In this document: positions 1 through 64,000 of the stretch, piece by piece | Numbering within the stretch: position 1 is the first letter of the stretch | Layout of the letters: each line of letters begins with the position of its first letter | Assembly (NCBI GenBank): GCA_014084085.1 | Contig: NPFB01000033.1 | Coordinates: 129,908 to 193,907, forward strand | Origin: Hondaea fermentalgiana | Taxonomy: Eukaryota > Sar > Bigyra > Thraustochytrida > Thraustochytriidae | Length of the DNA stretch: 64,000 bases | Direction: 5' to 3' | Notes under the pieces: generated by a model | Seen by the model: only the letters and a program-made list of their open reading frames with translations | What the model was told of the DNA's origin: nothing | Databases searched by the model: none | Made by a program: the position numbers and the translations under genes

Positions 1-54
1 TTTGCTTTCTTTGCTTTCTTTGCTTTCTTTGCTTTCTTTGCTTTCTTTGCTTTT
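1..54. repeat. 9-bp tandem repeat TTTGCTTTC
   Basis: About six consecutive copies of the pyrimidine-rich unit TTTGCTTTC open the window and continue into a degenerate T/C tract. The array may extend beyond the left edge. Confidence 0.85.
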
Positions 55-691
55 CTTTTCTCGCTTTTTGATCATTGCGTGATGAAGTGAGGAAAAATAT
101 GATTTCGTCTATCCCCGGGCCACGAGTCAACGAGCGACCCGAGCTGTCTTGGTGCGCGGACGACTTCTTAGTTCGTCAGCCGTCTTCAGAAAAGGCAAGC
201 AAGTACTAATGTAAGCGATCGATCACCAGCCAGCCAATCAAATACTAGCCACGTAGCCGAGAAGCATGTCAAGTCCGGCCAGACAAAGAGCGACGAGAGA
301 AGGCAAGGCGGAAGAGCAGAGAAGAGCATGGTGGCTTGATACCTGGTATTCCTCTCTGAGCCAATGTTCACGGATATGCCCACCCACCCGGCGTTCTAGC
401 AGCGTGGAGCAAGTTCCCCCTTCAATGCGTCAGCCACCAGTGCTGGTGATCGGAGACGTCCTCGTCCAGGCGCTGCGAGCTACTGCTTTTCCGGCTGTCC
501 ACCAGAGAAACAAGAGCTTCTCGCTGCCCTCCTCGCAAGGACTAGTCGGTCGTGAGAGGATCAGCTTGCGACGAAACCAAGCAGCAAGCACGCGGTCAAG
601 CTAGAGAAGCTGCGCGAGAAGCAAGGAAACGAACAAGAAGGCTTGGAAACATCGATCGGCGCTCCCTCGCAAGAAGTCTCTGTTCCTTCTG

Positions 692-721
692 CTTCTTCTT
701 CTTCTTCTTCTTCTTCTTCTT
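692..721. repeat. (CTT)n microsatellite
   Basis: About ten perfect CTT units, directly visible. Confidence 0.9.
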
Positions 722-2277
722 GAGTTCGGTCGGTTATAACAGTGGCCCGCTCCGACAAGATGGTTCCACCCAATCTTGGCCGAAATTAGTCGGTTAGTTA
801 GCGCGATTCCCAAGCGGCCACAGCCAGCCAGCAAGCCCGGCGATGATCCGATTCGCAACAGCAATGGAATCGCCGTTATGCGTGTGCGTGCCTGCCTGCC
901 TGCCTGCCTGCATGCGCATTTTTCTCATTTCCGGCCGCGTGAGCCTCTTGGTCCACGTTTCCCCCCTCGCGCAGCCAGCTCCGCCTCCGTCTCCGATCCT
1001 CGACGGGCCGGCTCGTGCGCGACGCCGACCCCGCCTCCGCTTCCAGCGTCGCGCGGGCACCGAGCGAGGCCCACGCTCGGCGTCGTCCTCGCCGCAGAGG
1101 TGGGACTCGCTGGCTCGCCCAGGCGCGCAGAGTTGGCCTGGCCTTCTCGCAGCACGTACACGCACACTCGCTCGCAAGAAGGGCACGCCTGTCGCCAGAA
1201 ACGGCGCCGCCCGCTGCTACAGTCCGCTAGGGCCCGCCGCTCGAGGCCCTACCTCGGTTTCTGCGACGCCACGCCGTGCGAGCCCGCGCCCCGAGCTGCA
1301 GCAGCGAGGCGTGCGACGCAGCGAGGCGTGCGATGCAGCGCGGCTGGGGCGGGCGCGGTGGGAGTTCTCGGGCGGGGGCGAGCCAAGGACGCTTGCGCGC
1401 GGGGCGCGAGGACCTTCCCGCGCGCTGCTGCAACGCAGCAGTTTGTAGGTTCAGGGCCCGCACGTGGGGCAACGTGCTTGCTTTGCTTGTGCCGACTTGT
1501 GCCGACTTGTGCTGTGCACGCTGTCGCTTTCTTCTTCAACCAATGGCAAGCGCAACGTGAACTTGAACATGCGTGGCGACGATGGTTGATGATGAGGTGT
1601 GCAAAAAATGATGCGCCAAGCGACGCGCTGCATGCGTGCGTGGGTGCGCGCGGCGGGAGACGAGCCCAGAGGGACGGCGAGGGCTGCAGAAGAGCGCTGA
1701 TCGGGGGCGAAACTGCGAGGTGGCTGCCTGCGCTGGCTGCGGCTGGCCAGCACAGCACGGAGATAGGAGGAAAAGCTTGATGGGAAGCGCGCAAGCGTGC
1801 CGAACGCGATACGTCATAAACTGCCTGCAAGGCGGTGGAAGGGAATGCGGAAGAGAAAGGAAAAATGCGGAAGGGAAAGGAGAGGGCTGGCTGGCTGGCT
1901 GCATGTCCTGTATCAGTCACCGAATTATTGGAGTCGTCACCAGCGTGATCACCGGTGGTATCGCGGAGACATGGCGGCCGCGGAAGGGAGAAAGGGCGCG
2001 TCGCACGCAATCGTCGCCGTTGTCGCGAGTTTTTGTGAAAGTAGTTGCCTTGGTCCTTTGTTGGCTGGCCGGAGGACGGGTAGGTTAGTTCTTTAGTTCA
2101 TTGCGTGCCAGTTGCCATCGTGGCTTGCCATGGTTGCTGTAGTTTTGTCCACACACCCGTCCCCGCACCCTACACACACAGCTTCGTCCCTCCCACATCC
2201 CTACACACACAGACTTGCTCTCTTATGGTCAAACGAGGACACTGCGGTCCGGACTGACTGGCACTCTTTCGGCCAGC

Positions 2278-2278
2278 C

Positions 2279-2315
<37 letters not shown>

Positions 2316-2316
2316 G
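2278..2316. repeat. (CTGT)n microsatellite
   Basis: Nine to ten perfect CTGT units in a row. Confidence 0.92.
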
Positions 2317-2751
2317 GCAACCAGCAAGCAAGCGGGCGGGCCACTTCGAAAGCTGGCCTTTTCATTCGAGTTCGCTATCGATCGATCGGCGCCTCAACGC
2401 GCTTAAGCCGAGTCTGTTGGCCGGTCGGTAGCTTCGCTGCCAAGCTCGAATCGCATCATCACTGCACTCACCGCAGAATGCTGCGTTGCTGCAAGTTCTT
2501 CTTTATATTTTGTCTTTTCTTCGACCTTCGTTGGACTCATCCCGTGCAACTTGACATAGCTACTAGGCCTAGCCCGAAAAAGTCTTGCCTTCCATCATGA
2601 AGATTAGCTCAACCTCGCGCCAGTTCGCTTGCTCGGACCTCCTCATTCGACCCTGGCTCCCGGGACCCCAACGTCGAGTCGTCGCTCGGACAATCCTTGG
2701 TCACACAGCCCTGCCAGTCACGCTGCCTGGAGCCTCGCAACCGACTGGCAG

Positions 2752-2781
2752 ACGACCGACCGACCGACCGACCGACCGACC
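2752..2781. repeat. (ACCG)n microsatellite
   Basis: Seven ACCG units, followed after a short interruption by further degenerate copies up to about 2795. Confidence 0.88.
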
Positions 2782-5070
2782 AATCGACCGACCATCGCCT
2801 GTCGGCCCCACTTTGCCGACATTGGCCGGCCAACAAGGCACCGTCGCCCGGTACGCGTGGACGTACGCGGTCTCCCCCAAACTTTTGCACGAAGGCGACG
2901 AACGATCAACTCCAGCTTTTGTCCCATGCAATGGGCGGCCCCAGACCGGCCGGACAACTCAGTGGTATGGACGCAGGCAGTGCACGCGCGCGCGGCTTGG
3001 TCCGGCCACGGCTGGCAGTGCTGGCGAGCGCAGCACGATCGATCAACCAACTTGAGTCAACTCGCAAGAAGATTTTAACTCGCAAGAGTTTTTCGACTCG
3101 CCGGACTTCTGCGGCCGGCTCGCGAGCCCGCCGTCGACAGCGCCGACCGCGAGTGCGTGCGCCCGGGAAACCTGCATTTACGGCAGCCGGTTGCGCGGAC
3201 GCTTTGCTCGCCTTGCGCTGCTTCGCGCTGCTTCATGCTGCCTCGCGCTGTACGGGCCAAGCTGGGTCAGGCAGGCTCCAGCGAGGCCCTGCCAGGCAGA
3301 GGCAAGACCTGCGCCAGCCAGGCGAGATCGGTGGTGGTGGAGGTCAACTCGCATGGCAACGAAGTCGGGCTGCTGCCTGCCTCGGCTTGAAGAACCGAAC
3401 ACGGTCGCGGCGACAACAAGGTGCAAGGTCGGGCGGCCGGACTGCCAATGAGCCTTGGTTGCTCGGCTGGTTACTTTTGTCGGATCGGCTCAGGCTCACT
3501 GGCACTACAGGTCATGAGCCAAACGATACAGTATGAGATGGAACTAGTGCCAGCTCAAACGACGTCACGGCCAAGGCCGACGAGGCATTGAAACTCGCGC
3601 ATGGCATGAATGCAACCTCATCGTAACCTGACGGAACGAGCCAACTAACCGACCAACCAAGTGCAGATCCCAATCCCAATCCTTTTTTTGACCTTTTGCA
3701 GACCGCTCAGTTATTAGCTCAGCTCAGCTCGGCTCAGCTCAGCACACCCTTGGTCGTTTCGCAGTTGTATCGTCTCCTTTCGTTACGTCTACGCTTGCCC
3801 AATCCCTTTCTCCGTCCACGTCGGTCTGCCGAGGAAGCCTTCGCCTTCGCCTTTCCCCCCCCTGGGCAGTCGAGACAGGACCGGCCCTCCACGACGATGA
3901 CGACGCGATCGCGACCTCGGTGCACACAATCGCACACGTACACGCTCTCTCGCCTCCACAGGTGGTCCGCAGGGAAGCAAGCGCCGATCCCGACTGCGTG
4001 CGACACGCACCAGGTTCGTCCGTTCGTTCGTTCGTTCATGTGATTGGCCATGGTTGGTTGTATACCAGTGGCCATGGTGATTGCGTGGTTGCTTGATTTT
4101 GCGGGCAAGTGGGACGAGGGGCTCGAGGCGTCGGGGACGGCAGCAACGAAGCAAGCGCCGAGAAGCGCGTCGCAACCGGACGAAGGTATGCCGGCGGGGA
4201 CGCTTGGACGCACATTGCATGCTTGCTTGATCTCTTGCTGAGTGCTTGCGAAGGAAAAGGGATCGTGGGGTGGACGGCCACAACGGATGGGGATACCTTG
4301 CGCAAGTACGTGGCCCATGAATTTTCACAATTCAAGCCAAATCAAGCCTCTCATCCCGTGCCAGTGTGCCTAAGGAAAGAACGTCAGGATTCCTGCGTGC
4401 ATACTTCTTGCGCCCTGAGTCCGTCGGACGCGCGCCTTGATCCTGCTATCGTTTTCACAAGGACGACCTGACTTGCACTTGCGAGCGCGTGACTGCACGT
4501 GCGAGCGATCAGCGCGTCCGACAGAAACGAGGACGAGGTCTTTTCTTCCTTGTCGTCCGTCTCACAACCAGAAGTACACCTATCCGTTACGGCATCTCGG
4601 ACCCCGTCATGCTGCGAGATTGCCAGCTCTGGAGCGCGCAGTCGCACCAACGCCAAGAATGAGTCAGCCGCGCCCGCGAGCAGCGCAGAGCGCGGTCGGT
4701 GTCACCCGAGAGAGCTCGCGGCAAAAGGATACAACGCGTCGCTGATGAATGAAAAAAGCGCGCGCAACTTTGCTGGACCAACTCGAACTAGGCCTACCTG
4801 TGATTCCCTCTGCGCCTTTCTACATTGACTGCAAGAGGCAAAAGGACAGCCGAAACACGCACACACAGAGAGAGACACGTTCCCGCCCCGTGAATGCGTG
4901 TGCACACCCGTTCTGCGATCGGAGACGGCCGCGCCAACGCGTCCTCGCTGTCGTCGTCAACCGCTCACTTCATCATCAAGCTAGTAGACGGATCAACGAA
5001 GCTCGCGACGCTCGAGCGTTGAGGAGCGAGCAATTGCCCCAGGCTTTTGCGCGCGAGGGCGACCGAGAGC

Positions 5071-8000
5071 ATGTCTCCGCCACCCAAATGTCCCGCCGTC
5101 GTTGGAGGCAGATCGAGCGCTCTCACGCTGCGATGGCCCGGCGCGGTACCTCTTGGCGCGGTGGTGGAGATTGCCCGCGACCAGAGCGGCCCCAAGGCCG
5201 CCGTGCCGAGTGAACCAGGCGCATTCCTTCGGGCAAGAGAGCGCCACGTAAAGAGCGACGCAGACAAGGAGCTCGTCTTTAATCTCCTCGATGCAGCGAC
5301 TTGGTACTGGATTCGCACGCGCCAAGATGCCGAACAAAACAACCAGTACAGCCGCATGATTGCAGTCCGCACCCCAGCCGCAAGACCGGCACCCGTGCTT
5401 GCTCTTGATGCATCATATACGCTCTACGATGACTCGCACGCCGCCAGCGCACGCGGCAGACACATGTTCGTCAAACTGAAATGGCGCGCTAGCGATGACC
5501 GGGGAGCTGACATCGAAGAGTACATCGTACAACGCTGCAGCATCAAGGAACCCGACTGGAAAATTGTTTACAGGACAACCTCATGCGCCTGTGTTCTCAG
5601 CGCCATGGTAAGTGTGCATGCGTTCGATTATGCATGCACCTTTGCGGTCACGGCGCGAAATGCCGTCGGGCTCAGTCGTGAGACAGTCCTCGATGTGGCC
5701 TTTGCGGTTCCGGCAGCCCCGCGTGCGAAACAATCTCATTTTCAAGCAAGCGCAGCGGGTCGAACTGCCGATGCCTTTGGACCTGTTACCATGAAAGGCT
5801 CAAGACAGGATCGACGTCTGAAGCGAACGCGGAGACTTGTTCGCGACTACCTTGACAGCAATCTCATAGTCGACAAGGACCAGCCTTCCGTATTTCGAAT
5901 TGAAAAGCGCAAGACCCCGCCAAAGAAATCCGCAAAACAACCCTCCAAACAAAAGTCCAAGGAAGCGCAGAGAAAACATCATGCAACACACAAACTAGCG
6001 CGTATGGCAACGGCCGCCCCCGTTTGGCGTGATGCAACGACGCCTTCAGTATTTGATGACGAGCTTGAAAGCTTGCAGAAGAAGCTCCTCAAGACGACTT
6101 CGACAAAGACCTCTCTCTTGACTATTACGACCGGACCAGACCGCGAGGTAAGAATACCCGACGCTCCTCTTTTCCGGCCGTCTCCCCCCGCTGCGACGTC
6201 TCCTTCACGTTCACCGGGACGCAAGAGGAATCCATATCGGCAAAAGCTCGTGCAGCCAAACTCGACGCGCAAGTTGCCGCTCACGAATGAAAGTAATCGT
6301 CGCTTACTTGCCACTGTAGCGGCCTCTCCAGCACCAAGCAAGGGCGACGCAGACTCGATTCGGAAGAGTCAGCTCCTGTGGACTCATACCTACGAAACGC
6401 AGAGTAAGATCCCCCTCAAGCGACACTATCGAGACAAGCACGCGGGAGATGAAATGAGAACTCGAGTCAATAGAAAAGCAAATGCCAGGGATGCTGACTT
6501 TGCCCACGATGACGATGACGATGATGAAGAGGAAGAGGGGGAAGATGAGGAGGAGGAGGATCCCTTTGTCAGAGATCTTGAAATGCTGACAGGAGCCGAA
6601 GCGTTTTCGCTGCTCGAGCCTCCGTCTCAGTACGCGCCTAACCAGCAGCAAGAAGATGAAGAAGAAGAAGAATACAAAAATTCGGAAGTAGAACCTGCAA
6701 GAAGTTCAAGAAGCTCAGGAAGCAGAGCGTCTGATCTCGGTGATGCAGCGAGAAGAGACATGGCCAAAACCCAAGACATCGAGCACGACCCGGATGACTA
6801 TTACGAGACAATCGCCGCACAGCGCTTGTCAGCCATTGCTCGCGCCGAGGAGGCAGCGCGCGCCCAAGCTCTGGCAGAAGAAGCAGAAGCCAAACAAAGA
6901 GCAATCGAAGAGGCCGAAGCCGAAAGAGCTCGATTGCAGGCCGAGGCCGAGGCTGAGGAAGCACGACTGCAAGCTGAGGCCGAAGCCGAAAGGCAACGCC
7001 TTCTCGCCGAACAGGCTCGCATCGAAGAGGAGGCCCGTGCAAAGGCCGAGACGGCGGCGCAAGAGAAGGCTGCAACGCTTCTCCAGAGCCATGCCCGAGC
7101 GAGTATTTCGCGTCAGCAGTTTCAGCGCCAGATGCGCGAGATTGTGCGCATCCAGGCCTTTTTGCGTATGTTGCCGCCACGTCGAGCTGCGCTGCGCCGG
7201 CAAAGCGTTCGAAAGGCAGCTGCTCATTTCATGAGCTGTGTAATTGTCACGGCGCAACGCCATTGCGAGGAGGAGAATCGCGTCATGGTCGACGTGGCGG
7301 CCATTCGTCTCCAGTCGCGATTTCGTCAGTTTGGAGCCAAACGCAAGATGACGCGCATGCTCGAGCAAAAGCACGCAGCCATCATGCTGCAAAAGCATGT
7401 GCGCACGCACATGACCCGCAAGTCCATCAGCAAGCAGCAAACGGCTGCCACGGTCATTCAGGCACGTTTTCGATCCCACCAAGAGCAAGTGCGCTTCGAG
7501 GCAAGAGTACAGCAAATTGTGGTGCGGGCCGCCATCCGCCTTCAGGCGTGCTACCGCGCGCATCACGCCCAAAAACAGCTGGGCCAACGCAAGCGCCACA
7601 TCCTCAAGAGTATTGTGCGCGTGAACGTCACCGACGCTGGCACGCGGTCCGCATGCGGTTCGTACGAGCAAATGGAAGTCACAGACGCTGCAAAGTATAT
7701 CATGACCGCCCCTGGCACGGATGATACCTATCTTATTGAGCGCTCCGAGGTTCAAGCAGGTCAAGTGCCGATCTGGACACTAAAGCTGGTCAAGGGGTCG
7801 GGAGAGACCCATTTGCTCTACGTGAACAAACTCGAGGGCGGGTCTCTCAAGCCGCCTGTGCGTTCATGGGAGGCAATCTCCGGTCGCCCGCCCGCGCCGT
7901 CGCTGGTATGCAAGACTTCTGATAGCTACCTCAAGGACATGGAGCTCATGAACCGCGAGGCTGTCGTCGTGACGGACTCGGGATGTGCAGAGGTCCACGG

Positions 8001-8394
8001 ACGCTACTTTCAGTCGGGCGTGGCGGACGGGGTTCCGCAGTTTGTAATGCAAAAGGCTGGCGCCACCTATTCGCTGCTTCGCTCGCCGTACGCGGACCGC
8101 CGCATCTGGCTCTTGGTGGGTTCGCTCATGTTTCACATTGATGAAACGGACGAAGAGGCGGCAGCGTCAGGGGGCAGAGCCACGAGCTTGCCGCCCTCGA
8201 CGCCCCAATCTCGGCGCCAGTCGCGACGGGCCAGTCGAAAGGATTCGATGACAACAAAGCGCATTTATTTCGTCAACATGGAGAATGGCAGCGCGAAGAA
8301 ACCTCCTCTTGACGGCTGGCAAGTCGCGCAGCACGGCAAGCTGCCGGAGCCGCTCTTTGTTCGCCAGCGTAAGCTTCAAGCCGAAGACGAGTGA
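5071..8394 (+). CDS. FN3 / coiled-coil / IQ-motif protein
   Basis: A single-exon frame of 1107 residues. I start it at the first ATG, 5071. Residues about 10-240 form two fibronectin-III-like beta modules; the second contains a W-R-A..Y-I-V-Q-R core and the ending V-T-A-R-N-A-V-G. A basic linker follows, then an acidic run near residues 475-495 and a long Ala/Glu/Arg-rich single helix or coiled coil at about 590-660. Next come at least five IQ-type motifs at about 660-855, such as AAIRLQSRFRQFG and AATVIQARFRSHQ, which in this family bind calmodulin or EF-hand proteins. The C-terminal 260 residues hold two related modules ending in P-P-x-x-x-W and G-(R/K)-x-P-x-P. This type of repeat recurs in stramenopile proteins but has no name known to me. 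The whole suggests a Ca2+-calmodulin-linked cytoskeletal or ciliary scaffold; the exact role is unknown. Confidence 0.85.
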   Translation: MSPPPKCPAVVGGRSSALTLRWPGAVPLGAVVEIARDQSGPKAAVPSEPGAFLRARERHVKSDADKELVFNLLDAATWYWIRTRQDAEQNNQYSRMIAVRTPAARPAPVLALDASYTLYDDSHAASARGRHMFVKLKWRASDDRGADIEEYIVQRCSIKEPDWKIVYRTTSCACVLSAMVSVHAFDYACTFAVTARNAVGLSRETVLDVAFAVPAAPRAKQSHFQASAAGRTADAFGPVTMKGSRQDRRLKRTRRLVRDYLDSNLIVDKDQPSVFRIEKRKTPPKKSAKQPSKQKSKEAQRKHHATHKLARMATAAPVWRDATTPSVFDDELESLQKKLLKTTSTKTSLLTITTGPDREVRIPDAPLFRPSPPAATSPSRSPGRKRNPYRQKLVQPNSTRKLPLTNESNRRLLATVAASPAPSKGDADSIRKSQLLWTHTYETQSKIPLKRHYRDKHAGDEMRTRVNRKANARDADFAHDDDDDDEEEEGEDEEEEDPFVRDLEMLTGAEAFSLLEPPSQYAPNQQQEDEEEEEYKNSEVEPARSSRSSGSRASDLGDAARRDMAKTQDIEHDPDDYYETIAAQRLSAIARAEEAARAQALAEEAEAKQRAIEEAEAERARLQAEAEAEEARLQAEAEAERQRLLAEQARIEEEARAKAETAAQEKAATLLQSHARASISRQQFQRQMREIVRIQAFLRMLPPRRAALRRQSVRKAAAHFMSCVIVTAQRHCEEENRVMVDVAAIRLQSRFRQFGAKRKMTRMLEQKHAAIMLQKHVRTHMTRKSISKQQTAATVIQARFRSHQEQVRFEARVQQIVVRAAIRLQACYRAHHAQKQLGQRKRHILKSIVRVNVTDAGTRSACGSYEQMEVTDAAKYIMTAPGTDDTYLIERSEVQAGQVPIWTLKLVKGSGETHLLYVNKLEGGSLKPPVRSWEAISGRPPAPSLVCKTSDSYLKDMELMNREAVVVTDSGCAEVHGRYFQSGVADGVPQFVMQKAGATYSLLRSPYADRRIWLLVGSLMFHIDETDEEAAASGGRATSLPPSTPQSRRQSRRASRKDSMTTKRIYFVNMENGSAKKPPLDGWQVAQHGKLPEPLFVRQRKLQAEDE

Positions 8395-10203
8395 GCGTAA
8401 TGTCACGAGAAAGCCACGTCAAGGTAAGGCAAGCCTTGATTGACTGGTCGTCGTAGTGAGTAACCTAAAATCAAAGAAACGCCTGTTGGCCAAAACAATC
8501 GTCGCGTTGCGTGTGGCGACGCCACCACCGTTTTGCTGGAGCGCAAGTTCCCTTCCCTCCGTCGGTAGCGTGTTTGCGACGGGGTGTGCCATCCTGCTCG
8601 CCTTTACAGTTAGCTTGCCTTCCAGCACTTTCTGGGCGTCATGCTTCTGCCAACCAAGAAGCTGGCTGCAGACAGACGAACAGGTTGTATTGCGCGCCGG
8701 TGCGCGAAAAGCGAGTCCGACGGTGACGCTGCCGCGGCACGGACTGCGCGCTGTCTCGCTCTCCCCCCCCCCCCCGCAATGTGCCCCATACTTACCCAAC
8801 ACAACAACAACACCCTGCGGTCTCCGCGACTGGACGCACGCACCAGCACTGGCCGCGTGCGTGTTTGCGTGCGTGCGTGCTCGCTCGCAATGGGAGTTGC
8901 GAGACGCACGCGGTGACCGCAAGCTCGCGCTGCGCCGCGCTGCGCTCGCTGCGAGAATGCGCCACGTCTCGCATTCGCTCACCGCGCTCGCGGCTTGCGG
9001 GCGATGGACGTCGGCAGGTCGCGCTAGTTATAGCTGCAGCGGTGTGCGGGGCCGGCAGCGCAGCGACACTTCACGGTGCAGAAAGCGCAGCCAGGACCCC
9101 GAGCGCGCACTCGGATGCACGCGGCGGGTTTGCTGGCCGCCGCTCGCAGCGCAGCGCAGCGCGATCGAGGCCGCGGGGACGTCGAGGCCGCGAGGACGTC
9201 GAGGCCGCGAGGACGTCGAGGCCGCGAGGACGTCGAGGCCGCGGCGCCGTGAGGATGGATGGTCGTGGAGATGGACGATGTTGACGCTGCGAGGCCGCGC
9301 GAAGCCGGACGTTTCGCCCCGCCGTGCGTTCGCGTGGCGTGGCGTGGCGTGGCGTCTCGTGGCGCAGCGCAGCGCAGCGCGGCGTCTCGCAGCGCGTGCG
9401 GCTTCCGCGCCGGGTAGGGCACGGGCTCTGGCGCGTGGCCCCGCCATCACATCGCTCGCATCGCTTCGCATCGCATCGCTTCGCATCAACAGCCCCGCGA
9501 CGCGACGCGAGCGGAGACAGGCGGCGGGGCGAGGACGCGGGCTCGCGCTCCACGCAGGAGAGTGGTCGAGCGAGAGGTTCCGGGGCAGCAGAGCGCGGGT
9601 CAGGTCAGTCTCGCAGGTCTGCGCCGCGCGGCTGCGCATCGCGCGCGATCGCGCCATGTCTCGCTCGCGGGGCACGCGGGGAGTCCTGGCGCAGGCGCGG
9701 TACCTCCTCCCTGCTCGGCGCGCGGACGCGGCGCGCCCGGTCCCGTGAAAGACCCGCCGCGCGTGCGAACCCTGCCCCCTCCCGTTAGGGCTGTGATTGC
9801 GGAGGAGACGCGACCCAGTCAATCGATGCGCGCACGAGACACGCACACGCCGAGACAGAGCGTCCCAGCGCGCCGTCCTGCACGCCCTGCACGCCCCGCA
9901 CGCCGTGCACGCCCTGCAGTGCGCGGGGCTGCGAAGAGCGAGACCCCCCCCGCGCGGCGGGGACGGTACGTACGAGAGTTTGGGTTAGGGCGGCTGGCAG
10001 GGCATGGATGCGTGCGGATGTACCAAAGAGTGGGTAGCCGTGGAGGATAGAGGACGGATGTATGGAGGAGCTGGGGCGGCGCGAGCGAGGGCGAGAGCAA
10101 ACCCGAATCGAGCCGAGGCAGCGAGAAGAGCAGCGGCTTGCACGCAGAAAAGCGGCGAGCGAGCGAGCGAGCGAGCGAGCGCGAGGCCGGAGAGGAGAAG
10201 AGG
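8395..10203. other. GC-rich intergenic region and P450 leader
   Basis: No credible gene seen. The stretch has a 13-C homopolymer at 8763-8775, a 17-bp tandem repeat at 9164-9243, GCGTG and GCATCGCTTC short repeats at about 9335-9490, and a GAGC/GCGA run at about 10154-10185 just before the P450 start. Open frames on both strands are compositional. The right part is probably the promoter and 5' leader of the P450 gene. Confidence 0.6.
9164..9243. repeat. 17-bp tandem repeat
   Basis: More than four near-perfect copies of the unit GAGGACGTCGAGGCCGC. The unit contains the palindrome GACGTC and is very CpG-rich. Confidence 0.9.
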
Positions 10204-11895
10204 ATGTCGCTCGTCAAGGTGGCAGACTGGGCGCTGGCCCTGGTGGCGTGGGCAGATGCCACGGGTACCAACATGGAGCTCGGCCTGGGTGTCTTCAGGA
10301 AGCAGCGGAAAATCGTGCTCGACGCGCTGACCGTGCTGCACGCCGCGCGGCTCGCGATGAAGGGCCGCATCGTGCGCGCCGTCTCGCTGCTGGTGGCCAT
10401 CGCCAAATTCAGCCCGCGCAAGGGCCTCCCAGCGCTCACGCTCTTCCAATACTGCTGGCGCAGGGCTCTCTGGGGCAAGGCAGGCACCGAACTGCCTCCC
10501 GTGGTTCCCACGGATATGCTCGTGAAGGCAGTGCACAAGTACGGCCCGTGGAAGCGCCACGAGCTCGAAAAGGCCATCGCCAAGGAAATGGGCCCCATCC
10601 ACACCCTCATCCGCCCCCTCAGCAGCACCGACTACAGCCTCGCCATCCCCGTCGTCTGGGTCAGCGACCCCGTCGCCGTGAAAAAGGTCCTCACCGACAA
10701 GGTCACCTACAACACCCGTGGCCACACCGGCTTCACCGCGCACGTCGGCGACGGCCTCCTTGGTTTGCCCACCGGCCCCAAGTGGATGCTGCACCGCCGC
10801 GTCGTCATGAACTTTCTCAGCGAGAAGCACCTCCGCGACTACGCCCCCATCATGCAGAACCAGATCGCCGTGCTCCTCGACAAGTGGCGCAAGGCCGGCG
10901 AGGAGGGCCGCAACATCAACTGCTACTACGACATGTCCATGCTCACCCTCGACATCATCATGAACGTCGGCACCGGAGAGCACAATGACCTCTCGTCGCA
11001 GCAGCAGCTTACCGAGAAGGAGAACATTTTTGCGCACGACCTCGACTACGGTCTTCAAGACATTGTCCTGCGCACCGCCATGCCCATCATGGACTACATG
11101 CACGACCCCAAGATCGACGAGATCAAGGGCCGCATGGACGCCACCTTTGACCGCGCCGTCGAGATCGCCAAGGAGAAGAAGATTCCCAACTCGATGCTCG
11201 ACGCCCTTCTCACCGCCAAGAACGAGGACGGTTCTCTTGCTCTCACTGAAAAGGAGGCCAACGAGGAGTTCAAGACCATCCGCGGTGCTGGCCATGAGAC
11301 CACCTCCAACACCATCTGCTTCATGCTCAAGCTTCTCCAGGAGAACCCGGACAAGCTCGAGAAGCTCCGCAAGGAGGTCGACGAGGTTGTCTCTGGCAAC
11401 ACCACCTCATACGAGGAGGCCCGCACCCTCAAGTACGCCTACCAGGTCATGTTCGAGACGTTGCGCATGTACCCAACCGTCCCGTCCTTCCCGCGCGAAG
11501 CCTCATGTGACACCGAGCTCTGCGGCTACAAGGTTCCCAAGGGCGCCTTTGTCTTTGTCAGCCAGTTCCCCATGAACCGCAGCCCCGAGATCTGGGACAG
11601 CCCGAACGAGTTCCGCCCCGAGCGCTTCGACGACCTTCCGGACCTTCACCCGACCAAGCCTATTGGCGTGCCGGGCAACGACGACCTCAAGTACGCTTTC
11701 CTCCCCTTTGGCGCTGGCTCTCGCACCTGCGCTGGCGCTCGCCTTGCCATGATCGAAGGTGTCATGGTTCTCTCTTCCATTGTCAAGAACATCGACTTCA
11801 AGGTCGCCATGGACCCGCGCGAAGAGCTCTACATCCAGTCTGACGTTACCATGGGTCCCAAGCATGGACTTCCTCTTCGTGTCCGCGCACGCTAA
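10204..11895 (+). CDS. Cytochrome P450 monooxygenase
   Basis: A complete, intronless P450 of 563 residues. The start is the first ATG (10204); the leader upstream is a GAGC-type repeat. Diagnostic motifs are all present: the I-helix oxygen-binding segment G-A-G-H-E-T-T at residues 361-367, the K-helix E-T-L-R (E418, R421), a PERF-like segment (F-R-P-E-R-F), and the heme loop F-L-P-F-G-A-G-S-R-T-C-A-G with the axial cysteine at C509. The N-terminus is only moderately hydrophobic, so membrane anchoring is uncertain. P450s of this type hydroxylate or epoxidise lipids, sterols or carotenoids using a reductase partner. The motif set resembles the CYP4/CYP97/CYP102-like clade, but I cannot assign a subfamily or substrate. 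Codon use is strongly C-ending, suggesting good expression. Confidence 0.95.
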   Translation: MSLVKVADWALALVAWADATGTNMELGLGVFRKQRKIVLDALTVLHAARLAMKGRIVRAVSLLVAIAKFSPRKGLPALTLFQYCWRRALWGKAGTELPPVVPTDMLVKAVHKYGPWKRHELEKAIAKEMGPIHTLIRPLSSTDYSLAIPVVWVSDPVAVKKVLTDKVTYNTRGHTGFTAHVGDGLLGLPTGPKWMLHRRVVMNFLSEKHLRDYAPIMQNQIAVLLDKWRKAGEEGRNINCYYDMSMLTLDIIMNVGTGEHNDLSSQQQLTEKENIFAHDLDYGLQDIVLRTAMPIMDYMHDPKIDEIKGRMDATFDRAVEIAKEKKIPNSMLDALLTAKNEDGSLALTEKEANEEFKTIRGAGHETTSNTICFMLKLLQENPDKLEKLRKEVDEVVSGNTTSYEEARTLKYAYQVMFETLRMYPTVPSFPREASCDTELCGYKVPKGAFVFVSQFPMNRSPEIWDSPNEFRPERFDDLPDLHPTKPIGVPGNDDLKYAFLPFGAGSRTCAGARLAMIEGVMVLSSIVKNIDFKVAMDPREELYIQSDVTMGPKHGLPLRVRAR

Positions 11896-12553
11896 AACTC
11901 TTTTTGTGAGAGTGAGAGTCTTGTCCTGTCGCTTCCCTGAAGCGACAATAGACTTCTTTTCCTTCTTCATAATTTGAGGAAAGTCCAGTGCGCATGATTA
12001 TTGGGCAGCAGCATGGCATTCGTCTGTCTGTCTGTTCGTTTGTCTCTCATGTCGTGCAGTTCCATGCCGTGCCATGTCACGCGTTCACTAGACAAATTCC
12101 TCACTATCCGAGTTGACCATCAGCGGGACATGCCAAGATAAAAGGGCCTGTTTCTCGACCTGCCAGAATGCATAGTGTACCGTCAAATCCAAGGCCTAGC
12201 TATCCGAGCACCACCACCAAAAAATACAAATTGATCTTGCCACTCTTTTTTTAAAGTTTGCGAAACCTTGGCAAGCGATCCTGATGGGAAAGCTTGCTCA
12301 ACACCGCACGACACAACATCCAACTCGTCAGAAGAATCGACTCAATATGCGCCCCGAAAAAAAGAGACGCGTCTTCGGAATTTAATTATTCCTTGCTCAC
12401 ACGGCAAAGTTTCCTTGCTTTTGAGAAAGAAATCGGCAACCTTGGACACCTGTGACCCAGAAGGACGTGCAGAGGAATGCAATGATATGAAGGCTGTTCA
12501 AAATTAAAAAGCTCAAACTGTAGTTGACGTCAACCAAACAAACAATCAATCAA
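11896..12553. other. Intergenic, convergent 3' ends
   Basis: Lies between the stop codons of the P450 gene and the minus-strand 7TM gene. It is AT-richer than the coding DNA, with a short CTGT run near 12022 and a CAAT run near 12542-12565. No gene seen. Confidence 0.6.
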
Positions 12554-13881
12554 TCAATCAATCAAGCAATTTGTTGCTTCGACGGATTGGGTAGAAAGGA
12601 CCAGACTTGAAGCGCCTGTCTTCATTCGGTCATGTGATTGTCCACCAGAATGTCTCTTGGAGCGATTGAGCTCCTTCAAGTAAGTCCTCTTGGGAAGTAT
12701 TGAGCGCGACCTACGGGGGAAAAGCGGCACGTCATCTACAAATAATAGAGTTGGCAAACGCACTAGAAAAGGTATGCTGATGCAAGAATACACGGACACC
12801 TCCTCTGGAATCACATATCCCAGAGCACCACCTGCAATTCCAATGCAGGCGATGGCACAAAGCACGAACGCGATAAATTGCGCAAACTTTCGGTGATTCT
12901 GAATACGTATGGTGAATCGAACGACGCGGTCCTCGGTAGCAACGTCACCTGGGGGCACCTGCTGCAGATTTGCATTCAAATTATCAGCAAGGACGCGAGA
13001 TGCGGCCTTGAGTAACCAAAAGATGTACAACCCGACCGTTGCATTGATCACATAGACAGTGAGTGTGACACGAAGCATTAATTTTCCGCGGATCTTTCGC
13101 TTGTAGGCGATGCTGGCAATGATCTCAAGAATCAGAAAGGCCAAAGCTTCGATATAGATAAGACGCCGCAAGCGCTCTTTACGAAACCAATGCAGGCGTT
13201 TCCCCGAAAGTCTATGAATTGGTTGTATGAGTCCCATCACCAACAGACAAGCCATGTAAATGCCTGTTGCTATACTGGCGTATAGAAGAGCAAACGTGAA
13301 TGGAGTTGCCGACCGTGTGCCGGCGAGTATATAAAAGAATAAGCTGGACAGAAGACCAGTCCACGCAGCGGCGGTTGCGGCTCCGCGCACAAATGTGCTA
13401 CTCTGGCGGACTACCAAACTCTGTAACGCAATGGCTGCAGTGATGCTGCATAGGAATCCGAGAGTGACAAGAATGATGGTCTTGCGCGTTGAAGCAATGT
13501 CGCAGAGAGTATTAAAGGTGAAAACTTGAAGGTGCTCAAAGCCTTCAAAGCACTCGCAAACTCCACTTGCATTGCAAGTTCCGTGGACACAGATTTCAAA
13601 TGTCAGACGGTCATCGTCCTCACTGCCTGTGTGGTTTTTGCATAGCATTTGCAGAGCTCTTTCCCCTTTGCCCGTCCACGAGCGTCCGCTTGCCTGTCGA
13701 GGCAGCTTCGCGGACGGGTCAAGTCAAGGTCCAGCCGTCGCAGCCTCGAAGGTAAGAGAGTTACGTAGACTGCCCGAACTGCAGAGGAGAGAATGATGAA
13801 GCTTCTATCGAACAACAACAACAAAAAAAAGAGAGGGAGAGAGATACACGGTGTGCGAACTAACATGATATGGCGTGCCAT
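12554..13881 (-). CDS. EGF-like domain 7TM receptor candidate (two exons)
   Basis: Proposed model: complement(join(12554..13693,13765..13881)), 418 residues. The unspliced frame opening at 13648 begins directly at an extracellular-type cysteine module without a signal peptide. A 71-nt GTAACT..CGACAG intron (13694-13764) in phase 0 joins it to an upstream exon that supplies a hydrophobic leader (ISLPLFFLLLLF). After the leader come six cysteines, including the EGF core C-V-H-G-T-C-N-A-S-G-V-C-E-C, with an N-glycosylation-type NHT. Seven hydrophobic helices follow and then a basic C-tail. The layout (exoplasmic EGF, 7TM, cytosolic tail) fits a G-protein-coupled-type receptor, but no classical GPCR motif such as DRY is evident. 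It is head-to-head with the voltage-sensor-RGS gene. The last exon is certain; the leader exon is a prediction. Confidence 0.68.
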
Positions 13882-14593
13882 GAACACCCCCCACTTGCTT
13901 GCTCGCTCGCTCCTGCCTCTGTCCTTGTAGTTGACCCAACCATGCTCAAACTTGCTCCTCACGCTCCTCAACTAACAGGAAGACCCATGCTACAAAAACC
14001 TCCATTTCTGTCGAGCCAAAGTATACGGCTTACTGCCACGCAAGTGGTCTAACGGCCCGTTGCACATTTTTCAAGTTCACGTGGGCGAGCTCATGAGCTC
14101 TTCTTTCTGACAATTAGTAAACTGACAGTGAGAGACTCGGGACTCGCCTAGGTCCGTTTCGTACCGTGATCACTGCTATCAATTAGCACGTCGCTTCGAG
14201 TCTTCTGACAGCGAGTTCGAGTCGAAGTCTCGAGTCGAAGACTCGGAAAATGGCCAAACGGATAAACTCTACTATAATAATGCTACTATGCTCATCACGT
14301 TGCACGCTTGATGTGACGCTTTTGGCACGGACTATATGTACTCCAAGGCGACGCATCCAGCGAAACAAACCAGCGAGGCTGCGCCCCCTCATCCCCGTGA
14401 AATGAGAGGCTCGGCTTGCCGTGTTTCAGGAGATCATAGTGCAAAATAAGTAGCGGCGTCGTGCACGGGCTGTAGAATTCACGTGTGGACGGAGACTGCT
14501 CCTTGGAGCTCAGCACGGCAAGCGTTGTCGTGGCTGTGATCAGATCGCTGTCGACGCCATCAGACGCGCGCTGGTCATAACTAGCCTAGTACA
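13882..14593. other. Shared 5' region of 7TM and VSD-RGS genes
   Basis: About 0.7 kb between two divergent starts. It contains a TCGAGTC/GACTCGA-rich stretch with inverted halves at 14194-14250. No gene seen; presumably a bidirectional promoter. Confidence 0.55.
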
Positions 14594-16918
14594 ATGGCCA
14601 CGCCGCCTGGTGGCACAGTCTCGCCTGCTCAAGATGACGACCTTCCCTCGATCGGCGACGCCACCTCATCCGGGAAACGCAAGAAAAAGACGCCCCAGGA
14701 AATTGAAGAAGAAGTGCGCGCCACGGTCGCCGAAGTACGGAGATCCAGCATTTTCTCGAGCATGAAAAGCATTGGATCGCCTCTGACCAACAGCGAACGC
14801 AGGGGATCAAACGGAGGCGCGCAGAAGATCAAACGTGCAATCCTGGCGCCATTCGCCGCCAAAGGCGACGCATCCTTAGGAAAGAATGCGTATGCAACAG
14901 CTGCTGGTCTCAAGTCTAAATCCGGAAAAGACGATGCTGGCGGTAAGAGGTCGGCGAGACAGTTCTCCGTCGTGGGCTTCCTCGACTCAAAATGGATCCA
15001 ATTCCTCATCTTTTTGGCGACGCTCTCTGCGCTGTTCGCGCCCGATCTCTTTATCATTTATGGCTCGATCGAGACGGATTATGTGCTGGACGACCTCATG
15101 TTTGTCACCTTGCTTCTCTTTACCATTGAGCTGGCCCTGAATTCAATGTACCGCGAAGGATACATTTTGTCATTCTTTTTCTTTCTCGACGTGGTGGCGC
15201 TCATTAGTCTGATCCCCGACATCAGTTTTATCTGGGATAAGATCATTGGCAATGACAGCGCTATTGCGAGTACGGACGAGCAAGATAATCTCGCCATTCT
15301 CCGAGCAGGCCGTCTTGTCCGCACAGGAACGCGAACGTCCCGAGCGCTGCGCCTCCTCCGCATCGTCCGCTTTGCGCGCCTCATGCGCATCTTTCGCCTC
15401 ATTCGAATTTTGCGCTCGCATCTCACCCGGAGGTATCTATCTTCCAAAGGTGACGCTCACACGCAAGCACCCAACAAGCTAGGCCTTCGTCTGGCCGATC
15501 TGCTTGGCAAGCGTGTCATCCTCGGGACGATCCTACTCCTTTTGGTCCTTCCGTATCTTGAGGTGAGTCGGGTCGACAGCTCGGCGGAGTACGGCCTCGA
15601 GCTACTCGAGTTGTCCTTTGAAGCCGGGAACGAGCCGTTGCCCGTCTACAACTCTTTAGAGAGCGCTTACATTGAGCAACAGAAAGAGTATCTCGTCGAG
15701 CTTATTGTCAAGAACGAGACCAGGTTTGTCAACGTGGACCTCAGTGAATCTGCAAGAGACGACTACCTCGTTTACGCAATTACCGACGCTAACAGTGTCG
15801 CTGTCCTCGACGAAACTCTCTTTGAGCAAGCCCAAGCCAAACTTAACATTATACTGACGTGCGTCCTCACGTCTCTCATGGCTCTCTCGTCCTTCTTTTT
15901 CAATCGGGATGTGCATCAAAATGTGGTGCGCCCAATCCGGAAAACTACAATGGTTGTTCGTAAACTTGCTCGCACCCTGTATTTGCTCTCAAAGGAAGAC
16001 GATGAAAAGCAAGATGCTGCCGATGACGAGTCGATGCTGGAGAGTCATTTTATCGACACCGTTATGGACCAGCTCATTACGTTTTTCAAGGTCGATGCCA
16101 AGGAGGATGAACATCCTTCTGGGAAGGCGGAAAGCGCAGATGCAAAGGTGCACCCATCGTCGTCGACGCAAAATCGCCTTCTTCATCAAGATAGTGCCCT
16201 CGACGTTCGCGAGGATCCCGAGCTGCGCCGAGCTATGGGCACGATTGACGACGAGCAGATCGATTCGCTCAAGTCATTCGAGAATCTCTTTGAGGACAAG
16301 CAGAGTCTGACATTCTTCAAGGTGTTTTTGACCTCTGAATTTGCTGTGGAAAGCTTGCTTTTCGTGGAGCAGGTTGACGCGTACAAGGCGCGTTGGGGTG
16401 TCATCAATAACATGCACGAGTCGATGGTCAGGCGGTACATTGACGAGCATGGCCAGTTCCAGGTTAATATTAACGACTCTCAGCGCCGCAGGATTCTCAA
16501 ATTTGATGGTCTTGCGTATCGTTTGGACCTCTATGACGAAGCGCGCCAAGAGATTTACAAGCAGCTGGAGCGAGATAACTTTCCGCGCTTCCTCAAATCC
16601 TCGCACGCGCAGAATCTTCGAAACTTCAAAAAGGCTGCAATTGCACGGAAGAAGCTTGAAGAGGATGCCGCGCTCGTCGGCGATGAAGGTCCTTCCGTGG
16701 ACCCGTACAAGATTGTCCGCATTGTCAAGACATTTACCTCTCGCTTGAGGCGTCCAGGGCCCAAGACTAGCGAGCCGACAAGCCCGAAAACGGCCGGAGC
16801 AGTGGACGGCGCCTTGGCTGAAGGTGGCGAAGAAATGAACGTCGGCGTTGTTGACGGAGCGCTCACAACACGTTCCGAGCCAGCTGCAAAGTCTGGGCCG
16901 TCGGACTCGGCCCCTTAG
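14594..16918 (+). CDS. Voltage-sensor domain fused to RGS domain
   Basis: A 774-residue membrane protein in one exon. Residues about 133-275 are a canonical voltage sensor: S1 at 134-157, S2 at 165-186 with acidic E179, S3 at 191-209 with D199, and an S4 with nine arginines at exact three-residue spacing, R250 to R274. A further hydrophobic helix (about 306-322) leads to a roughly 90-residue exoplasmic segment (323-412). A last helix (416-436) returns to the cytosol. No pore loop or GYG-type filter is seen, so it is probably not a channel. Residues about 555-680 match an RGS fold (S-F-E-N-L-F..L-T-F-F-K-V-F-L..E-S-L-L-F). RGS domains accelerate GTP hydrolysis by G-alpha subunits. Similar membrane modules drive cyclases in protists; here the output appears to be RGS. 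It is divergent from the 7TM candidate. Confidence 0.88.
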   Translation: MATPPGGTVSPAQDDDLPSIGDATSSGKRKKKTPQEIEEEVRATVAEVRRSSIFSSMKSIGSPLTNSERRGSNGGAQKIKRAILAPFAAKGDASLGKNAYATAAGLKSKSGKDDAGGKRSARQFSVVGFLDSKWIQFLIFLATLSALFAPDLFIIYGSIETDYVLDDLMFVTLLLFTIELALNSMYREGYILSFFFFLDVVALISLIPDISFIWDKIIGNDSAIASTDEQDNLAILRAGRLVRTGTRTSRALRLLRIVRFARLMRIFRLIRILRSHLTRRYLSSKGDAHTQAPNKLGLRLADLLGKRVILGTILLLLVLPYLEVSRVDSSAEYGLELLELSFEAGNEPLPVYNSLESAYIEQQKEYLVELIVKNETRFVNVDLSESARDDYLVYAITDANSVAVLDETLFEQAQAKLNIILTCVLTSLMALSSFFFNRDVHQNVVRPIRKTTMVVRKLARTLYLLSKEDDEKQDAADDESMLESHFIDTVMDQLITFFKVDAKEDEHPSGKAESADAKVHPSSSTQNRLLHQDSALDVREDPELRRAMGTIDDEQIDSLKSFENLFEDKQSLTFFKVFLTSEFAVESLLFVEQVDAYKARWGVINNMHESMVRRYIDEHGQFQVNINDSQRRRILKFDGLAYRLDLYDEARQEIYKQLERDNFPRFLKSSHAQNLRNFKKAAIARKKLEEDAALVGDEGPSVDPYKIVRIVKTFTSRLRRPGPKTSEPTSPKTAGAVDGALAEGGEEMNVGVVDGALTTRSEPAAKSGPSDSAP

Positions 16919-17304
16919 ACACAGATCAAAAAAACTTGGTGGGCCAGAGATGGGACGGATGCATGACAATTAAAATACATTATTAAGGGAACTCGGCACC
17001 AAGCCAATTTTGGCGCATCACCATCATCATCAATATCGTCGTCATTTTTTTCTTCTTCGTTTTCGAGAAAATGCAGCAAGACACTGGCGTAGATTTTGGT
17101 ATTTTTTTCTTCAAGTTGTCTTTTTTTATTTTATATAAAGGCCAGGTTATACGGGGTCGTGCCGCAAAGAACACTGAAAGTGTCTTGACGTACAAGATCG
17201 TCGGACGTTGCCGAGCAAACTGGACAAAGTGCCATCAGCCTCCCCAACAATTCACTTATTTTATTGCAGGTACATCTTTTACTGTCAAGTCTTGAATGTT
17301 GCAG
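16919..17304. other. Intergenic, convergent 3' ends
   Basis: AT-rich spacer between two stop codons, with T-rich tracts near 17045-17140. No gene seen. Confidence 0.6.
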
Positions 17305-17726
17305 CTATCGGCGCTTGTACTTGGGCGCAGGCCCGAGTTGCATGGCGAAGCGGTCTCGAATGGCAAATCCGGCGCGCTTCATGATTGCTGGCAAGGCCGG
17401 ATCACGGGCTAAACTGTACAGGAACCAGACAATCAGAGGCGCAAAGATTGCAATCCCAAGCATTCGCAGCTTGGGTTCATAGTCGGAAAGGGTCTTGCCC
17501 AAGTTACTACGCTTTTGCCTTCTGCCTTCGCCTGCGCTCGAAAGGGAGAGAGAGTGAGAGGAGAAAGAAGAGAGAGGACAACCTCAGCCCCAAGCAAGTC
17601 AGCAGAAAGTCTTTTCGTCGCCTTGCGTCCCTCGGCAAACTTACCCTCCACAAGAAGACAGCTGAAGACGAGCTGCACGGCCAGGGCCATGCAAACCTGG
17701 CCCCGTGCTTGTGCCACGGCCCGCAT
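17305..17726 (-). CDS. Small membrane protein, two exons (hypothetical)
   Basis: Proposed model: complement(join(17305..17531,17645..17726)), 102 residues. The downstream frame clearly looks coding but has no suitable upstream ATG of its own. A GTAAGT donor at 17644 and a pyrimidine-rich tract ending in CAG at 17532 define a 113-nt phase-1 intron with a CTCAC branch-like motif. They join it to an exon starting ATG at 17726. The product has a hydrophobic N-terminal segment (residues 11-27; signal peptide or TM1), a basic loop, one strong TM helix (I-A-I-F-A-P-L-I-V-W-F-L-Y-S-L), and a basic tail ending KYKRR. That tail resembles a cytosolic ER-type or mitochondrial inner-membrane anchor. I do not recognise the family. 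Its 3' end faces the VSD-RGS gene. Confidence 0.62.
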
Positions 17727-18043
17727 GCTCGCCACGCCACCACACGCTACGCCCGCGCGCAAAGCCTGTGAGTTGCTCCTGGTTTTGGTGCGTCCCACCA
17801 AAATGAACGAACTGGTGACAGCTAGCAAGGTGCACTTTCGGGGGCCTGTGATTAAAATGTATAATTTCGCGTTTCTTCATTTGAACGACAATTTGCTTCA
17901 CTTTATATATTTCACTTGCAACGGCCATTTGCCAAGTTTGCAGCGCCGGAGCGGATGGAAGAGGATGGGATGGAATGGGATGGAGCTGTCTTGCAGAGCA
18001 TAATTAGTCGTCGGCCCGATACCTTGATGCTTGTGGAGTGACC
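17727..18043. other. Shared 5' region
   Basis: Spacer between divergent starts at 17726 and 18044, with a GGATGGAATG-type direct repeat near 17950-17985. No gene seen. Confidence 0.5.
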
Positions 18044-18916
18044 ATGCAGCCTGCAGGCAAGAATGAAGGACTCTTGCGAGGCAACAGGAAAGTGCAGTGC
18101 ACGAGCCTGCAGACGGTACGTTCGTCGCTCCATGAAGATGCTAACACATCACCACGTGCAGTTGAAATGTTCGTTCATTGCATGTTTGGCAAGAGAAACT
18201 AACGATGATGACGTGCAAGAGAAATATAGAGCCTTGCGTGTAACAAGCTGCTGCTCATGGGCTCATGCGTTGTTCAATTCGTAGTGTCATGCTTTGCCAT
18301 TGCTCAGTCATTGTACTACATGAACCACGAGGTTCTCTTCTCCGTCGTGTACACCGCTGGAGGAAGCACCGGGTTCCTCGTTGCTCTTTGTGCTGGAGTC
18401 ATTGCAGCAAACAGCGTCATGGGTCTTTTTGCAGCGCTTGCACGCCATCGAGGACTTCTCAAGGTATACTTGTTTGCAAGTGTGTTGCTTGGGGTATTTC
18501 AATTCGTCTGCGCGATCCTCGTCGCTGGCGCACGAAATCCAGATCAGCTTCGAGTGCAGGAATTCGAGATCAAGAGGGGATGGGAAAGGGTAATGGATAA
18601 TGTGGCGGCTGGCGGTAGCGATGCAGCCGACTATTTTGCTTTCGTTTCTCAAATTCAGAACGATGGCCGATGCTGTGGATATGACTCAATCGAGGACGAG
18701 CTTCAAAACCCAGCGGCAGCTCGCTGCTCGTTTGAAGACACCTGCAAGGAGTATCTTGCGACCTATATTATTGAGGAGGTCACAGCAGTGCTGCGAACGT
18801 ACTGCGTTTTTGTAAGCCTCTCGCTTGCGGACACGATCATGCTCTTTGCATTTGTCGTTCGCGTTGTTCCGCAGCCTGTACATCACGAGGACCCAGGAGG
18901 CTTGTACCATGCTTAG
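18044..18916 (+). CDS. Tetraspanin-like protein (two exons)
   Basis: Proposed model: join(18044..18115,18230..18916), 252 residues. Exon 1 ends at a GTACGT donor; the 114-nt intron has CTAAC about 30 nt before an ATATAG acceptor, phase 0. Splicing restores a cytosolic N-terminus followed by C-N-K-L-L-L and TM1, the usual tetraspanin beginning; using only the ATG at 18257 would cut into TM1. TM2 and TM3 follow, then a large extracellular loop with the family hallmark C-C-G (in R-C-C-G-Y-D) plus further paired cysteines (A-R-C-S-F-E-D-T-C), and TM4 (V-F-V-S-L-S-L-A-D-T-I-M-L-F-A-F-V-V). Tetraspanins organise membrane microdomains and partner receptors. Family assignment is good; the first exon is predicted. 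Confidence 0.75.
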
Positions 18917-19827
18917 GACTTTTTTTAAAAGCCAACTTTAGAGCAAACCTTACCAGATAATGTCATGCTTTTCTTTTCTTTTGGTTTAATTTGTCAAGCA
19001 AGCGTCGAGACTATTCTTTTGCGTTCGTGCGTTCGCGGTCAATTCGCGCCATGATAGTTTTGGGCCAGCAATTGTATTCTTGTCTGTTTCGTCGCTCTTG
19101 CTTTATAATAGCGCGCAGGGAGCCTTTATGATCAACTTCTTCATTTGAATGGTCAGCGCTGGATACCATGAAAAGTTTAGCAATGATAGGCCCACTCTGA
19201 TAGTGAGTGCACTCCATCTAAATATTGAGGTTCTCTCACTCATCTAGGTTGGCTGGCCGTTCTCAAACCAAAATGCGCGGCGATTTTTGCTGCTTTTTTA
19301 AAGTGATGGGCGCAGCAACATCGGTTAGCACTCGTATACCGATGAGGGGGCGCCGTCGTAGTCTTCAAGAGCGCAAAGGTATGAAACCGCACCGAGGGGG
19401 ACCAACGCAAAGGCTTAGCGAATGGCAAATGAGCCACGAAACGCTCTTATAGGTGGACAATGAGTACACTTGCAGCGAAGACTCACTGACTCGCAAGCCC
19501 TAGCCAAGTGCCATCAATGTTTGCAAAAGTCACACCACAACGGCCAAAAAGTTAGCGAAAGTTGGAAGCCACTGCTTTTGGGCAAGTGTCGGTGAGCAAA
19601 AAGAGGGTCAAATCTAGAATGAACTATCCGTTGGGAGTCGTAGTCTTTTCCAATAGTAGCTTCTAGTAGCATGAAGAGTCGCTTGCGCTCGAGCAGGGAC
19701 GCCCAACGCTCCGCGCCGTGGCCCATCACACCGCGCCATAGCGCGACTCATTGCACATCTTTCGGGACTGTAAATCCCCATCGCTCGACGTCTTGAATCT
19801 GATCAAAATTTTCAGAAACGAGTCACG
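18917..19827. other. Intergenic
   Basis: About 0.9 kb between two genes on the same strand. No feature stands out and I see no gene. Confidence 0.55.
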
Positions 19828-20244
19828 ATGGGCGCGGGCCGGACGTTCCCCGCTTTTGCGCTTTTGCTCGCCCTAGTCCTCTCTTCTCTCGGCACCTGTG
19901 AAGCAGCGACGAGACCGAGGTACTTGCGTGCGCTTGAGTTCGAGAAAGACGAGCTCGACAAGGTTGATCATGAGGACCACATGCCTCGGGATCCTGACTA
20001 TGACTTTATTGAAGATGAGTTTGATAGTATGGAGTTGAATGATCGCGAGAGTGTCCTTAACTTCTCCGAATCGTGCATGACAAGTCAGGAGATCATTCGA
20101 TACCAAACATGCGCGCTCATGCAACGGGAATCCGTCGCTGCAGTTAAAAAGTGCCGAGAAGGTGTCAAGCGGGAAATCCTCCGCCGATGGGCCAAGAGTG
20201 GCCTCGAAGCTTGCCCGGAAGCGAAGCTTGCTCGCCTACTGTGA
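19828..20244 (+). CDS. Small secreted protein (hypothetical)
   Basis: 138 residues, not recognised. The N-terminus is a clear signal peptide: a hydrophobic core (F-A-L-L-L-A-L-V-L-S-S-L-G) followed by C-E-A-A, with cleavage likely around residue 25-28. A strongly acidic segment of D/E and H residues covers about 35-75. A helical C-terminal half carries four cysteines (S-C-M-T, Q-T-C-A, K-K-C-R, E-A-C-P) that could form two disulfides in a small four-cysteine helical fold. The protein is probably exported or endomembrane-lumenal. An AATAAA signal lies 141 nt after the stop. Confidence 0.65.
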   Translation: MGAGRTFPAFALLLALVLSSLGTCEAATRPRYLRALEFEKDELDKVDHEDHMPRDPDYDFIEDEFDSMELNDRESVLNFSESCMTSQEIIRYQTCALMQRESVAAVKKCREGVKREILRRWAKSGLEACPEAKLARLL

Positions 20245-22094
20245 GAAGAAAGCTGACAAGATTGGACACTGCCACGCATTCTTGCAACTATAAAATGACT
20301 TTCACTTTTGCTATCTATATTTGCAAAGACTGAATGAATGAGAATCGCCAGCGGCCCATGCACAATGTTATCCTGAGCTTGATCAATAAATGCCAATGCA
20401 TTTTCACGATGATGTTTACCCCTCACCGTAGCTAGAATTCAATGTCGAAACTGCTGAAGTGGCGGAATAAATTGAGTATACCAAGTTGAGTCGGTTGCAG
20501 AGCGGACTCGTTCTGCTGCCAGAGATTGGACGCAATCTGCTGCGACAAGGTGAACGAAGGAAAATTTTTCAAGGGGGGGAGGGGGGGGGGGTCACTCTTG
20601 CTAGAGAGTCAGGCCCAGGGGACTAGGCCTATAGCTACTACTCCATACCAACTTTGAAAGCTTTGAAATTTTCTGGCAGGCCCTGATAGACAATCGGGTT
20701 CTCTCATGAGGAATCTCCTCTCTCGAAGACCCACTTCATATGTAATGAGCTTCACGAAAAAGTGCTAGTCTTGCATCACACTGATTGCTAAAGAGAGAGA
20801 CAGAGGTGAGGACAAGTGATGGTAGTGCGTTCTTCTTTTTGGAAAAACCTTCTCTCGATAATGGAGGATAAAACTTCGTTCGTGTGAAACCGCTCCATAT
20901 TACGATGGTGTGAAAGAAGCCGTCCTGGCGTTTGCAAAATTTGGCGAAGCAGATGTGCTTTAACCTTGCGCAAATGATCGCCTCGGCGCATCTTCGTTTC
21001 AGCGCCCTAAGGTGGCGCCCTAAGGTGGCGAATACAAAGGCCAGGCGCAACCAATGCAACCGCTCTACAGGCCTGCAGCTGTGCGGTCAAGCGCCACCTT
21101 GGACGAAAAAAGCCAGATGCGACTCAAGCTGGATCAGTGCGTGCCATGTGCCTGCATTCGAGATTCACGACCGGCTCCATGCGAAAGCGCTGCTTGCTAT
21201 TATGCTTGTGAGTGGACTGCCGCAGTACCCCGCTGTCACGCTTTGGTTCTCGTCCAGGCCACCAAGAGTTGGACCCATGCAGTTCTCCGCAGGCTGTCCC
21301 GCCGAAGCCGAGATTTCCACGCGCTGCAGGCTCGACGCACCACAACTGCGAAAGAAAGAAGCTGCCAGCGAAGCTACGAAGCCACGGCGTCCTGCGCGGA
21401 CGCAGAGATGGACTGCGCGACCCCACTCGCGCCTTTCCACAGCGTGCGGGCCGTCGCGGCTCTGCTACACGTTTCTGTACGCTCGTTCTGTACGCTCGTG
21501 AAGCCTCGTCGACCAGGCCCCCGACGAGATGGACCCCGCTGTGGGGATTGGGGGCGCCTTTGCGAGCAGGCCCCTCGCCCCGCTCCCCTCGGACGCTCGG
21601 GCCGCAAGAGCTCTCCGCCGCTTGCCCCTCGCCGCCGGCGCAGACCACACGAGGCGCCCCGCTCCTCGTCCGATTTCCCCGGGTCGCCCAGTCGCTCGGG
21701 GCGGCTGGACCCGCGCCTCGGGCTCGGTCGTGTCCTGGCGCCGCGCGGCGCGGTGCTGCGGGCAGACGCGCTCGCTGCGGGCGCGCGCTGCGGGGCGCGC
21801 GCAAGTGGACGCTGGCGCGGCGCAAGTGGACATCGCGCGGGGCGGAAGCGCGGAATGGGTGCGGGGAAGTGCGGAATGGCGGGTGGTACGAGGCACAGCG
21901 TGGATACTCTGTGCAAGCCTTGTCCTTGCGCAAGGAGAGGAAACGAAGAGCGAGCGAAGCGCAGAAAGAGGGGGAGAAGGAGGGCGGGAAAGGGGAAAGC
22001 TGAAGCAGCAAATCGTGAACGAGCGAGCGGAGTCCGGCGGCGCGTGCGAGCGCGAGCGGCGAGGGCGGCGCGGGAGCGGCGGCGTGTGCGCGGG
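20245..22094. other. Intergenic region upstream of Hpt gene
   Basis: Nearly 2 kb without a supported gene. It contains a G-run at 20572-20591, a 13-bp direct repeat (GCGCCCTAAGGTG) at about 21003-21030, and a very GC-rich right half (21500-22094). Open frames in that half exist on both strands but encode only R/A/P-rich low complexity. It runs into the assembly gap. Confidence 0.55.
20385..20390 (+). terminator. AATAAA polyadenylation signal
   Basis: Canonical hexamer 141 nt past the stop codon of the small secreted protein gene. Not tested by transcript data. Confidence 0.35.
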
Positions 22095-22194
22095 NNNNNN
22101 NNNNNNNNNNNNNNNNNNNNNNNNNNNNNNNNNNNNNNNNNNNNNNNNNNNNNNNNNNNNNNNNNNNNNNNNNNNNNNNNNNNNNNNNNNNNNN
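22095..22194. other. Assembly gap (100 N)
   Basis: Exactly 100 undetermined bases, the usual placeholder for a gap of unknown size. The flanks are extremely GC-rich (CGCGGGCG-type), which probably caused the break. It lies 55 nt before the Hpt start codon, so the leader of that gene is incomplete. Confidence 0.97.
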
Positions 22195-22249
22195 GGCGTT
22201 CGCGCGGGCGCGGGTCGCGGCGCGGGCTCGGGCGAAGCGGATTGGCGAG

Positions 22250-22828
22250 ATGGCGGAGCCGACGACGCAGACCGCCGCGGCGGAGCAGGAGACGGCCGCC
22301 GAGGGCGTGGACAAGACGCAGCAGAAGGAGGCCGCGGCGGAGAGCGCGGGAGGCGGCGCGGAGAAGACGGAGGAGAACGGAGGAAGCGCCGAGGCGGACG
22401 GCGGCGCGCTCGGACTCGCCACGCACGAGGAGGAGCTCACCGAGGAGGAGATTAACACCGTTCGCGACTGCGAGTCCATCGGCGGCGACGAGGAGTTCAT
22501 GCTCATGATCATCGAACTGCTGGCCGACGGCCTCGACGAGAAACTCACGGCTGCCTTTGAGAGCTTTCCCAAGGACGACTGGGAGGGCGTGTGGCGCCAG
22601 GCGCATAGCATCAAAGGATCCTCTCTCCAGTGCAGCCTCGATGTCCTCGGTAACGCTGCAATGGAGGTCGAGCTGTACTTCAAAAAGGTCGACAAGGATG
22701 GTGAGACTCCTGACAAGGCGCTCATGACCAAGATGCTCAAGAAATTGGCCCACGAATCCCGCCGGGTGCAAAACTCCACCGCAAGGCTCAAGGCCCAGGC
22801 CGAGGCTGAGGGCGGCGCAGACGAGTAA
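22250..22828 (+). CDS. Histidine-containing phosphotransfer (Hpt) protein
   Basis: 192 residues, complete. The first 60 residues are a disordered Ala/Glu/Gly-rich leader. Residues about 65-182 form a four-helix Hpt domain with the signature A-H-S-I-K-G-S-S, in which H119 is the expected phospho-acceptor and K122/G123 are the conserved neighbours. Hpt proteins shuttle phosphate between the receiver domain of a hybrid histidine kinase and a response regulator. Here no kinase or receiver domain is fused, so it is a free-standing Hpt comparable in role to YPD1 or plant AHPs. No partner kinase is encoded in this window. The start ATG is the first in frame after the gap. Confidence 0.9.
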   Translation: MAEPTTQTAAAEQETAAEGVDKTQQKEAAAESAGGGAEKTEENGGSAEADGGALGLATHEEELTEEEINTVRDCESIGGDEEFMLMIIELLADGLDEKLTAAFESFPKDDWEGVWRQAHSIKGSSLQCSLDVLGNAAMEVELYFKKVDKDGETPDKALMTKMLKKLAHESRRVQNSTARLKAQAEAEGGADE

Positions 22829-23377
22829 ATGCTCCACGTCGGGCCATGACCAACAAGATGACATGAAACGCTTTCTATAAACATTCTAATAAAAGTTCAA
22901 AAAACAGCAAATGAGACTAGTTTCACTTCACACGATGCGTGGTGGGCTTATTGAATTCCATCACGTTGGTGGATGGATACCAAAATTGGAAGATGATTTC
23001 AGTTACACAGTGAAAATAAGAGGGAGGGGAAAATAGGAAGTGATTCGAAGAAGATTGTGGATCGAGGCCTCGCAAAGGCACGGAGAAGTCTTTTATTTCA
23101 GAAAATCATAAACCTTGGTTCAATGGCCTCGCTTTATTTTCCTCTATCTTCCTTCGGTGTAGTGGTTGTTGACGTCCTTCCTTTTAGATTATAATAACCT
23201 CGGGTCTGACCAAGGCCGTCTGAACCCTTTAAGGCCCTTTTGTCCCTCCCTTTCAGGCGAAGACCGAGGCTGCCTGAGGTCATATCACAAGCTCTTACAC
23301 GAACAATCAATCTTCTTGCACCTCAGTAGCCGCGACTGATCAAGTGAAAAATAAAATGCAAAAATTACAACAAAAGC
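22829..23377. other. Intergenic, convergent 3' ends
   Basis: AT-richer spacer with an AATAAA at 22888-22893, 60 nt past the Hpt stop. No gene seen. Confidence 0.6.
22888..22893 (+). terminator. AATAAA polyadenylation signal of Hpt gene
   Basis: Canonical hexamer 60 nt after the Hpt stop codon, in A/T-rich sequence. Position fits eukaryotic 3' processing. Confidence 0.45.
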
Positions 23378-24964
23378 TTACATGGAAGCCTGGCCGCCAA
23401 AGTCGAGGTTCTCGAAATCCGAAAAGTCAGAAGAGATTTCAGGGTCCTTTTCCGTGGGCAGAGGAGCTCTCGATGGCTTCTTCTTCTTCGTCATCGTCGT
23501 CGTCGTCGTCCTCTTCTTATTCGCGGATGAGGCCGAAGTAGAACTCGATCTTGATCTCGCTGACTTGGGTGAACGCGGCGAGATCTTCTTTCTTTCCTTT
23601 TGCGTCTTTGTCTCCTTGGACACTTGTTCAGGTGACGGAGAAATAGGTCCGATGGACGGGAGTGCTGGACTTTTTGCCGTGTACGTGGGAGATGATTCTG
23701 GGGAGAGCAAGTCTGCTGCACTCAAATTTCCTTCCACGCCAGCTTCGGGCTCCTCCTTTGTTGTCAAAGGCTCCAATTCTGGTGCTTTCTTATCCTTCCG
23801 GGCAGTTCGTCCATCGATTCCATCCTTTATCTCACCATGATCTTCATTGACATCATCATCAAAATCATCGTCGAAGGTATCCGAGTATGGTGACATAACC
23901 TCTTCAGCCTGCTTGGTCTCACGCTCGCGTTCTGCCTGCATCTTTACAGCCATTTCTTTTTCTTCCTCATGCTTTTTCCGTTTCATTTCCGCTTCACGAC
24001 GCACAGCAGCATTCGCTTCTGCTATTCTTTTTTCTTCTTCAAGACGTGCTGCTTCCTTTTCGGCTTCTATTCTCTCTTGTTCGAGGCGAGCAGCAGCCTC
24101 AGTCTCCTCCTTTACACGAGCAGCAGCTGCAGCTGCTGCCGCCTCGGCCTCTGCGGCCTCTTTTGCTGCCTCAGCCTTGCGAGCAGCGCGTTCCCGCGAC
24201 TCGAGAAGCTTGCGCTCCTTTTCCTTGCGAAGTTGTTCAATCATAAGTTTTTGCTCGCGAGCGCGCTCCGCCGCCATGCGCGCATCGTAATCTGGCTCCT
24301 CGGACTGTCTTGAATGGCGCGAGCTGAGCTGACGACCACCTGTTGTGGTACGAGCCTTGCGTTCGCGCTCGGGTCTTCGTCTTGTCGCTACGGACGGAGG
24401 CCTCGCGCGTGTTGCAGTGATCTTTGTCCGGGGTTCTGCTTGCTGCTCGTCTCTCCGTTTTGGGGCATACAAACGGGAAGACACACCGTTGACGCGCGCG
24501 ACACTCTTGGTGGTCGAGAGAGAGTTTTCTTGTGGCCGCTGTTGCGTCTGCCGCGACGACGAAGACGAGGACGACACGTGTGGTAATCTTTGTTTTGTCG
24601 CTTGCTGTTGTTGTTGCTGCTGCTGCTGCCTCCGGGTAATATGCGGCAGCTTGCGCGTCCGCGACGCAGACGTGGGTGCAGCGCCCCGCTCACCCTGTTT
24701 GCGCCTCTCCTTCGCCTCCGTTGCGCGATGTTCTACAATACGCGCGAGATTCTCTTCGTTGTCAAGCAGCGCTGCCGACAGCTCCCTGTCCAGCGCCTGG
24801 AAATCTGTGCGCTCCACGTGCGCCGCGCTCGTCAACGCGAGAAGGTGCTCCACCATGCGGCGCATGGCCATCTTGTCTTGCTCGCGGACCCGCTTGTGCT
24901 CCGCAGAGAGGGGCTGCTGCGCGCCGGGTCCCGCGCGCCGCGCCGCGACGCTTCCGCCCGCCAT
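23378..24964 (-). CDS. Charged coiled-coil protein (hypothetical)
   Basis: 528 residues, no enzyme domain. A helical N-terminal part (about 18-85; H-K-R-V-R-E-Q-D-K-M-A-M-R-R-M) is followed by disordered S/Q/R-rich sequence. A long Glu/Ala/Arg/Lys helix at about 225-345, with many R-E-R and E-E-E-K patterns, is a likely single alpha-helix or coiled coil. The acidic motif S-P-Y-S-D-T-F-D-D-D-F-D-D-D follows at about 350, and then basic S/K-rich sequence. The end repeats the acidic style (D-F-S-D-F-E-N-L-D-F-G). Such architecture suggests a cytoskeletal, centrosomal or ciliary protein, but I cannot name it. ATG at 24964 is clear. The 3' end faces the Hpt gene. Confidence 0.7.
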   Translation of the reverse strand: MAGGSVAARRAGPGAQQPLSAEHKRVREQDKMAMRRMVEHLLALTSAAHVERTDFQALDRELSAALLDNEENLARIVEHRATEAKERRKQGERGAAPTSASRTRKLPHITRRQQQQQQQQQATKQRLPHVSSSSSSSRQTQQRPQENSLSTTKSVARVNGVSSRLYAPKRRDEQQAEPRTKITATRARPPSVATRRRPERERKARTTTGGRQLSSRHSRQSEEPDYDARMAAERAREQKLMIEQLRKEKERKLLESRERAARKAEAAKEAAEAEAAAAAAAARVKEETEAAARLEQERIEAEKEAARLEEEKRIAEANAAVRREAEMKRKKHEEEKEMAVKMQAERERETKQAEEVMSPYSDTFDDDFDDDVNEDHGEIKDGIDGRTARKDKKAPELEPLTTKEEPEAGVEGNLSAADLLSPESSPTYTAKSPALPSIGPISPSPEQVSKETKTQKERKKISPRSPKSARSRSSSTSASSANKKRTTTTTMTKKKKPSRAPLPTEKDPEISSDFSDFENLDFGGQASM

Positions 24965-25181
24965 CGTGCGTGGCGATCTTCACCGCCAGCGCCGCGGATT
25001 CTTTGCGTGGATTGTTTGCTGAGATGCCCAAGCAAACGTGTGACTCGAGAAACAGGTTTTTTCCAAAGTTTTTTGAGAGCGCAACGGACACATTCGACCC
25101 GCATCGTGCCGGGCGAAAATGGGATTGTCATCGCGCGATCATCGTCTCGAAGAAAAAAGAAGCAAGAAGACGAGAGCGTAA

Positions 25182-25220
<39 letters not shown>

Positions 25221-25303
25221 GAGCAAGTGTCGTGGCCCCGGTCAGCAGCGCAGATTTTGTCGTGGCAAGCGACTTTGAGAGAGCAGAGAAAATGAGCGCG
25301 CGC
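24965..25303. other. Intergenic with (GA)n
   Basis: Promoter side of the coiled-coil gene and 3' side of the hydrolase gene, with a perfect (GA)n run at 25188-25218. No gene seen. Confidence 0.55.
25188..25218. repeat. (GA)n microsatellite
   Basis: About fifteen GA units in the leader region of the minus-strand coiled-coil gene. Confidence 0.9.
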
Positions 25304-26917
25304 CTATGCCATTGTCATGGATGCAAAATCGAGAATGTGCGCAACGATCTCTTCGTCCGATGGCGGCGGAAAGGATTGCGTGCTAGCAGAGCGCCCCCCT
25401 GAAAGAAGTGCGCCGTCAACATTGCTTCCAGACTCCTGTAAAGGACCTCCAAAACGTGCACGAACCTCATCCAAGTAACTTGGATCGGAGGACAAACACA
25501 AGACAGGCGCGAGAAAACTTGAACATGCCAGTCGTAGCGATTCTCCCGAGTGCTCGAAGCTGACGCCCCAGTCAGCACGCGCCTGAGGACGAAGTGACTG
25601 CAGTGATACGGAACGACGATTCTGGGGTCCCATTCGGGCGTATTCGGAAAGGCGTGCAAGTTGTGCAATCCAAGAGACGCGAAATGCCCGATAAAAGAGC
25701 TTACTTGACCACGAGAGGCCCCATGATGGTAGAGGTGGCGAGCCGCAGAGCACAATGCCAGCAAGATGGGCGTTGCCCAAACGTTGCGACGAGGCGAGAT
25801 ACATGGCCACATGGCAACTCAATCCCCAAGCGACGAGCACAAGCCGCCGAGGAGGTCCCTCCGTTCCTGTTAACCCTGGCTTGCTCTGGCAGCCAGGAAC
25901 TTGAGTATCGACAGCCCGTGGAGGCGGGGAGCACATTAGAGGATTGAGAGTCTGCGAAGAAAGATGATGCGCACCCACAATTTCTGCATTCGCAAAGAGA
26001 CCCCCTGGCGCAGTCGGTGGCCCGTACCCAAGAGGACCGTCTTGCTCAAGGGGTTCATCGAGGACTTCTTGTTCAATGACACGCATGACTGTCTGTGCTG
26101 CTCGCTCGAAGGAAAAGGTGATTGCGCCGAGACAGCCGGATCCCGGAAGTTGGATTTGAATGGCCGCAAAGCCTGCATCCACAACAGCCTCTACATGAGA
26201 GCGCCACGTTTCTGCAACACCGCCAACACCGCTTAGAAAAACGACGACGTTGCCATCCCGAGGAGGGCATCCGCGCGTTGTGACCGTGTATACATCGAGG
26301 ATATTTTCGCCAGCAAGAACTTCCTCGAGAAGAGCGTCAGAGTAGAATGCATCATGTTGCTGACCTGCTGTAGATGGCTGAGACATATAGATAGCCACGA
26401 GAAGGGCCGCGCATGGTAGCAAGAGCCCGAGAGGGACAAGAATCTCGCCGCAGGTATCGAAAAGAACAAGCTGCTCCGTCAAACAGAGCGTTCCAAAGAG
26501 CACGGCAAGACCTGCAAGGGCAGTGACAATGACCGGTCCGAGCCATATCCATGTCAGGCACGTGCGAATGGGCTCGAGACGGCTTGGCTTGGTGAGCACC
26601 ACGCTCCCAAATTGCTGCGGCTGGCGGTTCCTGCTCAGAAAGCTCTGACGAAGCGGGCTCGTTGCCGGCGGGAGACCGTCTCGAATGGGCTCGGCCGCTG
26701 CCGAAGACGGGGCGTTGCTCCAGGGCGCCGACGTTGCCACGGCGAGCGAAGAGCGCCCACGGTCCCCGCTCGCGCCAGCTGTGCCTCGAGCTGCCCCTCG
26801 CGGGCTCGACGTCCAGCTCCACGACGACCCTGAGGCCGCCGATCCGGCGTCGTCGTAGATGCAGTTGCTCTCCGCGCCGACGCCGCTGCGCGCGTTGCCC
26901 TGCGCGGAGCTGCTCAT
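25304..26917 (-). CDS. Membrane-anchored alpha/beta-hydrolase-like protein
   Basis: 537 residues. A disordered Ser/Ala/Gly-rich N-terminus (1-115) precedes two TM helices (about 122-143 and 155-177). The rest resembles an alpha/beta hydrolase: strand plus oxyanion-type loop V-V-V-F-L-S-G-V-G-G-V-A-E-T-W (about 225-240), L-P-G-S-G near 262, a roughly 70-residue low-complexity insertion (about 290-350), and a nucleophile-elbow-like V-A-W-G-L-S-C-H-V (about 360-368). The elbow reads G-L-S-C-H rather than the usual G-x-S-x-G. C-terminal Asp and His candidates (L-S-S-D-P-S, V-A-H-I) are present. It may therefore be a divergent esterase or lipase, or a catalytically altered relative. ATG at 26917 is the first in frame. 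Confidence 0.65.
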   Translation of the reverse strand: MSSSAQGNARSGVGAESNCIYDDAGSAASGSSWSWTSSPRGAARGTAGASGDRGRSSLAVATSAPWSNAPSSAAAEPIRDGLPPATSPLRQSFLSRNRQPQQFGSVVLTKPSRLEPIRTCLTWIWLGPVIVTALAGLAVLFGTLCLTEQLVLFDTCGEILVPLGLLLPCAALLVAIYMSQPSTAGQQHDAFYSDALLEEVLAGENILDVYTVTTRGCPPRDGNVVVFLSGVGGVAETWRSHVEAVVDAGFAAIQIQLPGSGCLGAITFSFERAAQTVMRVIEQEVLDEPLEQDGPLGYGPPTAPGGLFANAEIVGAHHLSSQTLNPLMCSPPPRAVDTQVPGCQSKPGLTGTEGPPRRLVLVAWGLSCHVAMYLASSQRLGNAHLAGIVLCGSPPLPSWGLSWSSKLFYRAFRVSWIAQLARLSEYARMGPQNRRSVSLQSLRPQARADWGVSFEHSGESLRLACSSFLAPVLCLSSDPSYLDEVRARFGGPLQESGSNVDGALLSGGRSASTQSFPPPSDEEIVAHILDFASMTMA

Positions 26918-27724
26918 GGCGCTGGGCCGCTCCGCGATCTGCGATCTGCGATGCAGAACTGCTGGCGCGCGAGCGACCGAGCAAAGTGACCGTAAAGGCG
27001 GCCGTGAAAGCGACCGAGTTACCTACCTTCTTATCTCCGCTTGTCTTTCTATAACTTGTAGGCTACTGCGTGTGAGTCTAACAGCGAGGTTTGAGACTCG
27101 CTTCGTCAAATCAATTAGCTGACCCATCCGACATCGACCACGGCTTGGGCCTTTCGAGAGCATCGACGCACCTTTGCGAAAGGGACGCCGTCTCAATGTT
27201 CTGGTACCGATCGTGGCCGATGGCGAAAAGGTCGATCAATTTCCTGAACATAAGCACGCAATTTGTTCTTCGCTGGGAAGCTTTCTTCATTGAATGATTT
27301 TTCACATCGTCGGGCCGCGATCTGCTTTAGGTCGTCCCACGACTTGGCATGGCATTCCTGTCAAAGACGTTCGTTCTCCGATTCCTTTGTCGTCGCAGAA
27401 AAGCTCAGGGCGAGCCAAGACGAGACGCTTGAGCGCTTTTTTTCAGTCAACAAGCACAAGCCTTCTGCTTCGAATCCTTTCACCTCTCGCGGTCCGCTTG
27501 CTGCAACCTGCCCGAGCACTAGTTGCCGCTGACGACATTCTTTGCCAGGGCCACGGTGGTGGTAGAAGGTCGCCGGTGGTTGTACGCACAACGATTTCCT
27601 GTGACGAGGAAAGTGAAACGCGGAAAGAGAGCTTGGCCCGAAACGAACAGGCCAAAGCGAACGCACAAGAAAAGCAAAAGCAAAAGCAAACGCGGACGCG
27701 AGCCAGGTCGACGAGGTCGCGACG
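26918..27724. other. Shared 5' region
   Basis: About 0.8 kb between divergent starts of the hydrolase and the 8TM gene. No gene seen. Confidence 0.55.
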
Positions 27725-28846
27725 ATGGCGTCGCGCGCGACGGCGCTGGCGCGGAGACCCGCGCTGGCGGCGCCGGCGCTGGCTTGCGCGGCCTCCGCGC
27801 TGGCAGAGCTGGGCGGCGCGGCGCTGGGCGGCGATGGACCGGGCGGCAGCAGCGGCGCCAAGACCGCCGCCGCCGTCGCGCAGGCCGCGGCGCTGGCGGG
27901 CGCGACGGCGGTGCTGAGCGCGGTCGCCGTGCGGCTGGACATGGAGCCGCTGCTGCAGCAGCGCAGGCGCAACAAGCCCGTCCCGAAAACTGTCCTGGCC
28001 GGCGGCGGCGCCGTCGTCCTGGCAGGACTCGCGGCAGGCGTCGCGGTGCTGCTTCTTCAGGGCCGCGGCGGTGCAGGCCAGGCTGTGGCGGGCGGCTTTG
28101 CGGTCCTGAGTGCATGGCTCGGGATGCTGGCGGCGCTGTGGGCCGGCGCAGTGATTCTGACGCTCTGGGTCGTGGAGCTCGAACTGTCCAAGCCCCCGGA
28201 CGCGCCCATGGACTCTGTTTTGTTGTATCACTTGCGCTGCCTTTGCTGGTCCGAGGAATCGCGCCGCGCCATCTTGGTGTGCGGCCCTCTCGCTCTAACG
28301 GCGGTTCTTGGGGCCATTCTCACCGCCGCGCACTGGAACGACGCCGAGGGCGGCGCCGCGTGCCGTGACGAGCGCCGTACATATTTGAGCGTGGCGACTG
28401 CGCTCCTTGGAACCTATGCTGTCATGGTCTCTGCGCTTGTACGCTGCTCTTACCTTGGGCGCCGCGGAGCCTTGGCAATCATCATTTGTATCATTTTATC
28501 AAGTCTCGCGTGGGGATGTGCTGGCACGATCAGCATGAGTACGAGCGACTGCACAACGGCGGCCGAACCAGCTGCCATGCACATGCTCCTTGTCATCTTT
28601 GGCATCACCACTTTGGTCTTCACTCTTCTGTGCAATACTGAGGCTGCACTCGCGCCTCTCCCTTCGCGACATTTTGACATGTTATCGCACGCTGCGCCTG
28701 CTGCAGTCACGCGATACGTCGATCGTCTTGAACGGATATCTGAAGTCGGCAGCGCGTTCAATGAAGAAGATAGCAACGAGCAAGACGATTCCGACGAAAA
28801 TGACAGCAATGGCAGCAATGACAGCGCTGCCTTGATCTCACGCTGA
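27725..28846 (+). CDS. Multi-pass (about 8 TM) membrane protein, hypothetical
   Basis: 373 residues, not recognised. About eight hydrophobic helices are visible: three Ala/Gly/Leu-rich ones in residues 10-120, one at about 125-158 (containing a WLGML..LW core), then A-I-L-V-C-G-P-L-A-L-T, Y-L-S-V-A-T-A-L-L-G-T-Y, A-I-I-I-C-I-I-L-S-S-L-A-W-G and H-M-L-L-V-I-F-G-I-T-T-L-V-F. The tail (from about 325) is acidic and Asn/Ser/Asp-rich, probably cytosolic. No transporter signature is obvious. The N-terminal half uses far more GC-rich codons than the C-terminal half. The start ATG lies directly after a Lys/Arg-codon-rich leader. Confidence 0.65.
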   Translation: MASRATALARRPALAAPALACAASALAELGGAALGGDGPGGSSGAKTAAAVAQAAALAGATAVLSAVAVRLDMEPLLQQRRRNKPVPKTVLAGGGAVVLAGLAAGVAVLLLQGRGGAGQAVAGGFAVLSAWLGMLAALWAGAVILTLWVVELELSKPPDAPMDSVLLYHLRCLCWSEESRRAILVCGPLALTAVLGAILTAAHWNDAEGGAACRDERRTYLSVATALLGTYAVMVSALVRCSYLGRRGALAIIICIILSSLAWGCAGTISMSTSDCTTAAEPAAMHMLLVIFGITTLVFTLLCNTEAALAPLPSRHFDMLSHAAPAAVTRYVDRLERISEVGSAFNEEDSNEQDDSDENDSNGSNDSAALISR

Positions 28847-29442
28847 TACGGCGCAACGTCCGTACTCTACAAGCAATTTTTTGAAGACAATGAGTTTCGA
28901 AGGAGGCCGCCGGCCAACACTTTCGTTCCAAATTTCGACAAAAAAGTACTGCTCAGAGTATCATACTCTGGCACACAGGATGTATAGTCGTAGACTGCGC
29001 TCAAGTTAGAGACGCGTAGCGAAGTTTCAATGGTGCAAGGTCAGATCCCGCAAGCCGAGATTTCGTTCCAAGTTATGGGGCTGATCGAGGGCAAAGTTTG
29101 CTTTCGGTCTTCTTGATCGACCGAAATGGGCAAAATTAAGTCGTCGCTTCCTGTTCTGAATTTTGCCTGGGTTCTTATGCACGTATGCAAGTGAACCTGA
29201 GCCTCTTTCTCAACTTGATTGCCTGATTATATATCATGATTTATAAAGGAAATGCTGAAGAAAGAAATTACGTTCATTCTCTTCTGGACTTCGTTCTTCG
29301 AGCCCCTCGTTGTCTTATTTCTTTTTCGAAACTCATCGTCACTGCATGTATAGATTACGTACATCACATACTCTTACTTTATGGAAAAGAAGATAGTCCT
29401 CAATGTAGCTTTCATGTGCGGAGCAAAGAAAGGAGCTCTCCA
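28847..29442. other. Intergenic, convergent 3' ends
   Basis: About 0.6 kb of AT-richer DNA between two stop codons. No gene seen. Confidence 0.6.
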
Positions 29443-32403
29443 CTAGAGGATGACGATCGTCTTCAAGAGAGTTAGAAGCGTCATGGGATTCGCATCGAGG
29501 AAACCAAGAACATTTTCCTGCGTAATGTAGAACAGGACGCCCTCATCCGAGTCGCACTTGAGTGTGACCGTAAGTTCTGCATTGGCGCTCATGGCAAAAA
29601 GATCGCAAACAAAACACCCGGTGGTGAGAGGGTCAAAAGAAAGAGACTCGGACTCCTGTGCCATGTGAGCTCGCTTCTGATGCGGATGCCGCGTCGCCGT
29701 GAGAAGCTCAAAGGGATCGGCATTGTGTACCTCCTCAAAGACAAAGTCGCCAGATAGAATCAGCACTGCACCGTGGCCCGTGCTGCCCTTGCGCCAGACT
29801 TCGTCTCCTCGCTTAAACTGCCGGCGGTGAAGAAAGGCTTGCAAGCTCGTCTTTTGCGCAGCAGACAGTCGACGAAGCAGCGAGTTGCGGGCAATGGCGT
29901 GCCAGCTGCCATCCATGCGACTACGCACGAGGCACTCCATCTTTGCGTAAAGCTTCTTGTCCTTCATGAGAAAGTAGTGGAACGCGTACTTGTCTACCTC
30001 GACAATCGTGCATGCAGTTTCTGCCACAATCGTCGCCGTACGGTCCTCACCTGTAATGACGGAGATCTCGCCCAAGTAGTCGCCTACCTTGAAAACCTTT
30101 TTGGTCTTTCCGAATGAAACGGAAGCTTCGCCAGACATAATGACCATAAACTTGTCGCCAGGAGTGCCCTTTTCCGCAATAATCTGTCCGGGCTGGTAGT
30201 CCACGTTGGTGGACATGAGTAGTAGCTCCAGGGCCTGTGGGATCGGGAACCCGCGGAATATATCGACGCCCGCGATAAGCTGCATGAACCGCAGTGTATC
30301 CTGCGTGTCGGTGTTTGGAATGAGCACCGCGGTATTTTCGAGTCCGGGTTGACTCACCTTAAGGCCTGCAGCAATCGCATTGGCCTGGTCTTTGTTGCCA
30401 ATATGAATGAGCTGGATGTTGGCTCGATGTTCGGGTGGAAGGCTGTCAAACGCCGAAATCGGCGTATGGATTGGCGGAACACCTGCCTCGTGCAATACCA
30501 GGTCGCTGTGCCAAGGAAAGTTGAGCAGAGCGTCGCAACGGGCCCGACTGAGCACACCGCGTTCATGCATCTCCTCGAGACCTTTGGGCTCGTAAAAGGT
30601 GTCTGCCGAATACACCATACTCTTGCCTTCAAAGGTGACCTCAAAGCCGACGCACGGAATGGCGTGCAAGGAGTAAAAGAATCGAAACGAGGCCCCGCCC
30701 CAGTACGTTGGCTCTTCGACAAAAACCGGACGAAAGTTGACGAGCTGGCGCAGAAAGTCTGATCCGAGGCCCGCAACACCGCTGTACTTGCGAAGCAAGG
30801 ACTGAAATATTGTCTTGGTCGTCATAAGCGTGACCTTGTCCTCGGTAATGACTTTCTGGATCGTTCCTGCGTCATGATCGGCATGGCAGTGCGTAAGAAT
30901 GGTCGCAGTGATGAGCTTGGGCTGAATACCATTCATTTTAAGGAATTCGCCGCTGTGCGGCGGCGGGTCCACCATGATTCCCTGGCCATTAATCCAGATG
31001 ACAAAGCCAGACGTCGACCCAAGAGCGTCGAAACCGTGCGAATTACCCAGAATCGTCATTCCGAAGCGTGGAATGCTAAAGTTTGATATTGGTGTCTCCA
31101 GCGTCGCGCTTGGCGAAGACACCACAGAATTTTCAGGATCATCGTCCGCGCCGAGAACACCCAGAGATGCAGGTTGTCGAGGAACGGCTGTAGTCGGGTC
31201 CATGCCAGGAAAGAAGCAACTGCTCGCCTCGTCGTCAGAAATAGCCGCAAGAAGCGTATCCTCCTGCAAGACCGTAAAACCAAAGGACTCATCCTTGATC
31301 ACTACGTCGTTATCAAGCCGGCACTCCCCAAGTGCATTGAAATAAGCAAACTTGACAAGGTTTGAGACCTTGATGGCCGGCGTTCCTGGCCGAGGTTCGC
31401 AAAAGACGGCCATCTCCTTGACGTGATCAGGCCGCGCAGCCAACACGTCCTCGGAAGCAAAGCGAGAGTACTCTTCGTTGATGTAGAGCTGGTCCTCGTC
31501 GGGACCATCGAGGGCTTCCTTCATTATGGTCAAGAGATCTTCGGAGCAGTCCTGGTACGTGATGAGCGTCATTTGCCTCTTTCTCACGAAGAAGTTGAAG
31601 AACGCCGGGAACTCAATCTCGCTCACGTTGATTCCAGCCTGCATATTGAATCTCTCGCGAGGGACAACGAACAAGGTCGGAACTTCGAGACCCAAGTTCA
31701 TGCTGTCCTTGACCGTCTCTGGCGGGATACCAAATTGCACCGGTCCGGCTTTGGTATGCACGTAGACCCCGCCACGAGGCAAATGATAGACGGACTGAGG
31801 CCCCCCTCCGGGCTGACCCATGTTTGTGTTCGAGTCGAGGCTGCTAAAGGCGACGCTCTGTTTGGACTTTTTCCCTCGAAGATGCAGGTTCAGTTGTTTT
31901 GCAATGCGAGACGGGCCTCGATTGTACGTATCATTATTGGACTTGGTACCACCAAAGCTGCTTGCGCCGCTGGTGCTACTGCTTGCGAGGCTGCTTGAGA
32001 GCGCCGCCGACACGCGCTTGTTTATGTTGTGTCGACTCATTGTAAACGCTGCGTCCTTGGGCGCCGACACACGTTTGTCGCCCGGTGAAGCCTTGAGGTG
32101 TCGGAGATACGGCGCGCCGCCAGCTTCCCAGGTGTCATCTTCGCCGGACTTGAGCTGATTAATTTCCACCGTCAGACTGGCAATTTTACACTTGTGATTC
32201 TCCACCTCTTGCAGACGTCGCTTATTTTCTTCTTTGGTTTGTTCGAGAATGTGCTTGAGCTCTGCGTTAGCATTTTCGAGCTGGGCGCGAGCAGCCTTGA
32301 GCGACTCATTCTCTCGGGCTACGCTGCCAGCATCCACAACCGGTTTTGCTTCCTCGGGCTGAGACGGGGAGATCGTCTTCGGTTTACTTCTAGCTGTGCC
32401 CAT
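29443..32403 (-). CDS. Class II cyclic-nucleotide phosphodiesterase-like (MBL plus two cNMP-binding domains)
   Basis: 986 residues, starting at the ATG at 32403. The N-terminus M-G-T-A-R-S fits the N-myristoylation pattern M-G-x-x-x-S. A short coiled coil covers about 28-85 and a Ser-rich linker follows. An unnamed globular region lies at about 205-395. The metallo-beta-lactamase fold begins near 445 and carries the metal motif H-C-H-A-D-H-D (H505, H507, D509, H510), with later Y-S-A-D-T and H-E-A-G-V metal ligands. At about 715-810 lies a cNMP-binding domain with an intact phosphate-binding cassette (L-G-E..R-T-A-T). A second at about 850-970 lacks those residues. This order, MBL then tandem cNMP domains, matches Dictyostelium GbpA/GbpB (PdeD/PdeE), cyclic-nucleotide-stimulated phosphodiesterases. 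I infer cAMP or cGMP hydrolysis with allosteric activation. Confidence 0.85.
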   Translation of the reverse strand: MGTARSKPKTISPSQPEEAKPVVDAGSVARENESLKAARAQLENANAELKHILEQTKEENKRRLQEVENHKCKIASLTVEINQLKSGEDDTWEAGGAPYLRHLKASPGDKRVSAPKDAAFTMSRHNINKRVSAALSSSLASSSTSGASSFGGTKSNNDTYNRGPSRIAKQLNLHLRGKKSKQSVAFSSLDSNTNMGQPGGGPQSVYHLPRGGVYVHTKAGPVQFGIPPETVKDSMNLGLEVPTLFVVPRERFNMQAGINVSEIEFPAFFNFFVRKRQMTLITYQDCSEDLLTIMKEALDGPDEDQLYINEEYSRFASEDVLAARPDHVKEMAVFCEPRPGTPAIKVSNLVKFAYFNALGECRLDNDVVIKDESFGFTVLQEDTLLAAISDDEASSCFFPGMDPTTAVPRQPASLGVLGADDDPENSVVSSPSATLETPISNFSIPRFGMTILGNSHGFDALGSTSGFVIWINGQGIMVDPPPHSGEFLKMNGIQPKLITATILTHCHADHDAGTIQKVITEDKVTLMTTKTIFQSLLRKYSGVAGLGSDFLRQLVNFRPVFVEEPTYWGGASFRFFYSLHAIPCVGFEVTFEGKSMVYSADTFYEPKGLEEMHERGVLSRARCDALLNFPWHSDLVLHEAGVPPIHTPISAFDSLPPEHRANIQLIHIGNKDQANAIAAGLKVSQPGLENTAVLIPNTDTQDTLRFMQLIAGVDIFRGFPIPQALELLLMSTNVDYQPGQIIAEKGTPGDKFMVIMSGEASVSFGKTKKVFKVGDYLGEISVITGEDRTATIVAETACTIVEVDKYAFHYFLMKDKKLYAKMECLVRSRMDGSWHAIARNSLLRRLSAAQKTSLQAFLHRRQFKRGDEVWRKGSTGHGAVLILSGDFVFEEVHNADPFELLTATRHPHQKRAHMAQESESLSFDPLTTGCFVCDLFAMSANAELTVTLKCDSDEGVLFYITQENVLGFLDANPMTLLTLLKTIVIL

Positions 32404-33919
32404 GGTGGGTGGCCTCTCCGAGAGGGTGGGGGCGGGCAAGACGACTGACGGCGCGAGAAATTTGAGCGGGGTTTGGAGTAGAGGTCCTTTAGGGCGATTG
32501 TTCTATAAATATGAACCAACCGACGTTTCCTCGCCGCTCGCCTCCTCCTCCTCCTCCCCCTCGTCGCTTCTATCTGATCCACGGAGACAGGGCTAAAAGG
32601 AGGAAAAAAGGTGTTCTTGCTCTCGGCGTCGGTCGGTCGGTCGGCCGGCCGGTCGGTCGGTGCACCACCGCTTCGCGCAAGACGGTTCGCTTTGTTCCTC
32701 TGCTCCTGCTCCCGCACCCGCGAGGCCGCGCTCGGCTCCACGCGCCGCCTCGCTCGCCGCTCCCTCGCGCGGTGCAGCGCAGCGCAGCACAGCGCGGCGC
32801 AGGGCAATCTCCCGCGCCCGCCGCGCGGACGCGTTGCGGCTCTCCTCTCGCGGCTCTCCCCGCGATCGCTGCCTTGCCTTGCCTTGCCTTGCCTTGCCCT
32901 GGCCTGCCCGCTAAACTTGCTCGCTCGCCGCCTGCCCGCCTGCCGCGCCGTCCTCCGTTCGCCCTCTCGCTCGCGCGCTCGCTCGCTGGCCGCGCGGCGC
33001 GTGCACGCGTGTCTTCGCGCGCGTACTCGTTTAGCGCCGCCGCAATCGATCTCCTCGCGTCCCACGCACGCGCCCCTGCGCCGCGCGCGACGGACCCGCG
33101 CGCCCTGACCTGGCGACCTGCCGCCGCCCGGCTGCAGCTGCTGGCTGGCCCCGCCCCGCCGCGGGCATCCCCGCGCGAGCCTCGACGCAAGCGCTTGGAG
33201 CGGTCGCGGCTATGCTATGCGGCGCGATGCGTGCTATGCCCGGAGGAGCCGCGGCGCGCCGTTGGTAGACCCGCCGCCCTTGAGGTGCACCTGGCGACTT
33301 TCGCCCGATGGAGTTGCCCCGATACGTGTCAGTTGGGTGCAGCGAAGCTGCCGGGGAAACTAGAGGCGGGGCAAACTGTTGCGAGATACACCCAAACGCA
33401 ACGGATAGGTTCGGAGCGGGGCCAACGGATCTGGCAGGGCGGTGCTTCGGGCGGAAGGACGACGAGGAAGTGAGAGAGAGAGAACGAGCAAGCGAACCTG
33501 CGCGGAGGGAGACAAACGACAGCGTGGTGAGGGCGAGAGATTTTTCTGTTCTCGGTAGAGCTTTTTGGATTTGTTCGTGAGTTTGACGCTGTGTAGCATG
33601 GAGTGGTCGTGTTTAGCGTGAACACTGAAGCGAAGGAGATCCGCCCGCGCCGACGTCGAGAATGAGAGGTTGCGCGATGCGAAAGGCAGGGGGGTAGTTG
33701 GTGCCAGTGACTAAGCGTGTGCTATGGTCCTTTTACTGAAGGTTAGGACAATTTATGTGCTCGATCGTTTGATCAATGAATGACGGCACCGACGGATCTC
33801 ACAACATTCATCATCTGCGCCTACTAGTGTATATGCGTGTTTGTGTGCGCGCTAGCTGGCTGGACAAAAAAGGACGCAAGGTACGACGCAGAAGTTGAGA
33901 GTCATCGCGCGTCGCGACA
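32404..33919. other. Shared GC-rich 5' region (CpG-rich)
   Basis: About 1.5 kb between divergent starts at 32403 and 33920. It is very GC-rich, with GGTCG-type (32632-32660) and CCTTG-type (32875-32898) short repeats. Open frames on both strands encode only low-complexity R/A/P-rich sequence. No gene seen; probably a bidirectional promoter. Confidence 0.55.
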
Positions 33920-34948
33920 ATGGCCACGCCCGAGACGCACGAACTGGCGGTGAACCCGAACGAGCACAAGTTAGAGCGAAGCAAGCTCATCAATGTGCGT
34001 TGTCTCAAGGAAGCCTTTGGCCTCTTTGGGGTGCAAGAGGGTGACCGTATCGAGACCCGCGACCTTGTCATCCTCACCGCCACCGTAGAGGAAGAGCTCA
34101 AGGCCGTCAAGCAAGAGTGCGAGTCGGCACGCGACTATGATGCAGCAGCCAAAGTCCGGGATCGTCTGCGTAACATTCAGGAAGAATTTCTCTCGATCCA
34201 GCTTCAGGATCAAGCCAAAGATCAGGCCGACGAGCGCCGCAAGTTTGAAGATGCCAAACGCAAGATCAGCCGCGGATTAGACTCAGCGAATCGCGATGCC
34301 TATGCAGAACTCGAAGCTCTATGCGACACGAGACTTGCACACTTGCAACATGCACACGACGTGCAGCGCGCAAACCTGGAATCGTATATTGAAAACATGC
34401 ACCGACCTCGAGTTCGATACAGCAAAGGACTGCTGGACCTCATGCACAGTGAAAAGCATTTGCGTAATTTTGACCAGTTCGAAGACGCCAAGGCCGTCGA
34501 TCGCATCATCGCAAAACGCAGACCCAAGGAAGTCGCGCATCATGAACGTCAAATTCAACACAAAATTAGCGTACTTCGTCGCAAACTTGCGGAGCGCCAG
34601 GAGTTCGAGCTCGTCAAGCTGCGCGAGAAATTGCATGACCTCAAGCTACGGCACGAGCGCAACCACGAGCGCCGTCTTGACATGACGCAGGTGCGGATGC
34701 AGCTGCACTTCAAAGACATGTCCAATCGTCACATGACGGTGGGTCAAAAGCCCGAGCGCTTTTGCGCGGTTCGTGGCGGCCGTGTTCGGCCCGTCGTAAA
34801 GAAGCGCGCCGGATACCGTGACACAGATGCTACTTTTCGCGGCACGCAGCTTCTTCGATCTGTGCAGGGAGACGCCATCAAGGATGTTGTCTCTTTGTGC
34901 CAAATCCACAAATTTGGTCAAGGTGATGCCCCGTATGAAGACCGATGA
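33920..34948 (+). CDS. Coiled-coil protein with UVR-like motif
   Basis: 342 residues, one exon. Residues about 58-92 form a helical hairpin resembling the UVR motif (E-S-A-R-D-Y-D-A-A-A-K-V-R-D-R-L-R), a short interaction module seen in UvrB/C and in some ciliary and centriolar proteins. Long basic/acidic coiled coils run from about 95 to 235 and include a Y-I-E-N-M-H-R-P-R-V-R-Y-S-K segment. The C-terminus is basic with a G-Y-R-D-T-D segment. No catalytic motif is visible. The absence of other Uvr domains, together with the coiled coils, points to a structural or ciliary role, but this is inference. ATG 33920 is preceded by a purine at -3. Confidence 0.72.
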   Translation: MATPETHELAVNPNEHKLERSKLINVRCLKEAFGLFGVQEGDRIETRDLVILTATVEEELKAVKQECESARDYDAAAKVRDRLRNIQEEFLSIQLQDQAKDQADERRKFEDAKRKISRGLDSANRDAYAELEALCDTRLAHLQHAHDVQRANLESYIENMHRPRVRYSKGLLDLMHSEKHLRNFDQFEDAKAVDRIIAKRRPKEVAHHERQIQHKISVLRRKLAERQEFELVKLREKLHDLKLRHERNHERRLDMTQVRMQLHFKDMSNRHMTVGQKPERFCAVRGGRVRPVVKKRAGYRDTDATFRGTQLLRSVQGDAIKDVVSLCQIHKFGQGDAPYEDR

Positions 34949-35175
34949 TCAACACTCCGCTACAGCGCGACTGCACAAGAAAACAAAAAGTCGTAATGTC
35001 TTTTAATCCCTTTTATAAATCAACATCAAAAGAAAAGTACGAAATGAAAGTAGTAAGACGCCAACACTTCTCTTCTCTTCTCTTTGCTCCCAATCCCGTT
35101 CCCCTCTCCTCCTTGCGAAACTCCTGCGAATTGTGCCGCATGAACGCGTAAATGAAAGGAAGCGAACAACCTTTT

Positions 35176-37452
35176 TTAAGACGACGCTGCTGCTGGCGTT
35201 GGCGTCGTCTCCAGCGTTGAGGCAAAGAGAAAGACGGCAATGATGTAGCGCGTTCCTTGCGAGACGGCCTTGCCACCATGAACGACATTCCCGGGAAAGC
35301 TCACCATCCCGCCAGCCTCGGCATTGAGCGAACGACCGAGTCCAGGAAACCAAGTACCGCCTCCCTCATATTCGGAGGGCTCATTGAGAGCAAGCGTGAT
35401 GCTGAATTGGCTCTCGTCAGAATGCACCGGCAAAAAAGACTGCTTGTACGCCTCGTACTTGACCAAAAAGGCGTCGATGGTACGAATGGAAGCCGGATCC
35501 ACACCAAATTGCAAAGCAAGTGCAGGATAAATGGCACTCTCAAAGGCCTCAATAAGTGCTTCGCTTGTGAACTCCAGATTGCAGACTTCAAGGTCAGTTG
35601 TCGGCACCGCGTAATGACGAGAGCTTGTCCAGCCACCGTGCGAGGCAGCGTATGCTTCTGCCTCCTCGATAATATGACGGCACTTGTCCTTTGGCATTAC
35701 GGGCTGCGAAGCTTGCGAGATCCATACCTCTCGTGAACGTTCTTGTGATTCCAAGGCGACACGCTCGAATAAGGTGTCTCCCCTTGAGACCTCCATTGGC
35801 TGAGCTTTGGAGCACGTGTAGAGCTCGTGAATCCGCACTGCACGACGCAGCAACGAGACGGCCTTGGCCTCCTCTGCCTTGTCGCGGCCCTCCGAAGATG
35901 CGGACGAAGCGCCCTCATGGGCCGCCTCGAGAGCGGCAACTGCAAATTTTCGGACTTCGTGAGCTTCCGTCCATCGATCAGACCAGCTCAAAATGCGAGC
36001 CTTGTCGTAAAGAGCAACAATGTCAAGTGGGTCACGTGCAAGAATCGCGTCCGCGATGCGCAACGCATCTTTGTGCAGACTATCCTGCTGAGCTTGCTTA
36101 AACCAAACGCGAAGAGCATCAAGATCAGCAGACGCAGTTGCAGAAGCGAAATCATGTGCACCCTCAATCTTGCAGCGTGCGCATGAGCACTTGATGTCAC
36201 GCTCCTCGAGGTCTTCGCGCCGCTCCTCGTACGGAAGCGAACGGTCTACATAGCACAGCGTGTCTTGCTCAGCGGTGAGCCAGGTCTTGCGCAGGTCACC
36301 TTCCAACCCTGCCTCATCCGTGCACGTCCACTTGACGTTAATGCTTGGGACGCAGCTGTGCCGCACGAAAGTGGCGGCGCCCTTCTTGCCCACGGGCAGA
36401 GTGAGGCCATGCAGACACGGCAGGTAGAGCTCTGGCTCTGCGATAAACCGAGGAAGCTCAAGAGGAAGCTCGGCATCGTCCTCGTCAAGATCCGATCCTC
36501 CTGCGAAGGAATTCTCTTCGCTTTCCACATCCGCGCCACAGTCTTCATCCTCCTCTTCGTCATCGAGTTCATCGCTTTCCTGGCGCTGCATTCGACGCGC
36601 TTGCAAGGCGTCGAGGTAAAAATTACCCAGATGGAGCTGCTCCGTTGGCGAACGCATCTTGAGGTCCTCGGCAAATTTCAAAAGTGAAGACTTGATGTCG
36701 TCCGTCTCAAGGGAACATTGCACCGCGAAGCCAATCATTTTGCTCCACATGGTGCAGTCCACTGCCGGGACCTGTTCGAGAATGGGCACCGCTTCTTGCA
36801 GCAAGGACCAGGTTTCTTGTACAATTTCGCGCGCGTCTGCGGTATCATTGCTGGAAAATTTGTACCAGCACTTGCCGTGCGTCTTGACGAGATTGAGGAC
36901 CTCGTCTTGCCCTTGGAGCGCATCGGCAATAATACGCGCGAGCAGTTTCTGCGCGAGCGCGAGCTCGTCGTTGTAGCCGCTCGCATACGCAGCGAGACGA
37001 AATTGGTAGAGTTCATGCTCTTCGCTTTCTGCAAGGCCGAGGCAAAAGAAGCGATGACCGCCGTCTTCGAAGTGGCGCGCGCGGCACAACTCTGAGCAAT
37101 AGATTTCGCCACACCCAAGGCTGCACACGACGCTTTCGGCACCAAAGGCACCAAAAGTACTCTTGGCGGCTGTATCAAGGATTTCTGCGGCCTCTTGCAG
37201 CTCGGGCCTGCCGGCAATGTGGGAGATTTGCCACGCCAGCGACCGCACATTTGCCGATCCGCAATTCGCGCAGTTGATGCCATTCGCTTTGCTCATTGAG
37301 GATTGGTGCCAGATCAGCTCGCCAGCTTTGGCACTCAAGTTCGCCACGCGTACGCCGGCTCCGTCTTCGTCTTGGCCGTGGATCTCCATCCCTTCATCGC
37401 ACGCCGCCGCGGCCCCCGCCTTTTCCTGTGCATCTCGGACCACACTTGCCAT
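35176..37452 (-). CDS. SET-domain / 2-oxoglutarate Fe(II) dioxygenase fusion
   Basis: 758 residues in one exon. A cysteine cluster at residues 61-137 (C-A-N-C, C-S-L-G-C, C-S-E-L-C-R, final H and C) resembles a MYND/zinc insert of SMYD or ATXR2-type SET proteins. The split SET core shows R-H-S-C-V-P-S-I-N-V (H365-C367), the usual N-H-S-C-x-P-N element, followed by the post-SET C-x-C-x-x-C at 422-427. A tetratricopeptide-like helical part follows (about 440-570). The C-terminal about 160 residues are a prolyl-4-hydroxylase-type dioxygenase: iron ligands H677, D679 and H725, and 2OG-binding R735. SET enzymes methylate protein lysines; 2OG enzymes hydroxylate or demethylate. One chain carrying both suggests a dual protein-modifying enzyme. 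Substrates are unknown. It is head-to-head with the polyQ gene. Confidence 0.86.
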   Translation of the reverse strand: MASVVRDAQEKAGAAAACDEGMEIHGQDEDGAGVRVANLSAKAGELIWHQSSMSKANGINCANCGSANVRSLAWQISHIAGRPELQEAAEILDTAAKSTFGAFGAESVVCSLGCGEIYCSELCRARHFEDGGHRFFCLGLAESEEHELYQFRLAAYASGYNDELALAQKLLARIIADALQGQDEVLNLVKTHGKCWYKFSSNDTADAREIVQETWSLLQEAVPILEQVPAVDCTMWSKMIGFAVQCSLETDDIKSSLLKFAEDLKMRSPTEQLHLGNFYLDALQARRMQRQESDELDDEEEDEDCGADVESEENSFAGGSDLDEDDAELPLELPRFIAEPELYLPCLHGLTLPVGKKGAATFVRHSCVPSINVKWTCTDEAGLEGDLRKTWLTAEQDTLCYVDRSLPYEERREDLEERDIKCSCARCKIEGAHDFASATASADLDALRVWFKQAQQDSLHKDALRIADAILARDPLDIVALYDKARILSWSDRWTEAHEVRKFAVAALEAAHEGASSASSEGRDKAEEAKAVSLLRRAVRIHELYTCSKAQPMEVSRGDTLFERVALESQERSREVWISQASQPVMPKDKCRHIIEEAEAYAASHGGWTSSRHYAVPTTDLEVCNLEFTSEALIEAFESAIYPALALQFGVDPASIRTIDAFLVKYEAYKQSFLPVHSDESQFSITLALNEPSEYEGGGTWFPGLGRSLNAEAGGMVSFPGNVVHGGKAVSQGTRYIIAVFLFASTLETTPTPAAASS

Positions 37453-37820
37453 GGCTGCTGCCAGTCAGACGTGCGCCCTCGTCCCCTCTCGAGTCGCCTC
37501 GGCTCCACCCGACTCGACTCGACTCGTTTAGACTTGCCGAGAACAACGCCCACGGGTCTCCGCCCGCCCTGCGCACCCGCACGCGAGCGCTTCTCGAGCC
37601 CGCCTCGAGCCTCGCGTGTCTCGAACGAGATTTGCTCACAGAGCCTGGTTGTTGTATTTGTGTGGTTGGTCGCCTGGCCTCAGCCCTGCTCTTGCGTTGC
37701 TGGGACTCTGGCAAATCCGAGCGCAGGAAGGCCCCCACCCAGCAGTCCCACGCTAGACCGTTTCTTCGCTCCAAGAGGAGGGCGAATGCAATCGGCAATC
37801 AGGCAAGCAGGCACGGGGAG
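37453..37820. other. Compact bidirectional promoter
   Basis: Only 368 nt separate the divergent start codons of the SET-2OG gene and the polyQ gene. It contains a CTCGACTCGACTCG-type short repeat at 37510-37530. No gene seen. Confidence 0.6.
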
Positions 37821-38093
37821 ATGGTCGTGGTGGAGCTCGGGGGCGTGGAGGACGCCGCGGAGAGGGAGAGCTACCTCGCGTTCCTGGCGGAGAACGACAT
37901 CGCCTTTGTCAGGTCCCAGGACGGTAACTCGTACACGGCCGAGGTTGCGCTCGTGGACGACGAGGACGACGACAACGAGGAAGACTACGAGGACGAGGAC
38001 GACCACGGTCTCCGGCGAGGAAACGGCGGCGACGGACGAGAAGGCGACGCATTTGAGGAGATCAGGTTTGCTCTGGACCAGCAACAGCAGCAA

Positions 38094-38125
<32 letters not shown>

Positions 38126-40451
38126 AGGACGAAGACAGAGCGCTCTCTCCAGCGGGATGCAAAGTGGAGCGGGTGCACGTGCCAGTGCAGGCGCGAGCTT
38201 GTCCGGCACAAGGTCTATAACTTCGGGAGGAAGGCCGCCGCAGGAGACGCAACGTATCCTGCGCGCCTTCCGCAAGTCAGCCGATGAAGAGGACTTTGCA
38301 ACGTACTCCAAATTCTGCTCGCTCATCGAGATGCGGGACAAACTCGAACCCCGACCCCGATCCCTCAAGTGGCTCAACGGACTCATTAACGACGTTTACG
38401 ATGACCGGGCCGCTGTCAAGAGCAAGTATGATCTCGAAGAACTTCGCATCTTTCCCGTCTTTGTAATGGACCACCTCGGGAAAAGATACGGACTGAGACA
38501 AATCATCGACCAAGTCGCCTGGGATATGGTCCTCAGCGTGCACACACATCGACGACATCGCATCGAGGTCGAGGTCTTTGCTCGATTTCTTGAAGAGTAC
38601 TATGACCGCGAAGATCTCCGCTTCTACCTTCGCGTTCGTAGCATCACCGACAATATTGTTCAGCGTTCCGTGCGCGCTGGCTGGTCCAAGGAGTCTGTCA
38701 GTCAACGTTCAACTACCTCTACTCGCTCAGACATCCACGTCTATCTCAAGTGGAACGAGGTTGAAGCCGTTGCAAAGCACCTCTTTGGATCAAGCGACAG
38801 TGCCGAGCGCCAGGAGACATTTTTGGCTTTAGTCGACGAGAATGCCATGCCTTTGAGCTCTGACGCTGAGTCTGGGTATGCCGGAGACTCCGAAACCAAT
38901 GCGCCACTTGTAGAGGTTGCCCAGCTTCTTCACCTCGCGGTAGCGCAGAATCATGACATTCGTGCACAGTCGATGAGCACCGATGCTCGCATGGCGCACC
39001 GTCGCGACGAGGCCATGCAGGACGTCTTCGGAAACGCGCAGAATACATATCACGATAAACTCCGCGAACTCGGATTTGCTGCAAGCGTGGCCGACGACCA
39101 GCTCAGCCGCGATCTTCACCGCCAACGTCGACTCGACGAGATGTGTCACGCAATAAAGCGCGCCTTGCTAGAAAACGATGCCACGCGAGACTCTCTTCCT
39201 GATGTAAATGAGGCAACGATTCGCGAGTGGGCCGCAGGACTCATGGCCCGGGAAACCTTGGAGGATGGTGCTGCCGATCAAGCATCTCGTTCTTTGCGGA
39301 GCTCACAAACACAGAAGCGTATGCCGAAGTCAAAGGCCAGCTCCGGCGAAACGCTCGACTCGCGATATACTCGCCGCGACGAACGCGGTCGCGGTGTGTC
39401 CCCCTCGCAGCAACAGAGTCCGCCGCCACCGAGCTCTCCGCGACCGCCGCCGCCCCCTTACGAAGACTTTGAAGAGTCACCGACTGCGAAATCATCGTCA
39501 GACTTTGGTTCCTCGGCATACGAACTCGGAGGATTTTACCCATCGCATTCCAATACAAGTCCGGCTTCGTCCGTTTCCAAATTCGTGCCCATTGATGCTT
39601 CGCAAGGTCATCACGCGGAAGCAAAGGGAGGCGGTCTTCCATCGGCACTTTTGCACTCGTCTCAGCAGTCCTCGATACCTGGCTTGCGGACAGTGTCTGA
39701 CTTGCCACCGAGCTCAGCTGAGCCTTCCCACACGCATCCGTATGGCACGCCAAGTGAGCGATCTTTTGGAGCGACCGCGACAACGAAACATGCCAATCAC
39801 CCCGCCGCGGTTCCTCGCGTGCCACTCTCGCCGCCTCCACCACCCCCGGTTGCAGAAGGGCTGATGCTCTCGCCTTCCGCCCTGTCCGAGCCTGGAAACG
39901 CCTGGCCCGGCGCGCGTGGGGGCATGCAAGCAGGCCGAGGCCACCCCACGCACTCTGGTGCAGGGTCCCAGGTCAATCCGTATCAACATCGCCACACAGA
40001 CGCACAGAATGTGATGCGCGAGATTCACGTCAAGCTTGAGCGCGCCAAGCAGGCTTATCTTGCGTCTTTAATGAGTTCAGCCAGAGACCTTCCGCAGACG
40101 GTCTTGTATGAAATAGAAGAAGAGGTTCGCGCCCAGCTTGACCAAAAGACGCGCAAGATTCTGAACGACATTGTGCTTGGGAGGCGGGGTGCCTCTCCGG
40201 GCAGCAGTCCTGTGGACCCGGGTCTCTTGCAGAATCATTCGCATGAGCAGCTCGTGACTGTTTACAAGAACATTCTGCGCTCTCAGCGCGCGAGCGACGG
40301 TTCATACCTTCACCTAAGCCGCCAAGTCGAGGAGCTGTGCGAAGGCATTCTTCATTCTGCAGAGCTTCGTCAAGAGGTCGAACCCCTCGTTGCGCTCCTT
40401 TCCACTTACGCCAATGCGAGACTGGGCAACAACAGATCTAAGTACTTGTGA
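37821..40451 (+). CDS. PolyQ-containing conserved helical protein, unknown function
   Basis: 876 residues. I start it at ATG 37821, the first ATG in the frame; sequence upstream is the promoter shared with the neighbour. An acidic segment is followed by 16 consecutive Gln codons (38079-38126, mixed CAG/CAA). Residues about 140-280 form a compact helical domain (L-K-W-L-N-G-L-I-N-D-V-Y-D-D..Y-G-L-R..E-V-F-A-R-F-L-E-E-Y-Y), a pattern I associate with uncharacterised protist and ciliary proteins. A helical part follows to about 480. A long Pro/Ser-rich disordered region runs about 490-720, with PPPP stretches that could bind SH3, WW or profilin. The last about 150 residues are again helical. No enzyme motif is present. 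Confidence 0.75.
38079..38126 (+). repeat. In-frame CAG/CAA polyglutamine tract
   Basis: Sixteen Gln codons, CAG interrupted by four CAA, inside the gene at 37821-40451. CAA interruptions normally stabilise such tracts. Confidence 0.95.
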
Positions 40452-40773
40452 CCTTTTACTCCCTCTACTACTTGTCTCAGAAATAGGAGTGTATAACTCT
40501 AGTGGCTCAAAGAGAGGAAGGCGGCCAACCAACAATGCATGGTCGATGGCCTGTTCCTTTTGGTGTCTCATGTCAACAAGAGATTGGGCCTAGTTATAGG
40601 TCCTTCAGGCAAGAATCAGTGTTCATGCGTGCATCCTGACGTATCACGCGACGTAGCCACACATAGACAAGCGAGCAAGTAAGTGAGCAAGCAAGCAAGC
40701 AAGCAAAGCCAAAATATTATAAGAAGCAGATGTTGCAATCGACAGAATCAAGATAGTGTCATTGTTCTATTTC
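40452..40773. other. Intergenic, convergent 3' ends
   Basis: Spacer of 322 nt with an AAGC run at 40685-40706. No gene seen. Confidence 0.6.
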
Positions 40774-43700
40774 CTACGAATGAGTTGGCAGCGTTTGTGA
40801 TGGCGCCACGAAGATCATCGCTTCTGTTGGCGACGGCACTGTATACTTGTCTGCGAATCGCTTCGAGCCCACCGTAATGGTTGGCAGCTGCACGTTGCCA
40901 CTCACGAGTGGAACAAGGTTGAGCTTAAACTTTGTAGACTGCGTCGGCCCAAGAAGGAGCGTGGTGGAGTAGCTTCCAGCAATGTAGAATGACGAATTTC
41001 GCGACACAGAAAGCTCGAGCTCCTGCGCCATCCCCGATGCATTCTGAATGTCGAGGACTGCAAGCATGGACTCGCCCACGCGCTTGTCTTCGGAAGGAAA
41101 TGTCGAGAGTGTAAAGAAAAACTGCGTGTGTTCCACTCGCAATTTTGGCAGTGGAATGTGCATGGTCATCTCCGGCCTGCCCTCTTGGCGGCGCCACAGA
41201 ACTGCCACATAACCCAAGGTCGTGTTGTCACCCATCGAGGATGTGCTTACTTCAAAGCCGAGCGAAAGACGTTCGCCGCCGTGCATTGCAACAGGGGCTG
41301 GAAGCACAGACGTAGATACGTTCGAAGCCCCCGGTGTCTCGTCGAGCCTTCGCGTCGGGGATGTTGACTCGCTGGCAACCGTACACATTTTGGACGGCTC
41401 AACACGAACGTCAACAACCTCGATACGGTCGACAGCAAGAGGCTCTTGCGGGCAGACAAGATCAAGGTCGACAGTACAGGGAGCGTTGACGCCCAAGGCA
41501 CTTGGTAGCTGCGGATTGCGTGGAATGAGTTTGACTTGGCTCTCGAAGGGAAGACAGCAAGGGATCTCGAATGTCTTGTTTGCCTGCACGCAGGTCCTTG
41601 CGTTTGGGAGCACGTAGTCCAGCCTGAGTGTACACTTTCTGGCCTGACGACGCCCCGACGCCGCAGATGCAGAAAACGGTAGCGAGCTGAACCGACATGC
41701 AAATTTGATCGAGCACGATGTCCCAGGCTCGAGAGAGACATTCTGCTCGAGAGGATCACTTGGCTGCAGATCATCGGATGAAAGCTCGAGGGACGTATGA
41801 TCCATTTTGAAAAAGAACGGCGTTGACTTGGACTGCAATGGTGGATCGCACGTGACCCAGAGCTTGCCGTCCCTGATTGATTCCTCGCCTGCGGAAAGGT
41901 GTGCCTCGAGCTCAAACATTTCACCAATCAAAGCGAAGCCTGTATGTTCGAGACGAATCTCTAACGAGCTTTCAAAGGGGCGAATGACCAAGGAGCGCGA
42001 GGGACGAGCTGGCGTCGAGCTTTGCTGCTGAGATGCACCATGAGATCTCGCGCCATGCATGGCAGACGAGAGAGAGATTCTACTGGTCCCGTTGAGGTTT
42101 GGCGAAGCTGTGATTAGATTGAGCACCGTGTCGCTCGAGTGCAACGGGTCATTAGCGGCCTCTCGGGCAGACGACCACAAAGACACGCCCGAGAACATTG
42201 CAAAGCCAGCTGGTGGCTCCATCGTGGCCGATTCCTCAGCCACGAGCTTGAGCTGCAGGCGCACGGGCGTCAAGGGAACACCACGACGAGACGGCGAAGC
42301 CAAGAGCCCGCCTTGGCGGTGCCTCGCGAGGCTCGTCATATCGCCTGCGTCCGCAGAAGAAGAACGCGGCTTGGAATTTTCCAGATCAAGAAGATGCACA
42401 GGGACCTTAAAAGTCTGCTCTGTGTTCGCGGCGAAGCGCACCTCGCGTTGGCCCTCCGTCAAAGGAACCTCGTAGCGCGAATCATTAAAGATCATGGAAA
42501 GGGTTTGAAAGCGCGTCTCGATGTGAAAGGTCGACCGTATTCGTACAACGAGCTCTACCGTGTCGCCTACTGCGGCTTCGTGACGGTCAAAGTATGCGGA
42601 CCACTGAATGGGAGAATCTTCCAAATCATCGAGTGTAAAACCAAGTTTGAGACGAGCACCATCAGGCGTGTTGCCATCCTTTGCGCGGCGCACGGGCGTG
42701 GCGAGCCATGTGTGGAACTGCTGGGCGACAGCCGCCTTGCGCGCTGGCGGCACAGCGCGCATGGAGAGGAGGCGAAGCGCGCTGTGCATGACTTTACGAC
42801 GCTCGGAGACAGCATCAATGTCAAAGTCAGCATCGCCGGGAGAAAGCTTGGCCGCCGAGTCAACAATATCGAATAAAACTGGCTCAGCGAGCGCGAACCA
42901 TTGATCGCGATTGAAGGCGACGACGGCATGGAGGAGGTCCTGCATGGCCAGTCCAATGGCCCCTCTCTGGACAAGCTCGCGGCCAATGCAGGCCCGGATT
43001 CCGGCGATTAGACGGACGCTTCGCGCATCTTTGTTCGTCTCGGTGGATAGAGCGAGAACTCTGCGAAGCAAATGAAGCGCCAAGGCGCCCTGATCACACT
43101 TGGCCTCCTCGAGGTATATTGCGCACTGGGTCAGAGAGTTCGACACCGATGCTTCAATGGACGCATTGCTCTGCATAGATGTCACTACCGGATATGCGCC
43201 CATAAATTGGCTTGACTCGACGCGAGCATTGTGCTGACTTGTAAGGGAGTCGAGCTGCTCGCGCAGTTGTTGGGCGTTTGCAGCGGAAGGGCCGGCGACA
43301 CCGAGCGCCTCCGCGGCCTCTCGGCGCCGGATGGCAAAACGGCTTGCAAGACGAGTGTGATATGCAACGCTGCAGCGCGCTCGATCGAACGCGGAGAGTC
43401 CTGAGAGGGAGACGGCGGTACCGAGTTCGTAAATGAGGCCCGAGAACCCTACATGCTGATTTGCAAGCCATTCCCAGTGCTGGAAGATGAGACTGGCGGG
43501 GCCCTCGAGGGCACGAAAGGTGCGCATGTGCCGATCAAACTGCATAAGTATGGCCTTGGTACTCTGGCTCGACGAAAGACGCAGCCGACAGAGGCGAATG
43601 TGCACTATTTCTGCAACAGCCTTGATCTCCATGACGGGGTAGGTGCCCGGCGCGTGAACGAGAAGCTCCTCGGTCTGCATTTGAGTGGGCCGATTTGAGG

Positions 43701-44850
43701 ATTTGCGGGAGGCAAGCTCAATGCAAGCCAGATACGCGAGCTCGTGATGTTTGAGTGCCTTTTCAAAGGTAAAGGTTGCCTCGTAAAGGCGTGCCATCTT
43801 GAGATTGTAGCGAGCAGTCGCGGCGTAGTAGGCCTCGACACTACGGGTTCGGCTCCCATGCTGTTGTTGACCCAAGTGAAGAAGATGTTGTTGCGCGCGC
43901 AAGCCTTTTGCTGTGTAATATGCGGCAGACTCCTTGCGTACGATTCGCGCCAGAGACACAAGCGGCGCCTCGGCAGCATCGGCACTATTCACAACAACCA
44001 CGCAGTTTTGTGAGAGCTTGAGTTCGCGTGCGAGCGCACTCGTCCTCTGCTGAACCTGTTCTAGCTTGTGAGGCACCTCGAGTTGGGACGGCACGTCGCT
44101 CTCAGCAAAGAGAATGACAATAATGCGAACAAATGACGCGTACTGATTAAGCCCTCGACGAAGCTCGGCCACTTTGTCTCCAATTTCACGATCAGGGGCA
44201 TTTGCTTGACAGACAAGAAGGACACAGCTTGGAATGAGACCCTGATGTTTGTCCATCCAGGCTGTAGAAAAGATCCCTGCGAGCGGCTTCCCGCCAGTCC
44301 CACCGGAAAACTGTTGCTGTTGCTGCTGTTGCTGCAAGGTGTCTGCGTCGACACCTCGCTGCATTTCCTGGAGCCTCACTTGAGGTTGCATGGCCGCGTC
44401 TTTTTTCGTTGGGTAAGCAAAGCGCATCGATCGCTCGTGCACGACGAAGCCCCCAGAATCGTCGTTGCTGTTGTCATCACTGGCGCTTGCGCCTTCATGA
44501 TTCTTTTCACCGGGGTGAAGAGCTCCTGCCGCGGGGTCGCCGTCGTGGTCGCCCTGCTTCGGGCCCGAGTTCTCTCCCGCGGCATCGAGCGCCCGCGAGG
44601 CAGGGCGCAGCACGACGCCGGTCGCGCGCAGGGTCTCGGTGAGCCCATGCCGTAGGCCCGCTGCCACGACGGCGCCATCCTTGCCTGCGGCGCCGGCCGC
44701 GTGCCGTGTCGTTGCCGCGCGCTCTGCGCCGGGGCCGGTCTTCTCCGCGTCCGCCTGCACCACCGCCACCAGCGGCCGCAGCGCCGCGCCGCGCATGGCG
44801 CAGGATCTTTTCGTCTTGTGCCTTTGTCGATCGATCGATCGATCGATCAT
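40774..44850 (-). CDS. TRAPPC11 / foie-gras-like trafficking protein
   Basis: Up to 1358 residues in one exon. The first ATG (44850) sits in a GATC repeat. A second in-frame ATG at 44796 opens M-R-G-A-A-L-R-P-L-V-A-V-V, which resembles the usual TRAPPC11 beginning and may be the real start (1340 residues). After a disordered part and a short polyQ come V-L-L-V-C-Q and N-C-V-V-V-V-N strands. A helical foie-gras-type repeat region follows (about 330-560; Y-N-L-K-M-A-R-L-Y-E..A-L-K-H-H-E-L-A-Y). The C-terminal half is beta-rich, Ig-like sequence of the gryzun type. TRAPPC11 is a subunit of TRAPP III, a Rab1 activator needed for ER-Golgi transport and autophagy. Assignment rests on domain pattern and length. 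Confidence 0.72.
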   Translation of the reverse strand: MIDRSIDRQRHKTKRSCAMRGAALRPLVAVVQADAEKTGPGAERAATTRHAAGAAGKDGAVVAAGLRHGLTETLRATGVVLRPASRALDAAGENSGPKQGDHDGDPAAGALHPGEKNHEGASASDDNSNDDSGGFVVHERSMRFAYPTKKDAAMQPQVRLQEMQRGVDADTLQQQQQQQQFSGGTGGKPLAGIFSTAWMDKHQGLIPSCVLLVCQANAPDREIGDKVAELRRGLNQYASFVRIIVILFAESDVPSQLEVPHKLEQVQQRTSALARELKLSQNCVVVVNSADAAEAPLVSLARIVRKESAAYYTAKGLRAQQHLLHLGQQQHGSRTRSVEAYYAATARYNLKMARLYEATFTFEKALKHHELAYLACIELASRKSSNRPTQMQTEELLVHAPGTYPVMEIKAVAEIVHIRLCRLRLSSSQSTKAILMQFDRHMRTFRALEGPASLIFQHWEWLANQHVGFSGLIYELGTAVSLSGLSAFDRARCSVAYHTRLASRFAIRRREAAEALGVAGPSAANAQQLREQLDSLTSQHNARVESSQFMGAYPVVTSMQSNASIEASVSNSLTQCAIYLEEAKCDQGALALHLLRRVLALSTETNKDARSVRLIAGIRACIGRELVQRGAIGLAMQDLLHAVVAFNRDQWFALAEPVLFDIVDSAAKLSPGDADFDIDAVSERRKVMHSALRLLSMRAVPPARKAAVAQQFHTWLATPVRRAKDGNTPDGARLKLGFTLDDLEDSPIQWSAYFDRHEAAVGDTVELVVRIRSTFHIETRFQTLSMIFNDSRYEVPLTEGQREVRFAANTEQTFKVPVHLLDLENSKPRSSSADAGDMTSLARHRQGGLLASPSRRGVPLTPVRLQLKLVAEESATMEPPAGFAMFSGVSLWSSAREAANDPLHSSDTVLNLITASPNLNGTSRISLSSAMHGARSHGASQQQSSTPARPSRSLVIRPFESSLEIRLEHTGFALIGEMFELEAHLSAGEESIRDGKLWVTCDPPLQSKSTPFFFKMDHTSLELSSDDLQPSDPLEQNVSLEPGTSCSIKFACRFSSLPFSASAASGRRQARKCTLRLDYVLPNARTCVQANKTFEIPCCLPFESQVKLIPRNPQLPSALGVNAPCTVDLDLVCPQEPLAVDRIEVVDVRVEPSKMCTVASESTSPTRRLDETPGASNVSTSVLPAPVAMHGGERLSLGFEVSTSSMGDNTTLGYVAVLWRRQEGRPEMTMHIPLPKLRVEHTQFFFTLSTFPSEDKRVGESMLAVLDIQNASGMAQELELSVSRNSSFYIAGSYSTTLLLGPTQSTKFKLNLVPLVSGNVQLPTITVGSKRFADKYTVPSPTEAMIFVAPSQTLPTHS

Positions 44851-44860
44851 CGATCATCGA
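44827..44860. repeat. (TCGA)n palindromic repeat
   Basis: Five perfect TCGA units followed by TCATCGATCATCGA. The unit is self-complementary, so both strands read alike. It overlaps the first possible ATG of the TRAPPC11-like gene. Confidence 0.88.
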
Positions 44861-45633
44861 AGCAGCAGAAAGCTCGTCGAGATCATGATCATTCATTTCT
44901 GCTCTTTTGCCCACATTGCGCGTCTGATCAAGAGCAGGGAAGCGCAGGAGAGAAGACCAGTCTTGAGGTATACACCAGGACCAGGACCAGGACCAGGACC
45001 CGGACCCGGATCATGATCAGAAGAAGATGTCGTGGTCGTCGCAAGCGAGCTTTGGATTTTGTTGATGAAAAAACTCTCGATGAATTTACTACACCCTTGA
45101 ACGGGCGCGCCGCTGAGACGACTGATGCTTGAACGACAACTTGGAGGCCAAGCGACCGCTATACTGAACGATGTGTTGATCACTTTTGCGTGAAAATGTT
45201 GGAAAACAACGTTGAACACACCAAGGCTGGCCAACTCGTTAGCTCATGTCTAGGTACTTTTTAAGGCTTTGAGACGAAGCCTCATGGATGATTCGAAGCC
45301 CTCAAATATGATCGAAGCCGTCCAGGATGAGGGCTGTACGTACAGCATCGTTTGCTGTCCCGAAGCCTGAAGCTTGAAGCTTGAAGCTCGCCGAGACCTG
45401 GAAAGGTGCAATACACACTGCGAAAAAAGAGACACATGAGGCCCAAAACACGAACTTGAGCAAGTAAAAGCGGCGGTGCACCTCGTAGCGATCGACACGA
45501 GAGGGGCAGCAGGTGGCAGCGCAACCAGGGAGTACTTACCGCCGCGTGGCAACGAGGTGGTCTCGAAGCTCGTTAACGCTTGCTCTGAAGGGTCTTCCGG
45601 ACGGTGGAGCCGAGGCTCAGCAAGATCAGGCAA
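44851..45633. other. Shared 5' region
   Basis: Nearly 0.8 kb between divergent starts, carrying the CCAGGA hexamer array and an AAGCTTGAAGCTTGAAGC repeat near 45370-45388. No gene seen. Confidence 0.55.
44973..45012. repeat. (CCAGGA)n hexamer array
   Basis: Six to seven hexamer units, the last ones CCCGGA variants, in the leader region between the TRAPPC11-like and esterase genes. Confidence 0.88.
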
Positions 45634-46521
45634 ATGGCGTGGCGCGCTCAAGTCAAGGAACTCGTGACCCGCGCGCTCTTACCCTCTGGCGCAGAGGGTC
45701 TCGTGAATGTGGGCAAGACGAAGTCCTATGAAGCATCGCAAATCTTGTGCTGGCCCGACGTAATGTACACGTCCGAGAAAGATCCATGTTTGCAAGTTGA
45801 CGTCTTTGTTCCCGGCGAAGCTGTTGTCCCGTTTCCACGATCACCTACTCCAGTTCTGCTGATGCTACACGGTGGTGGATTCAAGCTCGGGTCGCGAAAG
45901 CTGCCGAGCATTGTAAAATTTTCTGAAATGTGCGCGGAAACGCATGGGATCACAGTGATGTCTGCCGGCTATCGAATGGGAGCGAGTGTATCTCTACAAG
46001 AGCAGATTGCAGACGTGACAAAGGCAGTCTGCTGGGTTCGCGCCAACGCGGCGTCGTTTGGCGGCGATCCTGATCAAGTCTTTGTGGCAGGGCATTCGGC
46101 AGGTGCTTTTCTCGCCATGCACGCCGGACTCGCGTTTCGTGATGGAGGTGTGCGAGGCATTATTGGCGTGAGCGGAATTTATGATCTCGAGAATTTGTCC
46201 AGTATGGTTCCTCGCGTGGGTCCTGCATACGTGAGTCGCGTTGTCGGCACGGACGCCCCAGCAAGCCGGTTTGCGTTGGCCAATTCTTCGCGACTGGCGG
46301 CTTACAAGGAGCGAATGCTCTTGCTAATGCCACAAAACGAGCTCCCCCTTCTCAAGGGCGACGCGTTTGCTATTTTCAATTCTCCGCGACGAGCCAAGTG
46401 CACACTCGAGGAGATTCGCGACTGTAACCACTGGAGTATCATCACGCAGCCTGCTACGGCTGCTCTAACCGCAGCATTTGTACGCAACGAGCTGCACGCG
46501 CCCCGAAAAAGTCGACGTTAA
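45634..46521 (+). CDS. Alpha/beta-hydrolase carboxylesterase (HGGG / BD-FAE-like)
   Basis: 295 residues from the first ATG at 45634. The oxyanion motif H-G-G-G (79-82), nucleophile elbow G-H-S-A-G (153-157, S155) and a C-terminal catalytic His in C-N-H-W-S (H266) are all present. An acidic triad member probably lies near residues 230-245. The family includes hormone-sensitive-lipase-like esterases, kynurenine formamidase and prenylcysteine methylesterase; the sequence F-G-G-D-P-D-Q-V just before the elbow is typical for this group. There is no signal peptide or TM helix, so it is probably cytosolic. The substrate cannot be assigned. The gene ends only 89 nt before the stop of the convergent DUF2855 gene. 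Confidence 0.87.
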   Translation: MAWRAQVKELVTRALLPSGAEGLVNVGKTKSYEASQILCWPDVMYTSEKDPCLQVDVFVPGEAVVPFPRSPTPVLLMLHGGGFKLGSRKLPSIVKFSEMCAETHGITVMSAGYRMGASVSLQEQIADVTKAVCWVRANAASFGGDPDQVFVAGHSAGAFLAMHAGLAFRDGGVRGIIGVSGIYDLENLSSMVPRVGPAYVSRVVGTDAPASRFALANSSRLAAYKERMLLLMPQNELPLLKGDAFAIFNSPRRAKCTLEEIRDCNHWSIITQPATAALTAAFVRNELHAPRKSRR

Positions 46522-46610
46522 ATTCTATGTAAAGTAAATAGAGACACGATTCTTTCATTTGTTCTGTTTCGTCAGAGAGATTCTTCGGATGCTCGCAAGA
46601 CACCACATCA

Positions 46611-47756
46611 TCAGAGTTTTGCATTTGAGACGTCCGACGAAGGCCAGAGCGTGACCACCATACCCTGCGAGGGATCGAAGCCCGTCTCGAGGGCAGAAGT
46701 GAATTCGCGTTTGAGGGCATCTGCGCCAACAACCTTTTGCACCTGGCACCAGTTGTTCCGCTTTACATCCTCTAGATAGGCTGCAAATGACTCGCGCGTG
46801 GTCTTGTCAAAAGTGGCTGCGCCAATTCGGCGGACGACCTCCTCCGCATACGTGGGAGCAAAAAAGAACTTCCCAGGACCTTGGCTATCCTGGTCCCAGT
46901 GCGTGAGACCCACGCGGCAGCACGAAGCATTCGGGAGGCACGAAAGAACCGTCTGCAAGACCTTGCCATTGCCGGACATATCCACAAGCAGACCTTTGTG
47001 TTTGCGCATGGCCTCGGCATTCTCGTTGGAAGCGCCAAGAAATGTCTCTGCGTCATCGTAGGCAACAACCTCATCGTAGAGACCGATTCGTTTGACAAAG
47101 TCAACGTTGCTGGCGCTCGTCAGGCCAACCGTGCGCAGGTCCGCGTTGGAGTTCTCAGGACGATGGTATTTGAGCAGATACGCCATTCCAATTGCAGTCT
47201 TGCTGCTTGCAGAGGTGAGCAGGACCGTCCCTTGCGATTCGTTGGCCATGTCATTCGCGGCATAGTCCATGAGCAGCCAAGACGTGAGGAAGAGAGGGCG
47301 CATGAGGATCATCAAGTCCTCCAGATCCCGCGAGACGTACAACGGATCTTGCTGGGCATCAATGCGCGAGTAGGTGTTGTAGATGCGCGCAAGGTCCCGG
47401 CGATGCGGGGAGAGGTCAATAAACTGGTTGGGACGCACAGTCGAAGCCTTCAGCACAGCGTACTGGGCGTAGGGTAGGAAACCATAGAGGCGCTCACCAA
47501 CTCGAATACCCTCCGCGCGAGATACCACGACGCGCGCGATGCCCCAGCTGGGAATCGCCGCGAGGTACGCGCTTCCGGTGGGGAAAAAGTCAAAGTACCG
47601 CATATTCTCGCCGCTGAGCCCGTACGTGACATTATTCGCGGTGAAGGCGCACTTTTCAATCTCGACAAGGACCTCGCCTTCTCTGATCTCGAGCGCCGTA
47701 CGTTGTCGAACCTGGGTCCTCGACAGCGCGTCGCGTCCAACAAGAAACTCGCTCAT
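46611..47756 (-). CDS. DUF2855 family protein (MDR-like fold)
   Basis: 381 residues. I place the start at ATG 47756: the conserved protein begins there (M-S-E-F-L-V-G-R-D-A-L), and the open frame further upstream is only low-complexity leader. The N-terminal part is GroES-like (E-G-E-V-L-V-E-I-E-K-C-A-F-T-A-N-N-V-T-Y). The later S-S-K-T-A-I-G-M-A and V-G-L-T-S-A-S-N segments resemble a nucleotide-binding Rossmann half of quinone-oxidoreductase-type MDR proteins. This whole-length pattern matches DUF2855, found in bacteria, fungi and protists without a proven reaction. A reductase role is inference. The promoter is shared with the spliced coiled-coil gene. Confidence 0.85.
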   Translation of the reverse strand: MSEFLVGRDALSRTQVRQRTALEIREGEVLVEIEKCAFTANNVTYGLSGENMRYFDFFPTGSAYLAAIPSWGIARVVVSRAEGIRVGERLYGFLPYAQYAVLKASTVRPNQFIDLSPHRRDLARIYNTYSRIDAQQDPLYVSRDLEDLMILMRPLFLTSWLLMDYAANDMANESQGTVLLTSASSKTAIGMAYLLKYHRPENSNADLRTVGLTSASNVDFVKRIGLYDEVVAYDDAETFLGASNENAEAMRKHKGLLVDMSGNGKVLQTVLSCLPNASCCRVGLTHWDQDSQGPGKFFFAPTYAEEVVRRIGAATFDKTTRESFAAYLEDVKRNNWCQVQKVVGADALKREFTSALETGFDPSQGMVVTLWPSSDVSNAKL

Positions 47757-48567
47757 CTTCTTCCTCGCCTTCCCTCCTCCCTCTTCGGGAAGCGTCTCGC
47801 CGCTTTCCCAGTCTTTGCAGCTCGCGAGCCAGACAGCAAGCCAGCCAGCCGATCTCCGCTGCAGCGCCGCGTCTCGCCGCTCCGCGCCGCTGCCGTCTGC
47901 CCTCCTCGCTTTCGGCTTTGCCGCGCCCGGCGAGCGAGGCGTTCCGATCGTCGTCAAGACCCAAGCCAAGCCAAGCCAAGCTTGCTCGCGCCGCGCGGGT
48001 CCCCCCGCCTCCCCCACGCCGCCCCACAACCGCGCTGCGTCGAGCTGGCTGTGGTCCACAGCGTGGAGCGGGGTGCGGGGCCACTCCCCTTCTCCGCCGT
48101 CTGCAGAGCTTTCGCCTGCAAAAGAGAGAGAATGGATAAAGGAATGAATGAATGAATGAACGAACGAACGAAGGAAAGGAGGACGCGGGCAGACAGAGCG
48201 CCATCGCTCGGGCGATCGCGCGCGAGGTCGCGGGCGCGGCGGGCTTGCGCGAGGCAGCGAGGGAGGCAGGCAGCGAGGGAGGCAGGCAGGCAGCGGAGCG
48301 AAGGAGCGGCGGCGGCGGGCCGTCATTCGTCGGACTGTCCGCTCCTCCAGGCAAAAGTACTTACGTACTACGCACGCAAACGTGAACGAGGAAAGCGGGC
48401 AGGGACGCGCGCGGCCGAGAGACGGGCGCCAGGCGAGCAAGGGAGCGGCGCGAGGCTGGACGAGAGCTCGACCGGCGTGCTTGCGCGCTTGCTGGCTTCG
48501 TTGTGTAGCTGTTAGTTTCTCCTGCTCCCGGAGCGACGTCTTGGCGCGAAACGTACTGCACGCCGCC
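47757..48567. other. Shared GC-rich 5' region
   Basis: About 0.8 kb between divergent genes with a CCAAG run (about 47959-47980), a GAAT/GAAC tetramer run at 48141-48172 and GGCAG repeats near 48248-48292. Open frames here are compositional. No gene seen. Confidence 0.55.
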
Positions 48568-49005
48568 ATGCACCAGGACGACAAAGGTAAGCGAAAGACG
48601 ATGATCTGCGCAGCGCATGAAGTCCGAGACTGACCTGACGAATGATGCGCGATCGACGAAGATGCGACCCGCGGGCTCATCTGCGAGACGATGAACCACA
48701 TCTCGGCGCAGGGAGACTCTGGCAGACAGCAGGACCAAATGCACGAACTCTCGTTTTACTACATGAGCTTTCTGCGAGACAGAGCAGCTCGGAGGGGTCC
48801 GCAGAGGGGCCCACCTCCTGCTCAGGCAGCCGCACGAAGGGAACACGCGTTGGCGCTGCACGCAGAGCTTGCGCAGCGGCTACAGCAACTACGTACGCAA
48901 ATTCCATATATGGCCCCACATGATCAAGCGCTGGCACAACAGCAGCTTCAATTTATGATGCAGCAGGAGCACGAACTGCGCTTGCAAATCAACGCGTCTG
49001 TGTAG
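48568..49005 (+). CDS. Short coiled-coil protein, two exons (hypothetical)
   Basis: Proposed model: join(48568..48586,48662..49005), 120 residues. Exon 1 is only 19 nt (M-H-Q-D-D-K plus one base). It is followed by an AAAG/GTAAGC donor, a 75-nt intron with a CTGACCTGAC branch-like motif, and an acceptor at 48660-48661 that restores the frame (D-A-T-R-G-L-I-C-E-T). Without splicing, the frame has two TGA stops upstream and would start at 48691 (104 residues). The product is Gln/Leu/Arg-rich and helical, with Q-Q-L-Q-F-M-M-Q-Q-E-H-E-L-R-L-Q near the end, probably an oligomerising or subunit protein. The family is unknown. AATAAA lies 23 nt after the stop. Confidence 0.62.
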
Positions 49006-49027
49006 GTCACTATGTATTTTTCTTTTC

Positions 49028-49033
49028 AATAAA
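49028..49033 (+). terminator. AATAAA polyadenylation signal
   Basis: Canonical hexamer 23 nt past the stop codon of the short coiled-coil gene. Confidence 0.45.
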
Positions 49034-49338
49034 TGGTCTCTTTTGCTGCTGTATCTTAATCTTAATAGCGATGCAACCGATCCCACAACAGACAGCTTTG
49101 CTTTACAGTAACAAACATCTTTTCCTTTTTCTTTTTTAAACTTCGAAAAGCGATGCACTCACGGAGAGCCGTGGGATGCCAAAAAGCTTTACTTGATTCC
49201 ATCGACTCTCTTTCTCTTGGTCTGTATTATTTTGTCATTTGACGGGGATTGGAAAAAAGATGAGCAGGACCACTTGATACCATATCGAAAATCAATTGTG
49301 ACAAATTCGAAAAACAAAGGTCGTTCAAATATCATTCG

Positions 49339-49400
49339 TCAGCCAGCCAGCCAGCCAGCCGGCCAGCCAGCCAGCCAGCCGACCAGCCAGCCAGCCAGCT
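49339..49400. repeat. (CAGC)n tetranucleotide repeat
   Basis: About fifteen CAGC units with GGCC and GACC interruptions, only 25 nt beyond the stop codon of the minus-strand RRM protein gene, so probably inside its 3' UTR. Confidence 0.92.
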
Positions 49401-49424
49401 TGCAATCTCATCAAAGCAGGTTCT

Positions 49425-52400
49425 CTACGACCTCACAAAAGAGTCAAGGGGGTTCGGGTGCCGCGACGTGTACCAGTACTTGCGACGTTTCCTATTGGCC
49501 CCGCGTGGGTCCTGCTTGACGCTCCAGCCCACCACGAGCGGAGAGCCGAGCACAGCACGGCCATTGAGGGCCTCATATGCCGCAAGCGACTCCGCAAAGG
49601 TGAAGAAGCGCAGCACACAGCTACCATCCGTTAGGACCTTGGCATCCCGGCCAAAGTTGAGCCGAATACCAGGAAAGGCCGGCTCGAGATGGCCCTGCAA
49701 AACATTGGCCACCTCGGCAGCACTGAGACCATTCCGCATGCCGCGTACGTAGAGATTTGCCTTCTCCGTAGCCGGCTGCACCTCACACTTGACCGTCTTG
49801 TACTTTTTGATGCTGCCCTCTTCCAACTGCACAAAGTCTTGCGTCGTACCCTGAACGCGGGACGCAGGACCAGAAAGAGTGATTCCAAACGTCCGGTTGG
49901 ATGTGCTCATGGCATTGGCATAGGAATCGTCGTCAGCAAAGGTAACGAATGCGTACGCGCCCGTGCGCGACACGATTTCATTGTACACCTTTTTAAGAGT
50001 GTCGCGCGGGCTGGCGCCCCGGTTTCGGCCAATCTTGGAGGCGCGCTGGATCTCCTGAGCCTGTTTCATGCGCGTGGCGTAGTCTGGGTCCTGAACGGAG
50101 TTGTACCATTCTGTAAAGTTCAAGAGATGAGCCATCTCGTTTTCGGGAATAGCTTCAATGAACGACCCGCCCTCAGCGCGCGCACCGCTGCTAGAGCGAC
50201 CCGCGCTTTCTGGTTCACGGCCCGCGCTGCTGCTGCCGGAATTGCTGTTGCCATCGAGTTCCTCGTCGCCATCATCGTCCTCGGCGTCATCGTCGTCCTC
50301 GGCCGTCACGTCGGCGCCATCCTCATAGTCGTCGGCGCCAAACCAAGACCCTCCAGCGCTATCTGAAGTCGAAGAACTGGTCGATGACGAGGGTGTTTGC
50401 AAGAGCGAGTGTTCACCTCTTAAACCCTGGAGTCTGCCCCGGCTTACAAAAGTATCGCTGCCTTCGCTGCCCGCCATTTTCGCGCTGGCCTCGTCTTCGC
50501 CCAACGCAAACGAGCTCTCCAGATCGAAGAGACGGTCGCCTCCGAGTGCGGCTTCAACTACGCGACGCCGGCGCTGGGTCTCGTTGACAAGGTCAAGAAC
50601 AGATTCCATTTTCTCCGACAGCGCCCGATGTTCATCAGGCAATGTCCGAAGCAGTACGTTGGCCCAGGTGAGCGCCTCGACGAACTTTTCGCGTTGTCCA
50701 ATGTAGTTATCGAGGATCTGGCCACCGATTTGCTCTGGTACAGGACCCGCAAGCTCACCGACGCTTTGAGGCCATTTCGTCTTTGGCGAGACGCTCTCGA
50801 ACTGTTGCCAAGCGCGCTGGACGCCACGCTCTGCGAGCTTGAGGCGCTTCTTCAGCTCCCGCAATGCTCGCAGCGTGTCGTCGCACTCTGCGCTCAGATA
50901 CACGAGACCTGCATTTAGCTCCGAGGAAGGCACCTTGGCAAGGTCTTGGCGCGACATTTTATTCACCGCTGCCAGCGACACCTGCGGATCATCGTCCTCG
51001 CGTGCTTGCGACTCGCTTTGCATGGAAGAAACAACGAGGTCGGCCTTGTTCCAGTTTCCTTCCAGCCAATATGCCTGATCTTGTGCGTGCCGCATGTACA
51101 TCGAAGCCATGCTTTCGAGGTGCTCAAGTCGGTCCTTGGCGCGCGTCATGGTCTTACTCAGCGTTTGAAGCGAGGGCATCGCCTCGTCGCGCATATCGTT
51201 CAGCCAACTCGGCGCCGACTTGGAGCTCAGGGTCGACGTCGTCGTCGTTCGCTTCGTTTCGCGCTGATGCGCGGGTAACTCTGGGATCGACTGCTCCATG
51301 TGAATTGCAACGCGTTCAACGGGGCCATAGACGGAGCTCATGATTTCGCCCAAGGTGGCCTCGTCGAAGCCCGGGGGAATGTTATTTAGGAAAACGGTCC
51401 GCGTCGCCCACGACTCGTTACTGATAGCACTTCCGCGTTCGAGCAAGGGGACGCCCTGCGCTGAGCTAACATCAGCGATCTTCTCGACATCGAAGAGATA
51501 GCGCATGCGCTTGTCGCGCAGGTGAATCGCCCTGCGTGGTCCCTCGCGGTGAGACAAACCTTCAGACACGGCCTCCATGGCGACACCTGTGCGCGGCTGC
51601 CACCCGTTGCTCTTTCCAGCGGCATCCTGATCAAAGTCTTCAAAGTCGTGCGTTGGATTCAAGATGGCATTGACCGCGGTTACGCGCTCGGGCGTGACGC
51701 CAAGAACATTTTGCATGATGCATGGATACAGCAGCTTGCAACGCTCTTCGCCAAACTGCGCGTGAAACGGTGCGTACAAGCGATGCAAAGGCTTGGAGCG
51801 TCCGATGGTCATGCAATGGCCCGCGGGATTAAGCACGATACGAGACTCGAGCCAGAGCTTGCCCAAAAGACGGTCCAGGGCCATCCGCTCGCTCGGCGTT
51901 GCGACGGACCGCACGATACGCAGGAGGGCGCGCTCAAGGTTATCGCCTGATTCCGGGCGAACTGCCCGATGGAGACCCAGCAGTTCGGCAGAGTCAAAGG
52001 CCAGCTCGTGTTGACGGCGAAGGCACAGAATGAGACGCGCTTCGTCGGCAACCTCGCCAAAGTCACCGACAATGTCTGGAGTATACCACGTCCGAATCGC
52101 ATCATCGTACGTTTCATACCAGAGACCGTCGCAGCCAAGCCACTCATAGCCAGTCTGCGTGGGAAACTCCCCGTCCGCCGCGGCAGCCTCGCGAAGCATT
52201 CGCGGGGAAGGCTCAATCTCCACACCACGCGCTTCAGGAAGACCCTCGTAATGATGATGAAGGATCTGCTCTGTAGTCATGGATTGCGTATCCCAATAAG
52301 GGTCGAATGCCAGGCCGCTGCGGTTCGGACGCTCTACGGCGTCCACCTCCTTGATGTAGATGGCATTTTCGCGGTCGTACAAGCCGAGCGACCTGTGGAC

Positions 52401-54545
52401 CGTGGGAACTTTGATTTTGGCGCTCTCCCGCATACTCACTAGCTCCGGGGCTACAAAGGCCTCGATCGCCTCTACCTTGGCGTTCAGGTGTCCTACGCTT
52501 GCCACGTACCAGAAAGGATCGAGATCGAAAAACTTGATGAGAGTCGGCATGACCTCAGAAGCCTTGTCACCCATGGCATTGACCATGGCCTCGACAGTCA
52601 TGGAGATACGATGACCTGAAAGCTTGCCACCACCCGCAAGCGTGCGGATCAGAGCAAAGACATCCTGACGGGCCCGAAATGACAGCTTGTTAGTGAGGAC
52701 ATCCACCACTTGGTTCACATTCGCTTCAGGGCCAGGGCGCGAAGCCAGAGTCGTGCCATCTGGCGCAGACGTCTTGGCCGAGGTTACCGACAAGGTGAGA
52801 AGATCGTCAATACAATCTTCCGCATCTGGTGCTACTTGCGACAGCTTGACGGAGCTCGTACTCTTTTGCCCCACCGTGTCCTCACGATAAGCGGCGAGCA
52901 CTGGCGCGATTTCCTCATGCACAAGTGCGCGAAGCTCGGAAGACTTTTCTGCAGCTTTGCGAGCGAGCGGATCGCTCCAAACTGCAAAGGGCGCAAGGAC
53001 TTTGTCGCCAACCTCTGTCTTGCGCACGGCGTCGTGAAGGCGCACAATGTCGCGCGAGCGACTGATGAGGAACTCGGAAAACACGCCTTCCCTTGGCACT
53101 GCGGTTGCGTTTACTTGCGTTGAGCCAGGAATCGGAAAGGGTGAGGTGGCTTCGACCATGGTTCGAAGCTCGGCGTCGAGGTTGGGCCCGAGAGTTTCAC
53201 TGAGATTGCTACGCGTGCGGAGCAAGAGCGACTTGGCAGACTTGTTCGAGGCGACAAACCCCCGCTCATACTCTTTAAACAGCTCGGTGTCGCTTCGGCT
53301 CGATTCATTGGGAATGGCCTCCTCAATACGAAGTGGAAAGTCCGGCTTGGAAAATGAAAAGTCGCAAACCGAGAGCGCAAGATCACGCTGCTCGGGGGAC
53401 TTGATGCTCTCCAGTACGGGGAGACGGTCAACCTTGAGAACTTCCGCGATGAGTGGAAAAACGGCCTCGGACTGCAAGCCTGCGGATCTGTACTGAAACT
53501 CGCTCACGACGTCAATAAAGTCGCGCATTGTGGAATTTGGCTGCGTGACAAAGTTGAAAGCCATCGCATATGGCCGTGCAGGGTCGCGACTCGAGCGCGA
53601 GACCGCGTGGTTGAGCTGCCGAAGGCGCGCCGCGATTACCTTGGCGAGGTGACTCGTCTCGCTATCTACTTCTCCGACAAATAATTTGCTAGCGTGTTGC
53701 ACAATCTTGCGGTTGGTTTCCAAGTGCTCTTGCTCCGTCATGCGGAGCACCTGTGCCTTGTCAATTAAGGTGGGATATTCCTCAGCGCTGGACAATGTCT
53801 GTTCGCCATAGGAACTGCGCAGTTGGTTCCACACATCCTCGAGCAGGCCACTTTGTTGATGCAACTCGCTCTTCAGGTACTCTTCGACGACCGTGTCGAG
53901 TTTTCGGCCTCCAGAGATGTGCTTTTCGAAGGCCTCAAGAAGGCCAAGACCAAGGTACCGTTTTTGCGCGGTCTCAAAGGCGGCCTTGGCTTCGGCCTCA
54001 TTGCGGAACCCGGACCGCGAAGTTCTCCGGCCGAAGGAGTCGATGAGGTCGAATTTGTAGGTCCCATTGCTGTCTTTGGACACGCCGCTGAGGTCCTCAT
54101 GTGTTTTGCGCATTCGATAGAGCGCAGCTCTCTCTTCACGGTACAAGTCCGTGCGGATTGCATCCTCGACAAGGCGCGAGAGTTCATCGCCAGCAGGCAA
54201 TCCGCTTCGTGGAGCGCTCACCTGTTCGCGCATCGCTGTGGCTGTCGTGGCTGCAGTCATGGCGGTGTTGATTGACGTGGACCCCGCGAGTGCTGGCTTG
54301 CTTTCCAGCGCGTCTTCGAGCGAGTTCGTCGTTGACGTGCTCGTGTTCGTGGTCGTAGTCGTCGACACTGGCGTTGACAGGATCGAGGACGACGACGAGG
54401 AGGAGGAGGAGGAGGTCATGGACCCCGCGAATCGCCTCCGCGAGGTGTTCAGAACCGACACTTGCGGCGGGACGCCTGCGACGGCCGCCCATGGTCTCTG
54501 CGCAAGCAAGGCACGCACCTGCGGACCGGCGCGAGCCCCCACCAT
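49425..54545 (-). CDS. Very large RRM-type RNA-binding protein, probably mitochondrial
   Basis: 1706 residues in one exon. The N-terminus is Arg/Ala/Val-rich without acids (R-A-L-L-A-Q-R-P-W..T-S-R-R-R-F-A), a good mitochondrial presequence, then a Ser/Thr tract. Most of residues 130-1030 is helical and charged with no named domain. One RRM-like unit is near 1050 (T-V-F-L-N-N-I-P-P-G-F). An acidic D/E-rich linker lies around 1385-1430. Two further RRM-like units are near the C-terminus: Y-A-F-V-T-F-A (about 1530) and N-L-Y-V-R-G-M..L-R-F-F-T-F-A (about 1595-1680). It may belong to a mitoribosome or organelle RNA-processing complex. The start is 413 nt head-to-head from an inner-membrane peptidase gene, which agrees with a mitochondrial role. 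Confidence 0.8.
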   Translation of the reverse strand: MVGARAGPQVRALLAQRPWAAVAGVPPQVSVLNTSRRRFAGSMTSSSSSSSSSSILSTPVSTTTTTNTSTSTTNSLEDALESKPALAGSTSINTAMTAATTATAMREQVSAPRSGLPAGDELSRLVEDAIRTDLYREERAALYRMRKTHEDLSGVSKDSNGTYKFDLIDSFGRRTSRSGFRNEAEAKAAFETAQKRYLGLGLLEAFEKHISGGRKLDTVVEEYLKSELHQQSGLLEDVWNQLRSSYGEQTLSSAEEYPTLIDKAQVLRMTEQEHLETNRKIVQHASKLFVGEVDSETSHLAKVIAARLRQLNHAVSRSSRDPARPYAMAFNFVTQPNSTMRDFIDVVSEFQYRSAGLQSEAVFPLIAEVLKVDRLPVLESIKSPEQRDLALSVCDFSFSKPDFPLRIEEAIPNESSRSDTELFKEYERGFVASNKSAKSLLLRTRSNLSETLGPNLDAELRTMVEATSPFPIPGSTQVNATAVPREGVFSEFLISRSRDIVRLHDAVRKTEVGDKVLAPFAVWSDPLARKAAEKSSELRALVHEEIAPVLAAYREDTVGQKSTSSVKLSQVAPDAEDCIDDLLTLSVTSAKTSAPDGTTLASRPGPEANVNQVVDVLTNKLSFRARQDVFALIRTLAGGGKLSGHRISMTVEAMVNAMGDKASEVMPTLIKFFDLDPFWYVASVGHLNAKVEAIEAFVAPELVSMRESAKIKVPTVHRSLGLYDRENAIYIKEVDAVERPNRSGLAFDPYWDTQSMTTEQILHHHYEGLPEARGVEIEPSPRMLREAAAADGEFPTQTGYEWLGCDGLWYETYDDAIRTWYTPDIVGDFGEVADEARLILCLRRQHELAFDSAELLGLHRAVRPESGDNLERALLRIVRSVATPSERMALDRLLGKLWLESRIVLNPAGHCMTIGRSKPLHRLYAPFHAQFGEERCKLLYPCIMQNVLGVTPERVTAVNAILNPTHDFEDFDQDAAGKSNGWQPRTGVAMEAVSEGLSHREGPRRAIHLRDKRMRYLFDVEKIADVSSAQGVPLLERGSAISNESWATRTVFLNNIPPGFDEATLGEIMSSVYGPVERVAIHMEQSIPELPAHQRETKRTTTTSTLSSKSAPSWLNDMRDEAMPSLQTLSKTMTRAKDRLEHLESMASMYMRHAQDQAYWLEGNWNKADLVVSSMQSESQAREDDDPQVSLAAVNKMSRQDLAKVPSSELNAGLVYLSAECDDTLRALRELKKRLKLAERGVQRAWQQFESVSPKTKWPQSVGELAGPVPEQIGGQILDNYIGQREKFVEALTWANVLLRTLPDEHRALSEKMESVLDLVNETQRRRRVVEAALGGDRLFDLESSFALGEDEASAKMAGSEGSDTFVSRGRLQGLRGEHSLLQTPSSSTSSSTSDSAGGSWFGADDYEDGADVTAEDDDDAEDDDGDEELDGNSNSGSSSAGREPESAGRSSSGARAEGGSFIEAIPENEMAHLLNFTEWYNSVQDPDYATRMKQAQEIQRASKIGRNRGASPRDTLKKVYNEIVSRTGAYAFVTFADDDSYANAMSTSNRTFGITLSGPASRVQGTTQDFVQLEEGSIKKYKTVKCEVQPATEKANLYVRGMRNGLSAAEVANVLQGHLEPAFPGIRLNFGRDAKVLTDGSCVLRFFTFAESLAAYEALNGRAVLGSPLVVGWSVKQDPRGANRKRRKYWYTSRHPNPLDSFVRS

Positions 54546-54958
54546 GGCTGCCTCTCTCGCGCTCGCTGCGCTGCGCTGCGCTGCGCTGCGCGGCGCCCTG
54601 CCCGGGCTGCCGCAGCTCTCTCGCGCGCCCTTGCTCTGGGTTTTGCGGCTTTTGCCTCTCGTCCATCATCCATCCTCTTCTTGCCGCGCCCGACCAACCA
54701 ACCGAGCGAACGGGACCCGTGCGGCGCCTCGCGCACCAGACCCCGCGTCACTCTCATGGCCTCTTGGATTTTACTGTCATCGGGTTCGTTGTGTACAATG
54801 GTCGTCAGCGGTGCACACCTAGTAGTGTGTACCTCTATAACGGGTCCCCGGGGACCCTCTGGGCTGTATAGCAGCGAATGGAATGGCACGGCAAAGCGCG
54901 AAAAGGCAGAGCAGAGCAGAGCAGAGCAGAGCAGAGCAGAGCGGAGCGGAGCGAGGCG
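54546..54958. other. Bidirectional promoter of two mitochondrial-type genes
   Basis: 413 nt between divergent starts. It carries the GCAGA pentamer array just before the peptidase ATG. An upstream ATG at 54878 opens into that repeat and is probably not used. Confidence 0.55.
54905..54952. repeat. (GCAGA)n pentamer array
   Basis: Seven GCAGA units followed by GCGGA variants, ending seven nt before the peptidase start codon. Confidence 0.92.
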
Positions 54959-55846
54959 ATGAGCGCGTCGGCGAGGCTGCGCAGCGTGGGGCGCGGCGTC
55001 GGCGCGGTGCTGACGGCGCTGCCGGTGGCCATCGCGGTCAAGGACAACGTGGTGGACTACTGCGCGGCGTTGGGCGTGTCGATGCAGCCGACGATCAACC
55101 CGACGCCCGACGCTGAGACGCTGCGCAAGTACTTTTTCGCGCGGTACTGGCAGGACATCGTGATGGTCGACAAGCTGAGCATCCGCGCCGGTCGATACGA
55201 GCGCGGTAGCGTGGTTCTGTGCCAGTCTGTGGAGGACCCAACGCGCTTCCTGATCAAGCGGCTCGTCGCGGTTGAAGGGGATTGGGTGGAGGATCGCGAA
55301 GGCAACTACGTGCACATTGGAAAGGGCCAGGGATGGCTCGAGGGTGACAACGCAGAGCATAGTATCGACAGCAATGAGTTCGGCCCCGTGCCTCTGGGAC
55401 TCATCCAGGGTACGGTTCGATATGTGTGCTGGCCACCTTGGCGGATCTCAAGCATTGATGCTGGGACCCTTCGCCGAAATAACTCGAGGGTGCGCTCGCG
55501 TCCTTACCAAATTGAGGCGGATGCGAAGCGTAAGGCATTAATTGCAGCAAATCTTAAGCGCCGCGAAGACATGAAAAAAAGCAACGAAAACGACGATGGC
55601 GAAACAGAGAACCAGAAACAGGGCAACGGCGAAAAGAGCGAGGTGGACGAGGTCGAGACTGCTCGCGGGCGGCTGCGGCGGGTCACTGCAGAAGATGTAG
55701 ATGGGCACGTGTTTGACATGACTCCCGAGGCCATGGAAATTGAACGGTTTCTAGCACGTGTGGATGAGATTAAGGATGAATTTGGACTTAACGGCCCACG
55801 TACTCCGGATGCCGAGAGTGACGATGAGGATGACGATGAGGTATAA
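54959..55846 (+). CDS. Mitochondrial inner-membrane-type signal peptidase (IMP/S26)
   Basis: 295 residues from ATG 54959. An upstream in-frame ATG at 54878 would only add repeat-encoded residues. Box B is G-V-S-M-Q-P-T with nucleophile S41; box D is F-L-I-K-R-L-V-A-V-E-G-D with general-base K100; box E is G-D-N-A-E-H-S-I-D-S-N-E-F-G-P (129-143). This Ser/Lys dyad defines S26 signal peptidases. The N-terminal hydrophobic helix (about 12-27) and the D-N-x-x-x-S-x-D-S form fit the Imp1/Imp2 (IMMP1L/IMMP2L) branch, which removes sorting signals in the intermembrane space. The usual length is about 170; here about 120 extra charged, acidic residues follow after the P-P-W end of the core. The extension is unusual and its role unknown. 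Confidence 0.88.
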   Translation: MSASARLRSVGRGVGAVLTALPVAIAVKDNVVDYCAALGVSMQPTINPTPDAETLRKYFFARYWQDIVMVDKLSIRAGRYERGSVVLCQSVEDPTRFLIKRLVAVEGDWVEDREGNYVHIGKGQGWLEGDNAEHSIDSNEFGPVPLGLIQGTVRYVCWPPWRISSIDAGTLRRNNSRVRSRPYQIEADAKRKALIAANLKRREDMKKSNENDDGETENQKQGNGEKSEVDEVETARGRLRRVTAEDVDGHVFDMTPEAMEIERFLARVDEIKDEFGLNGPRTPDAESDDEDDDEV

Positions 55847-57399
55847 TGGAAACGCTGCAAGTTCTTTTCATACGATGTAGATCCTGCCGCCGAAGACCGC
55901 GACCCAGAGCAGACTTCGTGTGTCCGAATATTGGAAAAGGTATGCACGTGCATTGCTGCTGATGTTTCACTGCTCAATTTCCATTTTCATCGGAATGCAG
56001 CACACAAGCAAGCAAGCAAGCAAGCGAGCAAACAAGTATGTAAGCGCTGGGGGACAGCGCAATGCACGAAGAGCGTGCAAGACTACGAAATGTGTGCTCC
56101 TCGACCTGCCCTGGCATCAACTAGAATCTCTGCTGCAAAGAGAAAAACGCTGAGCGTCCCCCCTTCAATAACAGAGTATCTTTGCGTAACGCACAAGCGT
56201 GGTCGTGGAGCAAGGGAGATTTGCTGTTGGCCCGGTGTGAAGCTGTTGAGGACGTGAAAGGCGTCTTCTCAGTCAAAAACGGGCCGTTGGCGAAATTTGT
56301 CTCCCTTTTCCTTCGCGCATCGCACGCTTTCTTGGCAGCTGCAGACAGAAGAAGCGTCCTCTGTGCGTCAAATCGGTGCTCGGGCGCACACGTCAGACAT
56401 ACAGGTAGACAAGCAAGATGCACAAGCGTTGAATGAACGTAAAGTAAATAAAGTAGGGGCACAGAAGGGAAGAAAGACCTTTGATCGACTCCCTGGTTTT
56501 CGACGATAAGATGATCTTGTTGATTATGTGACATTGCGATGCTGTGATTTTAATTAAAATTTCGTCAGTCTGTCAATTCTTCGAGACCGTTTTGTACAAG
56601 AGCTGTGTTGGATTTGAGCTTCCTTGTCCACCCTGGGGCACGTTGGCGAAGCAGCACGAGCGCTGCCACGCCTGCCGTGAGGCGCCTATTCTCAAAAAGG
56701 AAGCGAACGTATCGGCCCGTTGCGAAGCCGGCGAGGACGTCTTGAGTCCAATCCTCCCGGTATTAGAGCGAGCCCTTTTCTCTCCCGCCCTTCCCCTCCT
56801 CCTCCTCCCTCTTCTCTCTCGCCTCTTCTCTCGATAATCAACCCCGTCGTCGCCCTTCGCGTGGACGTGCACGACCTTGTGCGCACGCTCTGCACTCACC
56901 TCCTTGACCTCGCAGCCGCAGCTGACCTCGCAGCCGCAGCTGACCTCGCAGCCGCAGCTGACGTCGTCGCCGCCGCCGCCGCTTTCGTTGCGACTCTGCC
57001 TCTCGAAGCGCCTTTTCTTCTGCGGCGGCGGGCGCGCCGAGGGCTTCTGGATTGCCCTCGACGGCGCGATGGATGGACCTGAGCAGCGGCGCCTCCGCAG
57101 CCGCCCATTTCGGGCGCGGCCAAGTGCGGACTAACCCGCAATAGACGCTCCCGCGTTCGAGGCCTCGGAGGGCGGGAAGCAGGGGCGCTGACTGTGAGGA
57201 GAGAGACGGGAGAAAAGCGCGCGGCGAGCTGCCGCGGCGTGCGAGGCGGGTCGCGCAGAAAGGATTCGCGGAGGAAAGCGCAGAGCAGGCCGAGCGGAGG
57301 TCGAGCGCAGAGCAGAGCGAGGCCGAGCGGAGGGCGAGCGGAGAGCGAGCGAACGAGCGAGCGAGCGAGCCAGAGTCCGGAAGGGCCGAGACGGAGAAG
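55847..57399. other. Intergenic and leader of FAM136A-like gene
   Basis: About 1.5 kb without a supported gene. It contains an AAGC run at about 56006-56030, an 18-bp triplicate at 56905-56958 and a GAGC run at about 57345-57370 just upstream of the next start. Open frames are low-complexity. Confidence 0.55.
56905..56958. repeat. 18-bp tandem triplicate
   Basis: Three perfect copies of TGACCTCGCAGCCGCAGC followed by a partial diverged copy. The unit contains GCAGC/GCTGC symmetry around each junction. Confidence 0.92.
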
Positions 57400-57822
57400 A
57401 TGGGGGATCCCAACACGCGCGTGCAGCAGGCCGTCGGGGACCTGCTGGAGTCCTTGGAGAAGCAGCGGATTCGGCCCATGCGCAAGGAGGCGTTCCTGTG
57501 CAGCGCCAAGTGCTGCGACAGCGCCGTCGGCAACGAGCAGCTGCAGAACTGCGTGCAGGAGTGCCAGCGCAAGACCGCGCAGACCGAGAGTATCATTTCT
57601 CAGGAGCTCGAGACCTTTCAGCAGCGCCTGCAGAGGTGCGCCATGGGCTGCAACGACCGCGCCCAGGACCAGATCCCCGCCGACCCGAACGCCCAGACCC
57701 CAGAGCTCATCAACCGCCTGCAGAAGGAGGCCGAGGCCTGCGCCAACAAGTGCGTTGACACGAACCTCGCCTCGCTCAACAAGATCGGCGAGCGCGTCAA
57801 CCAGGCCGTCAAGCACATGTAG
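57400..57822 (+). CDS. FAM136A-like twin CX3C protein
   Basis: 140 residues, complete. Four CX3C pairs are visible: C34-x3-C38, C51-x3-C55, C80-x3-C84 and C114-x3-C118, in a helical framework with L-E-K-Q-x-I-R-P-M near the start and E-L-E-T-F-Q-x-R-L-x-R-C-A-M-G-C-N-D-R-A in the middle. This closely follows the FAM136A family, small proteins of the mitochondrial intermembrane space whose CX3C cysteines are oxidised by the MIA40 relay. In animals the family is linked to stability of intermembrane-space proteins. Length (about 138 residues) agrees. There is no presequence, as expected for MIA40 clients. Confidence 0.92.
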   Translation: MGDPNTRVQQAVGDLLESLEKQRIRPMRKEAFLCSAKCCDSAVGNEQLQNCVQECQRKTAQTESIISQELETFQQRLQRCAMGCNDRAQDQIPADPNAQTPELINRLQKEAEACANKCVDTNLASLNKIGERVNQAVKHM

Positions 57823-58160
57823 ACATCATGAACGTATCGAACGAGCGCAAGCACATTTTCTTGTTTGCGCAATCTGCAGAACACCCTCTAGCTAGCTAGT
57901 CAGGCAAGTAGGTCCCTGGCATCGTCGCATGATCGCGATGCTGGCCATTTGCATTCCCGCTATTTTACGTGACTTTTCACTTCTTCTTCTTCTTCTTCTT
58001 TTGCATCTTCGTCTTCTTCTCCTTTATTTTCTTGAAGACTGGCTTGTTGTATACTTTAAAGCTCAATTCTGACATCGTCGCATTTCTTCACTTTTGGATG
58101 GCTGGCTACCTTCAGAACAGCTCAATTCTCTTTTCTCCGGAAAACACAAAACTCCCGTAA

Positions 58161-58191
<31 letters not shown>

Positions 58192-59405
58192 TTGACTAAC
58201 TGCGGCATGAACAAGTATCATTAGGCTTACTGGCATGGTAGAGTTCAAGTGTGGTCCGAAGGAAAAGAATGATCTTAGGGAAAAGAATGTTTTGCTCCTT
58301 GATCGGCAACGAGTCAATGATTATGTTGACCCGCTCGCAAGAGTAAATGGGATTCGTCAAACTCGCACCCGGTGAAAGTCGTTAAATCATCTTCTCAAGC
58401 CACGACAATTTGTTTTGTCCGAACCTAGGCCTAGGCTATATGACCTGAAGATTGTAGAGAATTATCCTACAGATGCGCACGCGGAAACGATCGTCAGGCG
58501 AGCCGTTATTGCTTTCACTTTGTGTTTGTTTTCACTTTCTTTGTGGCATACAAGCTTTTGGATCTACTCTTCTCTCGTGGACTATGTTGCGGACGATCAA
58601 TTGCAAAGGCAACATACACTGGTGTATCTTCCACCTTTCCTGGAGCCGCACGCTGACGCACGATGGAGAGGGAGGAGGGCGCAAGGCAAGGAGCAGCCCT
58701 CTTGCCCTGCTTACCCGGCTGGCTAGCTAGCTTGCTTGCTGGCTGGCTGATGTTCCGGCGCGTCGATGTGCATGAACTTTTTTGTCCGTTGCGAAGACAA
58801 ACAACTTGAATGAGTCGAGTCCCAGACTGCGCCGTAAAGGTTGAACCGGCAGCCCCCAGTCATTGAACCGTGCGATGGCTTCACATCCTACTAGGCTGCA
58901 AAGGAAGCGTTTTGTCCCGGCACGCAAGTGAAGACCGGGCCGTTTCGAAGCTCCTTCTTCGTAGTAGCCTACACCCAGGTAGGACAGAAAGAACCTTATC
59001 TTCTTTTCATTTTCCCATGGCCGAGATCCTGCCGTACAAGTGTGGTGCAATATCAAGCTGCACTGGGTCGCTCGCTAAGCGGCTTTAATATAAAAGTAAG
59101 GGGGACGTGGCAATCGGACAGCGTGGCTCAAGACCCTGCCGAGCTTTGGCTGGGGCCGGAAGGTTGGAAAAAGAAAAGAAACCGATCTTTTCAAAAGGTG
59201 GAGGGAGCCAAGCCGCGTGAATGGTCCTTTCTAATGAACTGGTACTGCTCCAGCGCAGATGCAAGATGCAGCCAGCAGACTGCAAATGTATGTCCTGACT
59301 CATTGCTATAGTCAGACTTCGCAGCCTTAACAAGCTTGGCAGCTTCCGAACCCTTGAGCTTCGGAGGACGCGCGTCCATTGTACGGTTTTTATCATCAAA
59401 ACTTC
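57823..59405. other. Intergenic region left of the P2X-like pair
   Basis: About 1.6 kb, AT-richer, with TTC (57981-58000) and CT (58161-58188) runs and a GCTG/GCTA run near 58719-58750. No gene seen. Confidence 0.55.
58161..58188. repeat. (TC)n microsatellite
   Basis: About thirteen perfect TC units. Confidence 0.92.
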
Positions 59406-60704
59406 ATGTTGTTTTGTCGATCAAGCCCGAGATGGTGGCCGCTTCGGCTTTTCATCAGACACAAGACCGCATCCTTTATTATCGTCGAGAATGTTCGGGT
59501 CGGCATTGTTCTCCGCTTGGCCCAACTGCTCGTTTTCGCCTACATGTCTTGGTCAGTGCTGGGAAACAGGTCATACTTTTATGAAGAAGTACCCACCGGG
59601 GCATCAAACATGTGGATTACAGGATACAATTCTCTGCAAGGTGAACTGCCTGCATACTGCAACAATCCAGACACAGACTACATCTACAGTGAAGACTTTG
59701 CCTATATGAACAATAGCTGTCGCGAGTTTGCCTATGGCGAAGTCTTTAGTAAGCTGCCCTCTGGGGGACTTTTCATCATGACATATTCGCAAGAGACCTC
59801 ACGCGTTAGCAGTGGTTGTCACCTTTCTTCATTTCAATGCGTGTCAAAAGAAACCACGCTTCGTAATAACTTTGTGGTTGGCATTGATGATATCGTCGTT
59901 TCATTAAATCATGCCATGGCCACGTCATTTCGCATCGAAAGCGACCCTGCGCTTGATCTCGTTGACTCCAATGGCAATAACTTGAAAAGCTTTGCGGCCG
60001 GCGAGGTAGTTAGTGTGAGTCTGTCGGAAATGCTCCACGCTGCAGATATTGCAAGCCTCGATGCAACGAATTACGGCGCGTCCATCTCTGCTTCTGTGGG
60101 CGACCCATCGTACCGCTTGACGGGCATTCGCCTTACTTTTCGCTTTTCCTATCTTAATGAGGGATCGTGGAATGGAAAAGAGGTCAGGACAGAGCTTCGC
60201 ATTGCTGCGGACGGGACTGGCTGGGGAGGAAGAGGTCCTCAATTTGATTTCACTCACGAGATGATCGATCCTGAAACCGGTCTGCGCAGCTTTAGGGCGC
60301 TTGACAACTACGCTTATGGCGTCTTTGTGACTGCCGAAGTCGTGGGCTCCATCGGTACTCCTGATTTTGTGACTGCCGTCAACGCGCTCGTCACTTACAG
60401 CGTCATGTTCGCGCTCGCTGGATACATTGCAGATCTCGCTGCAGAAATGACGCCAGAGGTCTCGGCCGTCTTCCGACAGAGAAAGCGCGCTTATCCTGAG
60501 AGTCCGCAATCTGTCGCGCACAAAAAGTTGTCTCGCGTTTCTCTAGGTTCCCTCACTGAGCACGTCAAGGTCGCCCCGAAGCCTGCATCTCTCGATGCGG
60601 CTCCGTCGACTACATCAAAAGTCGAAAAGGAAGTCGAACAGAACGTAAATATGGCACAACAAAAGGATGATCAAGCCCAAGACCGAAAATGCGCAATTCG
60701 TTAA
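59406..60704 (+). CDS. P2X-receptor-like channel protein, copy 1
   Basis: 432 residues from ATG 59406, which aligns exactly with the start of copy 2. Layout is two TM helices (about 33-53 and 319-345) around a 265-residue ectodomain, with both termini cytosolic. Before TM1, T-A-S-F-I-I-V-E-N-V-R-V-G-I-V-L-R resembles the P2X N-terminal signature. Before TM2, F-R-A-L-D-N-Y-A-Y-G-V-F then P-D-F-V-T-A-V-N resembles the P2X R-x-L..Y-G-I-R-F..I-I-P-T..N block, and TM2 keeps the buried aspartate (A-G-Y-I-A-D, D343). The ectodomain has only four cysteines (85, 105, 138, 145), fewer than animal P2X. The Lys that binds ATP before Y-G is not evident (Asn here), so the ligand may differ. Identification is by pattern. 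Confidence 0.65.
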   Translation: MLFCRSSPRWWPLRLFIRHKTASFIIVENVRVGIVLRLAQLLVFAYMSWSVLGNRSYFYEEVPTGASNMWITGYNSLQGELPAYCNNPDTDYIYSEDFAYMNNSCREFAYGEVFSKLPSGGLFIMTYSQETSRVSSGCHLSSFQCVSKETTLRNNFVVGIDDIVVSLNHAMATSFRIESDPALDLVDSNGNNLKSFAAGEVVSVSLSEMLHAADIASLDATNYGASISASVGDPSYRLTGIRLTFRFSYLNEGSWNGKEVRTELRIAADGTGWGGRGPQFDFTHEMIDPETGLRSFRALDNYAYGVFVTAEVVGSIGTPDFVTAVNALVTYSVMFALAGYIADLAAEMTPEVSAVFRQRKRAYPESPQSVAHKKLSRVSLGSLTEHVKVAPKPASLDAAPSTTSKVEKEVEQNVNMAQQKDDQAQDRKCAIR

Positions 60705-60906
60705 AAGCCGAAGATGCGCAATTTTTCCAATGCTGACCGGCCAAGCTTCATTCGCGGAATCTAAAAGCAAAGCTTCATCGACGTTGCCGATCACGTCCTC
60801 TAAAAAATGGTCGGGCAAATTCTTGAATAATGGCAAAGTAGAACACGCGAAGAGAAAGGTGCAAACTTTTGTGAGATCGCACTCACCTGGGCTCTAAAAT
60901 ATACTT

Positions 60907-60927
60907 CGCGGGGCTAAAGGCCCCGCG
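60907..60927. repeat. GC-rich inverted repeat (8-bp stem)
   Basis: CGCGGGGC and its exact complement GCCCCGCG flank the five-base loop TAAAG, about 200 nt after the stop of P2X-like copy 1. It could fold in RNA as a strong hairpin. Confidence 0.8.
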
Positions 60928-61029
60928 GTCTGAAAGATACACTGCATTGTCACCGCAACATAGCAAAGTCGAATTTGACCTTGACATAATAATCTTTAGA
61001 TTCCGGTGCCCCGGCCCTCAGAAAGCGAT

Positions 61030-61056
61030 GCGGGCCACGGCCGGGCCGTGGCCCGC
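61030..61056. repeat. GC-rich inverted repeat (11-bp stem)
   Basis: GCGGGCCACGG and its exact complement CCGTGGCCCGC surround CCGGG. Perfect 11-bp stem. Confidence 0.88.
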
Positions 61057-61756
61057 AGAGGAGGCGGAAGTCCCTTGACCGTTACGAAATGAGGAACCTA
61101 GGCTGTTGCCGGCCCGCCTTCGTTGCCGGCCCGCCTTCGTTGCCCGCCTGGCAGTGAAATTAGGCACCGTCCATCTAATAGACAAACAAATCATGATAAC
61201 GGTCGTGCTGACGGCTACACCCTCTTGCAACTGATCAATGATGCACATACTTACTTTCTATGAGGCCCCTCTTGTCTGTGACCGTTTCATTTTAGACAAG
61301 TCTCAGTCTCGGTGCAGTGCATATTATGATACCTCCTTGTCTCCACGAGTCACGATGACAGCGCTTTGAGGCACAACCTCTGCGCGTACCGCGGGTTAGT
61401 TGGCAAGCGACATCGCCGTGCAGCCCTTGCCGAGCCAAAGCAGACGTCAAAACTCCCGAAATCTGTCTCCACATAGGTACCAAGAAAAGAAACCGTACTA
61501 CCATTACTAAAAAGCCGGAGGCAATGGGAGCGACGTGCACCATCTCGGTATTCATTGCTGCGGCTCTGACTGGCACAGGTGAGGCGAGCCAGCAGATTTA
61601 TTAACCTCCTCAACGCCGGGGTGATTGATTCGCCCTTGGTGGCTCCTTGGGCGAAGGAAACCCGCGCAGACGCACTCAGCAGGGCGCGCGAAGGGGAGAG
61701 GGGAGAGTGGGCGCCAGACGTGAGTCTGCTGCGCAAGCTCCTCCCAAAGTTATCCC

Positions 61757-63064
61757 ATGTTCTCGTGGGGCTCAAACCCACGATGGTGGCTACTGCGGCT
61801 CTTCATCAGACACAAGACCGCATCCTTTATTATCGTCGAAAATGTGCGAGTTGGTATCGTCCTTCGCTTCGCCCAGTTGCTCGTCTTCACCTACATGTCA
61901 TGGTCGGTGCTCGGAAACAGGTCGTACTTTCACAACGAAGTACCTTCCGGAGGATCAAACATGTGGATCACGGGATACAATCCTTCGCAGGGCGAATTAC
62001 CTGCATTTTGTGACAATCCAGAATTGGACTATATCTACGACGAGAGCTTCACATTTACAAACAACAGCTGCCGCGAGTTTGCCTATGGCGAGATTCTCGA
62101 CAAGCTGCCCTCTGGAGGGCTCTTCATTATGACATATTCGCAAGAGACCTCGCGCGTCAGCACGGACTGCGACGTCTCGTTTCGCCAATGCACGTCCAAG
62201 GAAGCAAAGACGCGAAATAATTTTGTGGTCGGTGTCGATGATATCGTTGTGTCTTTGAATCATGCCATGGCCACCTCATTTCGTACCGACCACGATCCGG
62301 CGCTCGACCTCATTGATTCAGATGGAAATATCTTGAAAAGCTTTGGGGCCGGCGAGGTTGTTAGCGTAAGCCTCTCAGAAATGTTCCAAGCTGCAGCTAT
62401 TTCAGGTCTTGATGCAACGAATCATGGCGCATCAATAGCTACATCTGTTGGTACGCCGATATACCGCCTTACTGGCGCCCGCATTAGGTTTCGCTTTACC
62501 TATCTCAACGAGGGCTCGTGGAATGGAAAAGAGGTCAGGGCGAGGCTTCGCATCGTGGTTGATCAGACAGGCTGGGGTGGCAGAGGTCCCCAGTTTGATT
62601 ACACTCACGAGATGATCGATGCTGAAACCGGTCTGCGCAGCTTTAGGGCGCTTGACAACTACGCCTATGGCATCTTTATAACTGCCGAAGTTGTGGGCTC
62701 TATTGGTACTCCTGATTTTGTGACTGCCGTCAATGCGCTCGTCACCTACAGTGTCATGTTCGCGCTCGCTGGATACATTGCAGACCTCGCTGCAGAAATG
62801 ACGCCAGAGGTCTCGGCCGTTTTCCGTCAGAGGAAGCGCGCTTATCTTGAGAGTCCGCAATCTGCCACGCGCAAGAAGCTTTCGCGCGTTTCTCTAGGTT
62901 CCCTCACTGAGCACCTCAAGGTCGCACCAAAGCCTGCGCCTCTTGACACCGCTTCGCCAATCATTTCCAAAGCCGAAGAGGTGGTCAAAAAGGACGTGAA
63001 CATGGCGCAACAGAAGGATGATCAAGCCCTCGACAAAAAGGGCCGATTTTGCGCAAGTTGTTGA
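61757..63064 (+). CDS. P2X-receptor-like channel protein, copy 2
   Basis: 435 residues, a tandem paralogue of the gene at 59406-60704, highly similar throughout (over 80 percent by eye) with the same start, TM1, cysteine positions, pre-TM2 block and TM2 (G-Y-I-A-D). Divergence concentrates in three places. In the ectodomain, S-D-P becomes D-H-D-P and the segment around copy-1 residues 130-150 changes. Copy-1 R-I-E-S becomes R-T-D-H. The last 40 residues of the tail also differ, although K-L-S-R-V-S-L-G-S-L, a likely phosphorylation patch, is kept. Both coding frames are intact, so both genes are probably functional. As in copy 1, the Lys expected for ATP binding is not apparent. Confidence 0.65.
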   Translation: MFSWGSNPRWWLLRLFIRHKTASFIIVENVRVGIVLRFAQLLVFTYMSWSVLGNRSYFHNEVPSGGSNMWITGYNPSQGELPAFCDNPELDYIYDESFTFTNNSCREFAYGEILDKLPSGGLFIMTYSQETSRVSTDCDVSFRQCTSKEAKTRNNFVVGVDDIVVSLNHAMATSFRTDHDPALDLIDSDGNILKSFGAGEVVSVSLSEMFQAAAISGLDATNHGASIATSVGTPIYRLTGARIRFRFTYLNEGSWNGKEVRARLRIVVDQTGWGGRGPQFDYTHEMIDAETGLRSFRALDNYAYGIFITAEVVGSIGTPDFVTAVNALVTYSVMFALAGYIADLAAEMTPEVSAVFRQRKRAYLESPQSATRKKLSRVSLGSLTEHLKVAPKPAPLDTASPIISKAEEVVKKDVNMAQQKDDQALDKKGRFCASC

Positions 63065-63667
63065 GGGCCGAAGATGCACATTGAGTCGATGACTTGGTCT
63101 CTTTGGCGAGTCGTCAGTTGTTCTCATTGTGCTGTCAATCTTCCGCGGTCATCGCTCAGTGGTTTTAAAATATATACACTTGGCCCGTGGCTCACCACTT
63201 AGCCCGTGGCTCACACTGGGGAGCGTAGTGATTGCCAATCGCCAAAGTATGACACGGCACGGAGCGTAATGTTGGATTAGGACCAAGAAGAATGTCCTTA
63301 GCAAAGGCGTGCGAGGCCGAAATGAACAGTATCGTTTCTTTGATGACCATGTGTTGATGCGCGTGTGCGTCATCACCTACCAAGGTAGTAAAGATAAAAA
63401 TTGAATTGGAATCGAGCTTTACGCCGTCATTTTCCACAAAACGGGAAAAACCATTCGTTTCGAGCATGTTGACTCGACAATGGTAATATTCAATTGATGA
63501 TGATGGGAACGCTGCCAGAACATCTTTAGTTATCGGAGCACAAGACTAACTGTAAGGTCGAACGATATGACAAAACGAATGAGAAACGACATGACATGAA
63601 GAATGAGAAAAGATGGACTGGGTCTACGAAGGCCTAAGGCCTAGACTCGGGTCGCGAGATGTAATGG
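63065..63667. other. Intergenic right of the P2X-like pair
   Basis: About 0.6 kb between convergent stops, with a direct repeat of the type AGCCCGTGGCTCAC at about 63181-63213. No gene seen. Confidence 0.5.
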
Positions 63668-64000
63668 TCATCGACGCCGCGGGTCGAAAAAGGAGACAGT
63701 AAAGTAGGACCGCGCCGTCTGAGAGGCGTAATACAGTACGAAAAAGATTGCGCGCTCCGTAGGTTTGAACAAAATAACAGCTTGGCCGGCAAGAGCAATG
63801 ACTACTGCCGAAGCAATGAGCCCAGCTGCTGAGAGAATGATTTTCCACGTGAGTCGGCGCAGGTTGCTAGCTGCACGCGGACGCACCCCCTTTGTCTTGC
63901 TGGATCCCGACGCAGCGCGAACGTCGCGTGTGCGAGTGCTTTGCAAGTACCTTGGATTTTCAGCTGCACGAGGCGACGAAGGCGGTGAAATCTCGCAATC
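63668..64000 (-). CDS. C-terminal part of an unidentified membrane protein (truncated by window edge)
   Basis: An open minus-strand frame enters from the right edge and ends at 63668, giving 110 C-terminal residues. It begins with Ser/Pro- and Arg-rich sequence and then has a TM helix (K-I-I-L-S-A-A-G-L-I-A-S-A-V-V-I-A-L-A-G-Q) and a second hydrophobic stretch (A-I-F-F-V-L-Y-Y-A). It ends in F-D-P-R-R-R. The basic end could be an ER-retention-type tail. Not recognised; the rest lies outside the window. Confidence 0.5.
   Translation of the reverse strand, partial: DCEISPPSSPRAAENPRYLQSTRTRDVRAASGSSKTKGVRPRAASNLRRLTWKIILSAAGLIASAVVIALAGQAVILFKPTERAIFFVLYYASQTARSYFTVSFFDPRRR

Follow-up and report, generated by a model that had tools for sequence, protein, structure and literature searches.

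The window analysed here is a stretch of 64,000 nucleotides from the genome of Hondaea fermentalgiana (contig NPFB01000033.1). Positions 14594..16918 of its forward strand form one uninterrupted open reading frame that begins with ATG, has zero internal stops and encodes a protein of 774 aa (P0001, hereafter the window protein); the corresponding stop-to-stop frame in the genome is 777 codons long. When the organism's own genome was searched with the window protein, six matches were obtained, a single one of which was full-length, and this was the gene itself. A search of this genome for omega-3 PUFA synthase gave 17 matches (best E 1.5e-137), all below the cut-off, and 11 of 14 control genomes gave matches as well. 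Elsewhere in the window lie genes for a cytochrome P450 (10138-11892, +), a tetraspanin (18257-18913, +) and a Foie-gras/TRAPPC-like protein (40777-44850, -), together with a 998-aa open reading frame (29446-32439, -) in which a metallo-beta-lactamase-fold domain (PF00753, 5.9e-7) is combined with a cyclic-nucleotide-binding domain (PF00027, 2.5e-17).

The initial annotation, made from the nucleotide sequence, had proposed that the protein joins an S1-S4 voltage sensor, an exoplasmic module, a final helix and a cytosolic RGS domain. The features collected in Table 1 bear out this architecture by Pfam, alignment, structural modelling and structure comparison, and the occurrence of a voltage-sensor domain (VSD) and an RGS domain in one protein is confirmed as an observation. 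Seven other proteins (P0002-P0008) share the domain order, with 35-57% identity in the alignment; the database sequences of P0003 and P0008 start without Met. P0004 is an MMETSP transcript-derived open reading frame, marked complete, in which both the VSD and the RGS domain are present, and for this relative the two parts therefore belong to one transcript and not to the two separate ones that had been considered as a ground for doubting the fusion. A further protein, P0011 (595 aa, from a contig of 1,975 bases), groups with the RGS clade through its voltage-sensor module and ends before the RGS position, for which loss and truncation are both possible explanations.

Table 1. Features of the gene for the window protein, with positions in the window.
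Feature	Position	Strand	Evidence
Whole gene P0001, VSD-exoplasmic-RGS protein, 774 aa	14594..16918	+	single open frame
S1 helix, residues 133-156, invariant D151	14990..15061	+	model, alignment
S2 helix, residues 159-186, F176 and E179 of the expected charge-transfer centre	15068..15151	+	alignment, model
S3 helix, residues 194-209, D199	15173..15220	+	alignment, model
S4 arginine ladder, ten Arg at i+3, R247-R274	15332..15415	+	alignment, model, shuffles
Fifth transmembrane helix with the strongly conserved end of the preceding linker, residues 295-322	15476..15559	+	hydropathy, conservation, model
Exoplasmic domain, residues 323-407 (85 residues)	15560..15814	+	model, sequence composition
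Sixth transmembrane helix running into cytosolic helix, residues 408-472, invariant P447	15815..16009	+	alignment, model
Second connector helix, residues 480-500, invariant E483, HAMP-like order	16031..16093	+	alignment, model
RGS domain, residues 561-670	16274..16603	+	Pfam, solved-structure sequence search, conservation

The RGS domain and its contact surface

The RGS assignment rests on sequence. The profile search proposed in the initial annotation returned a significant match to PF00615 over residues 561-670 (E 1.2e-11, 45.5 bits against a cut-off of 23.9), and the RGS box lies above the curated cut-off in all eight of P0001-P0008. A sequence search of solved structures retrieved RGS4 at E 1.3e-8. 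The proposed comparison with RGS structures was less telling, the full-length structural model being poor: Foldseek run on it placed RGS1 at rank 20 (E 0.65, probability 0.89), and no RGS chain stood among the 50 rows of the VIA list for the same model.

RGS4 positions were mapped onto the family through the solved-structure sequence alignment, and 16 of them were assumed by us to be Gα contacts. Among the eight RGS-bearing members, 13 of these 16 positions are invariant, compared with 18 of the 94 other domain positions (Fisher p 2.5e-6). At 13 positions compared residue by residue, six carry the same residue as RGS4 and seven differ from it. It can be seen that the equivalents of RGS4 E87, N128, D163 and R167 are kept (E586, N625, D661 and R665), and that the equivalent of RGS4 Asn88 is a serine, S587, in all eight proteins.

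The serine bears on what the domain might do. RGS4(N88S) is used as a dominant negative and is described, in the available part of the source, as being without the ability to stimulate Gα GTPase (PMC3688948); given the invariant S587 at the same position, the GAP activity of the window RGS domain must be regarded as uncertain on its sequence. An RGS domain that binds Gα-GTP without acting as an efficient GAP would make the protein a voltage-controlled Gα trap, an effector or a docking platform, and a contact surface constrained across the family (13/16 invariant) is what such a binder would need. Retention of the four RGS4 equivalents listed above argues against this, however, as does the finding that the RGS domains of L017 and L021 (the latter locus overlapping L028) in the same genome also have Ser at the Asn88 position, so that this residue may be tolerated there and may be compatible with function. 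We consider a non-GAP binder of this kind to be unlikely, albeit deserving of attention. Voltage control of the interaction between the RGS domain and Gα is our best reading, with the GAP activity itself being uncertain. Control over how fast a G-protein is inactivated, as suggested in the initial annotation, would depend on such activity, and that interpretation is partly supported, a GAP rate set by voltage being plausible.

Voltage sensor, membrane topology and exoplasmic domain

An alignment of 76 rows was assembled, for which 65 of the 120 listed relatives described below were picked by eye to drop near-copies. F176, E179, D199 and R259 are identical in every one of the 76 rows. E179 in S2 and D199 in S3 had been singled out from the sequence alone and are as claimed, and F176 (the Kv-type S2 spacing is F-x-x-E) completes the expected set of charge-transfer-centre residues. 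Nine S4 arginines, R250-R274, had also been described at i+3 spacing; the spacing is right, but the ladder begins at R247 and comprises ten in total. In 20,000 shuffles of the window protein the longest i+3 run was five, as against the ten arginines observed, and the longest basic run at this spacing is 8 to 10 in all nine RGS-clade rows. The ladder falls inside a predicted helix spanning residues 230-281, with a block pLDDT of about 56-75.

The Pfam check of the voltage sensor was mixed. PF00520 spans residues 133-274 only of the window protein and remains below threshold (E 0.049, 13.3 bits, cut-off 25), whereas four of the seven relatives (P0002, P0004, P0005 and P0008) are above the cut-off and three are below it. 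A profile of the 76-row alignment found the Shaker channel at E 2.3e-5, indicating a sequence relation to known voltage sensors, and the suggested comparison with voltage-sensing phosphatases was borne out in that the best structural match of the VSD model was the Ci-VSP voltage sensor.

Hydropathy analysis gave five membrane segments besides S4, which is too charged to score, and a further, marginal peak that falls within the RGS domain. The model, with a mean pLDDT of 80.2, has six membrane helices (S1-S4, the fifth and the sixth) and a voltage-sensor fold, and together with hydropathy it supports the proposed succession of a fifth helix, an exoplasmic stretch and a sixth helix. Residues 294-324, which include the S4-TM5 linker, have a mean pair identity of 0.76, the highest of the continuous stretches measured in the RGS-type family. 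A pattern scan found none of the common channel-filter patterns between helices 5 and 6 in any of the nine RGS-clade rows; a GFG or GYG string occurs there in 2 of the 76 rows, P0110 and P0131, both of which are outside the RGS clade. Since no filter pattern is present and the model places a folded domain between the fifth and sixth helices, the reading of the protein as an ion channel was rejected. The earlier view that no pore is visible therefore stands, and the PF00520 match ends at residue 274. Residues 409-519 matched no Pfam family at E <= 10 and no HAMP match was found after the last transmembrane helix; HAMP membership was dropped because this region scan was empty, and we keep only the description of a HAMP-like order, in which a helix with proline is followed by a helix with glutamate.

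The exoplasmic segment is modelled as helix-helix-strand-strand-helix-strand-strand, a predicted fold that is barely tested by the VIA-align rows for the module model, which are filled by voltage sensors. In the window protein it has one N-glycosylation sequon and a net charge of -14 over residues 323-410. N-glycosylation sequons and net charges of -7 to -14 are found for this segment across all nine RGS-clade rows, and these features would fit an extracellular location. The domain is among the faster-changing parts of the protein (pair identity 0.32, compared with 0.65 for S4), and rapid divergence would be compatible both with ligand binding and with a loose spacer.

These properties raise the question of whether the exoplasmic domain might be the real sensor, gated by a ligand as in the plant 7TM-RGS proteins, with the VSD serving as an anchor or mere modulator. 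Its predicted helix/strand fold is placed between helices 5 and 6 and adjoins the connector to the output, its sequence changes fast, as that of a ligand site may, and the plant proteins provide a precedent for a receptor-like membrane RGS (available part of PMC3386157). However, a sensor that is no longer used should lose its charges, and here the charge-transfer-centre residues and R259 are identical throughout the alignment and the basic S4 run is long in every RGS-clade row, which makes it quite unlikely that the VSD has been reduced to such a role.

It is also improbable that the VSD itself conducts protons or other ions, in the manner of Hv1 or through a gating-pore current, with the RGS domain only localising the protein or letting G-proteins regulate it. 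The Hv1 S4 signature, RxWRxxR, is absent from the window protein, in which S4 reads RALRLLRIVR, and the cyclase domains on the sister branch suggest a signalling output over conduction. These observations have to be set against an invariant acidic residue in S1, D151, and the fact that a pore-less VSD can conduct, as Hv1 does (available part of PMC13095418).

Kinship with voltage-sensor cyclases

A search with four cyclase-type relatives gave 743 hits. All 120 of those listed carry PF26726, and some of the 623 outside the listed 120 may be ordinary cyclases that lack a voltage sensor. Among the matches listed are proteins named for Stentor, Blepharisma, Tetrahymena and Phytophthora. PF26726 is precomputed on P0001-P0008 and P0011 as well as on the listed cyclase-type relatives. 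The organism's own genome has two VSD-cyclases, L032 and L033, each with Guanylate_cyc over the cut-off; L065 is on the same contig as L032 and has the same open-frame length of 1,501 aa. Class III cyclase (PF00211) gave no row in the window protein at E <= 10, nor in P0002-P0008 at E <= 1, and for a PTEN-like phosphatase domain there was likewise no Pfam row in the window protein at E <= 10. In P0001-P0008 it is the RGS domain that occupies the place of the C-terminal cyclase domain. One VSD-cyclase-type relative, P0103 (1195 aa), is listed with PF00626, which we take to be gelsolin, and this suggests further domain shuffling in the family.

An unrooted tree of 78 rows was calculated by a quick search with the exoplasmic and output parts left out. 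The nine RGS-clade rows lie together on one side of a branch with an SH-aLRT of 100, and one change of label between cyclase-type and RGS suffices on this tree. The cyclase-type label of the 69 non-RGS rows derives from the search together with precomputed Pfam matches, and some of these rows are without PF00211 (for example P0035 and P0060); in a Guanylate_cyc scan of six of the 69, L032, L033 and P0012 were over the cut-off, P0124 and P0010 were below it, and P0009 gave no row at E <= 1. Long branches lead to P0009 (4.17) and P0010 (1.64). This full support for a single RGS group suggests that cyclase was exchanged for RGS on one occasion, the direction of the swap being one that we infer, given that the tree is unrooted.

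Judged from its sequence, the module up to the connector is homologous to that of the protist VSD-nucleotidyl cyclases, and the window protein is best understood as a relative of these enzymes whose output has been exchanged, with RGS in place of cyclase. The architecture on which the initial annotation built its interpretation is thus supported, but the VSD-cyclase parent module had been overlooked. Since the module is common to the VSD-cyclase family, the voltage-to-output reading becomes more plausible and the protein less isolated. That two genes have been fused by misassembly or through a mistaken frame is most improbable: although a gene prediction in a single genome cannot exclude a fusion artefact, the frame is continuous, the window protein and P0002 have 56% identity over 97% of the length, and seven other proteins, one of them transcript-derived, have the same fusion.

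The VSD-cyclase relatives collected here have the homologous module and the same invariant residues as the window protein; they differ in output, which is a class III cyclase in the relatives and RGS, expected to act on Gα, in the window protein. Phytophthora parasitica PPTG_13136 and PPTG_13761 carry, according to the available part of PMC12223298, S4 motifs of voltage sensors and a C-terminal cyclase, and they lack homology to a pore helix. Their N-terminal domains are given there with 5 and 3 transmembrane helices, respectively, compared with the six deduced for the window protein. We infer from this description that both belong to the VSD-cyclase family, an assignment helped by the presence of a Phytophthora boehmeriae relative, P0124, in the listed matches. 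The adenylyl cyclases of Paramecium, Plasmodium and Tetrahymena, which combine a VSD, a K+ channel pore and a cyclase (available part of PMC10651576), share the coupling of a VSD to a cytosolic output, but neither pore nor cyclase was found in the window protein.

Ci-VSP resembles the window protein in having a pore-less S1-S4 sensor fused to a cytosolic output. In voltage-sensing phosphatases the phosphatase is attached right after S4, whereas the window protein has two extra helices and an exoplasmic domain after S4, and its output is RGS rather than phosphatase. These phosphatases and the protist VSD cyclases had been named as the nearest analogues; the kinship with the cyclase family had gone unnoticed. 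AtRGS1 (PMC3386157) and the Naegleria 7TM RGS protein (PMC9283941) join a receptor-like membrane part to an RGS domain that accelerates GTP hydrolysis by Gα; in the available parts of these two papers the membrane part is a seven-helix domain and no voltage sensor is mentioned. The window protein, by contrast, is without a GPCR-like seven-helix domain, its model having six membrane helices and its hydropathy profile five segments and S4. Fusions of oomycete 7TM receptors to cyclase, PDE and kinase domains are described in the available part of PMC6033456, where 7TM-RGS is mentioned for plants.

Proposed voltage control of Gα and candidate partners

Starting from what was observed, namely the domains present and their conservation, the hints on topology, the homology between this module and that of the VSD-cyclases, and the Gα genes in the genome, we favour on balance, as a somewhat probable account, a voltage-regulated, membrane-tethered Gα regulator that arose by a swap of class III cyclase for RGS on an ancient protist VSD-receptor. 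Membrane potential would drive the arginines of S4 past the charge-transfer centre of F176, E179 and D199, and the conserved linker between S4 and TM5 (residues 294-311) would relay this movement to the fifth and sixth helices. A ligand bound to the exoplasmic domain may modulate transmission as an added input. The cytosolic connector helices (P447...E483) would then change pose, and the RGS domain would be presented to, or withdrawn from, Gα-GTP at the inner membrane face. The likely outcome would be a voltage-dependent shortening of the lifetime of Gα-GTP through GAP activity. Voltage sensing, its coupling to the RGS domain, the direction of the effect and the GAP activity all enter this scheme as putative steps. 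A more specific form of it, in which voltage directly sets the lifetime of active Gα via the tethered RGS domain, with neither receptor nor ion flux and with an exoplasmic ligand as a possible second input, is plausible and is put forward tentatively.

The initial annotation had stated that it knew of no such output for a voltage sensor, and the open-licence literature searched, which was covered mostly by title and the start of the abstract, subscription papers lying outside it, yielded no example of a voltage sensor whose output is RGS. In the review PMC10651576 a figure is said by its legend to show all VSD proteins reported so far; the available part of this review names ion channels, the exchanger for Na+/H+ of sperm, Ci-VSP and a protist adenylyl cyclase, and the term 'RGS' is absent from its text. 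Neither 'RGS' nor 'cyclase' occurs in PMC13095418. PMC7760700, taken up as a paper on voltage and RGS, was a false match in which 'RGs' stands for reference genes. Within the literature searched, a pore-less VSD receptor with a cytosolic output is thus known, and what is new here is the RGS output.

A VSD-RGS protein would extend the range of VSD outputs by a new one and provide a single-molecule route from voltage to the state of a heterotrimeric G-protein. If the account is true, electrical state and G-protein signalling are joined in one molecule, and sister proteins encoded by the same genome may convert voltage to cyclic nucleotide. These relationships suggest that the output of the protist VSD receptor can be exchanged, and the same chimeras could be used to probe voltage coupling in the cyclases and in the window protein. 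If working, the protein would offer a natural scaffold on which to build a regulator of G-proteins that is tuned electrically.

Searches of the organism's own genome gave 32 RGS matches and 17 Gα matches, with 11 Gα loci over the Pfam cut-off. Eight of these 11 loci have the switch I pattern R-x-R-T-[ST]-G and the switch II sequence DVGGQRNER, and the other three are divergent; L045-L047 are the Gα loci with divergent switch regions. Two tight clusters of three Gα loci each were seen, one with L037, L038 and L040 (G000 C26:13576-22826) and one with L041, L042 and L044 (C91:596324-602895). The Gα match at L040 contains one in-frame TGA.
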